The position numbers and the translations under genes are program-made. From Spartobacteria bacterium AMD-G4 (GTDB lineage: Bacteria; Verrucomicrobiota; Verrucomicrobiia; Chthoniobacterales; Terrimicrobiaceae), in contig NEUK01000064.1 of assembly GCA_002290555.1 (NCBI GenBank), positions 1 through 52,808 of the forward strand: DNA of 52,808 bases. Direction: 5' to 3'. A model generated the notes under the pieces. That model was not told where the DNA came from. It saw nothing but the letters and a program-made list of their open reading frames with translations, and made no database searches. The stretch's first letter is position 1, and each line of letters starts with the position of its first letter. This document shows positions 1-52,808 of the stretch, piece by piece.

Positions 1-660
1 TCGTTCGATGCGGCGAATGAACTCGGTCATGTCCACCGACTCGACCCGCATACCGAGCCATTTTTCGAAGAGTGAGGGATCGACAATCGAGCCGGCGATG
101 CCCATCGAGGTGCCGCCCATGGCCAGGTAGGAACGACCGCGCATGGTGGCGACGGCAAGTCCGGCCCGGGCGAAGCGCAGAAGCTTCTCAGCCACATCGG
201 CTGGGATTTTTTGATCTCCAGCCTCTTGGACATCGCGACCGTATATTCCGAAAGCTGGCAGGCCCTTCTGTGTGTGGGCTGCGAGAACGGCGGCCAAATA
301 AACCGCGCCGGGGCGCTCGGTGCCGTTGAAGCCCCACACGGCCTTGGGCGTGTGCGGTTCCATATCCATCGTTTCGGAGCCATAGCACCAGCAGGGTGTC
401 ACAGTGAGAGAGACTCCGACATTTTCTCGGCGGAACTTATCGGCGCAGGCAGCGGCTTCGGCGATGCCGCCAATGCAGGTATCGGCGATCACGCATTCGA
501 CCTCCTCGCCGGTGGGATGGCGAAGATTTGAGGAAATGAGGCGCGCGGTATTTTCCGCCATCGCCATGGTTTGTTTTTCGAGCGATTCACGCACGCCGCC
601 GAGGCGGCCGTCGATGGTGGGGCGAATTCCGATTTTGGGGAGGTTGTTCAGGGATTTCAT
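1..660 (-). CDS. fucI: L-fucose isomerase (partial, C-terminus beyond window edge)
   Basis: Converts L-fucose to L-fuculose, the first step of fucose catabolism (also acts on D-arabinose in the family); cytoplasmic and Mn-dependent. Reading the minus strand from the ATG at 660 gives 220 uninterrupted residues starting [20 protein letters not shown], with the family signatures [21 protein letters not shown] and [16 protein letters not shown]. These match the N-terminal and middle domains of the roughly 595-residue FucI family, so about 375 residues lie beyond base 1. The Mn-binding catalytic domain is therefore not visible. It follows the class II aldolase by 25 bp on the same strand, so the two are probably one operon controlled from the divergent region at 1445-1556. 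Identity is high confidence from motifs; substrate choice between fucose and D-arabinose is inferred. Confidence 0.92.
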
Positions 661-685
661 AGTTTTGGTATGTATGGGATCAGGA

Positions 686-1444
686 TTATTGGGCCTGCGC
701 GATTTGGGCGCGGCGGTAATGCTCGTCTGGGCGGCTTTCGATGCGGTCGCTCACGGACTCGGGAAGGAAGCGTGGTCCGCCCATGGAAAGTGTGTTCACA
801 AGAATGCGGGCCCATTTGTCGAGCATGAGCAGGATATTGAGCACCTCTTTGTCGGAAGCTCCAAGGGCGACAGGGCCGTGGTTTTCGAGAAGGATCACCT
901 TTGGCGCCGCGCCGTGGGTATCCATGAAGGCGCGCAGTGAGCGGCGGGCCTCACGGGCGAGTTCGAGGCCCGGGTCGATGTAGGGAACCACTGCAAGATG
1001 GCGTCCGCAGACGACAATGGCATCGGGGAAGATGTGCTTGAGAAAAGGATTGGCTCCATGCGGTGTGGCGAGGATCGATAGCACCGACTCGGCATGGCAG
1101 TGGCCGACCCATTTGGCCCCGCCTTCCGAGAGGCAGATGGCGTGCAGAAAGGTTTCCACGGACGGCAGCTTGGAGGAGGGATCAACGCGTGAGGATTCAA
1201 GAACGGTTCGGACTCCTGAATCGCCGAGGGTGGAATCGTCGAGGGCGGCCATGGCAACATCCATGCGGACGCGCGTGAGATCGCCGGCTTCCATGGTTGA
1301 GAGACTCGATCCTGAAGCCTTCACCAGGAATGTGCCATCGTCCAAGGTGGCGCTTGTGTTTCCCTCCCCGAGTATGGCGAGACGGCGTTCCTCGCGGCCG
1401 ATTTCACGGGAGAGGCGAATGAGGTTTTCTTGGATTTGAAGCAT
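686..1444 (-). CDS. Class II aldolase/adducin family protein, probable L-fuculose-1-phosphate aldolase type
   Basis: 252 residues. Class II aldolases cleave phosphorylated ketoses with a zinc ion; FucA yields DHAP and L-lactaldehyde. Visible motifs are the phosphate-binding GEGNTSATL and KASGSSL segments (around residues 26-46), the HCHAES zinc-ligand pair (around residue 117) and a third histidine in [10 protein letters not shown] (around residue 200). The protein is longer than E. coli FucA (about 215 residues) and resembles the longer DUF-type members, so the exact substrate is uncertain. It lies immediately upstream of fucI in transcription order, which supports a role in fucose or a related deoxysugar. 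No fuculokinase is visible; it may lie past the window edge. It diverges from an AraC regulator across 112 bp. Confidence 0.8.
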
Positions 1445-1556
1445 GTGCGTGTGGGTTGGGTTGGTCCTGATGGCTCGGAGTGCTGGGAATACCTATACCC
1501 TGCGGCTGGGGAAAGGGAATGGACGCAAATGACCAAGTAATGGTTAAAATTGATCT
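1445..1556. promoter_or_regulatory. Divergent control region between aldolase/fucI and araC-type regulator
   Basis: A 112-bp intergenic region separates two outward-facing transcription units. On the plus strand a TAAAAT-like -10 element lies just before the GTG start at 1557. On the minus strand a TATAGG-like element lies about 50 bp upstream of the aldolase ATG, without a good -35, as expected for an activator-dependent promoter. The location next to an AraC gene makes it the likely operator site. No clean direct or inverted repeat was identified by eye. Confidence 0.35.
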
Positions 1557-2426
1557 GTGAATTTTGAAAAACCACCCGAGGGCTTTCTGGCGTCCCGCAT
1601 TCAAAAGGGGCGCTATGTTTTTCCTCCTCGAAAAAGTCGCAGCCCGGAAGTCACTCTCATCGGCGCGGGATGGGAAGAGTGCCTCCCAGACTTCCGGATC
1701 GACCGCACTTCGTTCCGTTACTGGGCGCTTGAGATGATCGACTCGGGCGAATGGCTCGTCCGAACGCAAACTGGAATCTCCCACAGGCTCAAATCTGGAG
1801 GGGTTTTTCTCTATGGCCCTGATTCACAGTGCGCCGTGCAAGCGATCGGCAATGGTCCGCACCGGAAATACTTTCTGGATATCCACGGCAAGGGATGTGC
1901 CGACCTTCTGCGGGATGCGGGATTGAATGAGGGAATCGTCTTCTCCATTGCGGGCCAAGTCAGTATTTCCGCCCTTTTTGAGCAGTTGATCGCCTGTTCA
2001 AATTTGACCGGGCGCTGCACCGAACCGCTCATGGTTCTCCTGGCACGCTGCATTTACTTGCGGGTCGGGGCGGAGCGCATGGCTCCGGCCCGCAGCGTGT
2101 CGCCCTCCAGCAGCGCCTTTGAGAGATGCCGATCCTATCTCGAGACCCATTACACGACTCTGGATGGGATTGCGGAGGCGGCGCGCGCTTGCCATGTGTC
2201 TCCCGAGCATTTCTCGAGGTTGTTCAATAAATTTGCGGGAACGAGCGCGGAGCGGTTTTTGAAAAAACTTCGTTTGAATCAAGCGTCAAGGTTGCTTCAG
2301 CAATCCAGCTCGTCCATCAAGGAAATCGCGCTTCAGACGGGCTTCAAAGACCCCTACCATTTCTCCAAGGTCTTTAAGGTCGCGCACGGCGTGTCACCAC
2401 TGCGCTTCCGCCTGCAATCGGTCTGA
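1557..2426 (+). CDS. AraC-family transcriptional regulator
   Basis: 289 residues from a GTG start (GTGAATTTTGAAAAA). The N-terminal ~170 residues form a poorly conserved sensor domain. The C-terminal ~100 residues are a typical AraC/XylS double helix-turn-helix, with YLETHYTTLDGIAEAARACHV for the first helix pair and SSIKEIALQTGFKDPYHFSK for the second, ending in the usual FKxxxGxSPxxFR block. It is divergent from the aldolase/fucI genes, so by context it is probably the sugar-responsive activator of that operon. Ligand and operator are not shown by the sequence. It ends 50 bp before the convergent ABC transporter gene, with a hairpin between them. Confidence 0.9.
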   Translation: MNFEKPPEGFLASRIQKGRYVFPPRKSRSPEVTLIGAGWEECLPDFRIDRTSFRYWALEMIDSGEWLVRTQTGISHRLKSGGVFLYGPDSQCAVQAIGNGPHRKYFLDIHGKGCADLLRDAGLNEGIVFSIAGQVSISALFEQLIACSNLTGRCTEPLMVLLARCIYLRVGAERMAPARSVSPSSSAFERCRSYLETHYTTLDGIAEAARACHVSPEHFSRLFNKFAGTSAERFLKKLRLNQASRLLQQSSSSIKEIALQTGFKDPYHFSKVFKVAHGVSPLRFRLQSV

Positions 2427-2460
2427 AGACGAGTCCCCACGGCCCTTTACGGGAAAATCC

Positions 2461-2476
2461 AAGGCTTCGAAGCCTT
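2461..2476. terminator. Perfect palindrome between convergent genes, probable bidirectional terminator
   Basis: AAGGCTTCGAAGCCTT is a perfect 16-base palindrome in the 50-bp gap between the convergent araC-type gene and the ABC exporter gene. It is followed by TCAATTTT on plus and GGATTTTCC on minus. The stem is six base pairs around a TCGA loop; the T-tracts are short. The position between convergent stops supports a shared terminator. Confidence 0.5.
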
Positions 2477-4198
2477 TCAATTTTCGATGAGGCTGCTCTT
2501 GCAGAGTTCGGCGTAGAGACCGCCGCGTGCGAGCAGGTCTGTGTGCAGACCGCGTTCGGTGATACATCCCCGCTCGAGAACGAGGATTTGGTCAGCGTGG
2601 CGAACGGTGGAAAGTCGGTGGGCTATGACGAAGCTGGTCCGGTTTTCCATGAGGTGGTCGAGGGCTTCTTGAATGAGACGCTCTGTGGCGGTGTCCACAC
2701 TGGCCGTGGCTTCGTCGAGGATGAGGATGGGAGGATTTTTGAGGAGGGCCCGGGCTATGGAGAGGCGTTGCTTCTCGCCGACGCTGAGTTTGACTCCACG
2801 CTCGCCAAGCGGCGTGTGGAGCCCTTCGGGAAGGCGCCCGACGAAGTCAGCGGCATTGGCGGCGCGGAGGACTTCCCAGATTTCCTCCTCGGTGGCGTTG
2901 GGTTTTCCGATGCGGAGGTTTTCCGCAGTCGTCCCGTTGAACATGAAACTTTCTTGCGTAACTACGGCAATGCTGTCGCGCAGGTGGGATTTCGGGATTT
3001 CGCGCAGGGGGATGCCATCGATGGTGATTTCCCCGCTTGTGAATTCGTAGAAGCGAACGAGGAGATTGACGATGGTCGACTTGCCGGCGCCCGTCGGGCC
3101 GACGAGGGCGATCATTTCTCCGGATTTGGCTGTGATGTCCACATTATGGAGAATCGGCATCTTGGGATCGTAGGAGAACGAGACATCGCGGTAGACGACA
3201 TTCCCCTTCACCGGAGAAGTGGTCTTCTGTGACCCCTCGTCGAGTTCGGTTTCCGAGTCCATGATTTCGAACACGCGGTCCCCGGCTGCGCGGCCGGACT
3301 GGAAGATCTGGTTCAGTTGGTGGAGGCGTCCCACAGGCTCATAGAGGTAGCGTGTGAGGACGAAGAATGCCACGAGGCCGCCGATGTCCATTTGGCCTGA
3401 GAGCACTTGCGATGTCCCGAAGCCTGCGACGAGCAGAAGCCCGCAGGAGGAGATGAATTCCATGCCCGGTTGGTAGAAGGCCCACGCTTTCATGACGGTA
3501 AGGGTGGCTGTGCGCACACCGTTGCTGGCGTCGTCGAACCGGGCGTGTTCCCGTTTCTCGCTGGTGTATGTCTTAATCTGCCGGATGCCTGCGATGTTGT
3601 CGTGGAGGAGGGAATTGAGCGCCGAGACGGCCTTGCGTTGTGTGCGGTAGCGGGACCGTGCCGTGAGTGTGTAGGCGAGCGCGCCGGCGGCAAGGAACGG
3701 GATCGGAAGGAGAACGGCGGCTGTGAGTGACGGGCTGTAGGCTACCATGACGCAGCTGACGATGAGGATTTGAAGAATGGCCACGGTGCCTTGCTCGATG
3801 CCGTCGATGAGCACCCGCTCGACGCTTGTCACATCCTCCACCAGACGCGTCATGATGTCGCCGGTGGAGCGGTTGTCGAACCAAGTGAGCGGGAGACGCT
3901 GGATGTGTGCGTAGAGCTCGCTGCGAAGGTCAAAAATGACGCGCTGCTCGAAGTGGTTGTTAAAAATAATCCGGAGCGAGTTGAGGCCGTTCTGGGCGAG
4001 GAAAGCCGCCAGGCCGATGCCGACAAGCGGGGCGAGTAGGTCGGGGCGTTTTTGGCCGATGACTTGATCCACGATCTGCTGGGTGATCGCAGGAAATACA
4101 ATCACCATCAAGGTGCCTGCCACCGCGCAAAAGAGGGTGCCAAAGGCAAGGAAGGGGTAGCGGCGGACGTAGGGTAAAACCCGTATAAAAACCTGCAT
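2477..4198 (-). CDS. ABC transporter, fused permease/ATPase (MsbA-like exporter half-transporter)
   Basis: 573 residues: a six-helix type I exporter membrane domain over the first ~310 residues, then a nucleotide-binding domain. The NBD shows Walker A GPTGAGKST (near residue 365), the LSVGEKQRLSIARALL signature, Walker B ILILDEATASVD and the H-loop IAHRLSTVRHAD. It would work as a homodimer in the inner membrane and export a lipid or other hydrophobic substrate. MsbA-type lipid A flipping is the usual role for this subclass in Gram-negatives, but the substrate cannot be read from sequence. It is the last gene of the long minus-strand run, 17 bp after opcA, with a probable terminator just downstream. 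Confidence 0.9.
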   Translation of the reverse strand: MQVFIRVLPYVRRYPFLAFGTLFCAVAGTLMVIVFPAITQQIVDQVIGQKRPDLLAPLVGIGLAAFLAQNGLNSLRIIFNNHFEQRVIFDLRSELYAHIQRLPLTWFDNRSTGDIMTRLVEDVTSVERVLIDGIEQGTVAILQILIVSCVMVAYSPSLTAAVLLPIPFLAAGALAYTLTARSRYRTQRKAVSALNSLLHDNIAGIRQIKTYTSEKREHARFDDASNGVRTATLTVMKAWAFYQPGMEFISSCGLLLVAGFGTSQVLSGQMDIGGLVAFFVLTRYLYEPVGRLHQLNQIFQSGRAAGDRVFEIMDSETELDEGSQKTTSPVKGNVVYRDVSFSYDPKMPILHNVDITAKSGEMIALVGPTGAGKSTIVNLLVRFYEFTSGEITIDGIPLREIPKSHLRDSIAVVTQESFMFNGTTAENLRIGKPNATEEEIWEVLRAANAADFVGRLPEGLHTPLGERGVKLSVGEKQRLSIARALLKNPPILILDEATASVDTATERLIQEALDHLMENRTSFVIAHRLSTVRHADQILVLERGCITERGLHTDLLARGGLYAELCKSSLIEN

Positions 4199-4215
4199 AG
4201 TGCGTAGCCTCCGCC

Positions 4216-5277
4216 TCAGCGCGGGAGGAGGGGAAGTATAACCTCGAGCGACTCTGTATAGAGGGCGTGACGTCCGGCTCTGCTGAGTTCAGCCAGCAGG
4301 GTGTCCTCCAAGCGCCCGCGGGGGGCGGGGAGGATTTGGCGAATCTCAGGAATACCGGGGGTTTGTAGGATGGATTCGAAAAAGTCCGATCCCTCGGCCA
4401 GTTTCAGCTCGAATTGGGCGTCGGTGCATTGGATCGAAATGAGTGAAAGATTGGGGCCGGGAACTTCCTCGATCTGGAAGGGAATAGATTGCCCGCTCGT
4501 GCTGACAAACATTTCGTTCTCCGCATCGAGTCGCCACTTCAGGCGACTGGCCAACCAGCCCATGAGGAGGAGTGCTGAGATGCGGCAACACGGCGCGCAG
4601 CGGAAGGAAAGGGACTCCACACGGGTCAGGTGGGGGAATGCCGAGGCATTGTCAAACTGGCTTGCGAGCGCAAAGCGCCATGCGTGGAGGCGGGTCCAGT
4701 TCAGGTCACAAAGGACAGCGGCACTTTTTCCCGAGGAGGAGATGTGCCGGATGATGGAAAACTGGTGGTGCGGGTTGCGCCAGGAACAGCTGTCGAAAAT
4801 GAGGCGATCCACCCAGGACCAGAGTTTTTCATCGAGGGGTTCGGGGAAATCCGCCTTCCACCACAAACAAAGCGGAAGGTCGGAATCCAGATGCGAAAAA
4901 ACAATGTTTGGCAGGGCGTTGGCGGCATCGCCGTCCAAGCGGAATGTGATTTGCTCCGAACAAATCTGCCTTGTGTCCTTGCCGAGAAGGTGGCAGTGGG
5001 CGCTGATCCATGCTTTTGCCTCGGAACTTGGAGCGGAGGGATTGCCAAGAATAAGGATGGCCCGACAAGGGTGGCGTCCAGCCACAGCAGCCAGCACTTC
5101 ATTATCTGCCGCCAAGCCTGCTTCGTTTTCTGTGTAGACAACAAGGTTGATCAGCGAGGCACGGGTCTTCGTGTCATCACTCGACTCCCAAAGCTTGCCG
5201 AGTTCCTTGTCGATTCTGCCGATTTCGACCGGAATGCCGTGTTCCATAGATGGGTTGGATGTCAAAGCCGCCTCCAT
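4216..5277 (-). CDS. opcA: OpcA-like glucose-6-phosphate dehydrogenase assembly protein
   Basis: 353 residues. OpcA is an allosteric or assembly partner of G6PDH known from cyanobacteria and actinobacteria. Supporting features are the VEIGRIDKELGKLW opening, the RHPCRAILI segment, a CSEQITFRL stretch, DLPLCLWWKADFP in the middle and the WTRLHAWRFALASQFD block, all typical of the family. It follows zwf with a 16-nt overlap (5262-5277), so the pair is translationally coupled, which strongly supports the assignment. The match is at family level; whether it activates this particular G6PDH is inferred from that coupling. Confidence 0.88.
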   Translation of the reverse strand: MEAALTSNPSMEHGIPVEIGRIDKELGKLWESSDDTKTRASLINLVVYTENEAGLAADNEVLAAVAGRHPCRAILILGNPSAPSSEAKAWISAHCHLLGKDTRQICSEQITFRLDGDAANALPNIVFSHLDSDLPLCLWWKADFPEPLDEKLWSWVDRLIFDSCSWRNPHHQFSIIRHISSSGKSAAVLCDLNWTRLHAWRFALASQFDNASAFPHLTRVESLSFRCAPCCRISALLLMGWLASRLKWRLDAENEMFVSTSGQSIPFQIEEVPGPNLSLISIQCTDAQFELKLAEGSDFFESILQTPGIPEIRQILPAPRGRLEDTLLAELSRAGRHALYTESLEVILPLLPR

Positions 5278-6797
5278 GTGGCTTCGTGACGCTTGATGAG
5301 TTCGTCGGCCTCACCAGGGCCCCAGGAGCCTGACGAGTAGAGTGCGAGGTCGTCTGTGCGGGTGGTCCAGGCTTCGTGAATGGCGTCTACGAATTTCCAG
5401 GCCTGCTCGACTTCATCGCGACGGGCGAAGAGGGTGGCATCCCCGCTCATGGCGTCGAGAAGTAGACGCTCGTAGGCTTCCGGCGTGGCTTTTCCAAAGC
5501 TTGTGCCGTAGTGAAAATCCATTTTCACAGGCTCGATGCGCAGGCTGGATCCTGGCATCTTGGCGCTCATGCGCAGCGAGATGCCTTCGTCGGGTTGAAT
5601 GCGGATCACGAGCACATTGTCATCGATCGACTCGCCGGTGGCGCGAAAAAGAACCGGTGGAACGCTTTTGAAATGGACGGCTATTTCCGTGCCGGCTTTC
5701 GGGAGGCGCTTACCGACGCGAATGAAAAACGGAACACCTGCCCAGCGCCAGTTATCCACATTTAATTCCATGGCGACATAGGTCTCAGTGACAGACTCGG
5801 GATTAACATTGAGTTCGTCGCGGTAGGCAGCGACGCGCTTGCCATTGATCGAGCCTGCGCCGTATTGGGCTCGGACGACATGTTTGAAAACATCGCTACC
5901 CGTGAGTGGACGGAGCGAGCGCAGGACCTTCACTTTCTCGTCGCGGATCGAGTCGGCGTCGAGGCCCGCCGGGGGCTCCATGGCGGTGAGACAGAGGAGT
6001 TGGAGCAGGTGGTTTTGCACCATGTCGCGGAGGGCGCCGGACTTTTCATAGTATCCCGCGCGGCCCTCGACTCCGAGAGGCTCGCTGGCCGTGATCTGCA
6101 CATGGTCGATGTATCGGGAGTTCCACATCGCCTCAAAGAGGGCATTCGCAAAACGCAGCACGATGATGTTCTGCGCGGTCTCCTTGCCAAGGTAGTGGTC
6201 GATGCGAAAGGTTTCTGACTCATCAAACGCATTTTCCACAAGGTCGTTGAGTCGTTTCGCGCTTGGCAGGTCGGTGCCGAAGGGTTTTTCAACGATAATA
6301 CGGCTCCAGGCTCCCGGGTGGGCTTTGTTGAGTCCGCTTTTGCGCAGGTTTTCAAGGATGACCTCGAACTGGTCGGGGCCTGCGGCGAGGTAAAAAAGGC
6401 GGTTGCCACCGGTTCCTCGGGCGGCATCCATGTCGTCCAAGCGGCGGGCCAGGGCCTCGTAGCCTTCGAGATTATCAAACTCGCTGCGGTGGTAGCAGAT
6501 GGTGGAGGCGAAATTTTTCCACAGGTCATCATTGATCGCTTGGCGGGAGAATTTTCGTGCGGCCTCTTCGAGTTCGGTCCGGAAAACCTCGTCCGATTTG
6601 TCCCTGCGCGCGAACCCCACGACGCTGATGGCCGGGGGGAGGGCACCGTCGGCGGCGAGATTGTAGAGTGCGGGAACGAGTTTGCGGTGAGTGAGGTCGC
6701 CCGTGGCACCAAAGATCACGAGCGTGCAGGGGTCTGGAATGGATCGTTGGGCGAGGCCTTCCCGGAGTGGATTAGAGCGCAAAGTATCAAGTGGCAT
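5262..6797 (-). CDS. zwf: Glucose-6-phosphate 1-dehydrogenase
   Basis: Oxidises glucose-6-phosphate to 6-phosphogluconolactone with NADP, the entry to the oxidative pentose phosphate and Entner-Doudoroff routes. Visible are the nucleotide-binding IFGATGDLTHRKLVPALY, the catalytic RIDHYLGKE and the C-terminal KMDFHYGTSF region. I chose the ATG at 6797 (511 residues, MPLDTLRSNPLREGLAQ) because an AAAGG sits upstream and the NPLREGL opening matches cyanobacterial-type Zwf. An in-frame GTG at 6854 would add 19 residues. opcA overlaps its 3' end. It follows gspF by 64 bp, so it may be read from the secretion operon or from its own promoter in that gap. Confidence 0.96.
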   Translation of the reverse strand: MPLDTLRSNPLREGLAQRSIPDPCTLVIFGATGDLTHRKLVPALYNLAADGALPPAISVVGFARRDKSDEVFRTELEEAARKFSRQAINDDLWKNFASTICYHRSEFDNLEGYEALARRLDDMDAARGTGGNRLFYLAAGPDQFEVILENLRKSGLNKAHPGAWSRIIVEKPFGTDLPSAKRLNDLVENAFDESETFRIDHYLGKETAQNIIVLRFANALFEAMWNSRYIDHVQITASEPLGVEGRAGYYEKSGALRDMVQNHLLQLLCLTAMEPPAGLDADSIRDEKVKVLRSLRPLTGSDVFKHVVRAQYGAGSINGKRVAAYRDELNVNPESVTETYVAMELNVDNWRWAGVPFFIRVGKRLPKAGTEIAVHFKSVPPVLFRATGESIDDNVLVIRIQPDEGISLRMSAKMPGSSLRIEPVKMDFHYGTSFGKATPEAYERLLLDAMSGDATLFARRDEVEQAWKFVDAIHEAWTTRTDDLALYSSGSWGPGEADELIKRHEATWRRL

Positions 6798-6861
6798 TTC
6801 GCCTGCCTTTCTATTCGCCGCGAGTGGGGAGTTCAATCGGTAAAAACCCTCCACTCCTTCT

Positions 6862-8094
6862 CTATCGTGATTTCAGGGAACTCACGCTGGTGAGAATGCC
6901 TGCAATCATGGAGTAGGCCACCACGCCGACGAAAAGCGCCACCAAGAGGATAATGGCCGGTTGGACCAGCGTGGTGAGGTGCGAGATGCGGGTGGTGAGA
7001 TCGCGGTCGAAGCGCTTGGCTGCCCGCTCGAGCGCGGTGGCGATGTCGCCGGTTTGCTCGCCCACGGTCAGGATGTCCATAAGAACAGGCGGAAAAAAAC
7101 CAACCCGCCGGAGCGCCGCAGCGAGGCTGGTTCCCTCGCCGACCATGCCCGCCGTTTTCGTGAGTAGATCTTTGAGGAAAACATTCATCGTTGCAGCGGT
7201 CATGAGATTGAGCCCTTGGAGCAGTGCCACGCCGTTTGAGACAAGTGTCGAGAGGGTCTGTAGCATCTCGGCGTAGAATTTGGCGCGCAGAACCGGACCG
7301 ACGACCGGAAGATCGAGCATGGTGCGGTGCCACCAGTCGCGCCCAGCAGGCGTGCGCACCGCGGCCCGAGCGGACAGGACGAGGATGCCGATGAATGCAA
7401 AAATCGCCCACCACCACTGGCCGCAGAATTCACTCACGGAAATGAGAAGACGCGTGATGATAGGAAGTTTCTGGCCTGTTTTCCCCAGCAGGACGGACAA
7501 CTGAGGCACGAGAAATGTCAGGAAAACAAACATGAGCACAATCGATGATGCGAAAACGATTGCGGGGTAGAGGAGGGAGGAGACGACGCGCCGGCGGAGA
7601 TCGCTGATCAGTGTGAGGTAGGCGCACTGTCTCTTGAGAATCTGGGGAAGCGCGCCGGAGACTTCGCCGGCGGCCACCAGGTTGCAGTAGAGGGGGTCGA
7701 ATGTTTTGCCGCACTCCTGAAGAGCGGCGGAGAAGCTGAATCCATCGCGCACGCGCTGGCGCAGGCGCGCGGCGATCGGTTGAACGCCGGATTTCTCCTG
7801 GCGTTGCTCGATGACCTTGAGGGCGCCTTCGAGCTTGAGTCCCGCCTCGAGGAGTTCGGCGAGTTCCTCGGTGAAATAAAGCAGTTGGGTGGTGTTCAGT
7901 CGGGGTAATGCCTCACTGCCTGAAGCGGGGGATTCCTTCTTGGCGGTGGATGCGCCTTCCCCTTCTGAGACGCTCATGGGTTGCAGGCCCTGGTTTCGGA
8001 GCAGGCGGTAGGCGTCGCTCCGGGAGTTGGCGGCGATCGTTCCCGTGGTAAGTGTCCCGGATGCGTTGCTCGCTTTGTAGGAGAAGTCGGCCAT
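6862..8094 (-). CDS. gspF: Type II secretion system inner-membrane platform protein GspF
   Basis: 410 residues, the usual GspF/PilC length. The N-terminus starts MADFSYKASNASGTLTTGTI, the typical cytoplasmic lead. Two repeated GspF domains follow (around residues 70-195 and 270-395), each with hydrophobic spans: VVSSLLYPAIVFASSIVLMF, WWWAIFAFIGILVLSA and the C-terminal AIILLVALFVGVVAYSMI. It forms the membrane platform that couples the GspE ATPase to pseudopilus assembly. It lies 7 bp after gspE and is the last gene of the secretion operon. Confidence 0.95.
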   Translation of the reverse strand: MADFSYKASNASGTLTTGTIAANSRSDAYRLLRNQGLQPMSVSEGEGASTAKKESPASGSEALPRLNTTQLLYFTEELAELLEAGLKLEGALKVIEQRQEKSGVQPIAARLRQRVRDGFSFSAALQECGKTFDPLYCNLVAAGEVSGALPQILKRQCAYLTLISDLRRRVVSSLLYPAIVFASSIVLMFVFLTFLVPQLSVLLGKTGQKLPIITRLLISVSEFCGQWWWAIFAFIGILVLSARAAVRTPAGRDWWHRTMLDLPVVGPVLRAKFYAEMLQTLSTLVSNGVALLQGLNLMTAATMNVFLKDLLTKTAGMVGEGTSLAAALRRVGFFPPVLMDILTVGEQTGDIATALERAAKRFDRDLTTRISHLTTLVQPAIILLVALFVGVVAYSMIAGILTSVSSLKSR

Positions 8095-8101
8095 CGTCGG
8101 A

Positions 8102-9808
8102 TTACTCGTCCAACACCTGGAGTTCGCTGGATGTCACACGCACGACTTCCTCCACCGATGTGACACCGTGGGAGACAGTCTCCCAGCCCGCCCTGCGAAG
8201 CGGGATCATGCCCTCGCGGATGGCAAGCTCGCGGAGTTCGTTCGCCGGGGAACGGCGCTGGATGAGTTCCTGCATGCGGGGCGTCATCTGGCAGATTTCG
8301 AAAATGGCTGTCCGGCCTGAGAAGCCCGTATTGCGGCAGTGAGGGCAACCGACAGGGCGTCGGATTTTATCCGTCCACTCGAGTGGGAAGCCGATGGCTG
8401 TCAGATCATCGGTTTTATATTCGGCGGGCTGAGAACAATGCTTGCACAGGCGGCGAACGAGGCGTTGTGCGATGAAGGCGCGAACGGCGGATCCGACCAG
8501 GAATGGCTCCACGCCCATGTCCAAGAGGCGCGTGATACCGCCTACGGCGTCGTTTGTGTGAAGGGTGCTAAAGACCAGGTGGCCTGTGAGGGCGGCCCGA
8601 ATGGCAATCTCCGTTGTTTCCAGATCGCGCATTTCACCCACCATAACGATGTTCGGATCGCCGCGCAGAATGCTTCGCAGGGCGGTGGCAAATGTCAGAT
8701 CGATTTCCGGCTTCACTGCGATTTGGATGACCCCGTTTAGTTTGTGCTCGACGGGGTCTTCGATCGTGACGATGCGGCGCTCCATCGAGTTGATGGCGTT
8801 CAGAAAAGTGTAGAGCGAGGTGCTTTTTCCCGAGCCTGTGGGGCCTGTCACAAGCACGATGCCATTCGGGATGGAGATGAGAGTGCGGATGCGCTTCTCG
8901 TTCTCGGGATCGAGCCCGAGGCCGGAGAAGTCAAATTGTTGCTGGCCGAGGAGACGCAGGCTCACGCTTTCGCCGTTCACACTGGGAATCGTGGCCACGC
9001 GGACATCGATCGGTTGACCCGCAATTTCAAGAGCGATACGCCCGTCCTGAGGACGCCGGCGCTCGGCGATATCGAGGCCCGACATGATTTTGAGGCGCGA
9101 GATCAACGAGTCCTGAAGCATCTTGATCCGCTGGGGAACGGGGACCTCCTGCAGCACGCCGTCGATGCGGTAGCGGATGCGGAGGTCGTGGCCGAGTGGC
9201 TCGAAGTGGATGTCGGTCGCGCCTTGATGGAGGCCCTCGCGAAGGATTTGGTTTACGAACTTCATCACCGAGGCCTCCGAGTCGTCCTCGTCGATGACAT
9301 TGATCTCCTCTTTTGCTCCGCCTGGCAGGTCGTCCTCGCGGCCCTCGAGCAGCTCCTCAAAGGTATCCGCTCCCACGCCGTAGGTTTTTTTGAGTATTTC
9401 AACCAAGCGATTGCGCGAGGTCATGACGAGACTCACCGGACCGCGCCAATGCTGTGTCACGGCTTGGCATGCGGCGTAGTCGAAGGGGTCAAAGGTCAAG
9501 AGGCTCAACTCGCCGCCGGGGACTGCGGCCTCGGGCAAAACAATCTGGCCCAGTGCGAGTCGGGCGGGGAAATTATCCCTCACGTTTTCAATCGGGGCGA
9601 CATCCTCCTCTTCCCGCCAGGGGATATTCAATTCCGAGGCGAGGGCTTTGAGGAATGGCAATTCCACCACCAGCTTGGCATCGAGCAGGGCTGCGATCGG
9701 CGAGCGCTGGGAAAAGGCGGCGCGATCGAGGACATCGCGGCATTTTTCCGGTTCGCTCGAGCCTGTGAGTTCAGCCAGCCGAAGAAGGTCGTCAGTTGTA
9801 TTGATCAT
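8102..9808 (-). CDS. gspE: Type II secretion ATPase GspE
   Basis: 568 residues. The hexameric ATPase drives pseudopilus extension. Domain order is an N-terminal MshEN/GspE_N-like domain (about 1-150), a linker, and a RecA-like ATPase with Walker A TGPTGSGKSTSLY (near residue 325), the Asp box, Walker B VMVGEMRDLETTEIA and His box HLVFSTLHTNDA. The tetracysteine metal-binding insert characteristic of GspE/PilB follows, as CKHC and CPHC pairs. All catalytic motifs are intact. The start at 9808 overlaps the 3' end of gspD by 17 nt, so translation is coupled. Confidence 0.96.
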   Translation of the reverse strand: MINTTDDLLRLAELTGSSEPEKCRDVLDRAAFSQRSPIAALLDAKLVVELPFLKALASELNIPWREEEDVAPIENVRDNFPARLALGQIVLPEAAVPGGELSLLTFDPFDYAACQAVTQHWRGPVSLVMTSRNRLVEILKKTYGVGADTFEELLEGREDDLPGGAKEEINVIDEDDSEASVMKFVNQILREGLHQGATDIHFEPLGHDLRIRYRIDGVLQEVPVPQRIKMLQDSLISRLKIMSGLDIAERRRPQDGRIALEIAGQPIDVRVATIPSVNGESVSLRLLGQQQFDFSGLGLDPENEKRIRTLISIPNGIVLVTGPTGSGKSTSLYTFLNAINSMERRIVTIEDPVEHKLNGVIQIAVKPEIDLTFATALRSILRGDPNIVMVGEMRDLETTEIAIRAALTGHLVFSTLHTNDAVGGITRLLDMGVEPFLVGSAVRAFIAQRLVRRLCKHCSQPAEYKTDDLTAIGFPLEWTDKIRRPVGCPHCRNTGFSGRTAIFEICQMTPRMQELIQRRSPANELRELAIREGMIPLRRAGWETVSHGVTSVEEVVRVTSSELQVLDE

Positions 9809-12140
9809 TTGTCCAAGGCCAGCGGAATTTTTTCTTCTTCTCGGGCGGCAGGGGTGTGGGAGTCCAGACGGCCGGTGGGCCTTTCTGCTCGGCGATGGGA
9901 GCCGTCATGGCTTGGCCATCGCGGCCAAGCGGGGAGCGGTCGCCCTCGTAGGCACTCGCTTTCATCATTTCATGATTCGAGTCCACCACGAACGGCTGGA
10001 TCATCACAATGAGTTCGTTTTTCCGGATTTTGGATTGGGTTCTTCCACCGAGGAGCGACCCGATGACTGGAATTTCTGAAATGTAAGGCATGCCTTCGAC
10101 GCCCCGCTCCTTGTCTTCGGAAATGAGACCTCCGAGAACGATGGTCGCCCCGTTTGGCACGCGGACGCTTGTGGTGATTTCTTGAGTGGAAATGATGGGC
10201 ACCTTGTTGCCCGAGATGGTATCCGTGCCGATCACATTGTCATTCGTTTGGGCGATGATGAGGTTGACCTCGCGGTCGGAGTTGATGAGGGGAATGACCT
10301 CGAGCTTCAGCACGACATCCTGGTATTGAATGTTCGAGGTGATAGCGCTCCCGTTCCCACTGGTTCCGCCTCCTGTGGCGGATGTCAGGGATTGGGTGGG
10401 CACGGGCACTTTCTGTCCCGAGAGGATCGTCGCCTTCCGGTTGTTCGTTGTGTAAATGACAGGTCGCGACAGGGTGCGAAAGCGATCGGTGCTCTCGAGA
10501 AAGCGAGCAAAGACATCCACAGAATCTGCGATCGTTCCATAAATGGTGAGACCGGCAAGGGAAGACAGGCCGTTCGTTGCCAAAGAACTCGGATTGACGA
10601 TGGATGCGGCATTTGGAAACACATTTGAGGGGAGAAGATTTGGGCTGAGCGATGAGGCGGCGACACCACTGGCGTCACTGTTCCCAAGGAGGTTATTGAG
10701 CGGTTGCAATCCCTTATTGCGGATGAGATAGCTGACGCCGTAATCCACGCCTTTGCTTAGCCGGAGTTGGCCGATGACGACTGCGAGGTAGACCTGCTTG
10801 GGGCGGGTGTCGAGAAGGTCCAAGATCTGTTTTGCGCGCGCCTTGCTCTCCGGTGGGCCAAAAATGATGATGCTATTCGAGTTATTGTCCGCAATGAGCC
10901 GGATTTCTCCGATGGTGGCAGATTGGGGCGCGCCTTGTTGGGACTCGTTGCTTAGGCGATCTGGCTTGCTGATGCCGTCGCCCCCCATGCCGCCGAGGCC
11001 TCCAGAGGAATTGTTGTTTGAGTTCTGATTGAGGGCATTGTTATTGGAGCCGTTTTGGGATGTCTGTCCCGTGCCACCTTGTGTTTCGGAATCTTTGTCC
11101 GAGAGCATATCTGTGAGGACAGGAAAGACATCGTTCACCGGGACATAATTGAGGACGCGCGTGAGCGGTTGCTCAAAGTTCCCGGCGGAATCAAGTTGTG
11201 AGATGACATCGCGGACATAGCGGTAATTTTCGACGCGGGTTACGACGAGGATGCGATTGGTGCGCTTGTCAGCAAGGAATTTGGCTTTTCCGGAAATGAG
11301 GCGGTCTTCGTAACGGGCGCCTGAGGCTCCTCCTGTGGCCTGTGGGGCTTCGGGATTCTGCGGATTGGCTGGGGTCTGTGGTTGCGTGTTGGCGCCTTTT
11401 GACTTTGAGGCCTCTTCCTTGCCAAACATCTCGTCGAGGACTTCAACGACGCGTTCGGCATTGGCGCGCTGGAGTTGAACGAACTCGGTGACCACTCTGG
11501 CCGGTTCCACATCGATGAGGTCGAGAATGCCAAGGGCCTTGCGGATGACAGGCGTTTTATCCGTAAGGATGATGGCGTTGGTGTTTGGCACCGGAACCAC
11601 GGAACCATACGCGTTGATCTGCACGACGCCCTGCACTACCGCGATGGCCTCCTCGGGCGAAATGAAGGAGAGAGGTTTGTAGAAGCTGAACACCTTGTCT
11701 CCGTCGGAAGGGAGGGACTGAATCTCGCTCAGAAGCGGAAGACCCTCGGTGCGCGGCGCACGGCTGGGGCCGAGGATTTTGATCGTCTGGTCGTCCACAG
11801 GAACGATGCTGTAGTTGTTCATCAACAGCGAACTTTCAATGATCGCGATGGCATCCTCACGGCTCACTGGCTTGGCCACCATGATCGAGAGCTCCTGACC
11901 CGCAAGGTTCGAGTCGCGAATGATGCGCTTGCCCGTGAGTGTTTCGTAGAAGGAAATGACATCCAGCACCGAGTTGCGCGGGAAAGTGATGCTCACCGAT
12001 TCCGCAGGGCGGGGAGGCGCAGGCGGAGCCAGAGTCGGAGTGACAGGTGCGCCCGGGGGCAGAACTTGAGGCGTCTGGGCTGCGAGAGGCACTGCACACA
12101 GGAGTATGCATGGAATGACAGATAGTATGTGGCGTTTCAT
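9792..12140 (-). CDS. gspD: Type II secretion outer-membrane secretin GspD
   Basis: 782 residues with a signal peptide (MKRHILSVIPCILLCAVPLAA). The N0/N1 region includes ITFPRNSVLDVISFYETLTG. The N2-N3 repeats have a Ser/Asn/Gly-rich loop (residues ~350-385, rich in SNNNALNQNSNNN). The C-terminal secretin barrel carries the consensus VPNGATIVLGGLI followed by GMPYISEIPVIGSLL. The protein forms the outer-membrane channel. The ATG overlaps the stop of the preceding GspC-like gene as ATGA. No pilotin gene (gspS) is visible nearby. Confidence 0.96.
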   Translation of the reverse strand: MKRHILSVIPCILLCAVPLAAQTPQVLPPGAPVTPTLAPPAPPRPAESVSITFPRNSVLDVISFYETLTGKRIIRDSNLAGQELSIMVAKPVSREDAIAIIESSLLMNNYSIVPVDDQTIKILGPSRAPRTEGLPLLSEIQSLPSDGDKVFSFYKPLSFISPEEAIAVVQGVVQINAYGSVVPVPNTNAIILTDKTPVIRKALGILDLIDVEPARVVTEFVQLQRANAERVVEVLDEMFGKEEASKSKGANTQPQTPANPQNPEAPQATGGASGARYEDRLISGKAKFLADKRTNRILVVTRVENYRYVRDVISQLDSAGNFEQPLTRVLNYVPVNDVFPVLTDMLSDKDSETQGGTGQTSQNGSNNNALNQNSNNNSSGGLGGMGGDGISKPDRLSNESQQGAPQSATIGEIRLIADNNSNSIIIFGPPESKARAKQILDLLDTRPKQVYLAVVIGQLRLSKGVDYGVSYLIRNKGLQPLNNLLGNSDASGVAASSLSPNLLPSNVFPNAASIVNPSSLATNGLSSLAGLTIYGTIADSVDVFARFLESTDRFRTLSRPVIYTTNNRKATILSGQKVPVPTQSLTSATGGGTSGNGSAITSNIQYQDVVLKLEVIPLINSDREVNLIIAQTNDNVIGTDTISGNKVPIISTQEITTSVRVPNGATIVLGGLISEDKERGVEGMPYISEIPVIGSLLGGRTQSKIRKNELIVMIQPFVVDSNHEMMKASAYEGDRSPLGRDGQAMTAPIAEQKGPPAVWTPTPLPPEKKKKFRWPWTNDQYN

Positions 12141-12712
12141 TGATTAGGGACAGGCTGGGCGGCTGGTGGTTGGCCGGAAATCACACGGCGGCGGATGACG
12201 CGTCTAGGCGCCTCATTTCCATTGGTTGGGGCTGGCTGAACGGCTGCGGCGCCCGGAGGTTGAGGCGGAGTGCCAGGCTGCTTGGGCAATTGAGGGTTCA
12301 TTGGCATCTGTGGCGGAGGTTGAGCCTCCGTGGGGAGTTCTGCGTAGCGAATGGTCGTTTCCTGGCCTTCGATTCGGATCCGGGCGCTCATGTTTTTCGG
12401 GTCCGCTTCCGGTTTGTAGTCGAGGAGTTGGTTATTGGCGGAATCCGGTTTGATGCCGAGCATGTGGCGAACCTGGGTGTTTTTATCCAGAATGAAAACC
12501 ACGGCCTCGTTGTTGATGGTGGCGGCTCCTGTCAGAAAAAAGCGATCCGCCCTGGGAGCGCTTTCCTCGGCAGTGGGAAGAGAGAAAGGCGAGCGGGTGA
12601 GGAGAACTTGGAATTTTTCCATCGAACGCTGCTCCATCCAAGGCGCATTGTCCTCTGCGTGGATAAGAACGCTCGTCGCCGAGAGAATGAAAATGGCAAG
12701 TGGTGTTCTCAT
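12137..12712 (-). CDS. Periplasmic T2SS accessory protein, GspC/PilP-like (putative)
   Basis: 191 residues with a cleavable signal peptide (MRTPLAIFILSATSVLIHA). A compact domain of about 90 residues follows: FFLTGAATINNEAVVFILDK, then HMLGIKPDS and MSARIRIEGQETTIRY. The C-terminal tail is long and Pro/Gln-rich. The central segment has the layout of the GspC homology region or PilP beta-domain, which docks on the secretin N0 domain. There is no inner-membrane anchor apart from the signal sequence and no PDZ domain. It sits between gspM and gspD with ATGA overlaps on both sides, exactly where a secretin-docking subunit would be expected. Function is inferred from position and fold pattern; primary similarity to GspC is weak. 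Confidence 0.55.
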   Translation of the reverse strand: MRTPLAIFILSATSVLIHAEDNAPWMEQRSMEKFQVLLTRSPFSLPTAEESAPRADRFFLTGAATINNEAVVFILDKNTQVRHMLGIKPDSANNQLLDYKPEADPKNMSARIRIEGQETTIRYAELPTEAQPPPQMPMNPQLPKQPGTPPQPPGAAAVQPAPTNGNEAPRRVIRRRVISGQPPAAQPVPNQ

Positions 12713-13263
12713 TCGGAGGCGGTTGGTGCGGGATTGGAGTCCAAGGAGCGGAAATACTGGCGGATTTCCATTTCCACAACCACATTTGGTGGCTCGTTGT
12801 CACTGCGGATCATCATTTTCTCCACCGAGCGCCAGGCGGTGGGATTTTGGATTTCAAAGAGAAATGTCGCCACACCTGAGAACGGACCGGTGATTTTTGT
12901 TTGAAGCACCGCTGCGAGAGCTCCCTCGGCATTCTCGCCGGGAAGTAGAGTTTCCTCCGCGATTTTGAGACCGGACTTTTCAGCGATGGACCGCACCATG
13001 TTGAGGAGTCCTGTATTTGCGGCATCCGCCTTCTCGGTGGGCGAGGGGTGCTGTTGCATCCAGTCGCGAGCGGCCTCAAGTTCCTCTGCGGCGGTCATCC
13101 AAGATCGGGATGTCGAGAGGGCCGAACGCGTCTCCGAGATTGCGGCGGAAACCCCCGCGCGGTGGTTTAGCCAAACACGAATGGCAAGGAGGTTCACAGC
13201 GAGGAACACGGCCGCGCTGAAGATTAGGAGCAAGCGTGTTTCACTCTTCGCCAGTTTTCGCAT
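12709..13263 (-). CDS. GspM/PilO-like T2SS inner-membrane protein
   Basis: 184 residues if started at the ATG at 13263, which has AAGGAG nine bases upstream; an earlier in-frame ATG at 13287 lacks a ribosome binding site. The architecture is that of GspM/PilO: a short cytoplasmic tail, one transmembrane helix (LLLIFSAAVFLAVNLLAI), a helical stretch with SETRSALSTSRSWMTAAEELEAARDW as probable coiled coil, then a ferredoxin-like periplasmic domain ending in VVVEMEIRQYF. It partners with the GspL-like protein in the assembly platform. It overlaps gspL by about 23 nt and the GspC-like gene by ATGA. Confidence 0.75.
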   Translation of the reverse strand: MRKLAKSETRLLLIFSAAVFLAVNLLAIRVWLNHRAGVSAAISETRSALSTSRSWMTAAEELEAARDWMQQHPSPTEKADAANTGLLNMVRSIAEKSGLKIAEETLLPGENAEGALAAVLQTKITGPFSGVATFLFEIQNPTAWRSVEKMMIRSDNEPPNVVVEMEIRQYFRSLDSNPAPTASE

Positions 13264-14458
13264 CGGGTCGTGCTCCTTCCATTTCAAATCTCACTTTGTT
13301 GCGGCCGGCCAATTGAGGTTGGCGGGATGTCCAGTCGTAATCCTGCAGAAGCGGATTTTTTTTCACGCGCTCAAAAAATTCATAAGCCTGGGCGACATCT
13401 GTGGCCTCACCGGCAATCGCCAGGCGTCCATTGTCATAGTTGTATTGCGTCAAGCGAACCTGTTCTCCGGGTATCTCCATGGCGACAGCGGAAAGTTGAT
13501 CAATAGCGAATGTCTGGGGGTCGATGGTGAAGCGGAAATTTTTCCACGCTGTGACGAGTTCCTGGGCCTTGGCAGCGCTCGATGCGATCGTTTTTAGTTC
13601 GGCGTTGAGGCGGTGCAATTGGAATCGCTGCCATCCCAAGTCGGCAGCGGCGAAAAACAAGATCACAGCGTAAATGGCCAATCCCACTGTGGTCAAAGAA
13701 GCCAAACGTTTCAGGCGCAAGCGGGAGAGCAGCGCGGCGCGAGCCGTTGGCGGCGCGGCATTGCTCAAGTGCGTCGGCAACTGCGGAGCCGGATGCTCTT
13801 TTTCGATTTCAAAATCCAGGCGCAGCGCGTGACCAAGCGATGAGGCATCCTCATCCGCAAAACTTCCGATGAGTCGTAGTTTGGCAGGAAGGCGGGTGAT
13901 GACACCTTCAGCCTTCAGGCGCATAGCCGTTCGCGCAATGGCTCCGCAAAAAGCTCTTCCGGGGTTGGCATCCCCCGTGGCAGCGAAGAACACACACATG
14001 TCCTCACGGTAAATCCCGAAGCAGAGGCTCCCCTGTTCTTTCCACACGAGAATATCTGCTCCTGCAGGATTGAAGAGCCGTGCGGGAATCTCAAAGCTCT
14101 TGGCCTTTTTCAGGTATTCGTGAGCCGTTTCGTCATCTGTCGCCGCCAGCGCCAGGACGAGCGAACGGCCTTCTTTTTCGAAAATAGGGACAGTGAAAAC
14201 CTCCGCATCCTTTCGAAGAAGATGGCGGCTTGTCAATTCAAGCTCCGCCAGTTCTGTGGCATCGCCTTGCGAGGCGACCCACAATGGCATGGAAAGCACG
14301 CTGCGCGAGGGCAAGGCCAGAAGGAGATGGGCTGCAGAATCCAGGGACTTCTCGAAGAACGATTGCTCAAGAGCCGGTTCTCCTTTGAGAGGAAACTTCC
14401 AAAGCTCCCAGCCTTCCGCACCGGGTCTCAAGACCGCATCGGGAGTGGGGTGTTTCAT
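13241..14458 (-). CDS. gspL: GspL-like T2SS platform protein (PilM-PilN-type architecture)
   Basis: 405 residues from the ATG at 14458, which overlaps the gspK stop as ATGA; the frame stays open further upstream but that would run inside gspK. The N-terminal ~260 residues form a cytoplasmic actin-like (PilM/GspL) domain. A transmembrane helix (TTVGLAIYAVILFFAAADLG, near residue 290) follows. A periplasmic PilN-like part has a coiled-coil lead (RFQLHRLNAELKTIASSAAKA) and a ferredoxin-like fold. The protein recruits GspE to the membrane through its cytoplasmic domain. Assignment rests on architecture and operon position; sequence similarity to enterobacterial GspL is low. Confidence 0.78.
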   Translation of the reverse strand: MKHPTPDAVLRPGAEGWELWKFPLKGEPALEQSFFEKSLDSAAHLLLALPSRSVLSMPLWVASQGDATELAELELTSRHLLRKDAEVFTVPIFEKEGRSLVLALAATDDETAHEYLKKAKSFEIPARLFNPAGADILVWKEQGSLCFGIYREDMCVFFAATGDANPGRAFCGAIARTAMRLKAEGVITRLPAKLRLIGSFADEDASSLGHALRLDFEIEKEHPAPQLPTHLSNAAPPTARAALLSRLRLKRLASLTTVGLAIYAVILFFAAADLGWQRFQLHRLNAELKTIASSAAKAQELVTAWKNFRFTIDPQTFAIDQLSAVAMEIPGEQVRLTQYNYDNGRLAIAGEATDVAQAYEFFERVKKNPLLQDYDWTSRQPQLAGRNKVRFEMEGARPDAKTGEE

Positions 14459-15366
14459 TGCTCCTCCCAGCTCATGATTTGCCCTGGCGCTCTGGTCGGT
14501 GCGATAACGACAATTTTGTGTGAGACGCCCCCGCACCAGCCTCTGCTCTCGATCCGGCGTATATCCCCGGATGTGTCGAAAAACTCCAGTAGTGCCGCGC
14601 GCTGCCTGCCTCCGGCTCCCAAAAAGTCCGCCACAGCCTCGATGGATTCCAGTTTTTCGTCATCAGCCGTGTTTTCCAAACCATCAAGTCCGGCGCGGAC
14701 TTCGATGAGCGATTGGCATTGAATAGGCGTGAGATCGGCGAGTGCCACAAGGATCGGTTGCGTTGCATGTTGGATGCTGAGTTTGCCACTATACCAGATG
14801 GTGAAGGTGTCGCGCCAGCCTTGCTTCGATGCCAGAAGCGGGGCCAAATTCATGATCGACTCCATCTCGCGAATGTGCTTGAGAGGGCGGTTCGCCGGGT
14901 ATCCCGGTCGCCCGGCCCGCTCGTATTCGCCGCGCTCGGCCCCTTTCAGAGAAAGGAAATCATCACCATCAATCCAGTCTTGAAGTCCATCGATGGCAGC
15001 TTCAGCCACGCTCAATTCCGCGCCCCAGTTTGCAAACAAGCGGTTGAAAATGGGTCTGTTTCCCGACTGGATCCAGAAGTTGGGATTGATTCTGGCCGCT
15101 TCGTTGGTGAGTTTGACCTCATGGCCTTCAGTTTCTTTGTTGCCATGGCGGAGGAGCGGATTTCCTGCTTCGACGTCGGGATTCATGCCCAGCGCAATTC
15201 CGTTCAGGGCCATTTGACGGGCCACAAATTTTCTTTCCGCGAGCGATTCGCTTTCAATCCATCCGCGCACCACCCCCCCCGTGAGCACAACGAGCCCGGC
15301 CAGAAAAGCAATGCACCACAGAACGAGTGGCAATGCGATAGCCTGGATTTTGCTGCGAGGCTTCAT
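14455..15366 (-). CDS. gspK: Type II secretion minor pseudopilin GspK
   Basis: 303 residues. GspK caps the pseudopilus tip with GspI and GspJ. The N-terminal hydrophobic helix is IALPLVLWCIAFLAGLVVL, preceded by a short basic leader ending QA. It lacks the usual Glu at +5, as is normal for GspK. The large alpha domain carries the family blocks SVAEAAIDGLQDWIDGD, AERGEYERAGRPGYPANRPL and LIEVRAGLDG. The residue before the predicted cleavage site is Ala instead of Gly. The start overlaps the gspJ stop (ATGA). Confidence 0.92.
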   Translation of the reverse strand: MKPRSKIQAIALPLVLWCIAFLAGLVVLTGGVVRGWIESESLAERKFVARQMALNGIALGMNPDVEAGNPLLRHGNKETEGHEVKLTNEAARINPNFWIQSGNRPIFNRLFANWGAELSVAEAAIDGLQDWIDGDDFLSLKGAERGEYERAGRPGYPANRPLKHIREMESIMNLAPLLASKQGWRDTFTIWYSGKLSIQHATQPILVALADLTPIQCQSLIEVRAGLDGLENTADDEKLESIEAVADFLGAGGRQRAALLEFFDTSGDIRRIESRGWCGGVSHKIVVIAPTRAPGQIMSWEEQ

Positions 15367-16043
15367 TGGGGATTTGAGTTGTTATTCCCTTGTTTGACTC
15401 CCTCCGGCGGTGCTGCGGGAGGGGCGAGGGGTGGAACCCAGAATTGGACATCGATCGGCGCTCCAGCCATCGGATCATACGAGAACTGCAAGCGAACAAG
15501 TTGAGGTCTGCCCACGCCCTCGGGCCATTCCTCGACCCATTCGTTGGCATTAAAAAACAACCACTTCACGCGGCTTGCTCCAGGTAGGAGGGGAACCCAC
15601 GGGCCCATGGTCACCAGCCGCTCCATTTCTGATGTGTCGATTTCATTCGGCACCCTGAGAATGGAAAAGACCCTCGAGCCATCTGCTCGAGGCCGTGCAG
15701 CCAGAAGAAGCGATCCTCCTCCCAGGCTGGACACTCCGAAGGCTCCCGATGTTTCTGCAAAAACCAACTCCGGCACGGGAGCGCCCCGGGATGATTGGGA
15801 GATACGAAGCGAAATCTTGCCGTCCGCAGGTAGGTTGAGAAATGCTTCACGGGTGATGCGTAAGAAAGCTTCCAGCCGACGCGCCGAGGCTTGCTCTTCC
15901 ATCACGGCCTTCGACGCCTCCAGGGCAGCGAAGGAAATCGAGTAAACTGCGCCGCTCAACAGCCCTAAGATCATGAGCGCCATGATCACCTCAAAGAGTG
16001 TGAATCCAGACTGCTTATTTCCGCAGCATTTTGCCCTCCTCAT
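15363..16043 (-). CDS. gspJ: Type II secretion minor pseudopilin GspJ
   Basis: 226 residues with a class III (prepilin) signal: a basic leader MRRAKCCGNKQSG, then FTLFEVIMALMILGLLSGAV, with Gly at -1 and Glu at +5. The C-terminal globular part ends in a Pro-rich stretch (VPPLAPPAAPPEG). It is a component of the pseudopilus tip complex. It lies between gspI and gspK with ATGA overlaps on each side. Confidence 0.88.
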   Translation of the reverse strand: MRRAKCCGNKQSGFTLFEVIMALMILGLLSGAVYSISFAALEASKAVMEEQASARRLEAFLRITREAFLNLPADGKISLRISQSSRGAPVPELVFAETSGAFGVSSLGGGSLLLAARPRADGSRVFSILRVPNEIDTSEMERLVTMGPWVPLLPGASRVKWLFFNANEWVEEWPEGVGRPQLVRLQFSYDPMAGAPIDVQFWVPPLAPPAAPPEGVKQGNNNSNPQ

Positions 16044-16414
16044 GGCCTGTAAACTAAGATTTCTGCGATTTCTTTCACTCCCCCGCGAGCGGGTTCAGCC
16101 GTGACTTTCAGCTTCCACATACCGGGGAGAATCGCGTTGTTTGTATTTCGGATTTCCGCCTGCTCGAATGTTTCCAATACGCGGATGCCACTATTGGTGC
16201 GCGCTTCGATTTCGCGTTTGCCATCGAGCGGAGGGTTTGCCATTGCGGCGGCCAGGCTGGACTCGATCATCGCACGGGCCCGCATCCTTTCCCTCGCATT
16301 GAGGGCCGCATCCATCGCAGATTGAAGAGCCATGGCCAATCCGGTCACAGCCACGGCAAAAACGCCCAGAGCAATCAAAACCTCAAACAGAGTGAAGGCT
16401 TTTTTAGTTCTCAT
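16040..16414 (-). CDS. gspI: Type II secretion minor pseudopilin GspI
   Basis: 124 residues, the usual GspI size. The prepilin leader is very short (MRTKKA) and is followed by FTLFEVLIALGVFAVAVTGL. The +5 Glu is present, but the residue before the scissile bond is Ala, not Gly. The C-terminal domain includes GMWKLKVTAEPARGGVKE, matching the GspI beta-sheet end. It starts 11 nt inside the gspH 3' end and overlaps gspJ by ATGA. Confidence 0.88.
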   Translation of the reverse strand: MRTKKAFTLFEVLIALGVFAVAVTGLAMALQSAMDAALNARERMRARAMIESSLAAAMANPPLDGKREIEARTNSGIRVLETFEQAEIRNTNNAILPGMWKLKVTAEPARGGVKEIAEILVYRP

Positions 16415-16889
16415 CGGTCAGGATCGAGGCCGTTAAAGGATCGAATTTTAAAATAAGGGACTCGTCTTTATTGGCAATGCGTAGCGTGAGTGGATCACAG
16501 ATTCCTGCTCCATTGAATTCCCAATATTCATCCCGCTGGGGTTTGCGGAAGCGGTTTTCCGTGAAGCGCATCAACTGCAGCTTCCAACCCTTGGGCAGCT
16601 GGGTGGCTGGAATGCCATCTCCTCCGAGGAGTCCAGACTCCTCCAGCTTAAGGCGTCTGGCCTCGCCGGTCTCCAGTGCTTTCAGGTGGGCTGCCTGCAC
16701 AGTTTTTTCGATTTCCTGGACAATCTCCTCCGTCGGCGAGGTTCTCCAAGAACTTGTGATCAGCGGAACTGTCACCCCGAGAAGCACGGCGATGATTCCC
16801 AGTGCTAAGAGAACTTCAAACAGGGTATATGCCCCTTGGGCGTGCCCCTGTCTGATGAGCGGCTTATTTCTCTTTACCTGAGTCATCAT
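16404..16889 (-). CDS. gspH: Type II secretion minor pseudopilin GspH
   Basis: 161 residues from the ATG at 16889 (MMTQVKRNKPLIRQGHAQGA). The frame is open to 16970, but that would extend 27 residues into the gspG coding region and give an implausibly long leader. The prepilin segment is YTLFEVLLALGIIAVLLGVT with Glu at +5 and Ala at -1. The C-terminal domain is compact and acidic/basic mixed (FRKPQRDEYWEFNGAGICDP). It overlaps gspG by 26 nt and gspI by 11 nt, which supports strict co-translation of the pseudopilin genes. Confidence 0.85.
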   Translation of the reverse strand: MMTQVKRNKPLIRQGHAQGAYTLFEVLLALGIIAVLLGVTVPLITSSWRTSPTEEIVQEIEKTVQAAHLKALETGEARRLKLEESGLLGGDGIPATQLPKGWKLQLMRFTENRFRKPQRDEYWEFNGAGICDPLTLRIANKDESLILKFDPLTASILTDEN

Positions 16890-17295
16890 CACTCTCCTTG
16901 CCGTCGGGTCCGAGCGAATAAATTTCAAATGCCGCTCCACCCTTGCCGGGATTGCGGTAGACATACTCATTGCCCCAAGGATCGAGCGGGGCCGACTTCA
17001 TGAGCTGTTTCCAACGGCGGGGGCGTGGTTCGGTGCTGGGTTGGGTCACCAAGGCTTGAAGACCCTGCTCCGTGGATGGCATGCGGTAGTTAAGCATCTC
17101 GTAGGTGCGGAGTTGCATGGAAATAGCTTCGATGTCGCTTTCAACACGCTGCTCCTTCGCCACATCGATATTTCCCACCAACATGTAAATCGCCGACCCT
17201 ACGAGCACGGCAATGATACCCAGCACCAACATGATCTCGAAAAGAGTGTAGCCAGATTGGGAAAAGCGGGTTTTCCGAGTTTTTCGGGAGATCAT
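16864..17295 (-). CDS. gspG: Type II secretion major pseudopilin GspG
   Basis: 143 residues. The prepilin signal has leader MISRKTRKTRFSQSG and helix YTLFEIMLVLGIIAVLVGSA, with Gly at -1 and Glu at +5. The family hallmarks MPSTEQGLQAL, APLDPWGNEYVYRNPG and YSLGPDGKE (calcium-site loop) are all present. It is the major structural subunit of the pseudopilus. It is the first gene of the secretion operon; the 115 bp between it and atpC (17296-17410) probably carries the promoter, though no strong -35/-10 pair was seen. Confidence 0.97.
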   Translation of the reverse strand: MISRKTRKTRFSQSGYTLFEIMLVLGIIAVLVGSAIYMLVGNIDVAKEQRVESDIEAISMQLRTYEMLNYRMPSTEQGLQALVTQPSTEPRPRRWKQLMKSAPLDPWGNEYVYRNPGKGGAAFEIYSLGPDGKESDDDSGKEK

Positions 17296-17410
17296 AAAAT
17301 TGGGGAAAAAGCTAAGATTTCAGTAGGATAGTCTGGTCTTTCTCAACACTAGCTCAGGATATGTGTTCCGCAAAGGGTGTTGGATTTTTGATCTCAAACG
17401 ATCGGAAACC

Positions 17411-17818
17411 TCACAAGTGGTGCCTGCGTCGCTTGACCTTGACGAGGGCAAGTGAGCGCAGGAGTGCGGCGTTGTTGGCCGTGTAGGCTTCGGTGCTCAG
17501 CTTTTCACCTGACATTGCTTCTTCGGCGCGGCGGATCGCTTCCACTGCAGCGGCTTCATCGATATCACTTTCCTTCACGGCCATGTCCGTGAGGACGGCA
17601 ACCTTTTCCGAAGTGATTTCAACGAAGCCCTCGCCTACGGCCAAGCGGAGTTCTGTGCCGCCTTTGAAAACCCGCAGCTCGCCAGGTTCAAGTTGGGTAA
17701 TGATAGGTGCATGTTGCGGCAGCACGCCAAGTTCTCCTTCGATGCTGGGAATCACTACAGAGTCCACATCATCGGAGTAGGTTTTGACCTCGGGAGTTAC
17801 GATTTCGAGCCGAAGCAT
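17411..17818 (-). CDS. atpC: ATP synthase F1 epsilon subunit
   Basis: 135 residues. The N-terminal beta-sandwich has IPSIEGELGVLPQHAPIITQL and the helical C-terminal domain is DEAAAVEAIRRAEEAMSGEK. It links the central stalk and regulates ATP hydrolysis. It follows atpD after 4 bp. The C-terminus is unusually basic (VKVKRRRHHL). Confidence 0.95.
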   Translation of the reverse strand: MLRLEIVTPEVKTYSDDVDSVVIPSIEGELGVLPQHAPIITQLEPGELRVFKGGTELRLAVGEGFVEITSEKVAVLTDMAVKESDIDEAAAVEAIRRAEEAMSGEKLSTEAYTANNAALLRSLALVKVKRRRHHL

Positions 17819-17822
17819 GAGC

Positions 17823-19271
<1,449 letters not shown>

Positions 19272-19275
19272 TTAG

Positions 19276-19293
19276 CGTCCGAGCACTCGGACG
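19276..19293. promoter_or_regulatory. Perfect 8-bp stem inverted repeat between pdhC and atpD
   Basis: CGTCCGAG-CA-CTCGGACG lies in the 74-bp gap between the pdhC stop and the atpD start. On the minus strand a run of six T follows the hairpin after 14 bases. It could be an attenuator, a weak terminator separating the pdh genes from atpDC, or a dimeric regulator site. Stem quality is seen directly; function is not. Confidence 0.35.
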
Positions 19294-19312
19294 GCAACTG
19301 GATTCTTCAAAA

Positions 19313-20533
19313 TTAAAAAAGCAGGCTGGTTGGCGACTCGAGGCTTTTGCGCATTGTGGCAAGAAATTCTGCCCCAGCTGCGCCATCCACTACGCGATGG
19401 TCGCCGCTTAGCGAAATAGTCATCCGTTGTCCAGCCACGATCTGGTCTTGAGCGTTGACGACAGGTTTTTTCACAATCGCTCCCACTGCCAGGATAGCGG
19501 CCTGCGGTGGGTTGATGATCGCATAGAAACTATCGATTCCGTAAGCCCCGAGGTTTGAGATCGTGAGAGTGCCGCCTTGATACTCTTCAGGTTTGATTTT
19601 TTTGGACCGGGCTCGCACGGCAAGGTCTTTTACAGCGGTGCTGATTGCTCGAAGCGAGAGGCTCTGCGCGTCTCGGATCACTGGCGTGATCAGGCCGTCT
19701 TCCACGGCAATCGCGACTGAAAGGTTGACGCTTCCATATTCCACAATGGAGTCCCCTGCAAAAGCAGAGTTGACCCTTGGATGCTGCTTCGCGGCACGGG
19801 CGGCTGCGAGAAGGATAAAATCGTTGACAGTCACTTTAGCAGTGCCGTCGGTCTCGGCGGCCGCGTTCAATTCCTTGCGAAGTTTGGCAAGCGGCGCTGC
19901 ATCGATCTCGATGGTCAGATAAAAATGCGGAATCTGGGTTTTGCTGGCAAGCAGACGCTCGGCAATCGTGCGGCGCATTCCAGAGAGAGGTGTCTTGGTG
20001 TCCGCGTCTGAAAACGGGACTTCCATGCGAGGCGCTGCCGGAGCGGCTGTGTGGGTGGTTGCCGCAGTCGGCACATCGGCGGCCACGACTCGGCCACCAG
20101 GGCCCGTTCCCTGCACGCCCAAAAGACTTACTCCACGCTCCAAGGCGATTTTCTTGGCGAGTGGCGATGCCTTGATGTGAGAGCCATTTGGTAGGGTTGC
20201 CGTTTGAGGTTTTGTCGAAGCTGGAAGGGTGGGCGTTGAGGCCATTGAGGCCATTGAGGCTACGGCCGCTGGAGCAGACGACTTGACAGCGCTTTTTTTA
20301 CCGCCCTCAAGGTTGGCCAAAGGCTGCCCTACTTTAACAACTCCGCCCTCTGGAACGATGATTTCTGTGATCGTCCCCTCATCAAAAGCCTCCATTTCCA
20401 TGGTGGCCTTGTCGGTTTCCACATCAGCGATCACATCTCCAACGGTGATTTTGTCGCCGACTTTTTTGTGCCATTTGATGAGTGTCCCTTCGAGCATCGT
20501 ATCGCTCAGTTTGGGCATGGTGATTTGATTCAT
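19313..20533 (-). CDS. pdhC: Pyruvate dehydrogenase E2, dihydrolipoamide acetyltransferase
   Basis: 406 residues from the ATG at 20533 (MNQITMPKLSDTMLEGTL); the frame is open further upstream but would run into the E1beta gene. Domains: one lipoyl domain (about 1-80) with the lipoyl-lysine motif VETDKATMEMEA, an Ala/Pro-rich linker, a peripheral subunit-binding domain (SPLAKKIALERGVSLLG), and the catalytic acetyltransferase domain ending in LSGDHRVVDGAAGAEF with the active-site His and Asp. It transfers acetyl from E1 to CoA. It lies 14 bp after E1beta. No E3 (lipoamide dehydrogenase) gene is visible. Confidence 0.95.
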   Translation of the reverse strand: MNQITMPKLSDTMLEGTLIKWHKKVGDKITVGDVIADVETDKATMEMEAFDEGTITEIIVPEGGVVKVGQPLANLEGGKKSAVKSSAPAAVASMASMASTPTLPASTKPQTATLPNGSHIKASPLAKKIALERGVSLLGVQGTGPGGRVVAADVPTAATTHTAAPAAPRMEVPFSDADTKTPLSGMRRTIAERLLASKTQIPHFYLTIEIDAAPLAKLRKELNAAAETDGTAKVTVNDFILLAAARAAKQHPRVNSAFAGDSIVEYGSVNLSVAIAVEDGLITPVIRDAQSLSLRAISTAVKDLAVRARSKKIKPEEYQGGTLTISNLGAYGIDSFYAIINPPQAAILAVGAIVKKPVVNAQDQIVAGQRMTISLSGDHRVVDGAAGAEFLATMRKSLESPTSLLF

Positions 20534-20547
20534 ATTCGGAATGGGTC

Positions 20548-21522
20548 TTAGCGTATGTGCAGAACTTTTTCGATGATTCGGGCCACTGTAGGCAGTTGCA
20601 GGCTTTCGAGCGCGGGCGAGTAGATGGCGGGGGCATCCAGTGAGCACACGCGTTGGACCGGGGCATCAAGCTCGTCGAAGGCCTTCTCCTGAATGGTTGC
20701 CGCGATTTGGGCCGAGACACCACAGAAAGGTTTGTTCTCATCCACCAGAACCGCTCGGTGCGTTTTGCGGACAGTTTGTAAAATGGCTTCTTCATCCAGT
20801 GGGCGAATCGAACGCAGATCAAGAACCTCGGCGCTGATATCATGCTCAGCCGCAAGAATCTCGGCAGCCTTCAGTGCTGTGATCACCGCACGCCCGTGGG
20901 CGATCAAGGAAACATCCGTGCCGTGGCGTTTGATATCAGCCACGCCGAGTGGGATCAGGTATTCTTCCTCGGGAACCTCCCAAGTCTCGCCGTAGAGAAG
21001 AGTGTTCTCCATGAAACACACGGGATCGTTGTCCCGGATCGCTGTCTTCATCAGTCCCTTGGCGTCATAGGCTGTGGCTGGACATACGACTTTAAGGCCC
21101 GGTGTGTTGGCAATGAAATTTTCCGGCGTGTGCGAGTGGGTTGCACCCACATTAGTTCCCCCGTTTGCAGGGCCGCGGATGACAATCGGGCAATTGATGA
21201 GTCCACCGCTCATGTAGCGGACTTGGCCAGCGTTGTTGATGATCTGGTCCCAGGCCACATAGGCGAAGCTCCAAAACATGAGCTCCATCACGGGGCGAAT
21301 ACCCAGCATCGAAGCCCCTACGCCCATGCCGATAAAACCGGCTTCGCTGATCGGGGCATCCACCACACGCTTGTCGCCGAAGCGTTGCCAAAGTCCCTCA
21401 GTGACTTTGTAGGCGCCGTTGTATTGGGCCACTTCTTCTCCGATAATGACAACATTCTCATCGCGGATAATTTCCTCGGCGAGCGCGTCGTTGAGGGCTT
21501 TGCGGTAGGTGATCAGAGGCAT
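20548..21522 (-). CDS. pdhB: Pyruvate dehydrogenase E1 component beta subunit
   Basis: 324 residues, the family length. It shows MPLITYRKALNDALAEEIIR, the GEEVAQYNGAYKVTEGL motif, PISEAGFIGMGVGASMLG and the C-terminal transketolase domain (DLRSIRPLDEEAI). With E1alpha it forms the alpha2beta2 thiamine diphosphate-dependent decarboxylase. The pairing with an E2 of pyruvate type and the strong E1alpha match argue for pyruvate instead of branched-chain oxoacids; this is a family-level inference. 80 bp separate it from E1alpha. Confidence 0.93.
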   Translation of the reverse strand: MPLITYRKALNDALAEEIIRDENVVIIGEEVAQYNGAYKVTEGLWQRFGDKRVVDAPISEAGFIGMGVGASMLGIRPVMELMFWSFAYVAWDQIINNAGQVRYMSGGLINCPIVIRGPANGGTNVGATHSHTPENFIANTPGLKVVCPATAYDAKGLMKTAIRDNDPVCFMENTLLYGETWEVPEEEYLIPLGVADIKRHGTDVSLIAHGRAVITALKAAEILAAEHDISAEVLDLRSIRPLDEEAILQTVRKTHRAVLVDENKPFCGVSAQIAATIQEKAFDELDAPVQRVCSLDAPAIYSPALESLQLPTVARIIEKVLHIR

Positions 21523-21602
21523 AGTGTGGATTTGTCCAAATTCAAAAAAAAACTGTTTCGGTCAGGAAAGTAAGGTGCCCGGAGCGGGCAGCGGCGTCCG
21601 TG

Positions 21603-22715
21603 TTATTCGCTAAAGAAGTGGCGACCTGTGGAACCAGCTTCGGTTTTGTTGTCCACTTCCCAGTAGACATCTTCAAAAATTGTCTCAGGCGTGGGCGAGT
21701 CGCTGTCGATAGCGAACTGCGCGGCCGTGTCAGCTTCGTCTTTTGCAGCCTCATCGATGGCATCCGCTTCGCCTTCCGTGAGCACGCCTTCGTCAAAAAG
21801 ACGCTTCTTCCAAAGATTGATCGGGTCGTGATGGGCTTTGTAGCGGTCGATTTCCTCCGGGGAGCGGTATTTCTTGGCATTCGCATCGGCCACCGAGTGT
21901 CCGTAGTAACGGTAGGTATCGACCTCGAGAACGGTCGGGAGGGACTGCTCATGAGCGCGGCGCATGGCGCTCGATGCCTTCGCCCTTACTTCGTAGAGGT
22001 CCTCGCCGTTGGCGATGTCCCACACGATTCCGTACCCGTCTGCCCGCTCAGCGAGGCAATTTCTCATCGCTGAAGAACGCTCAAGCGTCGTTCCCATCGA
22101 GTATTTATTGTTTTCGATAACATAAACAACCGGGAGCTTCCAGAGTGCGGCAAGATTGAGGGATTCGTGGTAGGCGCCTTGGTTGACCGCTCCGTCGCCC
22201 ATGAAGCAGAGCGCACAGCCCTTGAGTCCTTTGTATTTCAGCCCGTAAGCAAGCCCCAGGCCCAGTGGTGTCTGGCCGCCGACGATTCCATGCCCGCCCC
22301 AGTAGTTTTTGTCGGGGGCGAAGAAGTGCATCGAGCCACCTTTGCCGCGCGAGCAACCGGTCGCTTTTCCGAAAAGTTCCGCCATGCATTCCTTCATGCC
22401 CATGCCCACGGCGAGCGCGTGGCCGTGGTCGCGGTAGGCTGTAATCACATGGTCGTTTTTGCCCATGAGCGATACCGTCCCGACAGCGACCGCCTCTTGT
22501 CCGATATAAAGGTGTAGAAATCCGCCCATCATGCCTTGGTTGTAATACTTGAGTGAAGTCTGCTCGAAGCGCCGGATACGGATCATTTCCCGGAGAAAAC
22601 CAATTTTCTGCTTTGCCGTGAGGGAAGCGTTGATTTTCGCGCGGGCGTAGTCCGCTGGATCCACGGATACTTCGTCATCGGTCACACTGGGCTTAGGGCT
22701 TGAAAGTTTGGACAT
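21603..22715 (-). CDS. pdhA: Pyruvate dehydrogenase E1 component alpha subunit
   Basis: 370 residues from the ATG at 22715 (MSKLSSPKPSVTDDE); the longer open frame reaches 22838 but would invade the divergent promoter region. The ThDP-binding motif is GDGAVNQGAYHESLNLAALW through ENNKYSMGT. The phosphorylation-loop region YRYYGHSVADANAKKYR and the substrate-channel YRDHGHALAVG block are typical of pyruvate E1alpha. It is the first gene of the pdh set and is divergent from a class I amidotransferase across about 137 bp. Confidence 0.95.
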   Translation of the reverse strand: MSKLSSPKPSVTDDEVSVDPADYARAKINASLTAKQKIGFLREMIRIRRFEQTSLKYYNQGMMGGFLHLYIGQEAVAVGTVSLMGKNDHVITAYRDHGHALAVGMGMKECMAELFGKATGCSRGKGGSMHFFAPDKNYWGGHGIVGGQTPLGLGLAYGLKYKGLKGCALCFMGDGAVNQGAYHESLNLAALWKLPVVYVIENNKYSMGTTLERSSAMRNCLAERADGYGIVWDIANGEDLYEVRAKASSAMRRAHEQSLPTVLEVDTYRYYGHSVADANAKKYRSPEEIDRYKAHHDPINLWKKRLFDEGVLTEGEADAIDEAAKDEADTAAQFAIDSDSPTPETIFEDVYWEVDNKTEAGSTGRHFFSE

Positions 22716-22852
22716 AGTGTTGGGTGTTGATTCGGCAGCCCGAACAAACGCGATACACTTTTTCCATTCTCCGCCTACTTGGCAATGCAGAAATGCGATG
22801 GGAGACCGCCTTTTTGGTTTCGCCCGAGCTTCCAGCATGCTTTCATCGTTGC

Positions 22853-23551
22853 GTGAAGAATGTTCTGTTCATCCAGCATGGGGAAGTGGACAAGCCAGGT
22901 CTTCTTGCTGAAGTGCTTGGCGACCTTGGAATAATGCTCCGTATCGTTCATCCCTACAGCGGTGATATCCCGTCCCTCGATGCGGCAGATTTTGACGGCC
23001 TCGTTCTCGGTGGCGGGGGGCAGAGCGCCTATGAAGTTGAGTTGTATCCGTATCTTGACCGGGAGTGTGAACTTGTGCGATCCGCACTGGCTTCGCAGAA
23101 ACCACTTCTGGGCCTCTGCCTCGGAGGGCAATTAATCGCGCGTGCGCTCGGCGCTGCTGTGCGACCCGCCAAGCGCAAGGAGATTGGTTTTTTCCCTGTG
23201 ACGCGCCGTGCAAATGCCCAAGATGACCTGCTCGTGGCCGAGTTGCCGGAAATTTTCGGTGCGGCCCATTGGCATGGTGATGTCTTTGAAATTCCCGTTG
23301 GCGGCGTGCTCTTGGCATCGAGCCAGCTCACGCCCCATCAGGCATTTCGCTATGGGCGGAGTTGCTATGGGTTCCAATTCCATCTTGAAATGACACCCTC
23401 TCTTTTTGAGGAACTGGTCTGGGATTCACAGGATTACTTGGTGGATTCCGGGGTCGAGCCCGAAATCCTCATTCGCGAGGCTCGTGAGGTTCTGCCCCTC
23501 CTCGAAAAAAGTGCCCGTGCCGCATTCAAGAGATGGGCTGACTTGCTATAG
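22853..23551 (+). CDS. Class I glutamine amidotransferase domain protein
   Basis: 232 residues if started at the GTG at 22853 (GTGAAGAATGTTCTG), which places the conserved first beta-strand VKNVLFIQHGE at the N-terminus. The frame is open up to 22724, but the extra 43 residues resemble nothing. The catalytic triad is seen as the nucleophile elbow GLCLGGQLIARALG (Cys) and GFQFHLEMT (His and Glu). It belongs to the stand-alone GMP-synthase-like amidotransferase family, often involved in glutamine or gamma-glutamyl hydrolysis. The substrate is unknown. It is convergent with the Ski2-like helicase and shares its last six bases with it. Confidence 0.8.
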   Translation: MKNVLFIQHGEVDKPGLLAEVLGDLGIMLRIVHPYSGDIPSLDAADFDGLVLGGGGQSAYEVELYPYLDRECELVRSALASQKPLLGLCLGGQLIARALGAAVRPAKRKEIGFFPVTRRANAQDDLLVAELPEIFGAAHWHGDVFEIPVGGVLLASSQLTPHQAFRYGRSCYGFQFHLEMTPSLFEELVWDSQDYLVDSGVEPEILIREAREVLPLLEKSARAAFKRWADLL

Positions 23552-25888
23552 GGCTGGCATCTCGAGAGCCGCCCGTGCGGCAGCTTGCAGTTCGTGCCAG
23601 CGAGGAAATACCGGATCCGCAGCGTGGACAATATGCCGAAGCAGGCTCCTCCACTCCAATGTCGCACGCTCGATATCGCCTTTGCGAATTGCATCGGTTT
23701 GTTTTTCCAAGGAGCGCATTCCTCGGCTCTGGTGCAAGGAGAGCGCCTCACAGGTGCCCTCGCCGAAACCAGGACACAGGCCGCCCTCAAGGTAGCCCTC
23801 ATGATCCACATGTCCGTAAATCTCTCGCGAGACCACTGCCATGCGCTGACTCGCTCCGTCCGCAAAATCCACAAAGCGCGCGCCTCCTCGCAGGTTCGAG
23901 AGGTGTAACACAATCTCATCGACCGGATACTTCGGGTCCTCCAGCGCCGCCGCAATCATCAGGCCCTCGCCGCTCTGGAAACGACTGAAAAGCCTCCCTC
24001 GTGCCGTGGGTGTGCAGGTTTCGTCAACGAGGCCCAGCTTGCGCCAAGCGTGCGCGGCCGAGCCCACCGGTGGATTGAAGACGCTCGATTCGTCCACAGC
24101 CGGCAAGGCGCTCACCCTTCGGCGTGGCGGGTTCAAGAGTACGACGCCGTCAGGCATGACGACCGAGATCACGGGAATGTTTGCCAGCGACAGGCGGGCC
24201 ATCAGATTCGATCCGTGCAGCGCAATGCTGTCGAAACTTCCAGGCGACCACTGGGAAGCTAGGAGGGGAATAATGTCGCGGGTCAGTTCGGCTTCGGAGA
24301 ACGCCTCCGACTTGCCCAGACCAAGGAGTTTTTGAATCCAGGGGAGCGGCTGAAAGAGCGTGTCCACGGCGCGCGCGACTGGCACTTCCTTTCCGTAGGC
24401 GAAGCCCCGTGCGTCCGCAATCTTGCACGCTCGGCCGTAGGAAAGGAGCTGGAGCGTGCTGGGAACACGCAGCGCCGGAAGCCATCGCTCCTTGTGAAGT
24501 GTGACGCACTCGGCAACGCGGCGTGTCTCCTCCCGTGCGCTTTTGAGCGAATGCCAGCAACCATCCGGTCCAAGGAACTCGACCCGGCTCGGTCCGTGAC
24601 GCTCGCTTGACTTGGAGGATCCCAAGGCAGTTGCCAAATCCGGGGCGATCTTTTGCCGGCTGAAAAGCCTTTCGCAAACGAGTGAGGCCCGCGCCAGCGG
24701 GTTTTGTCCTTCAGCGACGGCCGCCTCCATCACGCGGAGCAAGGTTGGCCAGTCCATTTGATTCACCCTCCGGAGCTGGCGGGGTGAGGCGTCGAGGAGT
24801 CCTGGCAAGTTGGGGGCTGTGAGAACAAACCCCCGCTCATCGAGGCCTCTGCGGCCGGCTCTGCCAAACATCTGCAGCAACTCGTCGGAGCGGAGCTCCC
24901 TCTGAAACCGTGCGTCGCCATAGCTTGTCGCAGTGACCATCACGGAGCGGACGGAGAAGTTAATTCCTGCTGCCAGGCCGGTGGTGGCCACGATGATATC
25001 GAGCTTCCCGGCCTTGCCGAGCGGTTCGATCCACTCCGCACGAGCCGAGTAGGGGAGTCCGCTGTGGTGAAAGGCCACGCGGTGCTGCAAGAGCCTCGCA
25101 AGATCTCGGCCAAGCAGGTTTTGATCTCCCGGTGTCATCGGCACTGGGCTGTCCACAGGAAGCGCCGCCGCGATCTGGGTTGCCATTTTTTCCGCATCGC
25201 GGCGACGGGGCGCAAAAAGCAAAAGCGGTGTGAGTCCAGCCAGAAGCGCTGCTGCGGCGACCCGTGGCCAGAATCCATGCACCGAGTCGGGCACACGCGG
25301 GAGATTCTCAATCGGGAACTGATCTAGCGGAACGGGTCGTTCTTGGACTTGAATCAACTCCACGCGGCGCCCAAGTCTTCGCAGCCACTCCGCGATATCC
25401 GAGGGATTCCGCACACTGCCGCTCAGGAGCAAGAGCCGGGTGGAGACTGGGGGAAGAGCCATGGCCATTTCGTAATTCAGGCCGCGCTGGGCATCCGCAA
25501 GCATCTGGTATTCGTCCAGAATGAGGAAGTCCGGCGCATTCCCACTCAGGATGCGCTCGCGCTGGGTTTCCAGGGTCGCCACCAGGACAGGGGCTTGGAG
25601 GTTTTCTGCAATATCGCCCGTGGCGATACCAACATTCCATCCGAGCGCTTGCCATTCACGCCACTTGTCGTTCGCCAGCGCACGGGTCGGAACCGTGTAG
25701 ACCGCCTGCCCAAGCCGGGCGGCTTCCGGCGTTTTCAGAAACAACTCGAAGACGCGTGTCTTTCCTGCACCGGTCGGGGCATCAATGATCACATCCGCCC
25801 CGCTCTTGAGGTGGCGCACAGCATCCTGCTGCCAGAGATCGGGCATGTGCAAGGGAGCGAAAGGAACCTGAAAAGTTGCCGCTTTCAA
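23546..25888 (-). CDS. Ski2-like DEAD/DEAH-box superfamily 2 helicase
   Basis: 780 residues from a TTG start directly downstream of the DUF362 stop. Motifs: I DAPTGAGKTRV (near residue 38), Ia PTRALANDKW, II as DEYQ in place of the usual DExH, III SGSVRNPSD, a Ski2-type V ATTGLAAGINF and VI QMFGRAGRRG. A long C-terminal region without an obvious named domain follows, possibly a degenerate winged-helix/ratchet module. The family unwinds RNA or DNA. It closes a tightly packed minus-strand cluster with an RNA-methyltransferase-like gene and priA, which suggests a nucleic-acid role. The substrate is not determinable. Confidence 0.85.
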   Translation of the reverse strand: MKAATFQVPFAPLHMPDLWQQDAVRHLKSGADVIIDAPTGAGKTRVFELFLKTPEAARLGQAVYTVPTRALANDKWREWQALGWNVGIATGDIAENLQAPVLVATLETQRERILSGNAPDFLILDEYQMLADAQRGLNYEMAMALPPVSTRLLLLSGSVRNPSDIAEWLRRLGRRVELIQVQERPVPLDQFPIENLPRVPDSVHGFWPRVAAAALLAGLTPLLLFAPRRRDAEKMATQIAAALPVDSPVPMTPGDQNLLGRDLARLLQHRVAFHHSGLPYSARAEWIEPLGKAGKLDIIVATTGLAAGINFSVRSVMVTATSYGDARFQRELRSDELLQMFGRAGRRGLDERGFVLTAPNLPGLLDASPRQLRRVNQMDWPTLLRVMEAAVAEGQNPLARASLVCERLFSRQKIAPDLATALGSSKSSERHGPSRVEFLGPDGCWHSLKSAREETRRVAECVTLHKERWLPALRVPSTLQLLSYGRACKIADARGFAYGKEVPVARAVDTLFQPLPWIQKLLGLGKSEAFSEAELTRDIIPLLASQWSPGSFDSIALHGSNLMARLSLANIPVISVVMPDGVVLLNPPRRRVSALPAVDESSVFNPPVGSAAHAWRKLGLVDETCTPTARGRLFSRFQSGEGLMIAAALEDPKYPVDEIVLHLSNLRGGARFVDFADGASQRMAVVSREIYGHVDHEGYLEGGLCPGFGEGTCEALSLHQSRGMRSLEKQTDAIRKGDIERATLEWRSLLRHIVHAADPVFPRWHELQAAARAALEMPAL

Positions 25889-25890
25889 AA

Positions 25891-27012
25891 TCAGCGAGCC
25901 TCCGGTGGCGGGGGATCTGAATACTTGAAAAGAGCGGGCGGTTCCGGTCGTGCCCCGACGCGGATAAGTTCGATATCCTCCTCGCTGTTCTTGCCGAGAT
26001 CGATTGCGGAGGCACTCTGCAGCCAGAGCGTCATTTTATCGAGTGATGGAAGTCGCGAAAGAATCCGGTTTTCATTGAGTAGTCGCACGGCCGTGGCATC
26101 GACGGCCACGGGGTCGCGGCTTACGAAGAGGGTGTGGTGATCAATGGCGAATCCCGGATTGGGAAATGGTCCACCGGCATATTGCAGCACGAGGGCATCG
26201 AGGATCGTGATAATAACTTTGTCGTGGATCATGGCATCCGCATAGATCTCGGCCAGGTAGGGATCGCCAAAGTCCGGCGAGCGTGTGAAACGCCGCCAGT
26301 TGTCGAGATTGGGAAGTGTCATATTGGCCAGCGCACCATTCACACCCGTCAGAAAACTGTCGGTGAGGGAAGGAACATTGATGACCTTATCGACCTCTTG
26401 GCTCAGGACCTCTGCGTAAAAGCTTGTGCTGCTGAGTTGCTCTCCGCCCGCCAGGATGTCCTCCATACGCGAGCCCGCACGGTCGCCAAAGGCGCTGTCC
26501 CCCCAGATCAGGCGGCCAACGACGGGCGCGGTGACTTGCGATTTCTTATCGTAGCCCGTGGCTGTATCGACCCACCGCAACTTGTAGAGCGGGTCGTTGC
26601 GCGAGTAACCGGCAGCGAGAAGGTCGGCCAGATTGCGATCCCAGACGATGATATTTGAAGGTTGGATGCCTGCCGAAATGAGTCCAGCCGCCACGGCTTT
26701 GACCACCGCCGGGTGCGTCCCGCTCACAGCCCCCCCGGAGGCGGAGACTTTGATTCCAACACGGTCGCTCGCCTTCACAAGGGACGCCCACGCCGCAGCG
26801 GGGTTGGGTTTGCCTGTGGCCGCGCAAACCAAATTGTCCACCATGCGGCGGACGACGGCAGGGTTGGGAACCCTGTTCTGCGCGAGGGATGATGTTTCCA
26901 TCGCATAAAAAACCTTCGCTTTTCCGGTGTCCTGCGAATTTGCCGAATCGGTAATGAGGAGCGCGATGCAGGCCGCAATGAGGATTTTTCGAGGAGAATG
27001 AAACAGGTTCAT
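25891..27012 (-). CDS. Secreted DUF362 domain protein
   Basis: 373 residues. A signal peptide is present (KILIAACIALLITDSANS). The DUF362 core shows SDRVGIKVSASGGAVSGTHP, IIVWDRNLADLLAAGY, VDKVINVPSLTDS and HTLFVSRDPVAVDATAV, the typical beta-alpha core blocks. No CxxCxxC ferredoxin motif, which some DUF362 proteins carry, is seen. Biochemical function of the family is not established. It overlaps the methyltransferase stop as ATGA and is followed at once by the helicase gene, so it is co-transcribed with cytoplasmic proteins despite being exported. Confidence 0.8.
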   Translation of the reverse strand: MNLFHSPRKILIAACIALLITDSANSQDTGKAKVFYAMETSSLAQNRVPNPAVVRRMVDNLVCAATGKPNPAAAWASLVKASDRVGIKVSASGGAVSGTHPAVVKAVAAGLISAGIQPSNIIVWDRNLADLLAAGYSRNDPLYKLRWVDTATGYDKKSQVTAPVVGRLIWGDSAFGDRAGSRMEDILAGGEQLSSTSFYAEVLSQEVDKVINVPSLTDSFLTGVNGALANMTLPNLDNWRRFTRSPDFGDPYLAEIYADAMIHDKVIITILDALVLQYAGGPFPNPGFAIDHHTLFVSRDPVAVDATAVRLLNENRILSRLPSLDKMTLWLQSASAIDLGKNSEEDIELIRVGARPEPPALFKYSDPPPPEAR

Positions 27013-28532
27013 CGGTTGGTTTTAATGAATTTCTCGAGGTGGACATCGAACCCCCCGAGATCGATGCGTTGAGTGGTGTCCAGCTTGAGTCGCGCATCAG
27101 ACGGGCGCGATGAAAGGGGATTCGCAAAAACAAGCACACCTCCGGGTTGCAGGACCCTCGCGGCGATATCAAAGAGGTCGTGGATGAGGCCCTCGAGATC
27201 GGGGATTGGAACCCGGCGGCCCATCGGAGGATTGCTGATGATCTGGCTTATGGAACTCGGCGCAAGATTCGTATTTCGAAAATCGCCGTGGAAAAATTCT
27301 GAAGCCATGCGGAGTCCCGAAGCCGCCAGGTTGCACTCTGCCACATTGATCGCCGCCGCGCTGCGGTCGGACCCAAGAAGTTTTCTCACTCCGCCCAGAA
27401 ACCCGCGTTCGATCAACTCCAAACCCGAACCGCAAAAAGGATCCCATACGACATCATGGCCTGAGTTACCTGCCAGACGCGCCATACAGGCGGCGAGGGG
27501 CGGATGTGAGGCCGCTGGGACATCAAGCCTGCGGTAGGCAAAACGGGGATCTGGCGAAAAGCGAGGGCGGAGTTCCACGGTAAAACGGCCTCGGTGCGGA
27601 TGAATCTCGACCGCCCAAGGAGCGCTCCGGGCATCGTTGAGAAGATCTGGGCACAAGGCATAGGCGCGGTTGGCGATATCCCGCACGAGGCCGCGCTGGT
27701 GGCCGAGGGATGGGAATTCCAGGCGGTAGCGAATCGCCCCCTTGGTGAGTTTTTGAAGAAGGGCGCGCGCTGGCGGTGCCGTAATAAGCGAGGCGATTTC
27801 AGCGGAATCCGGCTTCGGGATCGCTCCCAAAACAAAGCCAAGCGTTCCAAAACAACGGAGGGTTAGCAGATCCGAGAGCCTGAATGGGCCGAGCGGCGCG
27901 ATCTCGACTAAACCAGGTTGAGAACTCCCAACCCTGAAGAGTCTTCTCGCTGGCATTGTGGACTCCAGTTCCTTGCGAACAAATCCCTCAAGTCCTCGGC
28001 GCCCGCGCAGGTGAATCCGAAGTCCTGAAAAGACATCCACCACCTGATCCACGCGTATTTCCGAGGGGGACTCCTCCCTGGCCACGCTGGCTTTGACTTT
28101 CAGGGCGGTCTGGCCGGGAAGTTCGTCTGCGATTTCCAGTGTGGCCTTGCCTCCGATTTTATCGAGCGCACGGGCCAGAAACTTCTTCTCCCTCTCCGGT
28201 GGATTGGCTTTTCGGAGGAGGTTAATCAGTGCTTCCTCGTCTGCGGATTCCGCACCGATCTTCGGCAGGGCGGCCATGGCATAGCGGCGGATTTTTTCAT
28301 CCGGGTCCTGCAAAAGTGAGCGAAGCCAAGCGGCGACCTCGTCTTTCTGCGAACGCCGACCGCTCTCCGAGAAGACAACACCCACAGCCCGCACCAGTCC
28401 TGCATTTCTGGCTTCGGAAGGCGGAGTTGCCCCGTTGAATGCAGGCACATGCTCCACCCATAGCTGCTCCCATGAAAAGCAGCGGAGTTGCTTGTAGGAA
28501 TCCTTTGCGGCGTTTGGTCTGGCTGTCTTCAT
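27009..28532 (-). CDS. RNA/DNA methyltransferase of the RlmL/Trm14 (THUMP-type) class with N-terminal HEAT-like repeats
   Basis: 507 residues from the ATG at 28532, which overlaps the upstream stop as ATGA. The N-terminal ~150 residues look like HEAT repeats (VAAWLRSLLQDPDEKIRRYAMAALPKIG). A middle region (about 175-345) resembles the THUMP-bearing part of RlmL/Trm14 enzymes. The C-terminal Rossmann methyltransferase domain has motif I DPFCGSGLELIERG and motif IV NPPMGRR, the N-P-P signature of N-methyltransferases acting on guanine or adenine. It probably uses S-adenosylmethionine to methylate RNA. The target is unknown. Fusion of HEAT repeats to this class is unusual. Confidence 0.75.
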   Translation of the reverse strand: MKTARPNAAKDSYKQLRCFSWEQLWVEHVPAFNGATPPSEARNAGLVRAVGVVFSESGRRSQKDEVAAWLRSLLQDPDEKIRRYAMAALPKIGAESADEEALINLLRKANPPEREKKFLARALDKIGGKATLEIADELPGQTALKVKASVAREESPSEIRVDQVVDVFSGLRIHLRGRRGLEGFVRKELESTMPARRLFRVGSSQPGLVEIAPLGPFRLSDLLTLRCFGTLGFVLGAIPKPDSAEIASLITAPPARALLQKLTKGAIRYRLEFPSLGHQRGLVRDIANRAYALCPDLLNDARSAPWAVEIHPHRGRFTVELRPRFSPDPRFAYRRLDVPAASHPPLAACMARLAGNSGHDVVWDPFCGSGLELIERGFLGGVRKLLGSDRSAAAINVAECNLAASGLRMASEFFHGDFRNTNLAPSSISQIISNPPMGRRVPIPDLEGLIHDLFDIAARVLQPGGVLVFANPLSSRPSDARLKLDTTQRIDLGGFDVHLEKFIKTNR

Positions 28533-30940
28533 GGAGTTCGGTCGTCGGATTTCTTCGTTCCACCAAAAGCTGGAATGCTCGGAATGATTTTCGGTAACCA
28601 TCCTGGATCTGAAAAAGTGCCGTTCGAGTGGTATTCCAAAAGTTTGCTCACTGGAAAGAAGAGGATTCCAGGCACACCTTGAGCATTCAGCCGCATATCC
28701 ATATCGAGTTGGCCCGTGAGAAAGTAAATGTCGCCATCTCCAAACATCGAAAAGCCACTGCCCACGATCTCGATGTTTTTGGTGGTGACCTTCTTGTTCG
28801 CAACTGAGAAATCCGCCGTGGCGAGTCGAGCGGTATTGTAAGCCACCCCGGGCAGAATCGCTCCTATGATGCTCGAGAACGGGCCGAGTGTGGGAATCGC
28901 AAACACATTGCCGTCTTCGATGCGGATGCTGCCCTTTCCCGTCATTTGCTCTTCTTGCCCCATTTTTGTTTTGAAATTGTATTTTCCACTGACCACGCCC
29001 TTCGAGTCGTCGTAGTCGAAATACAACTTTGTGAGCTTGGAAAAATTCACACGCTCCAATTTCACATCAGCCGTTAGAAACGGAGCCTTGGGGTCTATGG
29101 AAACATCGGCGTTGAGTGTCACCTCTCCACCCATGATCGGCGCGCGCGTGACGCGGGCCTCCACTTTATTTCCGATCACAAGAACCTTGGCCGAGGTTTT
29201 CCCGAAGGAAAGTGTCTTGCCGAGCAAATCATAGTCCATGCCCGCAGGTGACTCGACCTGTATGGACAAATTGTTCTTCGTCGCCAGTCGCATGTGGACT
29301 TTGCCTTGCACCGCGACATTCGGATTCGAACGAAACCGATAGGGGCTGATTGTCTTGGCGATCTTCGGATCGATCCACATGAGCACTTCGTAGGGAATGA
29401 GTGTGGAGCGGATGTTTTCCAAACGCACTTCCTGACGCCCGACATCGTAGGCAAATGCCCCCGTGCCCTTGCCCGGACCCGTAATAATGACGATGTCTTT
29501 ATAGTTCACGCAACTGTCACCGATCTCAAGATTCGCGCTGCCGGAGTCGATCCATGCTCCGCGCATGGCGGTGCGGCCGAGTTTGAGGTGGCCCGTTCCC
29601 TTGATGGCTGCAAAATCCATTTTCGGTGCGCGCAGCGAGAGGGTGATCTCCGGCAGGTCGGCAATTTCCATCTTGTCCAAAAACTCGCGCGTAGGTCCGT
29701 CGACCAAAGGGCTCAGGTCCGTCGGGGGAATCGTCGTGTGGGCCTGCAGACGATAGTCGTGGGGTGCAATCCACAGGTTACCGCTGAAGACACCTCTCTT
29801 GGCCTGGAAGGAAATGTCCCTCACATGAAGGCGTTGATCCGCCCATGCAAAGCCACAGCCAACCTCGCGGAGTTCGACTCCCTTGTAGGCGACGCTCGGC
29901 GCCAGAAAATCCCCGATCACGCGCAATCCTGCGTGGGCTTGTGTGAAATCCGCCGTGGCTTCGGCTTCAAACTGGGGAGCCGAACGAAAATGCACTTCGT
30001 TTTTATCTTGGTTCGAATCCGTAAGGGATCTCAGGATTGGCCCTGGGTTCAGGTTCGCGCGCATGGACAGCCTGGCTTTGCCTGAGCTTGGCTCCCATTC
30101 TCCTGAGGCTTGGAGGTTGCCGGTTGAGTCACTGGTTTTGATCACCGGAACGCGAAGCCTGGCATCCGTGTATTCGCCTTGGATTTGAAGATCGGATAAC
30201 GAAATCCCCCTCCAGGCAATCTGCGCGCAGGTCACCGAAAGATCGGGGATTTCCAACGACTCGGGGTGTGCGGCGTCGATTTTAAAACTGCCTTGAATGA
30301 GCGGCTCCCCTTTTGAAAAGGATATCTCGGAAAGGTGAGATAGGATTTTTTCAAACAGTGGCTTTTTTGCCGTTGATCCCTGCTTTTTGTCAGGCTCGGG
30401 CAACTGAAATGCGAAGGGGTTTTGAACCTCTCCGGTGAATCGCACGCGTATGCCTTCCACTGCCGCTTCAAAGGTGCTTACGCGCAGACTGTCTCCGAGA
30501 AGGACTATTTCAGCATTGATGTCCTTGATGGAGGCGCGAGGTCCATCTGGTGACTCCGAGACCGGTATCGATGCATCGGCCATCCTGAGTGACAGGCTAT
30601 TCACAATCACACGCTGCAGCATGAGTTCGCCGAGATTGAGCGATACGGCAACTTGGTTGATGGAGGTGAGCACCCTGGAGGCATTGCCGCGTTCCCGCAC
30701 CTGAACACCCTTTGCCACCAATCCCATGAAGGGATTGATCGAGAGCTGTTCCATGCTGACTTCGAGCGTGGGACTGCTCAGCGCCTTGCTGAGGGCTTCT
30801 TTGGCTCCGAAGCCTATCCCGCGGATGCTCTGGTAGTAGGTAGCCGCCGGTAGGCCGATGAAGATCAGCAAAAGCACAAGTCGCACCACGAACTTGAAAA
30901 GGAAATATACAATCGGATGAACCTTCATCTCAGAATTCAC
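28529..30940 (-). CDS. AsmA/DUF3971-like envelope protein
   Basis: 803 residues with one N-terminal membrane anchor (FVVRLVLLLIFIGLPAATY) and a long beta-rich periplasmic part typical of AsmA/YhdP/TamB-type proteins: repeated strands such as VSLNLGELMLQRVIVNSLSL, VRFTGEVQNP and LQASGEWEPSSGKARLSM. The C-terminal AsmA_2-like end is SMFGDGDIYFLTGQLDMDMR. Such proteins form hydrophobic grooves that carry phospholipid between membranes. It sits between priA and the methyltransferase with ATGA overlaps on both sides. The family call is from fold-like pattern; the specific subfamily is not certain. Confidence 0.72.
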   Translation of the reverse strand: MNSEMKVHPIVYFLFKFVVRLVLLLIFIGLPAATYYQSIRGIGFGAKEALSKALSSPTLEVSMEQLSINPFMGLVAKGVQVRERGNASRVLTSINQVAVSLNLGELMLQRVIVNSLSLRMADASIPVSESPDGPRASIKDINAEIVLLGDSLRVSTFEAAVEGIRVRFTGEVQNPFAFQLPEPDKKQGSTAKKPLFEKILSHLSEISFSKGEPLIQGSFKIDAAHPESLEIPDLSVTCAQIAWRGISLSDLQIQGEYTDARLRVPVIKTSDSTGNLQASGEWEPSSGKARLSMRANLNPGPILRSLTDSNQDKNEVHFRSAPQFEAEATADFTQAHAGLRVIGDFLAPSVAYKGVELREVGCGFAWADQRLHVRDISFQAKRGVFSGNLWIAPHDYRLQAHTTIPPTDLSPLVDGPTREFLDKMEIADLPEITLSLRAPKMDFAAIKGTGHLKLGRTAMRGAWIDSGSANLEIGDSCVNYKDIVIITGPGKGTGAFAYDVGRQEVRLENIRSTLIPYEVLMWIDPKIAKTISPYRFRSNPNVAVQGKVHMRLATKNNLSIQVESPAGMDYDLLGKTLSFGKTSAKVLVIGNKVEARVTRAPIMGGEVTLNADVSIDPKAPFLTADVKLERVNFSKLTKLYFDYDDSKGVVSGKYNFKTKMGQEEQMTGKGSIRIEDGNVFAIPTLGPFSSIIGAILPGVAYNTARLATADFSVANKKVTTKNIEIVGSGFSMFGDGDIYFLTGQLDMDMRLNAQGVPGILFFPVSKLLEYHSNGTFSDPGWLPKIIPSIPAFGGTKKSDDRTP

Positions 30941-33141
30941 ATAAGCTGCAATGGATCGATGTCCACCGCGACAAAAACATCTTCCGGCATCGGCAGCGCG
31001 TCCAGCGTGCTTCTCGCAAGGCGTGAGAGTCTCAGCGACGAGGGACCCCGCAGGGAGACTTGAAAACGGTAATAGGTCTTCGCCTTTTCCAAGGGGGCCG
31101 GCACGCCTTCGCCGACCACGATGCCAGCGGGGGCGGCGGCTTTGAGCTTGCGCGAGAGCGTTTGGGCGGAAAACTCGACACGCTCGCGCACGGCTCCGCG
31201 CAGCGTGATCATCGCCATGCGGCCGAATGGCGGGTAGTCGAAGCGTTTTCGGAATTCCATTTCCTGTTCCATAAACCCTTCGAAATCATGATGCCGTGCA
31301 AACTGGATCGATGGGCTGAAGGGAGTGAAAGTTTGCACAAATACCTCGCCTTCCATTTCTCCCCGGCCGGCGCGGCCCGCAACCTGCGTGAGGAGCTGGA
31401 ATGTTCGCTCGCCCGCGCGGAAATCCGGGATGTGCAGGCCGAGGTCGGCATTGACGATTCCCACGAGCGTGACATTTGGAAAATGGAGTCCCTTGGCGAT
31501 CATTTGCGTTCCGAGGAGGATGTCTATGCGGCCTTCCTTGAAAGCTCCGAGCGTCTCGCGGTAGGCCTCCTTGCGGGTCATGGAGTCGGCATCCATACGG
31601 GCGATGCGGGCCTTCGGGAAGATGCGCTTCAGGGCTTCTTCGACCTTTTGGGTGCCGGTTCCCGAGTATCGGATTTTCGGATCCGAGCATTTCGGGCAAA
31701 CCTTCGGCGCCCGGCTACTGTGGCCGCAAATGTGACACATCAACCGCTCTGCGGCACGGTGGTAGGTGAGTGAGACACTACAATCCGGGCATTGGCACAC
31801 ATGGCCGCAGGCCTCGCAGATCATGGAGGTCGAAAACCCCCGACGATTTAAAAAAAGAATCGTCTGCTCGCCCTTGGCCATCCGCCCTTCCACAGCCTCA
31901 CGCAGCGCCCGGGAGAGAATGCCACCCTCTGGATCATTCCTCGTGGGCCTCCGCAGGTCCGTGATCCGCACGACCGGCATGCTTTTGTCATCCACCCGCT
32001 GGTCGAGGCGCACGAGCTGGTATTTTCCCGACTGGGCGTTGTGCCAGCTTTCGAGGGATGGCGTTGCGCTTCCCAACAAGACGGCGGCGCCTTCCTGTTT
32101 GCCCCGGAGCACGGCCATGTCGCGGGCATTGTAGCGCGGGGCCTCATCCTGTTTGTAGGAATTCTCATGTTCTTCATCCACGATGATGATCCCCGGGTTC
32201 TCGATCGGCGCAAAAATCGAGCTCCGGGCACCAATCACGATTCTCGCCGTGCCATTGTGGATTTTATGCCATTCGTCGTGGCGTTCCCCTTCTGAAAGAT
32301 GGCTGTGCAGCACGGCGATTTGGTCCTGCATCTCGGCAAAGCGGGACTTGAAGCGCTCTACGGTCTGGGGTGTGAGGGCGATCTCTGGGACAAGCACCAG
32401 AGCGGTTCGGCCGGTATCCACCGCATGGCGTATGGCGCGCAGATAGATTTCCGTTTTTCCGGAACCTGTCACGCCGAAGAGGAGAATTGGCTTCTCGGGT
32501 TTGGCCATGGTTTCGACCACAACCTTCATCGCCACCTCCTGCTCGGCATTCAAGGTCAACTCGGCACCCGCCACAAAGCGTTCGGAGTAGGGATTTCTGG
32601 AAATGACCGAGGCCTCGATGACAACAAGGCCATTTTTTTCCAAGGTGCGGAAGACACTTTCATGCACGCCAGCCTTGGTTGCCGCCTCGGTGACAAGGAT
32701 GGGCTCCTGCGTCAGCACGCGAAGCGCATCCGCCTGACGTGGGGCACGGCGGGCGATCGCCTCAAAATCCTCCTCGGTGAAAACCCTCACGGCCCGCACC
32801 GCGTTCTGCTTCTTAGCCCCGACATTTCCATCCCGCACCGCCACTGGCAAAACGCTCCGCACGGCCGTCTCGAGCGGACAGCAGTAGTAGTCACTCATCC
32901 AACGCGCCAATTCCAATAGCGATGGACGGATCATGGGTTTTTCATCCAGCAACTCGGCAATGTCCCGCACCTTGGCGAATTCCGATTCCTCCAAAATTTC
33001 AATCACCGTCCCAGGCAAAAGCCGCGTCCTCACCGGCACCCGCACCCTCGACCCAATCCCGACCGCCGCCCGCATAGCCTCCGGAACACTGTAATCCAGC
33101 ATCCGCCCAGCGGCTTGGTCAGGTAGCACTCTTACAAACAT
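30937..33141 (-). CDS. priA: Primosomal protein N' (replication restart helicase PriA)
   Basis: 734 residues. The 3'-DNA-binding domain starts MFVRVLPDQAAGRMLDYSVP. Helicase motif I is GVTGSGKTEIYLRAI (near residue 228), motif II is DEEHENSYKQ, and the zinc-binding insert has eight cysteines in CEACGHVCQCPDC and CHICGHSSRAPKVCPKC. Later motifs GTQMIAKGLHFPNVTLVG and QVAGRAGRGEMEG are intact. It restarts stalled replication forks by loading the primosome. It follows the truncated ThrRS gene by 73 bp and precedes the AsmA-like gene with ATGA overlap. Confidence 0.97.
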   Translation of the reverse strand: MFVRVLPDQAAGRMLDYSVPEAMRAAVGIGSRVRVPVRTRLLPGTVIEILEESEFAKVRDIAELLDEKPMIRPSLLELARWMSDYYCCPLETAVRSVLPVAVRDGNVGAKKQNAVRAVRVFTEEDFEAIARRAPRQADALRVLTQEPILVTEAATKAGVHESVFRTLEKNGLVVIEASVISRNPYSERFVAGAELTLNAEQEVAMKVVVETMAKPEKPILLFGVTGSGKTEIYLRAIRHAVDTGRTALVLVPEIALTPQTVERFKSRFAEMQDQIAVLHSHLSEGERHDEWHKIHNGTARIVIGARSSIFAPIENPGIIIVDEEHENSYKQDEAPRYNARDMAVLRGKQEGAAVLLGSATPSLESWHNAQSGKYQLVRLDQRVDDKSMPVVRITDLRRPTRNDPEGGILSRALREAVEGRMAKGEQTILFLNRRGFSTSMICEACGHVCQCPDCSVSLTYHRAAERLMCHICGHSSRAPKVCPKCSDPKIRYSGTGTQKVEEALKRIFPKARIARMDADSMTRKEAYRETLGAFKEGRIDILLGTQMIAKGLHFPNVTLVGIVNADLGLHIPDFRAGERTFQLLTQVAGRAGRGEMEGEVFVQTFTPFSPSIQFARHHDFEGFMEQEMEFRKRFDYPPFGRMAMITLRGAVRERVEFSAQTLSRKLKAAAPAGIVVGEGVPAPLEKAKTYYRFQVSLRGPSSLRLSRLARSTLDALPMPEDVFVAVDIDPLQLM

Positions 33142-33176
33142 CCCCCAAATATCCCCGCCATCCGGTCCTGCGGCAA

Positions 33177-33194
33177 GCTCTGCGCCAGCGGAGC
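33177..33194. other. Short hairpin in the gap between the ThrRS-like gene and priA
   Basis: GCTCTGCGCCAGCGGAGC can fold into a stem of seven pairs (one T-G) with a four-base loop in the 73-bp gap. There is no T-run after it, so it is not a good intrinsic terminator. Listed because it lies at the point where the missing ThrRS sequence would have to be. Confidence 0.2.
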
Positions 33195-33214
33195 AGCTTC
33201 CGAATGTGAATTCC

Positions 33215-34102
33215 TCAGGCTTCTGGAGTCAGGATGCGCTCCAACTCGGCCATGCGGCTTTGGATTTTTGCGCGTTCCTCGCGGTGTTCGTCCATTTCCA
33301 TAGGGGGAAACATGCTTTCGGCGTAGTAGGGGAGGTGGCCAGAGGTTTTATACATTTTCTCCTTGGCGAGGTGGGGGCTGCGGACGCGCACATACCCGGC
33401 GGCGAATTCGGCTTCTTTCGCGAGTTTTTCCAGTTCCTCGACCAGCACGGTGCCCTTCGGTAGCCAGAGAGGCATGCCTGGTCCGACGTATTCGGAGTCG
33501 ATCGCGTAGAGTCCCATCTCGGCGCCGATCTTGCGGTGGTCGCGCTTTTTGGCTTCCTCGAGCATGGTGAAATACTCCTCCATGGCGGTCTTGTTTTTAA
33601 ATGCTGTGCCGTAGATGCGCTGGAGTTGGGGATTCCGCTCGTCGCCTTTGTAGTAGGCGCTGGCGACATGCGTGAGCTTGAACGCGCCGATATTGCCGGT
33701 GCGCATGACATGCGGTCCTGCGCAGAGGTCGGTGAACTCGCCGTTGCGATAGAGGGTGATCGTTTCGTCTTCGGGGATGTTTTGAACGATATCGAGTTTG
33801 AATTTGGATGCCACGCCGCGCGGGGCGAGGGCTGCGAGTTCGCCACGCTCGGCCATGGCGAGGGCGTCTGGGCGGGAAATCTCGACGCGTTCGAAGACAT
33901 GGTTGGCCTTGATCTCGCGTTTCATCTCCTCCTCGATGCGGGCGAAATCCTCTGGCGAAATGCGGTGGGGGAGTTCGAGATCGTAGTAAAATCCATTCTC
34001 AACCGGTGGACCTGCCGCAAATTGGGCCTCTGGCCAGATTTTTGAGATGGCCGTGGCAAGCACGTGGGCGGCGGAGTGGCGGATGCGTTCGAGTTCAGTC
34101 AT
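33215..34102 (-). CDS. Truncated threonyl-tRNA synthetase-like protein: editing domain plus start of catalytic core
   Basis: 295 residues; full ThrRS is about 640. It begins directly with the N2 editing domain (RHSAAHVLATAISKIWPEA) and contains the zinc/editing residues HxxxH and DLCAGPHVMRTGNIGAFKL with SAYYKGDERNPQLQRIYGTAF. It continues into the catalytic core with KKRDHRKIGAEMGLY, GPGMPLWLPKG and class II motif 1 (RVRSPHLAKEKMYKTSGHLP), then stops about six residues after PPMEMDE with an unrelated helical tail (HREERAKIQSRMAEL...). The N-terminal TGS domain, motifs 2 and 3 and the anticodon domain are absent, so it cannot aminoacylate alone. It may hydrolyse Ser-tRNAThr in trans, or be a relic. 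The coding frame is clean and codon use looks normal. Confidence 0.85.
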   Translation of the reverse strand: MTELERIRHSAAHVLATAISKIWPEAQFAAGPPVENGFYYDLELPHRISPEDFARIEEEMKREIKANHVFERVEISRPDALAMAERGELAALAPRGVASKFKLDIVQNIPEDETITLYRNGEFTDLCAGPHVMRTGNIGAFKLTHVASAYYKGDERNPQLQRIYGTAFKNKTAMEEYFTMLEEAKKRDHRKIGAEMGLYAIDSEYVGPGMPLWLPKGTVLVEELEKLAKEAEFAAGYVRVRSPHLAKEKMYKTSGHLPYYAESMFPPMEMDEHREERAKIQSRMAELERILTPEA

Positions 34103-34128
34103 GGGACGGCGGGTTTGAAGGATTTTTT

Positions 34129-34155
34129 ACCACGGAGGACACGGAGATCACGGAG
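34129..34155 (+). repeat. Dispersed intergenic repeat, copy A (CACGGAGNN period)
   Basis: Three successive units of CACGGAG spaced every nine bases, preceded by ACC and a run of T (34123-34128). It lies between the ThrRS-like start and the Trm112-like gene. It matches copy B at 34492-34518 on the other strand with only a few mismatches. Read in frame it would give a TTEDTEITE-type peptide, a well-known source of spurious gene calls. Such units are dispersed through the genomes of several environmental phyla. Confidence 0.8.
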
Positions 34156-34387
34156 TGGAGAGAAAGGTTGGGGATGCGCCTTGGTCGAGTGGAATGCCGG
34201 CGGATGGGATGAGTTGAGGGATACCGTTTTGAACGGGGTAGGCCATGGCGGAGTCTGTGCGGATCCAAGCGGCCTCGAGCTTAGCGTGTGCTGGCATTTT
34301 CCGAAGTGCTGCCAGTTCCTCACTTGTCGCCTCGCGCAGGGCTTGGCGCGTTTGCGGGCAGATGAAAGGGGATTGGGCCTGTTGCAT
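34148..34387 (-). CDS. Trm112-like small protein
   Basis: 79 residues. It has the Trm112/UPF0434 layout: an N-terminal CPQTRQALREA (CP-x-T with a single Cys), a helical insert, then the diagnostic AYPVQNGIPQLIPSAGIPL near the C-terminus. In eukaryotes and archaea Trm112 activates SAM-dependent methyltransferases; bacterial roles are poorly known. The zinc ligands are reduced to one Cys, so metal binding is doubtful. Its stop codon (TGA at 34150-34148) and last few codons lie inside repeat copy A, so the C-terminal tail is repeat-derived. It is oriented with the ThrRS-like gene downstream. Confidence 0.65.
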   Translation of the reverse strand: MQQAQSPFICPQTRQALREATSEELAALRKMPAHAKLEAAWIRTDSAMAYPVQNGIPQLIPSAGIPLDQGASPTFLSTP

Positions 34388-34491
34388 GAAGTAGGAATTA
34401 TTAACTCAAAAAGGAAACCTTGGTTAGGGAGTGAAGAGTTTCATTTGGTCTCTCAAGTCATTTAAGATTCCAAAAATCAGATTCTATCTCC

Positions 34492-34518
34492 CTCCGTGCT
34501 CTCCGTGTCCTCTGTGGT
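34492..34518 (-). repeat. Dispersed intergenic repeat, copy B (inverted relative to copy A)
   Basis: On the plus strand it reads as CTCCGTG units every nine bases (from 34492, 34501 and 34510, the last as CTCTGTG) followed by GGTTAATTT. It is the reverse complement of copy A at 34129-34155 with a few substitutions. The two copies bracket the Trm112-like gene as inverted arms about 390 bp apart. It lies just after the moeB-type gene on the minus strand (34539). Confidence 0.8.
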
Positions 34519-34538
34519 TAATTTCTTCAGATTTCATC

Positions 34539-35726
34539 TCAGTATTTCGGCATCGAAGTATCCACGCGGTCGGCCCACGCGAGGATTCCGCCGGTAACAT
34601 TGAGGAGTTTCGAGAAACCGGCCTTTTGCAGGTGCCGCACCGCTGTGGCGCTGCGAGCCCCGACTTTGCAGTGGATGATGATTTCATCCGCCGTGTCGAG
34701 TTCGCTCATGCGGGAGGAGAGTTCGCCGAGAGGAATGAGCTTGGCTCCGGGAATGCGGGAGATATCCCACTCGTAGGGTTCACGCACATCAAGCAGGACG
34801 AACTTCTCGCTGCGGTCAATACGGGCCTTGAGGTCTTCCACTGTGATCTCGGGAACCGGCAATTCCGCTTCCTCCTCGGCGCGTGCCTGGGGAATGCCGC
34901 AGAAGGTCTCGTAGTCGATGAGGTCGGTGATGGTTGGATTTTCGGAGCAGACGGGGCAGCTCGGGTCCTTGCGGATTTTGAACTCGCGGAATTTCATCTT
35001 CAGCGCGTCGAAGTGCACGAGGCGGCCGATGAGTGGTTCGCCAATACCCACGATCAGTTTGATGGCCTCAATCGCCTGCATGACGCCGATAACGCCTGGC
35101 AAAACGCCCAGCACGCCGCCCTCGGCGCAGCTTGGCACCATGCCTGGTGGTGGAGGCTCGGGGTAGAGGCAACGGTAGCAAGGTCCTCCCAAGTGCGGGG
35201 CAAAAACCGTGCACTGCCCGTCGAAGCGGAAAATCGAGCCGTAGATGTTTGGCTTTTTAAGAAAAACACAGATGTCATTGCTCAGGTAACGAGTAGGAAA
35301 ATTATCCGTGCCGTCGATCACGATGTCGTAGGGTTCGACAATCTCGCGAGCGTTCTCGGCTTGAAAGAGGGCGTCGTGGAGATTGACCTGCACATTGGGG
35401 TTGATCTCCTTGATGCGGTCGCGGGCGCTGTTGAGCTTCTTGCGGCCGACATCCTTCGTTCCGTGCAAAATTTGGCGCTGCAGGTTCGAGTAGTCCACGA
35501 TGTCGAAATCGACAAGGCCCATGGTGCCAACGCCTGCCGCAGCCAAGTAAAGAGCAATTGGCGAGCCCAGTCCGCCTGTGCCGATGCAGAGCACCTTTGC
35601 GGCCTTGAGACGTTTTTGCCCCTCCATAGTGACCTCGGGCATGATGAGGTGCCGCGAGTAGCGGGCCACCTCATCGTTGCTGAAGTCGATTTTTTCCACA
35701 CGGGCCGGGTCCAGAATGCTTTTCAT
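34539..35726 (-). CDS. moeB: MoeB/ThiF-type adenylyltransferase fused to rhodanese (MoeZ/MOCS3-like)
   Basis: 395 residues. The N-terminal E1-like adenylation domain has ARYSRHLIMPEVTMEGQKRL, the nucleotide loop GTGGLGSPIALYLAAAG (near residue 49), the catalytic DxxD/RYLSND region and zinc-binding CYRCLYP and CPVC pairs. The C-terminal rhodanese domain (from about residue 295) has the active-site HCKVGARSA. The family adenylates the C-terminus of a ubiquitin-like sulfur carrier (MoaD, ThiS, CysO or tRNA 2-thiolation carriers) and hands on sulfur. The carrier is not in this window, so the pathway is undecided. It is divergent from the AhbA/B-like gene across 82 bp. Confidence 0.93.
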   Translation of the reverse strand: MKSILDPARVEKIDFSNDEVARYSRHLIMPEVTMEGQKRLKAAKVLCIGTGGLGSPIALYLAAAGVGTMGLVDFDIVDYSNLQRQILHGTKDVGRKKLNSARDRIKEINPNVQVNLHDALFQAENAREIVEPYDIVIDGTDNFPTRYLSNDICVFLKKPNIYGSIFRFDGQCTVFAPHLGGPCYRCLYPEPPPPGMVPSCAEGGVLGVLPGVIGVMQAIEAIKLIVGIGEPLIGRLVHFDALKMKFREFKIRKDPSCPVCSENPTITDLIDYETFCGIPQARAEEEAELPVPEITVEDLKARIDRSEKFVLLDVREPYEWDISRIPGAKLIPLGELSSRMSELDTADEIIIHCKVGARSATAVRHLQKAGFSKLLNVTGGILAWADRVDTSMPKY

Positions 35727-35746
35727 GTTTGTTTAAAAATGAGCCC

Positions 35747-35775
35747 GCAATCATAGCGTTCACGCGTGTGATTGC
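35747..35775. promoter_or_regulatory. Inverted repeat in the divergent moeB / AhbAB-like promoter region
   Basis: GCAATCA (35747-35753) and its exact reverse complement TGATTGC (35769-35775) lie 15 bases apart, with a further GCG/CGC pair between them. They occupy the middle of the 82-bp divergent intergenic region. Dyad symmetry at this location suggests an operator for a dimeric regulator; the adjacent protein belongs to an Lrp-like fold family but is probably an enzyme, so the partner is unknown. Confidence 0.35.
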
Positions 35776-35808
35776 AAGAGACTGCCCTGCCAAATAAAAC
35801 ATCCCGCC

Positions 35809-36948
35809 TTGCAGAGATGCCCGCTGTGCGGCAACTATCTTTACCATTACATGATCCCGACCGAGCACCACGATCCCGTCAACGCCCGTATCCTTGCCGT
35901 TTCCGAAGACAAGATTTCCGGTTTTCCCCGCGAACCTTTTCAGGAAATTTCCCGACTGAGCGGTGTCGAGTTGCCCGTTGTTTTGGAGCGTATCCGCGCC
36001 ATGGTCGAAGCGGGAACGATCCGCCGTGTCCGCCAGACGCTTCTCGCCACGAATCTCGCCGAGGGCGCTCTCGTGGCTTGGAAAGTGCCCGCCGAAAAGC
36101 TCGAAGCCGCCTTTGAGTTCATGTTCCGCGAGGATCCCTTCTCTGGGCATGTCGTCATCCGCTCGACGGATGCTAAAATCCCCGGCGAGGCTTACAAACT
36201 CTGGACAACCCTGAAAGTGCCCGCCGGCCAGTCGCTCGATGAGCATTGCCGTCTTCTCATGACTCTCACCGGAGCGGAGGCCTACCGGCTCATGCCTGCC
36301 AAGGGCATCTTTGCCCTTGGTGTTGGCCACGTGCGCCGCAAGAGCATCGAACCCGGCGACAAATCCGAAGGGCTTGCCCGCATGCTCAAAACAGGTGTCG
36401 TGCATCTCACCGACCACGAATGGCGCGTTCTCATGACCCTCAAACGCGAATTCGCACCCGAGGAAATCCGTGAGCCCGCATGGGTCTCCCGCGCCGAAGA
36501 GGCCGGGGTGACCCTTGAGGATTTCCATGCCGTGGCCGAATCCCTCCAAGAACGCAAGCTGCTCGGTCGTTTTTCCACCTTCCTGGAACATGTCAAACCC
36601 TCTCAAACCGGTGTGCGTGTGACCCGTTTCAACGCTCTCTTTCATTGGGCCGTTCCCGTGGGACGCGAAGAAGAGGTCGGCGCACAGATCGGCCGCCACG
36701 AGTGTCTCACGCATTGCTACTGGCGTGAAGGCGGTCCCGAGTTCAACAACGTAAACATCATGGCTGTCTCCCACGGCACGGAGAAGGATCGTGTCATGCA
36801 ATTCAAGGCCGCCATCGACGCCCACCTTGTCGAAGCCGGTATCCCCGTCTCTTACACCAATGTCTTCTGGGGCGGGCGCAGTGAAATCAAACCCTCCGAA
36901 ATCTCACCATTCGCTTACAAGGATTGGCATGAAAAACACCGCGCCTGA
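35809..36948 (+). CDS. Tandem Lrp/AsnC-like protein, probable siroheme decarboxylase (AhbA-AhbB / NirD-NirL) fusion
   Basis: 379 residues from a TTG start. A short Cys-rich N-terminus (CPLCGNY) precedes two AsnC-like modules. The first (about 45-175) has a winged-helix part EISRLSGVELPVVLERIRAM followed by IRRVRQTLLATNL. The second (about 200-375) has HEWRVLMTLKREFAPEEI and LLGRFSTFLEH, then HECLTHCYWREGGPEFNNVN, which resembles the HCYxR active-site region of AhbB/NirL. The family decarboxylates siroheme in the alternative heme or heme d1 pathways. AhbA and AhbB are usually separate or simply fused; the N-terminal CxxC is unusual. A role as DNA-binding regulator cannot be excluded. The start is uncertain because no ATG precedes it; the first in-frame ATG is at residue 15. 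Confidence 0.7.
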   Translation: MQRCPLCGNYLYHYMIPTEHHDPVNARILAVSEDKISGFPREPFQEISRLSGVELPVVLERIRAMVEAGTIRRVRQTLLATNLAEGALVAWKVPAEKLEAAFEFMFREDPFSGHVVIRSTDAKIPGEAYKLWTTLKVPAGQSLDEHCRLLMTLTGAEAYRLMPAKGIFALGVGHVRRKSIEPGDKSEGLARMLKTGVVHLTDHEWRVLMTLKREFAPEEIREPAWVSRAEEAGVTLEDFHAVAESLQERKLLGRFSTFLEHVKPSQTGVRVTRFNALFHWAVPVGREEEVGAQIGRHECLTHCYWREGGPEFNNVNIMAVSHGTEKDRVMQFKAAIDAHLVEAGIPVSYTNVFWGGRSEIKPSEISPFAYKDWHEKHRA

Positions 36949-36984
36949 TTGGGGTGGGGAGGGGAATCCATTTTTAGAAACACT

Positions 36985-38103
36985 ATGAATCCTACAACCA
37001 CAGCCTACGGAACATGGAGCGGGGGGCGGTTCATGCACTTCGGCGAGACGCTCGGCGAGGAGCGCTTTATCCAATGCATCGAAACCGCCTACCAGGCCGG
37101 GATACGAACATTCGTCACCTCCGATGTGTATGGAAACGGCAAGGCCGACGAGTTGCTCGGACGCGCCCTCTCCGGGATCGATCGTTCCACCTACAGCCTG
37201 GTGGGAATGATCGGACACGATTTTTATGAAGGCCAGCGCCTCGGTTCCCAAGGCTACCCCCGCTTCACCGACCCCAAGTTGCGCGGGCCTGAAGGCTTCG
37301 CCGACTTTGTTCGCATGGCGGTTGCGAAGGAACTCGAGCGCTGTGGAACAGACCACTTGGACCTCTTGATGCTGCACAACCCCGACGAACTCGGATACAC
37401 CTCCGAGGCCGTATGGAGCGCACTCAAAGCGGCGAAGAACGAGGGATTGACGCGCTTGCTCGGCATCGCGCCGGGCCCCGCAAATGGCTTCTCGCTCGAC
37501 TTGCTTGGAGCCTTCGAGCGCTTCGGTGATCTCATCGACTGGGCCATGCTCATTCTCAATCCTCTCGAACCTTGGCCGGTCGGATTGACCCTGCCCGCGT
37601 GCGAGAAGCACGGGGTCAAGGTTATGACGCGTGTGGTGGATTACGGCGGCGTCTTCCATGGCGATCTCGGCCTCCCGGGCCATGAATTCAAGCCCGGCGA
37701 TCATCGCACCTACCGACCCGAAGGCTGGGTTCAGCACGGCATGGAAAAGGCGGAGCGCATGCGGCCCCTTGCCGAAAAATACCATCTCACCCTGCTCCAG
37801 TTCGCCGCGATCTGGAATCTCAGCCATCCCGCAGTGGAAAGTGCAGTTCCGACTTTCATTCAAGAGTCCGGCGAAACCGCCAGGCCGATCGAGGAGAAAA
37901 TCCGTGAGTTCGCCGTCCTTCCCAATGTGCGTTTCACCCCCGAGGAGGTGGAGGAGGTTCGCCGCATCGGCGACAATACCGGTTGCATGAAACTCAAGGG
38001 TGCCAGCAAGCGGCATGCGGTCAGCGAGCGAGTCGACGAATGGCCGATGCGCGACGACCTGCTGGAAACCGCCTCGCGCTACGAACTCGGCTTGGACTGG
38101 TAA
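36985..38103 (+). CDS. Aldo/keto reductase family protein
   Basis: 372 residues from the ATG at 36985 (MNPTTTAYGTWSGG). The TIM-barrel family blocks are present: FVTSDVYGNGKADELLGRAL (tetrad Asp and Tyr), LDLLMLHNPDELGY (tetrad His) and a C-terminal LLQFAAIWNLSHPAVESAVP segment. At the position of the tetrad Lys the sequence reads SLVGMIGHDFY, so the Lys appears replaced by Met. NAD(P)H-dependent carbonyl reduction is the family activity, but this copy may be inactive or altered. It follows the AhbAB-like gene by 36 bp, so the two may be co-transcribed. The last ~60 residues (CMKLKGASKRH...) are an extension. Confidence 0.85.
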   Translation: MNPTTTAYGTWSGGRFMHFGETLGEERFIQCIETAYQAGIRTFVTSDVYGNGKADELLGRALSGIDRSTYSLVGMIGHDFYEGQRLGSQGYPRFTDPKLRGPEGFADFVRMAVAKELERCGTDHLDLLMLHNPDELGYTSEAVWSALKAAKNEGLTRLLGIAPGPANGFSLDLLGAFERFGDLIDWAMLILNPLEPWPVGLTLPACEKHGVKVMTRVVDYGGVFHGDLGLPGHEFKPGDHRTYRPEGWVQHGMEKAERMRPLAEKYHLTLLQFAAIWNLSHPAVESAVPTFIQESGETARPIEEKIREFAVLPNVRFTPEEVEEVRRIGDNTGCMKLKGASKRHAVSERVDEWPMRDDLLETASRYELGLDW

Positions 38104-38209
38104 AGGCCCAGGGCGCCTCTATGAAACTCTGGAATGCGCGCGAGTCGCAATCCTATCCATTGCCCTGTGAGTTCGCGTCGAGCGGCGGAGCGATTGCTTG
38201 CCTTTCAAG

Positions 38210-39631
38210 CTATCGGTTTTTTGAGTCCGCTGGAAAACCGAAATAGTCTCTCGCGTTGCGGTGGCAGATGGCTCTTACGAGCGGATCAAGCAGGTTTCTA
38301 TCACTCGGAAGGAGACCCTGTTCCGCTTCGTTGCCGAGAATGTTGCAAAGGATACGCCGGAAATATTCATGGCGGGGGTAGCTCATGAAACTTCGGGAAT
38401 CCGTGAGCATGCCGACGAAGCGGCTCAGCAGACCGCAACTGGAGAGGGCATCGAGTTGCATCTCGATGCCGTGCTTCTGGTCAAGAAACCACCATCCGCT
38501 TCCAAATTGGATTTTGCCGGCTATGGATCCATCCTGGAAATTGCCAATCATGGTGGCGAAGGCGTAGTTGTCGGCGGGGTTGAGGTTGTAGAGGATCGTG
38601 CGCGGGAGATCGCCATCGCGCTCGAGAATGTCGAGATAGCGGGCTAACGACTGGACTTGCGGGAAGTCTCCTATGCTGTCGAAGCCGGTATCGGGGCCAA
38701 GATTTTTCAGCGCCCGTGTGTTGTTTCCCCTCAACGCGCCCAGATGGAGTTGCTTTGTCCAACCCTTGGCGCAGTCGAGGCGGCCGAAAAAAATCATCAG
38801 ATTGCCAGCAAAGCGTTTCTGTTCCTCGGGCGTCGGCGTCTGGCCGTGGCGGGCTTTCTCGAAAATGTTGGAGGCTTCGGAGTCGGTCGCAAATTCACCC
38901 GGGCAGGATTCCAGGCCGTGGTCTGAGAGGCGGCATCCCATGGCGTGAAAAAAATCATGTCGCTGGCGCAGAGCAGCTACGAAACCGTGGAAGGTCGATG
39001 TATCCAATGCCGAGACGCCTGATAATCGATCGCACCAAGCATTGAATGCCGAGGGGTCCGACAGGCGCATGGCCATGTCGGGACGGAAGGTGGGCAGCAC
39101 ATGGGTTGCTATTTCCGCGTTGTGAGCAACTGCTTCGTGGCTTGCCAAGTCGTCTGCCGGATCATCCGTGGTGCAGAGGACCTCGACCTGGAATTTTTTA
39201 AGAATGCCCGATACCGAGTGCTCGGGCTGGGCCAGTTGCCGGTTGGCTTCATCCCAGATTTCCGAGGCCGTTTCCTTTGAGATTGGGCAATCGATGCCAA
39301 AGTGGCGTGTGAGTTCCAGATGGCTCCAGTGGTAGAGGGGATTTCGCAGGGTGTGGGGAACGGTGGCGCACCAGGCGTCGAACTTTTCCCTCGGATCCGC
39401 ATCTCCCGTGCAGAGGCGCTCGGGGATTCCATTGGTCCGCATGGCGCGCCATTTATAGTGGTCGCCTTGAAGCCAGATTTCAAAAACGTTTGCGAACCGC
39501 CGGTCGGTTGCGATGTCCAGCGGCGGAAGGTGGCAGTGGTAATCGATGATCGGCAAGTTCGCCGCCACCTCGTGGTAGAGGCGCCTCGCCGTGCCGCTCT
39601 GGAGCAGAAAGTCGTCGTGAAGGAATTTCAT
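38210..39631 (-). CDS. uxaC: Glucuronate isomerase
   Basis: 473 residues, the standard UxaC length. It interconverts D-glucuronate/D-fructuronate and D-galacturonate/D-tagaturonate. Conserved blocks: MKFLHDDFLLQSGTARRLYH, the metal-ligand pair DYHCHLPP (near residue 30), VEVLCTTDDPADDLASHE, the FHAMGCRLSDHGLES histidines and the C-terminal RFVGMLTDSRSFMSYPRHEYF. All are intact. It is the last gene of the minus-strand sugar-acid operon and is convergent with the aldo/keto reductase across 106 bp. Confidence 0.97.
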   Translation of the reverse strand: MKFLHDDFLLQSGTARRLYHEVAANLPIIDYHCHLPPLDIATDRRFANVFEIWLQGDHYKWRAMRTNGIPERLCTGDADPREKFDAWCATVPHTLRNPLYHWSHLELTRHFGIDCPISKETASEIWDEANRQLAQPEHSVSGILKKFQVEVLCTTDDPADDLASHEAVAHNAEIATHVLPTFRPDMAMRLSDPSAFNAWCDRLSGVSALDTSTFHGFVAALRQRHDFFHAMGCRLSDHGLESCPGEFATDSEASNIFEKARHGQTPTPEEQKRFAGNLMIFFGRLDCAKGWTKQLHLGALRGNNTRALKNLGPDTGFDSIGDFPQVQSLARYLDILERDGDLPRTILYNLNPADNYAFATMIGNFQDGSIAGKIQFGSGWWFLDQKHGIEMQLDALSSCGLLSRFVGMLTDSRSFMSYPRHEYFRRILCNILGNEAEQGLLPSDRNLLDPLVRAICHRNARDYFGFPADSKNR

Positions 39632-39694
39632 GAGCTCAGGCGCATGCCTCGATCTTTAGCACTTCGTTTTAAAAGGCGTCTTCATGCGAGCAAT

Positions 39695-40792
39695 CTATCG
39701 GACGACCCTTGCGCCGCCGCCCTTCATCAGTTTCTCCACTTCCTTCTGGGTGGCCATGGAGGTGTCACCCGGTGTGGTTGATGCAAGCGCGCCGTGCGCC
39801 GCTCCATAGTCCACCGCAGCTTGCGCGTCGTTTTGCGAGAGGAAGCCAAAAGCGAGTCCGCTCGCAAAGCTGTCGCCCCCGCCAACACGGTCGAGGATAT
39901 CAAGTTCGGGATATTTCCGGCTTTCGTGGAAGGCTCCGGCATGCCAGCAGATCGCGCTCCAGTCGTTCCTTGAAGCCGTGATGACACGGCGCAGTGTGGT
40001 GGCGGCCACCTTGAAATTCGGAAACTCTTTGACCGCCGTTTCAATCATCCGTTTGAAGGCATCCGTCTCGATGGCGCTGATATTGTGATCAAGGCCTTCG
40101 ACCTCAAAACCGAGGGAGGCCGTGAAGTCCTCTTCGTTGCCGATCATGACATCCACATACTTTGCGATCTCGCGGTTGACCTCGCGCGCTTTGGCCAAGC
40201 CGCCGATGGATTTCCAGAGCGAGGGCCTGTAGTTCAGGTCGTAGCTCACGATGGTGCCGTGGCGTTTCGCGGCCGTCACCGCTTCGATGGTGATTTGCGC
40301 GGCTGACTCGGACAACGCGGCAAAGATGCCGCCTGTGTGAAACCACCTGGCTCCGAGTTGGCCGAAAATGTGATCCCAGTCGTAGTCGCCGGGTTTCAAT
40401 TGTGAGGCGGCACTGTTCCCGCGATCTGGATTTCCGACTGCGCCGCGTATTCCAAAGCCCCGCTCGGTAAAATTCAGGCCATTTCGCACGGAGCGGCCGA
40501 TGCCGTCATCTTCGCGCCATTTGATAAATTCGCTATCCACGCCGCCTTGCATGATAAAATCCTCGATCAGGTGGCCAACCTCGTTGTCCACCAGGGCGGT
40601 GCAGACAGCTGTGCGGAGACCGAAGCATTTGCGAAGTCCTCGCGATGTGTTGTATTCGCCGCCGCCCTCCCAAGCTGTGAATTGGCGGGCGGTTCGTATG
40701 CGGCCCTCGCCGGGATCGAGGCGCAGCATCACCTCACCGAGGGAGATTTGGTCGTAAAGGCAAGTGGAGGGGTCGCGGAGTGGGAGTGACAT
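39695..40792 (-). CDS. kdgK: PfkB-family sugar kinase, probable 2-dehydro-3-deoxygluconokinase
   Basis: 365 residues. Ribokinase fold: LGEVMLRLDPGEGRIRTA near the N-terminus, the substrate-lid region WEGGGEYNTSRGL, and the C-terminal catalytic signature DRVGGGDSFASGLAFGFL with the general-base Asp. The N-terminal block resembles KdgK, which phosphorylates KDG for the Entner-Doudoroff aldolase. Its location next to uxaC strengthens the assignment. It lies 63 bp before uxaC and 12 bp after the Ldh_2 gene. Fructokinase or another sugar is an alternative. Confidence 0.82.
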   Translation of the reverse strand: MSLPLRDPSTCLYDQISLGEVMLRLDPGEGRIRTARQFTAWEGGGEYNTSRGLRKCFGLRTAVCTALVDNEVGHLIEDFIMQGGVDSEFIKWREDDGIGRSVRNGLNFTERGFGIRGAVGNPDRGNSAASQLKPGDYDWDHIFGQLGARWFHTGGIFAALSESAAQITIEAVTAAKRHGTIVSYDLNYRPSLWKSIGGLAKAREVNREIAKYVDVMIGNEEDFTASLGFEVEGLDHNISAIETDAFKRMIETAVKEFPNFKVAATTLRRVITASRNDWSAICWHAGAFHESRKYPELDILDRVGGGDSFASGLAFGFLSQNDAQAAVDYGAAHGALASTTPGDTSMATQKEVEKLMKGGGARVVR

Positions 40793-40804
40793 AGTGTTTT
40801 GGTA

Positions 40805-41908
40805 TTACAAAGTTACGGATCTGAAGTTATTAATGACCCAAGCAGGTTCGCCAAGTTCTTGTTGGATGTGTGCGAAGCCCTCGATCTCCGCTCTGGTGAA
40901 TAGCAATCCCCCATGGACATCAGTGAGCTTGGCCGCCTCGGCCTCCAGTTGACCCGGCAGGATGCAGGCCTCATTGCCATGGCCGAGAATATCCTTCAGG
41001 CAGGCCTTGAGGTTTTCCGACTGGGAGCGGGCGGATGCGTAATCGTGTCCGCGCATGGCATCGGGATGGATGCATTGGAAGAAAAAGGTCGAGCCCCTTT
41101 TCTCGTTTGCAGGTCCACGGTTCGTTCCGCGAATGGAAGGCAGGGATCCACCGATCAATGCGGCGTAGATTTCGTCAATGAGGCCGAGTCCATAGCCTTT
41201 GTGGGCTCCGAATGGCAGGAGGGCGGTTGCTTTGTTGGGATCGGTCGTCGGCTTGCCTTCCGCATCTACCGCCCAACCGGGAGCGAGTTCCCGGCCCTCG
41301 CGGGCGAACTGCTGCACTCGGCCCATGGCTACGGACGAGGTTGCCCAGTCGATGACAATCGGAAATCCCACGGCCTCTTGAGTCGGGAATGCCCAGGAGT
41401 GCGGATTGGTGCCCATCGTGGGAGTCTTCCCCCCGAAGGGAACAACTTCGGAAGTTGCCGAAGTGCAATTTGTGTAGGCGATGTAGCCCTTCAGTGCGGA
41501 GTCGATCACATAACCGCCTCCCCAGAGGTAGTGGGTGGCATTATCCACACTCACCATGCCGATGCCGAACTGGTCGGCGAGCTCCATGCAACGCTGCATG
41601 GCCTTGTAGGCGACGGCCTGACCGAGTTTTTTATGTCCATCCCAGATCTCCGCTGCGGCAAAACGGGAAGGCAGGACCTCGATCCCAGCTCCTGGCACCC
41701 ATTGCCCAACCTTGCTGCCGAAGAGGTCATCAAGGTGGATTGCTTTCAAGGCATTGTGCGTGCGAATGCCATGGCGCGAGGCGCTGTGGCAGAATCGCGC
41801 GGCGTCGGCGGCTTCCTCTTCGGAGTATCCACGCTGGAGATAAGCTCGGCGGACGAGGTCGTCGTGGAGATTCGCATCCACCACGAAGTATTCATTGCTG
41901 GTGTTCAT
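40805..41908 (-). CDS. Malate/L-lactate dehydrogenase family (Ldh_2) oxidoreductase
   Basis: 367 residues. The Ldh_2/YlbC fold uses NAD(P)H and reduces or oxidises 2-keto/2-hydroxy acids; relatives include 2,3-diketo-L-gulonate reductase and ureidoglycolate dehydrogenase. Seen: a catalytic His in SRHGIRTHNAL (near residue 50), GMVSVDNATHYLWGGGYV, TMGTNPHSWAFP and LPFGAHKGYGLGLIDEIYAAL. Operon context (uxaC, kdgK, 2-hydroxyacid dehydrogenase) suggests a sugar-acid substrate. Start overlaps the preceding stop as ATGA. The specific reaction is unknown. Confidence 0.85.
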   Translation of the reverse strand: MNTSNEYFVVDANLHDDLVRRAYLQRGYSEEEAADAARFCHSASRHGIRTHNALKAIHLDDLFGSKVGQWVPGAGIEVLPSRFAAAEIWDGHKKLGQAVAYKAMQRCMELADQFGIGMVSVDNATHYLWGGGYVIDSALKGYIAYTNCTSATSEVVPFGGKTPTMGTNPHSWAFPTQEAVGFPIVIDWATSSVAMGRVQQFAREGRELAPGWAVDAEGKPTTDPNKATALLPFGAHKGYGLGLIDEIYAALIGGSLPSIRGTNRGPANEKRGSTFFFQCIHPDAMRGHDYASARSQSENLKACLKDILGHGNEACILPGQLEAEAAKLTDVHGGLLFTRAEIEGFAHIQQELGEPAWVINNFRSVTL

Positions 41909-42870
41909 GATTTTGAAATTTTGTTGGCTTGGGCGAGTGCCGGGCGGCCTTTCAGGACATTGATCATGTTCTGCACAGCCATTGTGGCCTGGCGAACGAC
42001 ATTCTCATGGGTGCGGGAGCCGATGTGTGGCGTGATGACCGTTCGAGGCGCGGTGAGGAGCGGATGGTCTGACGGCGGGGGTTCCTCGTCCATGACATCC
42101 GCCGCATAGCCTCCGAGCGAACCCGAGCGCAGTGCCTCCAGCAGCGCGTTGGTTTCCACGAGTTCGCCACGGGCGCAATTGACCAGAAGGAGTCCGGGCT
42201 TGGTCAACCCAAGTCGGCGCGCATCGAGCATGTGACGGGTTTGGGCGGTGAGCTTTGTGTGGAGCGAGATGACATCCGAGCGTGAGCAAAGTTCATCCAG
42301 CAAGGCCACGCGCTCGACCCCGTGTTTGGCCGCAAATTCCGCATCCCAGTGGTTGCCAAAGCCAAGGACCTGCATACCAAACGCCTTGGCCCGCGTAGCG
42401 ACCTCGCAACCGATGCGACCGAGTCCGACGATGCCCATCGTTTTTCCATAGAGTTCATGGCCCGTGATGCGCCTCCAGTTGCCGGAGCGAACGAAATTCG
42501 CCTCCTCGATAAGATTACGACAGAGAGCGAGAAGCAGCGCGAAGGAATGCTCGGCCACGGTGGTGTGGTTCACGCCGGGGCAAAAGGTCACAGGTATTTT
42601 TAAGGCGGTCGCGGCATCCACATCCACCCTGTCGAGGCCAATGCCGTATTTTGCGACAACCTTGAGGCGCGGCAGGGATTTTTCCAGGACCTTGCGGGTG
42701 ATTGCATCGTCTCCGCAGAGTAAGGCATCGAAGTCGCCCGCGAGTTCCAGCATGCGGGATTCGGGCAACGGGCCGCGCTCGCGGATGATTTCAAACCCCG
42801 TCTGTGCCAGAAGTTCGTGATGGGGGCCAGGGGTGTCTTGAAAGGATGTGGTGGTCAGAAGAATTCTCAT
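41905..42870 (-). CDS. D-isomer-specific 2-hydroxyacid dehydrogenase
   Basis: 321 residues. NAD-binding Rossmann motif GLGRIG, catalytic Arg in NCARGELV, Glu in DVMDEEPPP and His in TPHIGSRTHENV are all intact, with the substrate-loop KYGIGLDRVDVDAA. The closest family is the SerA/phosphoglycerate or hydroxyacid dehydrogenase group. As the first gene of the sugar-acid operon it probably oxidises or reduces a hydroxy or keto sugar-acid intermediate. It is not assigned as serA because no ACT domain is present and the context is catabolic. Confidence 0.9.
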   Translation of the reverse strand: MRILLTTTSFQDTPGPHHELLAQTGFEIIRERGPLPESRMLELAGDFDALLCGDDAITRKVLEKSLPRLKVVAKYGIGLDRVDVDAATALKIPVTFCPGVNHTTVAEHSFALLLALCRNLIEEANFVRSGNWRRITGHELYGKTMGIVGLGRIGCEVATRAKAFGMQVLGFGNHWDAEFAAKHGVERVALLDELCSRSDVISLHTKLTAQTRHMLDARRLGLTKPGLLLVNCARGELVETNALLEALRSGSLGGYAADVMDEEPPPSDHPLLTAPRTVITPHIGSRTHENVVRQATMAVQNMINVLKGRPALAQANKISKS

Positions 42871-42930
42871 GGATCGAAAGGCTGGAAAGAATTTGCATCA
42901 TTTCCCTGGGCGTGCGGCCAGCCAATCAAA

Positions 42931-42971
42931 TTGGCATAGCAAAAACCTATATATGTTATAAAATGCTATGC
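42931..42971. promoter_or_regulatory. Candidate promoter and operator of the sugar-acid divergon
   Basis: GCATAGCA (42934-42941) and its exact reverse complement TGCTATGC (42964-42971) flank an AT-rich core (CCTATATATGTTATAAAA). A TTGGCA -35-like box begins at 42931, with -10-like TGTTAT at 42954 or TATAAA at 42957. The right arm overlaps the first possible ATG of the AraC gene (42968), so the true start may be the later ATG. The dyad lies in the 97-bp divergent gap, suiting a regulator that controls itself and the sugar-acid genes. Confidence 0.5.
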
Positions 42972-43846
42972 TTGCCATTACAGCCGGAACAGCCATTTTT
43001 TCCCCGACTCCAATGACCAGACGCGAGCTTTTTCTTCCCGGCCCCGAGGCCCCCCATTGGCTTCCGGGCGGTGATGCCTTAGGGGGTCTGCTTTATCTCG
43101 CTTGGGGGCATCGCCAGTATGGCGAGCATCCGATTCCACAGCGTTTGCACCATGGCTGGACTTACATGGCTGTTTTATCCGGGCGCCCGGTTTTGCTCGT
43201 GGGTTCGCGACGGCAATCCATGGACAGCGGGGGCCTTATTATAGCCGGGCCGGATGTTCCCTATGGTTGGATCGACCAACCATCGGCCGCCTGCAAACTG
43301 TTGGTCTGGGTCTGGTCGCGGCCTCCGACTTTTCAAATTCCCGTGCATGGCCAGTCCTGCTGGCTCAGGAAATGCCCGCCCGCCGCCATGGACGATATCG
43401 AGAGCATCCACCTCCGCACCCGCCGAGAAATCCAGCAGGTGGACTCCCACTCCAGCCGTGCCCTTGAAGCCTTGCAAACTCTCGTGGATGCCGCCTTCGA
43501 GCGCTCTTCGGGTTTCGTCGGCGACCAGTCCCTGCGGTCTTCCCAGCGGCTCCATCTTGCAGAGGCCTGGATGCGCAGACATCTCGACATGCGTGCGCCG
43601 GTGCGCGCCTTGGCGGATTATCTGGGAGTTTCGCCCATGACACTCCAGAGACTTTTTCGCGAGGCCGGAGGGCTCTCCACCGGGCAGGCGTTTCTCGAAA
43701 TCAAGATGAAGGAGGCTTCCCGGCTCATCAAAAGAGGCAATTCCTCTATCAAAGAAGTGGCTCTCTCGCTCGGTTACAGCCACCCGGGAGATTTCACGAG
43801 GGCCTTCACCAAGTTCTTCGGTTTTCCCCCCTCGGAGTTGCTGTGA
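42968..43846 (+). CDS. AraC-family transcriptional regulator of the sugar-acid operon
   Basis: 292 residues from the ATG at 42968, or 277 from the ATG at 43013 (MTRRELFLPGPEAP). I favour the later start because the first ATG lies inside an operator-like dyad and next to a promoter-like sequence. A cupin-like N-terminal sensing domain (about 20-150) includes RLHHGWTYMAVLSGRPVLLV. The C-terminal AraC DNA-binding domain has RAPVRALADYLGVSPMTLQR and NSSIKEVALSLGYSHPGDFT, ending FGFPPSELL. By position it should sense a uronate or related acid and regulate the divergent operon. Confidence 0.88.
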   Translation: MLAITAGTAIFSPTPMTRRELFLPGPEAPHWLPGGDALGGLLYLAWGHRQYGEHPIPQRLHHGWTYMAVLSGRPVLLVGSRRQSMDSGGLIIAGPDVPYGWIDQPSAACKLLVWVWSRPPTFQIPVHGQSCWLRKCPPAAMDDIESIHLRTRREIQQVDSHSSRALEALQTLVDAAFERSSGFVGDQSLRSSQRLHLAEAWMRRHLDMRAPVRALADYLGVSPMTLQRLFREAGGLSTGQAFLEIKMKEASRLIKRGNSSIKEVALSLGYSHPGDFTRAFTKFFGFPPSELL

Positions 43847-43952
43847 GCAACAGGCTGAGGCGCGATGGATGCGTGTTTGAACGGATTTCTGAGACTGAAA
43901 ACGAATGGGAGACTGGATTCCAGATGGGTAGTCGTGTATCTCTCGGTAGAAG

Positions 43953-46900
43953 ATGAACACGAAAGGCCGCGCGAAATTTTACCGCTCAAAACGGTTTTGG
44001 GTGATCGCAGTCGTGGCCGCAGGAGTGGTTGTGCTCGGCCAAGGCGCGTTCCTGTCGTTCGCAGCGCGCCAATTGGTCGAAGTGGCGCTGGCTCGGCAGG
44101 GATTGGCCTTTCAAGCGACCTCCCTCCGTGCGGGTGCCTTCGCTCCTGTAGTGATCGAAGATATTACGATTCGCCCCTCACAGCCCGATGTGGGCGGCGC
44201 GCTCGTCAATGCGGCGCGCGTGGAGGTGCTGTGGAACGGTTTGGGGAGTCTTTTCTCTGGTAGGGAAAATTGGATTCGCTCCCTCTCTGTCGATGGAATG
44301 AATGTGCTTCTGGATTCGCAGCGTCTGGATATCGCAGCTTCAAGATCCGAGGTGGGGTTGGTGGATGCGGCATCGCTCATCGGTCTTTTTGCGCCGGGTG
44401 GAGCGTGGCCGGATGTGATCGAAATTCGTAGCGGTCGAGGCGAAATTCTGGGCGAAAATTTTCGCCATGTTTTCGAGGGGGTGAACCTCTTGCTCAATTC
44501 CCAAGCCCACGGTCGCCTGCGTGTCGAAACAGTCAGTGTCCAAGTCGGCGCTTTCAACAAGGTATTCGGCCCTTTCTCGGCGCCCACCACTTGGGATCGG
44601 GGTGATGCCAGCTTAGCCGGTCTCGATTTGCTGCCGGGAGTGACACTCACCGATATGTCGCTGCGTCCCGGGACCCGCTCTGGGCCATCGCTTTCTTTCA
44701 GCGCCCGTGTGTTCGGCGGAGGATTGCGTGGCGATGTGAGCCTCGCCAAGGGGGCCCGTGGGAGGGCGTGGGACATTGCCGTGTTTGGTTCAAATATCGC
44801 GATGGATGGGATTCCTGCTCTCTTCGACCTTCCAGGGCAGGCGAGGGGGACGCTTGTGGAGGGCCGTTTCACCTTCCGCGGTGACACGGCGCGGCCAGCA
44901 GACGCCGAGGCCTCCCTGCGTGTGTTGGCGAAGGATTTTCGTTGGAACGAGCGCGGGTGGGACTCGCTTGAAATCGGAGCCAGTCTCATTCACCGCCGTC
45001 TTCTCGTTTCCAATTTCGACCTCCGTCAGAAAGAAAATAAAGTGACTGTGAACGGTGAAATCTCACTGGCCGAAGGGTGGTCCAAGATTTCCGAGTCTCC
45101 CTTCCTCGCAAATGTGCGGGCAAACATCCAAGAACTCGATTCCTTGGCTGGTCTCCTCGGGGGATCGCTCGGGAAGGCATCCGGCCAACTTACCGCGGAA
45201 GGCTCGCTGAGCGGGCGCCCGGGCTCGCTGGACGGATTTCTCGGGATTCGCGGGAGTGGCATTGTTTACCATGCGATCCCTGTCGAGCGGATGAATCTCG
45301 AGATTTTATTCCGAAAAAAACAAGTTGATTTGGTGCGTTGTGAGATGGTTTCGGGCCAGGACACGCTGCATGCAAAAGGCACCGTGGCACTCGCCGCTCC
45401 GCACGATTACTCGGCCGAGCTGCGCGCCAATCTCCAGGAGGCGGCCACCTATGTGCGTCCCTTTTATTCCGAAGGCGAGGGTGCCGTGTCAGGCGGCGCG
45501 ATGGGTATCGAGTGGAAGGGGCAGGGGATGTCCGGTGCGCATTCGGGTGAATTCACCGTCGAACTCTCAAAATTCGCCTCCTCGCTCACTCCAGCCGGGC
45601 TGACTGGACGCTTCGCAGGGACCTACTCACCCGAGAATTTGTATTTTTCGGACCTCGACCTTGAAAATGGAACGATGCACCTGAGAACGAGGGCGAATTT
45701 TTCGGCTTCAGGCCTGACTTTCGAGGGGGTTGAGTTGACCCTCGCTTCCAAACCGCTCCTCTCGGGATCGGCTTTTTTACCCGTGGATGCCTTCGCCATC
45801 GCCCGCGGAGCGGATTGGAAAGCCGCCGTGCTGAAAAGCAATAATATGTATTTTCAGGCCAATACGCCGGCCGAGATCGACCTGCGTGACTTGCTCCGTC
45901 TTGCGGGTCAGGACTTGCCACTTGTGGGTTCCTTCAAAGTTCAGTTGGAGGGCTCGGGGCCACCCTCCAAGCCTCATATATCTGCTCAAATCAAGGGCCG
46001 TGCTGTCGCATTCGGCGGAGCGGATGTTCCCTCTTCCGCAGTTGCCATAGATCTGAAAACAAAAGCGGGAGCGGCTGTCCTCGACGGGCGCATCGAGTCT
46101 GGCGGCATGGCTCCCGCAATTCTCAAGGCCTCATTCCCGCTTGGGCTCTATCAAGCGGCTGATGGAGCGCTGCGCTGGATCGACACCCAAGCGCCCTTTG
46201 ATGCCGCGCTGGAAATGCCTCGTCTGGATTTGGCGTTGGCGCGTCCGATTCTTCCCTTCCTCAAGCGCCTCCGTGGCGAAATTTCTGGGCATGTCAAAGT
46301 GACCAACACGATCGAGACTCCAACCATCACTGGTGAGGCCGAGGTGCGGTCTGTGAGTTTTGGCTTCGACGGCCTTGCATCTGGAGTCGAGCGCCTCCAT
46401 GGAAAAATTGCTGTCGCCGACGGGCTCTTCCGTTTTCAAAATATTGAGGGAACAGTCTGCAAAGGGCGATTCGCCATGGAGGGAGGTTGCGAGTTCTTGG
46501 AACCTTGGAAGCCCAAGTGGAATCTCACTTGGCTCATGGATCAAGTGCCACTCGCGAGTCACTCTGCCGTGTCGCTCTTGGCAACGGGAACCCTCCAAGC
46601 CTCGGGGGACAGCACGAGCGGGATTTTATCTGGCGCTCTCGGGTTTGAGGGCTCCTCGGTAAGAGGCATATTTTCGCTTAAGCCATTGCTCTCCCAAAAA
46701 TCGGTATCCGTTCCTGATTTCCGTGCCACCGCTGGAATTCTTTCCAACCTCACTCCCTCCACGGATTGGTTGCTGGATGTGAAAATCGATGGCGAATCCG
46801 GCGTGGAAGTGCTGGGAGGAAGGTTCAGTGCCTTCCTCATGCCGGATTTGCGATTGCTCGGAACAAGCGGTCAACCGTTGCCAGTCGGTCGCATCTCGCT

Positions 46901-47351
46901 GGTGAACCTCGATGCCTCAGGTTTTTTCATTGATTCTGGTGCGTTGTATTTTCTGCCCGATCAACCGTGGAATCCCTTCCTCCTCGTCGAGGCGGAAGGT
47001 TGGTTTGCTAACCAATCGATACGCGCTTTTGCCTTTGGGCCATTGAGCGAGTGTAAATGGATTCTTTCGACTGCTGAGGGTTTTCATGAGACTCCCCATG
47101 GCGCGTTTCTTGCCGTGGATCGGGGGCTCGCTTCCATCGCAATCGAAGGCATGCCGCCGGTGGATAAAAACCTCTACGAAGCTTCTGCCGGAGGACCTCA
47201 GTTTCCTGTGGGGTCGTATCTGGATGCCGACTCGCTCTGGAGGCACGGGATCAAATTCGGCGAAAGTATGGACTCTGCTCCCGGCTCTGGAATCTTCGCG
47301 ATGGATTCCTTCCGCTCGGGGTTTGAATGGCGGCTGGTGCCCGGTTTGTAG
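43953..47351 (+). CDS. Large AsmA/YdbH/TamB-like envelope protein
   Basis: 1132 residues. One N-terminal transmembrane anchor (FWVIAVVAAGVVVLGQGAFL) is followed by more than 1,000 residues of beta-strand repeats with the AsmA/YdbH flavour: FQATSLRAGAFAPVVIEDIT, LSARANFSASGLTFEG-like strands and LEGSGPPSKPHISAQIKG. This is the pattern of bridge proteins that carry lipids or assemble beta-barrels across the periplasm. It is the second AsmA-like protein in the window. The C-terminal ~60 residues (NLYEASAGGPQFPVGSYL...) are not a known end for TamB, so the subfamily is unclear. It is convergent with the M23 peptidase 6 bp away. Confidence 0.7.
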   Translation: MNTKGRAKFYRSKRFWVIAVVAAGVVVLGQGAFLSFAARQLVEVALARQGLAFQATSLRAGAFAPVVIEDITIRPSQPDVGGALVNAARVEVLWNGLGSLFSGRENWIRSLSVDGMNVLLDSQRLDIAASRSEVGLVDAASLIGLFAPGGAWPDVIEIRSGRGEILGENFRHVFEGVNLLLNSQAHGRLRVETVSVQVGAFNKVFGPFSAPTTWDRGDASLAGLDLLPGVTLTDMSLRPGTRSGPSLSFSARVFGGGLRGDVSLAKGARGRAWDIAVFGSNIAMDGIPALFDLPGQARGTLVEGRFTFRGDTARPADAEASLRVLAKDFRWNERGWDSLEIGASLIHRRLLVSNFDLRQKENKVTVNGEISLAEGWSKISESPFLANVRANIQELDSLAGLLGGSLGKASGQLTAEGSLSGRPGSLDGFLGIRGSGIVYHAIPVERMNLEILFRKKQVDLVRCEMVSGQDTLHAKGTVALAAPHDYSAELRANLQEAATYVRPFYSEGEGAVSGGAMGIEWKGQGMSGAHSGEFTVELSKFASSLTPAGLTGRFAGTYSPENLYFSDLDLENGTMHLRTRANFSASGLTFEGVELTLASKPLLSGSAFLPVDAFAIARGADWKAAVLKSNNMYFQANTPAEIDLRDLLRLAGQDLPLVGSFKVQLEGSGPPSKPHISAQIKGRAVAFGGADVPSSAVAIDLKTKAGAAVLDGRIESGGMAPAILKASFPLGLYQAADGALRWIDTQAPFDAALEMPRLDLALARPILPFLKRLRGEISGHVKVTNTIETPTITGEAEVRSVSFGFDGLASGVERLHGKIAVADGLFRFQNIEGTVCKGRFAMEGGCEFLEPWKPKWNLTWLMDQVPLASHSAVSLLATGTLQASGDSTSGILSGALGFEGSSVRGIFSLKPLLSQKSVSVPDFRATAGILSNLTPSTDWLLDVKIDGESGVEVLGGRFSAFLMPDLRLLGTSGQPLPVGRISLVNLDASGFFIDSGALYFLPDQPWNPFLLVEAEGWFANQSIRAFAFGPLSECKWILSTAEGFHETPHGAFLAVDRGLASIAIEGMPPVDKNLYEASAGGPQFPVGSYLDADSLWRHGIKFGESMDSAPGSGIFAMDSFRSGFEWRLVPGL

Positions 47352-47357
47352 CGCGAT

Positions 47358-48374
47358 TCAGGGGGTGCCCCGGATCAGCTCGATGAAGCGTCGTCCCGAG
47401 TCTGAGAGACGGGGTGATCCCTTCGGGCCTGCTATGATGCCTCTGGTCGCGGCCTGGTAGGCGTAGGGTGTCTCCCGAACCCAATCCAAGCGCGGTTCCA
47501 AGGGCGGTTGGTGAGCGGCGACGGCTTTCACGGGCACACCGTATTGCGTAAATGAAACCGTCCATCCTCGAGCCGTTGCTGGCTCGCCCTCCGGCACGAG
47601 CCAAGGGTAGTTGCAAATCATGGAAAGCTTGGGTGAGTCGGCGATGGTGATCTGGTAGGCGGGCTCTTGGTCGAGGATGTGCTTTTTGAGCGAGAAGGCG
47701 GGGTTTTTGGCCGACTCCAGAAGGATGGGCGAGGGGTCCAAGCCCACGAGATTGTATCCGTGGTAGATGCCGTGCTTATTGGGCGAACCGGAAAAGTAGC
47801 GTAGATACCAACTTTCGAAGCCCTCGTTCAAAAGAACCGCGATTTCCAGATGGAGGTGGGCCCTTTCACGATTGATGCCGGCGCCGGTGTAGCCCATTCG
47901 GCCGATGACCGCGCCTTGGCTGACCTCTTCGCCGGGTATCACCTGGATGGACCCAAGGTGCGCGTAGAGGGTATAAACCGGGCTTCCCTCGATGGTGTGG
48001 CGGATCACCACATAGCGCCCGTAGTTTGACGCCCCCGCTTCATGGTTGGTGTGGACGACTGTTCCAGCCGCGCAGGATTTCACATCGTCGAGCGGATTTC
48101 CTGAGGGATCACGGCGCACCGGGGCGATATCGATACCCTCGTGGAGGCTGTTGTAAACAATTTCGGCTCCCGCGCGCTGCGGCCCGCGCACATACCCATA
48201 GGAGCCGCCCTCCCAGGGCTTCGTTTCCACTCCCTCGAAATTGCGATCCACATACATGTAGAAATCCTCGGGCCGGCCATCCAGAAGAGCCTTGTTTTCC
48301 GTCGGCCAGTCAAAGAGTGCCGCATGGAGCGGGGAGAGGCCTGCCAAGAGGATGGTCAAGAACCGAGGAATCAT
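47358..48374 (-). CDS. M23 family metallopeptidase (LytM-like)
   Basis: 338 residues with a signal peptide (FLTILLAGLSPLHA). The LytM zinc site is seen as LHEGIDIAP (His and Asp), then the catalytic YTLYAHLGSIQVIPGEEVSQ and HLHLEIAV. A C-terminal extension of about 110 residues follows (from WYLRYFSGSPNKHG). It probably cleaves peptidoglycan cross-bridges in the periplasm. It overlaps the upstream small secreted protein gene by ATGA, so the two are coupled. Confidence 0.9.
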   Translation of the reverse strand: MIPRFLTILLAGLSPLHAALFDWPTENKALLDGRPEDFYMYVDRNFEGVETKPWEGGSYGYVRGPQRAGAEIVYNSLHEGIDIAPVRRDPSGNPLDDVKSCAAGTVVHTNHEAGASNYGRYVVIRHTIEGSPVYTLYAHLGSIQVIPGEEVSQGAVIGRMGYTGAGINRERAHLHLEIAVLLNEGFESWYLRYFSGSPNKHGIYHGYNLVGLDPSPILLESAKNPAFSLKKHILDQEPAYQITIADSPKLSMICNYPWLVPEGEPATARGWTVSFTQYGVPVKAVAAHQPPLEPRLDWVRETPYAYQAATRGIIAGPKGSPRLSDSGRRFIELIRGTP

Positions 48375-48895
48375 TGCTCGGGCTCTTGTTTGGCCTGGCG
48401 GCGTGGCTTCTTGCCAAACTCCGACTCGTTCCCGATGAGGGGGAATTGTTTTTGGAGAAGTAGGATCTCCTCGCGCTGAATGCCACCTGGGACATACAGG
48501 ATACCGTCTTTTACGGCCTCGCTGATCTTCATGTTTGCCGCGACTCGGCCGTTGATAAGAATCACGGCTGTGCGCCCCTTTTCTTCGACGCTGAATTGAT
48601 GAAGCTTGTTCGCTCCATGGGCATCGAGGCGGAAATAAGCACCCGCCTGGCCGTCGTTTCCTGGAAAGGGATGGAAGGCTGTGATATCGCGCTCGCTGGT
48701 GACGGGGACATTACGCATGAAAATTTTCACTGGCGGGTTGTGGAGTTGCACCTCGCTGGAGAAGGACGGCCCATCGGTTGAGCTGCCCTCGCCATGCAGA
48801 CGGATAGACAGGGTGGGGCTTTTTTTCGCGCCGGCATGAGCTTGGGTAGTTGCGAGGAGCGCGCAGAGAATCACGATGAGCCTGAGATTTTTCAT
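48371..48895 (-). CDS. Small secreted protein, function unknown
   Basis: 174 residues from the ATG at 48895 (MKNLRLIVILCALLATTQAHA, a clean signal peptide). A further upstream start would extend over the divergent gene's 5' end. The mature part is mostly beta (LSIRLHGEGSSTDGPSFSSE, AGAYFRLDAHGANKLHQFSV) with a basic C-terminus (GKKPRRQAKQEPEQ). It matches no family I can name. It precedes the M23 peptidase with an ATGA overlap, so it could be an adaptor or inhibitor of it. Confidence 0.7.
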   Translation of the reverse strand: MKNLRLIVILCALLATTQAHAGAKKSPTLSIRLHGEGSSTDGPSFSSEVQLHNPPVKIFMRNVPVTSERDITAFHPFPGNDGQAGAYFRLDAHGANKLHQFSVEEKGRTAVILINGRVAANMKISEAVKDGILYVPGGIQREEILLLQKQFPLIGNESEFGKKPRRQAKQEPEQ

Positions 48896-48985
48896 ATTTT
48901 GAGTGCCGACCCGCCTTGTGAGGTAGGAGCCTATGAGGATTGATAGGATTTGCAACCGCCTCATTGCTTGTTTACGGATAGTCGG

Positions 48986-49624
48986 ATGAAGCTTCTCGCT
49001 CTATTCCTCTGCCTCGTCTCCGTGCTTTTCGTCAGTGCTGAAGATGCTGCAACGCCCTTTGCCGAGCCTCCTCCTGATGAGTCCACACCATTTTTTGTCT
49101 CGGGCGGTGCGGCGCTTGAGGATGCGCTTTTGCTCCAGCAACGGAACTCCCCCGCGACGGGGTATCCCCGCGTAAAAAAGAGCGCGGATTCCGCCCTCGA
49201 GCAGATGCGCCGTTTTTTCAGTGGGTTGGCTCCAAAATTCAACCTCCTTCCCTCGGCCGCATCTCTGGACACGGCGACGCTTGTTGTGAGTCCCCGAGAC
49301 CCAGTCTTGAAAAACCAGAGGGAACTGGCAGTGACCTACACGGTTCGTAACAATTCCAAGGAAATGACGCGGATGGAGTTCTCTAACGGTCAGAGAATCG
49401 AAATTCTCGCCAAGACACCATCGGGATCAGTGGTCGAACGCTGGTCGGATGATCGGAGCTTTGAAAAAGAGGAAGGCATCGTGGTCATTAATCCCCGGGA
49501 ACGCATCGAGTATCAGGAAAAAATCTCCACCCGCGAATTGCGTCCAGGACAAACCTACACGGTTGAGGCTGCTCTAAAAACGCAGCCGGACTACGCCACA
49601 AGCCAACCCGTAAATCCGAAGTAA
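48986..49624 (+). CDS. Secreted protein with BsuPI-like domain
   Basis: 212 residues from the ATG at 48986 (MKLLALFLCLVSVLFVSAE, a signal peptide). The C-terminal ~110 residues have the BsuPI intracellular proteinase inhibitor-like beta-sandwich: LAVTYTVRNNSKEMTRMEFSN, QRIEILAKTPSGSVVERWSDD and LRPGQTYTVEAAL. A Pro-rich linker separates signal and domain. The 5' ends of this gene and the divergent small secreted protein lie 90 bp apart. Function unknown; protease inhibition is a family-name inference only. Confidence 0.75.
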   Translation: MKLLALFLCLVSVLFVSAEDAATPFAEPPPDESTPFFVSGGAALEDALLLQQRNSPATGYPRVKKSADSALEQMRRFFSGLAPKFNLLPSAASLDTATLVVSPRDPVLKNQRELAVTYTVRNNSKEMTRMEFSNGQRIEILAKTPSGSVVERWSDDRSFEKEEGIVVINPRERIEYQEKISTRELRPGQTYTVEAALKTQPDYATSQPVNPK

Positions 49625-49641
49625 AAAACAAACTCGATTGC

Positions 49642-50178
49642 GTGAAAAATCTCTTTCCTTTCGGTATCGGTTTTTTGCTCCTTGCGGTGCCTCCACTCCA
49701 CGCGCAAGAGCAAGAGAAAAAGCTCCTCGACCGAATCCAGCGTCCTGACATGCAACTCGCAAGCCCTCTGCAGGCGAAGCCCTTCTCAGGCGTCTCTGGT
49801 GTGGGAATGAAGACCTCCTCGTTCGCAAATAAAACCCACGGCACGTCTCAATCCGGCATGATCCGCGACTTTCCCGGCACCCGCTCATTTCTGGGAATCA
49901 AAAATCCTTGGTTCGGGCAGCGATCCTATGAAGCGAAGAGCGCCTTGCTCTCTTCGCGCTTGGGATTGGACATCTCGGAAACCTACGCGCTGAAATCCGC
50001 TGCGACGGATTCGTTCCCCGGGCTGACGAAAAAAGCTAACACCACGAAGCAGCCGGTCTCCACCAAGCCTTTCTTGCTTCAAGGTGAGGCCCAAGGCTCC
50101 CTGCAGCAGATTTCCGACAAGGTCAAAAAAGAAATGACCATTGACGATGTGCGTGAGTTGCTGAACAAACCCCGTTGA
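49642..50178 (+). CDS. Small secreted protein, function unknown
   Basis: 178 residues from a GTG start at 49642. A signal peptide is evident (FPFGIGFLLLAVPPLHAQ). The mature part is low in hydrophobic content, rich in Ser/Thr/Lys, with LASPLQAKPFSGVSGVGM and a charged C-terminal helix (QISDKVKKEMTIDDVRELLN). No family recognised. It lies between the BsuPI-like gene (17 bp) and tyrS (12 bp), so it is probably in one transcript with both. Confidence 0.7.
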   Translation: MKNLFPFGIGFLLLAVPPLHAQEQEKKLLDRIQRPDMQLASPLQAKPFSGVSGVGMKTSSFANKTHGTSQSGMIRDFPGTRSFLGIKNPWFGQRSYEAKSALLSSRLGLDISETYALKSAATDSFPGLTKKANTTKQPVSTKPFLLQGEAQGSLQQISDKVKKEMTIDDVRELLNKPR

Positions 50179-50190
50179 GCATTATTTGAC

Positions 50191-51354
50191 ATGTCCGATA
50201 TCGACTTTCTCACCCGGGGTGCCGCCAAGGTTCTCAGTACTGAAGACCTTGCCGCAAAGCTGAAGCTCGGCCGCCCCCTCCGAATCAAGCTGGGAGTGGA
50301 TCCCACGGCCCCGGATATTCATCTCGGGCACAGCATCGCCCTTTCAAAGCTGAGGGATTTTCAAGATGCCGGGCACGATGCGATCCTGATCATAGGCGAC
50401 TTCACCGCCATGATTGGCGACCCGAGTGGACGCTCAGTGACCCGCCCGCAACTGACGCACGACCAGGTCATGTCGAATGCGAAAAGTTTTCAAGAACAGG
50501 CCTTCAAAATCCTCGATCCCACGCGGGCCAGAATCGTCTTCAACGGTGAGTGGTTTGAAGGCATGAGCTTCGAGGAGGTCATCAAGCTGAACAGCCGCGT
50601 CACCCTTCAGCAGATGCTTGTGCGCGAGGATTTCCGCGACCGTCTTGATAAAGGCATACCGATCCGTGCCCATGAAATTCAATACCCCATCATGCAAGGC
50701 TGGGACTCCGTTATGATCAAAGCCGATGTCGAACTCGGAGGCACGGACCAACTTTTCAACATCATGGTCGGCCGAGATCTCCAGCGCGAGGAGGGCCTGC
50801 CCCAGCAGGTGGCCATGGTCATGCCAATCCTGGAGGGATTAGATGGGCATCAGAAGATGAGTAAGAGCCTCGGCAACTATATCGCCCTCACGGACGCTCC
50901 CGGCGATATGTTCGGCAAGATTATGAGTATCAGCGATGAACTGATGCTGCGGTATTACGATGTTCTGCTTCACGAGGTGCCGCCCTCGGGCATGCACCCT
51001 ATGGAGGCCAAGAAGGCGCTCGCACGCCGCATCACCAGCCGCTACCACAGCGAGGAGGCTGGCGGTAAGGCTCTTGAGGATTTCAATACCCGTTTTAGCG
51101 CACGCGACCTCGACTCGGCTGACCTCCCTGTTTTCGTCCCTGCCGGAGCGCGGGACTTTCCGAGTCTCGTCGTGGAGGCGTTTGCCACCTGTTTTCAATC
51201 GACCCGTTCACGCTCAGACGCCCGCCGCCTCATCGAGGGTGGGAGTGTGCAGTGGATGGGCGAAAAAATCACCGATCTCAAGGCGCAGTTGCCCTCAGGC
51301 TCCGAAGGGGTTCTCAAGCTCGATAAGACCCGCGCCGTGCGTGTGAAAGCTTAG
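50191..51354 (+). CDS. tyrS: Tyrosyl-tRNA synthetase
   Basis: 387 residues. Class I motifs: HLGHS for HIGH within DPTAPDIHLGHSIALSKL (near residue 46) and KMSKSLGNY for KMSKS (near residue 230). The tyrosine-binding GDFTAMIGDPSGRS and the EIQYPIMQGWDS block are intact. A C-terminal S4-like RNA-binding domain follows (RRLIEGGSVQWMGEKI). It charges tRNATyr in the cytoplasm. It is a complete enzyme, in contrast to the truncated ThrRS-like protein elsewhere in the window. Confidence 0.97.
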   Translation: MSDIDFLTRGAAKVLSTEDLAAKLKLGRPLRIKLGVDPTAPDIHLGHSIALSKLRDFQDAGHDAILIIGDFTAMIGDPSGRSVTRPQLTHDQVMSNAKSFQEQAFKILDPTRARIVFNGEWFEGMSFEEVIKLNSRVTLQQMLVREDFRDRLDKGIPIRAHEIQYPIMQGWDSVMIKADVELGGTDQLFNIMVGRDLQREEGLPQQVAMVMPILEGLDGHQKMSKSLGNYIALTDAPGDMFGKIMSISDELMLRYYDVLLHEVPPSGMHPMEAKKALARRITSRYHSEEAGGKALEDFNTRFSARDLDSADLPVFVPAGARDFPSLVVEAFATCFQSTRSRSDARRLIEGGSVQWMGEKITDLKAQLPSGSEGVLKLDKTRAVRVKA

Positions 51355-51360
51355 GATGCC

Positions 51361-52808
51361 TTGAGACCCAATTTCTATCGTCGCCGATTGACGCCGAATT
51401 TCGGCTTGAGCTGGAAGGTCTTCCGTCGCCTTTTTTTGATTGGCGCCACAGCTCTCATTCTTTTCAAATTCATCGGCTGCGTTCAGGAAAATCTCGCATG
51501 GCAGGAAGCCACGCACCTGGCTGCGCTCGCCTCCGAGGATTTGGCCAATGATCAACGAGAGTTGGCGCGCGGCAATCTGAGCCTCGCTCTGGGCATGAGC
51601 CCACGCCATGTCGAGGCGTCCAGATCCGCCGCTTACCTGGCCGACCTCGAGGGAGATTCACGGGCCGTGTCATACCACGAAACTGTTCTTGCGAGCCGCG
51701 ACGCGGATGCGGATGACTGGCGTAGGGCGGCGCTCTCCGCTGCGCGCTCTGAAAACGGCGACTTGGCACTGAAGTGGGCGGCGAAGTATTCCAAGATGAC
51801 CGAGGATGCCTCATTTCCTCACCTGGTGCGCGCTGAACTCTACGCGGCCCAAGGAAATCGCGAGGAGCAGGAGCGTGAATTGCGCACAGCGCTTGCCAAC
51901 CGCGAGTCCATCGAAACCCTGAACGCTCTCGTGGCCTTCCTTCTGGCCCAAAACGAGGATGTGTCCCTTCACTCAGCCGAGGCGGCGTCTCTTCTCCGGA
52001 GAATCAGTGCGGTGGATTCCGGCCCTGCGGGTCTCGAGGCACTCCGCTTGGCGCTGTCGTCTGGCATCCTTGAACAAACGGAGCTCCAAGACTGGTTGAA
52101 CGCCTACCGCTCGCATCCCGCTTCCAATCCCGCGTCCACTCTATTCGTGGATGAGATCGAGTTGCAGCTCTTTCCCAATTCGCGCCAGAGTGTGTTTGAT
52201 GGGGTCGTTTCCAGAGGGCGGAATCTTGCTCCCTCCGCCCGAGTGCCCTTGGCGCTCTGGTTGCTTCAGAATGATCAAGCGGCCTCTGTCTTGCCTCTCC
52301 TGCCCCTCGGCGATGCGATGCAAGACCCCTTAGCGTTTCAATGCTGGATCAACTCCGCCATAGCCATGAAGATGTGGGCTGAGGCCGACGACGCGCTCCT
52401 CCATGCCTCGAACCCCCTGCCGCCCTACCAGACCCAAGCCCTTCAAGCCACGATTGCTGGCATGCGTGGCGACTCCTCCAAGTCCGAAAAAATCTGGAGC
52501 GAAGTTCTGGCAAGCAACCGCACGCGGCGCCCTGTGCTGCTCGAGCTTCTGACCAGCCTCACACGCGCGGGTCAGTGGAAAACCTTCTACGCGGAGTTGC
52601 CCGTTCTCCTGAACGACCCCAAGTGGGCAATCAAGACCGTCGAGACTCTCATACCTGCAGTCCGCCAGCACCGCGATTCCACCCTGATGCTGGAATTTTA
52701 CCGCCGGACATTGAAAACTCGTTTTCTTGTAAGCGAGGCCCTCCCGATGGATCGTGCCGCCTACACCCGCCTTGTTCTTGGCGAGTCTGTTCCGCTTGAG
52801 GAGTTGGA
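51361..52808 (+). CDS. Membrane-anchored helical repeat (TPR-like) protein, partial
   Basis: At least 482 residues, open to the window end. No ATG begins it; TTG at 51361 is 6 bp after the tyrS stop with an AGGA just upstream, and starting later would lose the membrane helix (LFLIGATALILFKFIGCV). The first in-frame ATG would be at 51594, after the helix. The rest is a string of helical hairpins with TPR-like spacing: LARGNLSLALGMSPRHVEAS, AAKYSKMTEDASFPHLVRAE and QERELRTALANRESIETLNA. Function unknown; such proteins organise envelope complexes or cell division. Confidence 0.75.
   Translation, partial: MRPNFYRRRLTPNFGLSWKVFRRLFLIGATALILFKFIGCVQENLAWQEATHLAALASEDLANDQRELARGNLSLALGMSPRHVEASRSAAYLADLEGDSRAVSYHETVLASRDADADDWRRAALSAARSENGDLALKWAAKYSKMTEDASFPHLVRAELYAAQGNREEQERELRTALANRESIETLNALVAFLLAQNEDVSLHSAEAASLLRRISAVDSGPAGLEALRLALSSGILEQTELQDWLNAYRSHPASNPASTLFVDEIELQLFPNSRQSVFDGVVSRGRNLAPSARVPLALWLLQNDQAASVLPLLPLGDAMQDPLAFQCWINSAIAMKMWAEADDALLHASNPLPPYQTQALQATIAGMRGDSSKSEKIWSEVLASNRTRRPVLLELLTSLTRAGQWKTFYAELPVLLNDPKWAIKTVETLIPAVRQHRDSTLMLEFYRRTLKTRFLVSEALPMDRAAYTRLVLGESVPLEEL

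Follow-up and report, generated by a model that had tools for sequence, protein, structure and literature searches.

An open frame of 379 codons occupies positions 35809-36948 (+ strand) of the window, by which we mean the whole stretch of 52,808 nt that was analyzed. A casual annotation would label this gene an AsnC regulator. The initial annotation, which gave the extent of the frame correctly, read it as a fused siroheme decarboxylase of the AhbA/AhbB type with a Cys-rich N-terminus, and left its gene context unexplained. The locus raises the question of what this protein does, and in which pathway.

The N-terminus was settled by comparing orthologs from relatives. The upstream-most start of the frame is a TTG at 35809, a mechanical ORF start, while the conserved start of the protein is the ATG at 35851, with the motif MIPxEHxDPxN. 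Downstream of this ATG conservation is strong, with a mean column identity of 72-73% in the ortholog alignment. The 14 codons above it read LQRCPLCGNYLYHY in the window and LQRVRACGNHPRLP, LQRCLLWDNDPPLP, LQRHAVCGNHPRFP and LQRGCQCLNNLCLP in siblings with 90-94% protein identity, and in the same-genus relative L007 a stop codon lies six codons before the equivalent ATG. Because the upstream stretch diverges in the siblings and is interrupted in L007, the CPLCGN motif that had been placed in the first ten residues is no feature of the protein, and the metal or Fe-S site suggested for it is ruled out as a start-codon artefact, the TTG having been misread as the start.

Table 1. Features of the gene and its predicted product, with positions in the window
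Feature	Position	Strand	Basis
Coding sequence of a one-chain siroheme decarboxylase-like protein, 365 aa	35851..36948	+	Conserved start and sequence in relatives; NirDL fold
In-frame stretch above the true start, reading CPLCGN; outside the protein	35809..35850	+	Unconserved in siblings; stop codon in L007
N-terminal AhbA-like module, residues 9-155, HTH and ferredoxin-like domain	35875..36315	+	AhbA profile, 52 bits; secondary structure of the model
H100-V-V-I-R104, corresponding to the AhbA iron ligand His115 and to Arg119	36148..36162	+	Aligned with 4ch7 and 4czd_A; all 33 sequences share H100 and R104
C-terminal AhbB-like module, residues 188-345, HTH and ferredoxin-like domain	36412..36885	+	AhbB profile, 78 bits; secondary structure of the model
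H288-C-Y290-W-R292, counterpart of AhbB His98, Tyr100 and Arg102 (catalysis)	36712..36726	+	Alignment to 4ch7 and 4czd_B; invariant in 33 sequences

Two AsnC_trans_reg2 stretches were detected by Pfam in the single chain, with weak HTH scores. The NCBIfam models AhbA (NF040708) and AhbB (NF040707) matched the N and C halves at 52 and 78 bits, below their curated cut-offs of 140 and 125, although single-subunit models can give low scores on a fused chain. Since both scores are below the cut-offs, the protein is treated as a variant with no assigned equivalog. A sequence search of the PDB returned Hydrogenobacter NirDL first (2e-19, colinear), followed by Desulfovibrio AhbA and AhbB. The AlphaFold model built from 33 orthologs (pLDDT 85.5, pTM 0.79) displayed two HTH plus ferredoxin-like modules in one chain, in agreement with the two AsnC-like modules described by the initial annotation, and matched NirDL with a Z of 25.9 over 300 residues. 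Judged from sequence and predicted structure, the gene is one encoding a one-chain protein of the siroheme decarboxylase family. The original family call was right, and the reading as a siroheme decarboxylase is supported by profile, predicted fold, active-site residues and genome distribution.

The active site was compared with the Desulfovibrio enzyme, in which, according to Palmer et al., AhbA His115 ligates the iron, Arg119 of the same subunit holds a propionate, and His98, Tyr100 and Arg102 of AhbB take part in catalysis, the R102A variant being inactive (PMC4145669). All five role-assigned positions have counterparts here (H100, R104, H288, Y290 and R292), and all are invariant in the 33 orthologs. 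In the alignment, the iron-ligand and catalytic histidines of AhbA/AhbB correspond to H100 and H288. The HCYWRE block pointed out earlier is present, and the HxYxR within it is invariant. The HxYxR of the N half is not kept; it reads HVVIR, with an invariant V102 in place of the Tyr. The His of the RxHD segment found in NirDL and AhbA is also replaced in this half, with an insertion of about seven residues beside it. This difference in the N-half motif could affect substrate choice, and it provides the main sequence argument for a variant.

The neighbors in the window are a MoeZ/MoeB-type adenylyltransferase-rhodanese (- strand) and an aldo/keto reductase (+ strand), as initially described, and neither is a heme gene. 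No conserved gene neighborhood was found among the 20 loci compared. It is preceded by nuoEF-like genes in G010, by gltA in Xiphinematobacter and by glnB in three other genomes, and adjoins trpD in two genomes, these neighbors being named by eye from sequence. The adenylyltransferase and aldo/keto reductase are, as far as can be seen, bystanders. The heme-free context is therefore explained by the lack of any conserved neighborhood, the partners of the gene appearing by co-occurrence across genomes and not by adjacency. A search for carriage of the gene on plasmids gave no match. The threonyl-tRNA synthetase near the gene (33215-34102, - strand) has only 295 aa and is without the catalytic C-terminal half; it aligns with positions 4-295 of the Xiphinematobacter enzyme, which has 619 aa. 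It is cut at the identical place in three sibling genomes (L084, L085, L086/L080), and L090 encodes a full-length enzyme at the same locus.

The gene was detected in 43 of the 58 relatives, nearly always as a single copy; Chthoniobacter flavus has an ortholog (L146). The 80 related contigs were nearly all labelled Verrucomicrobia, mostly Chthoniobacterales/Spartobacteria, with a few carrying the label Akkermansiaceae or Haloferula. In a sample of 241 Verrucomicrobiota genomes, 39 strong matches were found, all within the window's class, and outside it three genomes gave weak partial matches only. In one class member the gene is represented by two adjacent matches with overlapping ends (G273:C1:1693179-1694271), and three members of the same genus (G062, G123, G159) gave much lower scores, an indication that the gene may be decaying or evolving fast in part of this genus. 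We found no literature linking siroheme decarboxylase to Verrucomicrobia or Chthoniobacter.

The presence of the gene was compared with that of heme genes, in counts that rest on draft assemblies and in statistics that ignore phylogeny. HemQ was detected in 41 of the 58 relatives. In the window's order HemQ accompanies the gene: among the 46 relatives that are at least 90% complete, it was present in 31 of 34 genomes with the gene and in one of 12 without it. The three near-complete genomes with the gene and without HemQ include two (G023, G054) that have a pair of AhbC/AhbD-like proteins instead. HemE (over cut-off) and the ferrochelatase HemH were found in exactly the same nine of the 58 relatives. 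Three of these carry the gene, and the same three carry HemQ, both routes being present. Among the genomes listed for the window's class, 38 have the gene only, 39 have HemE only, one has both and one has neither, a near-exclusion with a Fisher value of 3e-20 when ancestry is ignored. Genomes with the gene come from several families, and so do those with HemE.

A heme-copper oxidase was found in 55 of the 58 relatives, SUMT in 56, a double CbiX-type chelatase in 57 and sulfite/nitrite reductase domains in 49. The initial annotation had held that a genome devoid of siroheme or heme-branch genes would speak against its reading; such genes exist in the relatives. SUMT, CbiX and HemQ were not seen in the window's own assembly, which is 82% complete. 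Six near-complete relatives (G004, G006, G041, G046, G048, G056) have neither the gene nor HemE/HemH, and all of them encode COX1; five, the exception being G046, are also without HemQ. These six may depend on heme uptake or on yet another route.

In the search for ahbC, ahbD, nirJ and hemH that had been proposed, AhbC/AhbD-like pairs were found, besides the nine hemH relatives, in 10 of the 58, none of them in the window's genus or Xiphinematobacter, but no protein exceeded the AhbC or AhbD cut-off in any relative, so that a complete Ahb pathway was not found. In the ten relatives the pair consists of adjacent radical SAM/SPASM genes (L033:1465-3671; L031; the L036-L040 region). One member belongs to family TIGR04053 and is AhbD-like (319 bits), and the other is NirJ1/AhbC-like (495 and 466 bits against cut-offs of 650). 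G024 and G025, which are without the decarboxylase, have the NirJ1/AhbC-like kind only. No clear Met8/CysG-N precorrin-2 dehydrogenase was found in the 58 relatives, PF13241 giving weak matches only. Several of these matches adjoin SUMT and are of glutamyl-tRNA reductase size; they were read by eye as HemA and rejected as the siroheme step.

The genome of Candidatus Xiphinematobacter, a nematode endosymbiont (G031; 915,884 bases in one contig), is informative. Its authors reported hemE, hemD, hemY and hemH as missing and guessed at diverged analogs; hemD, hemY and hemH were missing also from Chthoniobacter flavus (PMC4607532). We found that Xiphinematobacter carries the gene, HemQ, HemW, a CbiX protein and a SUMT-HemD fusion, HemD being present after all in this form. 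It also encodes COX1 (aa3-type oxidase), COX3, cytochrome b, cytochrome c, Rieske, ResB and a cytochrome c assembly protein. Profile searches gave no match to HemE, HemH, AhbC/AhbD or NIR_SIR (sulfite reductase). As no other siroheme user is in sight, retention of the siroheme branch is consistent with a function in heme synthesis. Together with HemQ, the gene offers a concrete and testable proposal for how this endosymbiont manages without HemE and HemH. A motif search for its radical SAM proteins returned HemW, the others being by eye of the MqnC, MqnE, LipA, MiaB and KamA types. Subtracting the HemE-bearing genome G003, of which about a third was covered, gave no candidate for the AhbC step. 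A nitroreductase-family protein in Xiphinematobacter is a candidate lead for this enzyme, and the 817 proteins of the genome narrow the search.

The probable explanation, and the best one for these observations, is that the gene encodes a single-chain siroheme decarboxylase in a siroheme-to-heme route that ends in HemQ and replaces HemE and HemH. It draws on the family, fold, conserved residues, co-occurrence with HemQ and near-exclusion of HemE, from which we infer the reaction, the sequence of steps and the existence of further enzymes for the AhbC step and precorrin-2 oxidation. In the proposed route, uroporphyrinogen III would be converted by SUMT and the CbiX-type chelatase to siroheme. 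The AhbA-like and AhbB-like halves of the decarboxylase would come together as a single barrel around siroheme. Within it the N half would provide the iron ligand (H100) and the propionate contact (R104), and H288, Y290 and R292 of the C half would decarboxylate the C12 and C18 acetates. The conversion of siroheme to 12,18-didecarboxysiroheme, most likely the committed step of this siroheme-dependent route, would lead towards coproheme, and HemQ would finish heme b in most genomes. Two steps are left without enzymes, because AhbC/AhbD-like proteins are missing in most genomes with the gene and no clear Met8 was seen. The radical SAM pair may serve in the genomes that have it; in those that show neither such a pair nor Met8, further enzymes would carry out the two reactions. 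Also weighing against this explanation are the profile scores under the cut-offs, the altered N half, the six near-complete relatives that have neither the gene nor HemE/HemH, the three genomes with both routes, and the window's own assembly, in which SUMT, CbiX and HemQ were not seen.

The distribution of the gene suggests siroheme as the source of heme in many Verrucomicrobia, a nematode endosymbiont among them, for want of the usual heme genes. Whether the whole lineage derives its heme in this manner, with the fused decarboxylase acting early, HemQ acting last and no radical SAM AhbC/AhbD, is evenly balanced in our judgment. If so, the two acetates that are left would be taken off by a further enzyme, or else uroheme would be the substrate of the decarboxylase. 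The lineage would then use a further arrangement of heme synthesis, shared by the endosymbiont, and the AhbC step would be the defined gap in it.

The strongest competing explanation has the decarboxylase act on Fe-uroporphyrin III (uroheme), removing all four acetates to give coproheme for HemQ, so that SUMT and AhbC would be unneeded. This would account for the absence of AhbC- or AhbD-like proteins from most genomes with the gene and for an N-half motif unlike that of AhbA, and an analogue of iron-uroporphyrin III is bound in the NirDL crystal structure, so the pocket of this family accepts it. An AhbC-like protein is nevertheless present in some genomes with the gene, and a SUMT domain with a full score (284 bits) is retained in Xiphinematobacter, where no NIR_SIR protein was found, a point that is not conclusive since the domain is fused to HemD. 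We consider action on uroheme unlikely, and siroheme the probable substrate.

Considerably less probable is a DNA-binding AsnC/Lrp regulator, perhaps sensing heme or siroheme, that merely tracks the pathway. The AsnC/Lrp-type HTH and ferredoxin-like modules of both halves would suit such a protein, but the profiles that would place it among DNA-binding AsnC regulators all scored under their cut-offs (HTH_AsnC-type 13 bits against 27, HTH_24 16.7 against 21.9, LrpA 11.4 against 250). The model matched AsnC/Lrp regulators with a Z of at most 9.9 over about 147 residues, far below the match to NirDL. The invariance of the catalytic residues and the retention of the gene by an endosymbiont that has lost most regulation (PMC4607532) also argue against a regulator. 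A step of heme d1 synthesis, as catalyzed by NirDL/NirGH in denitrifiers, is very improbable even with NirDL as the closest solved structure, for the gene occurs almost universally in the order and persists in the endosymbiont, and no NirJ-like radical SAM protein was found in the window's genus. There the related AhbD model, a NirJ proxy that scores 180-204 bits on NirJ1/AhbC-type proteins, gave partial matches of no more than about 54 bits.

Among known systems, NirDL of Hydrogenobacter thermophilus (PDB 4ch7, 4czc) is likewise one chain with two HTH plus ferredoxin-like modules, colinear over its full length, at 23-25% identity. The protein differs from it in the N half, where HxYxR has become HVVIR and the RxHD His is lost ahead of the insertion of about seven residues, and at the C-terminus, which carries its own invariant block TNVFWGGRSEIKPSEIS. 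The two halves match, one each, the subunits of AhbA/AhbB from Desulfovibrio desulfuricans (PDB 4czd, 4un1), with the iron-ligand His, the propionate Arg and the AhbB catalytic triad in common. These subunits are encoded by two genes in D. desulfuricans and form one chain here, and the AhbC and AhbD of that system are absent from most genomes here. Haloferax has no uroD, cgoX or cpfC, and has siroheme decarboxylase genes alongside a HemQ/ChdC, the latter serving aerobic heme synthesis (PMC5746218). It has ahbC and ahbD, whereas most Verrucomicrobia genomes here show neither. Haloferax (ChdC/PitA; PMC5746218) provides a precedent for combining siroheme decarboxylases with ChdC.
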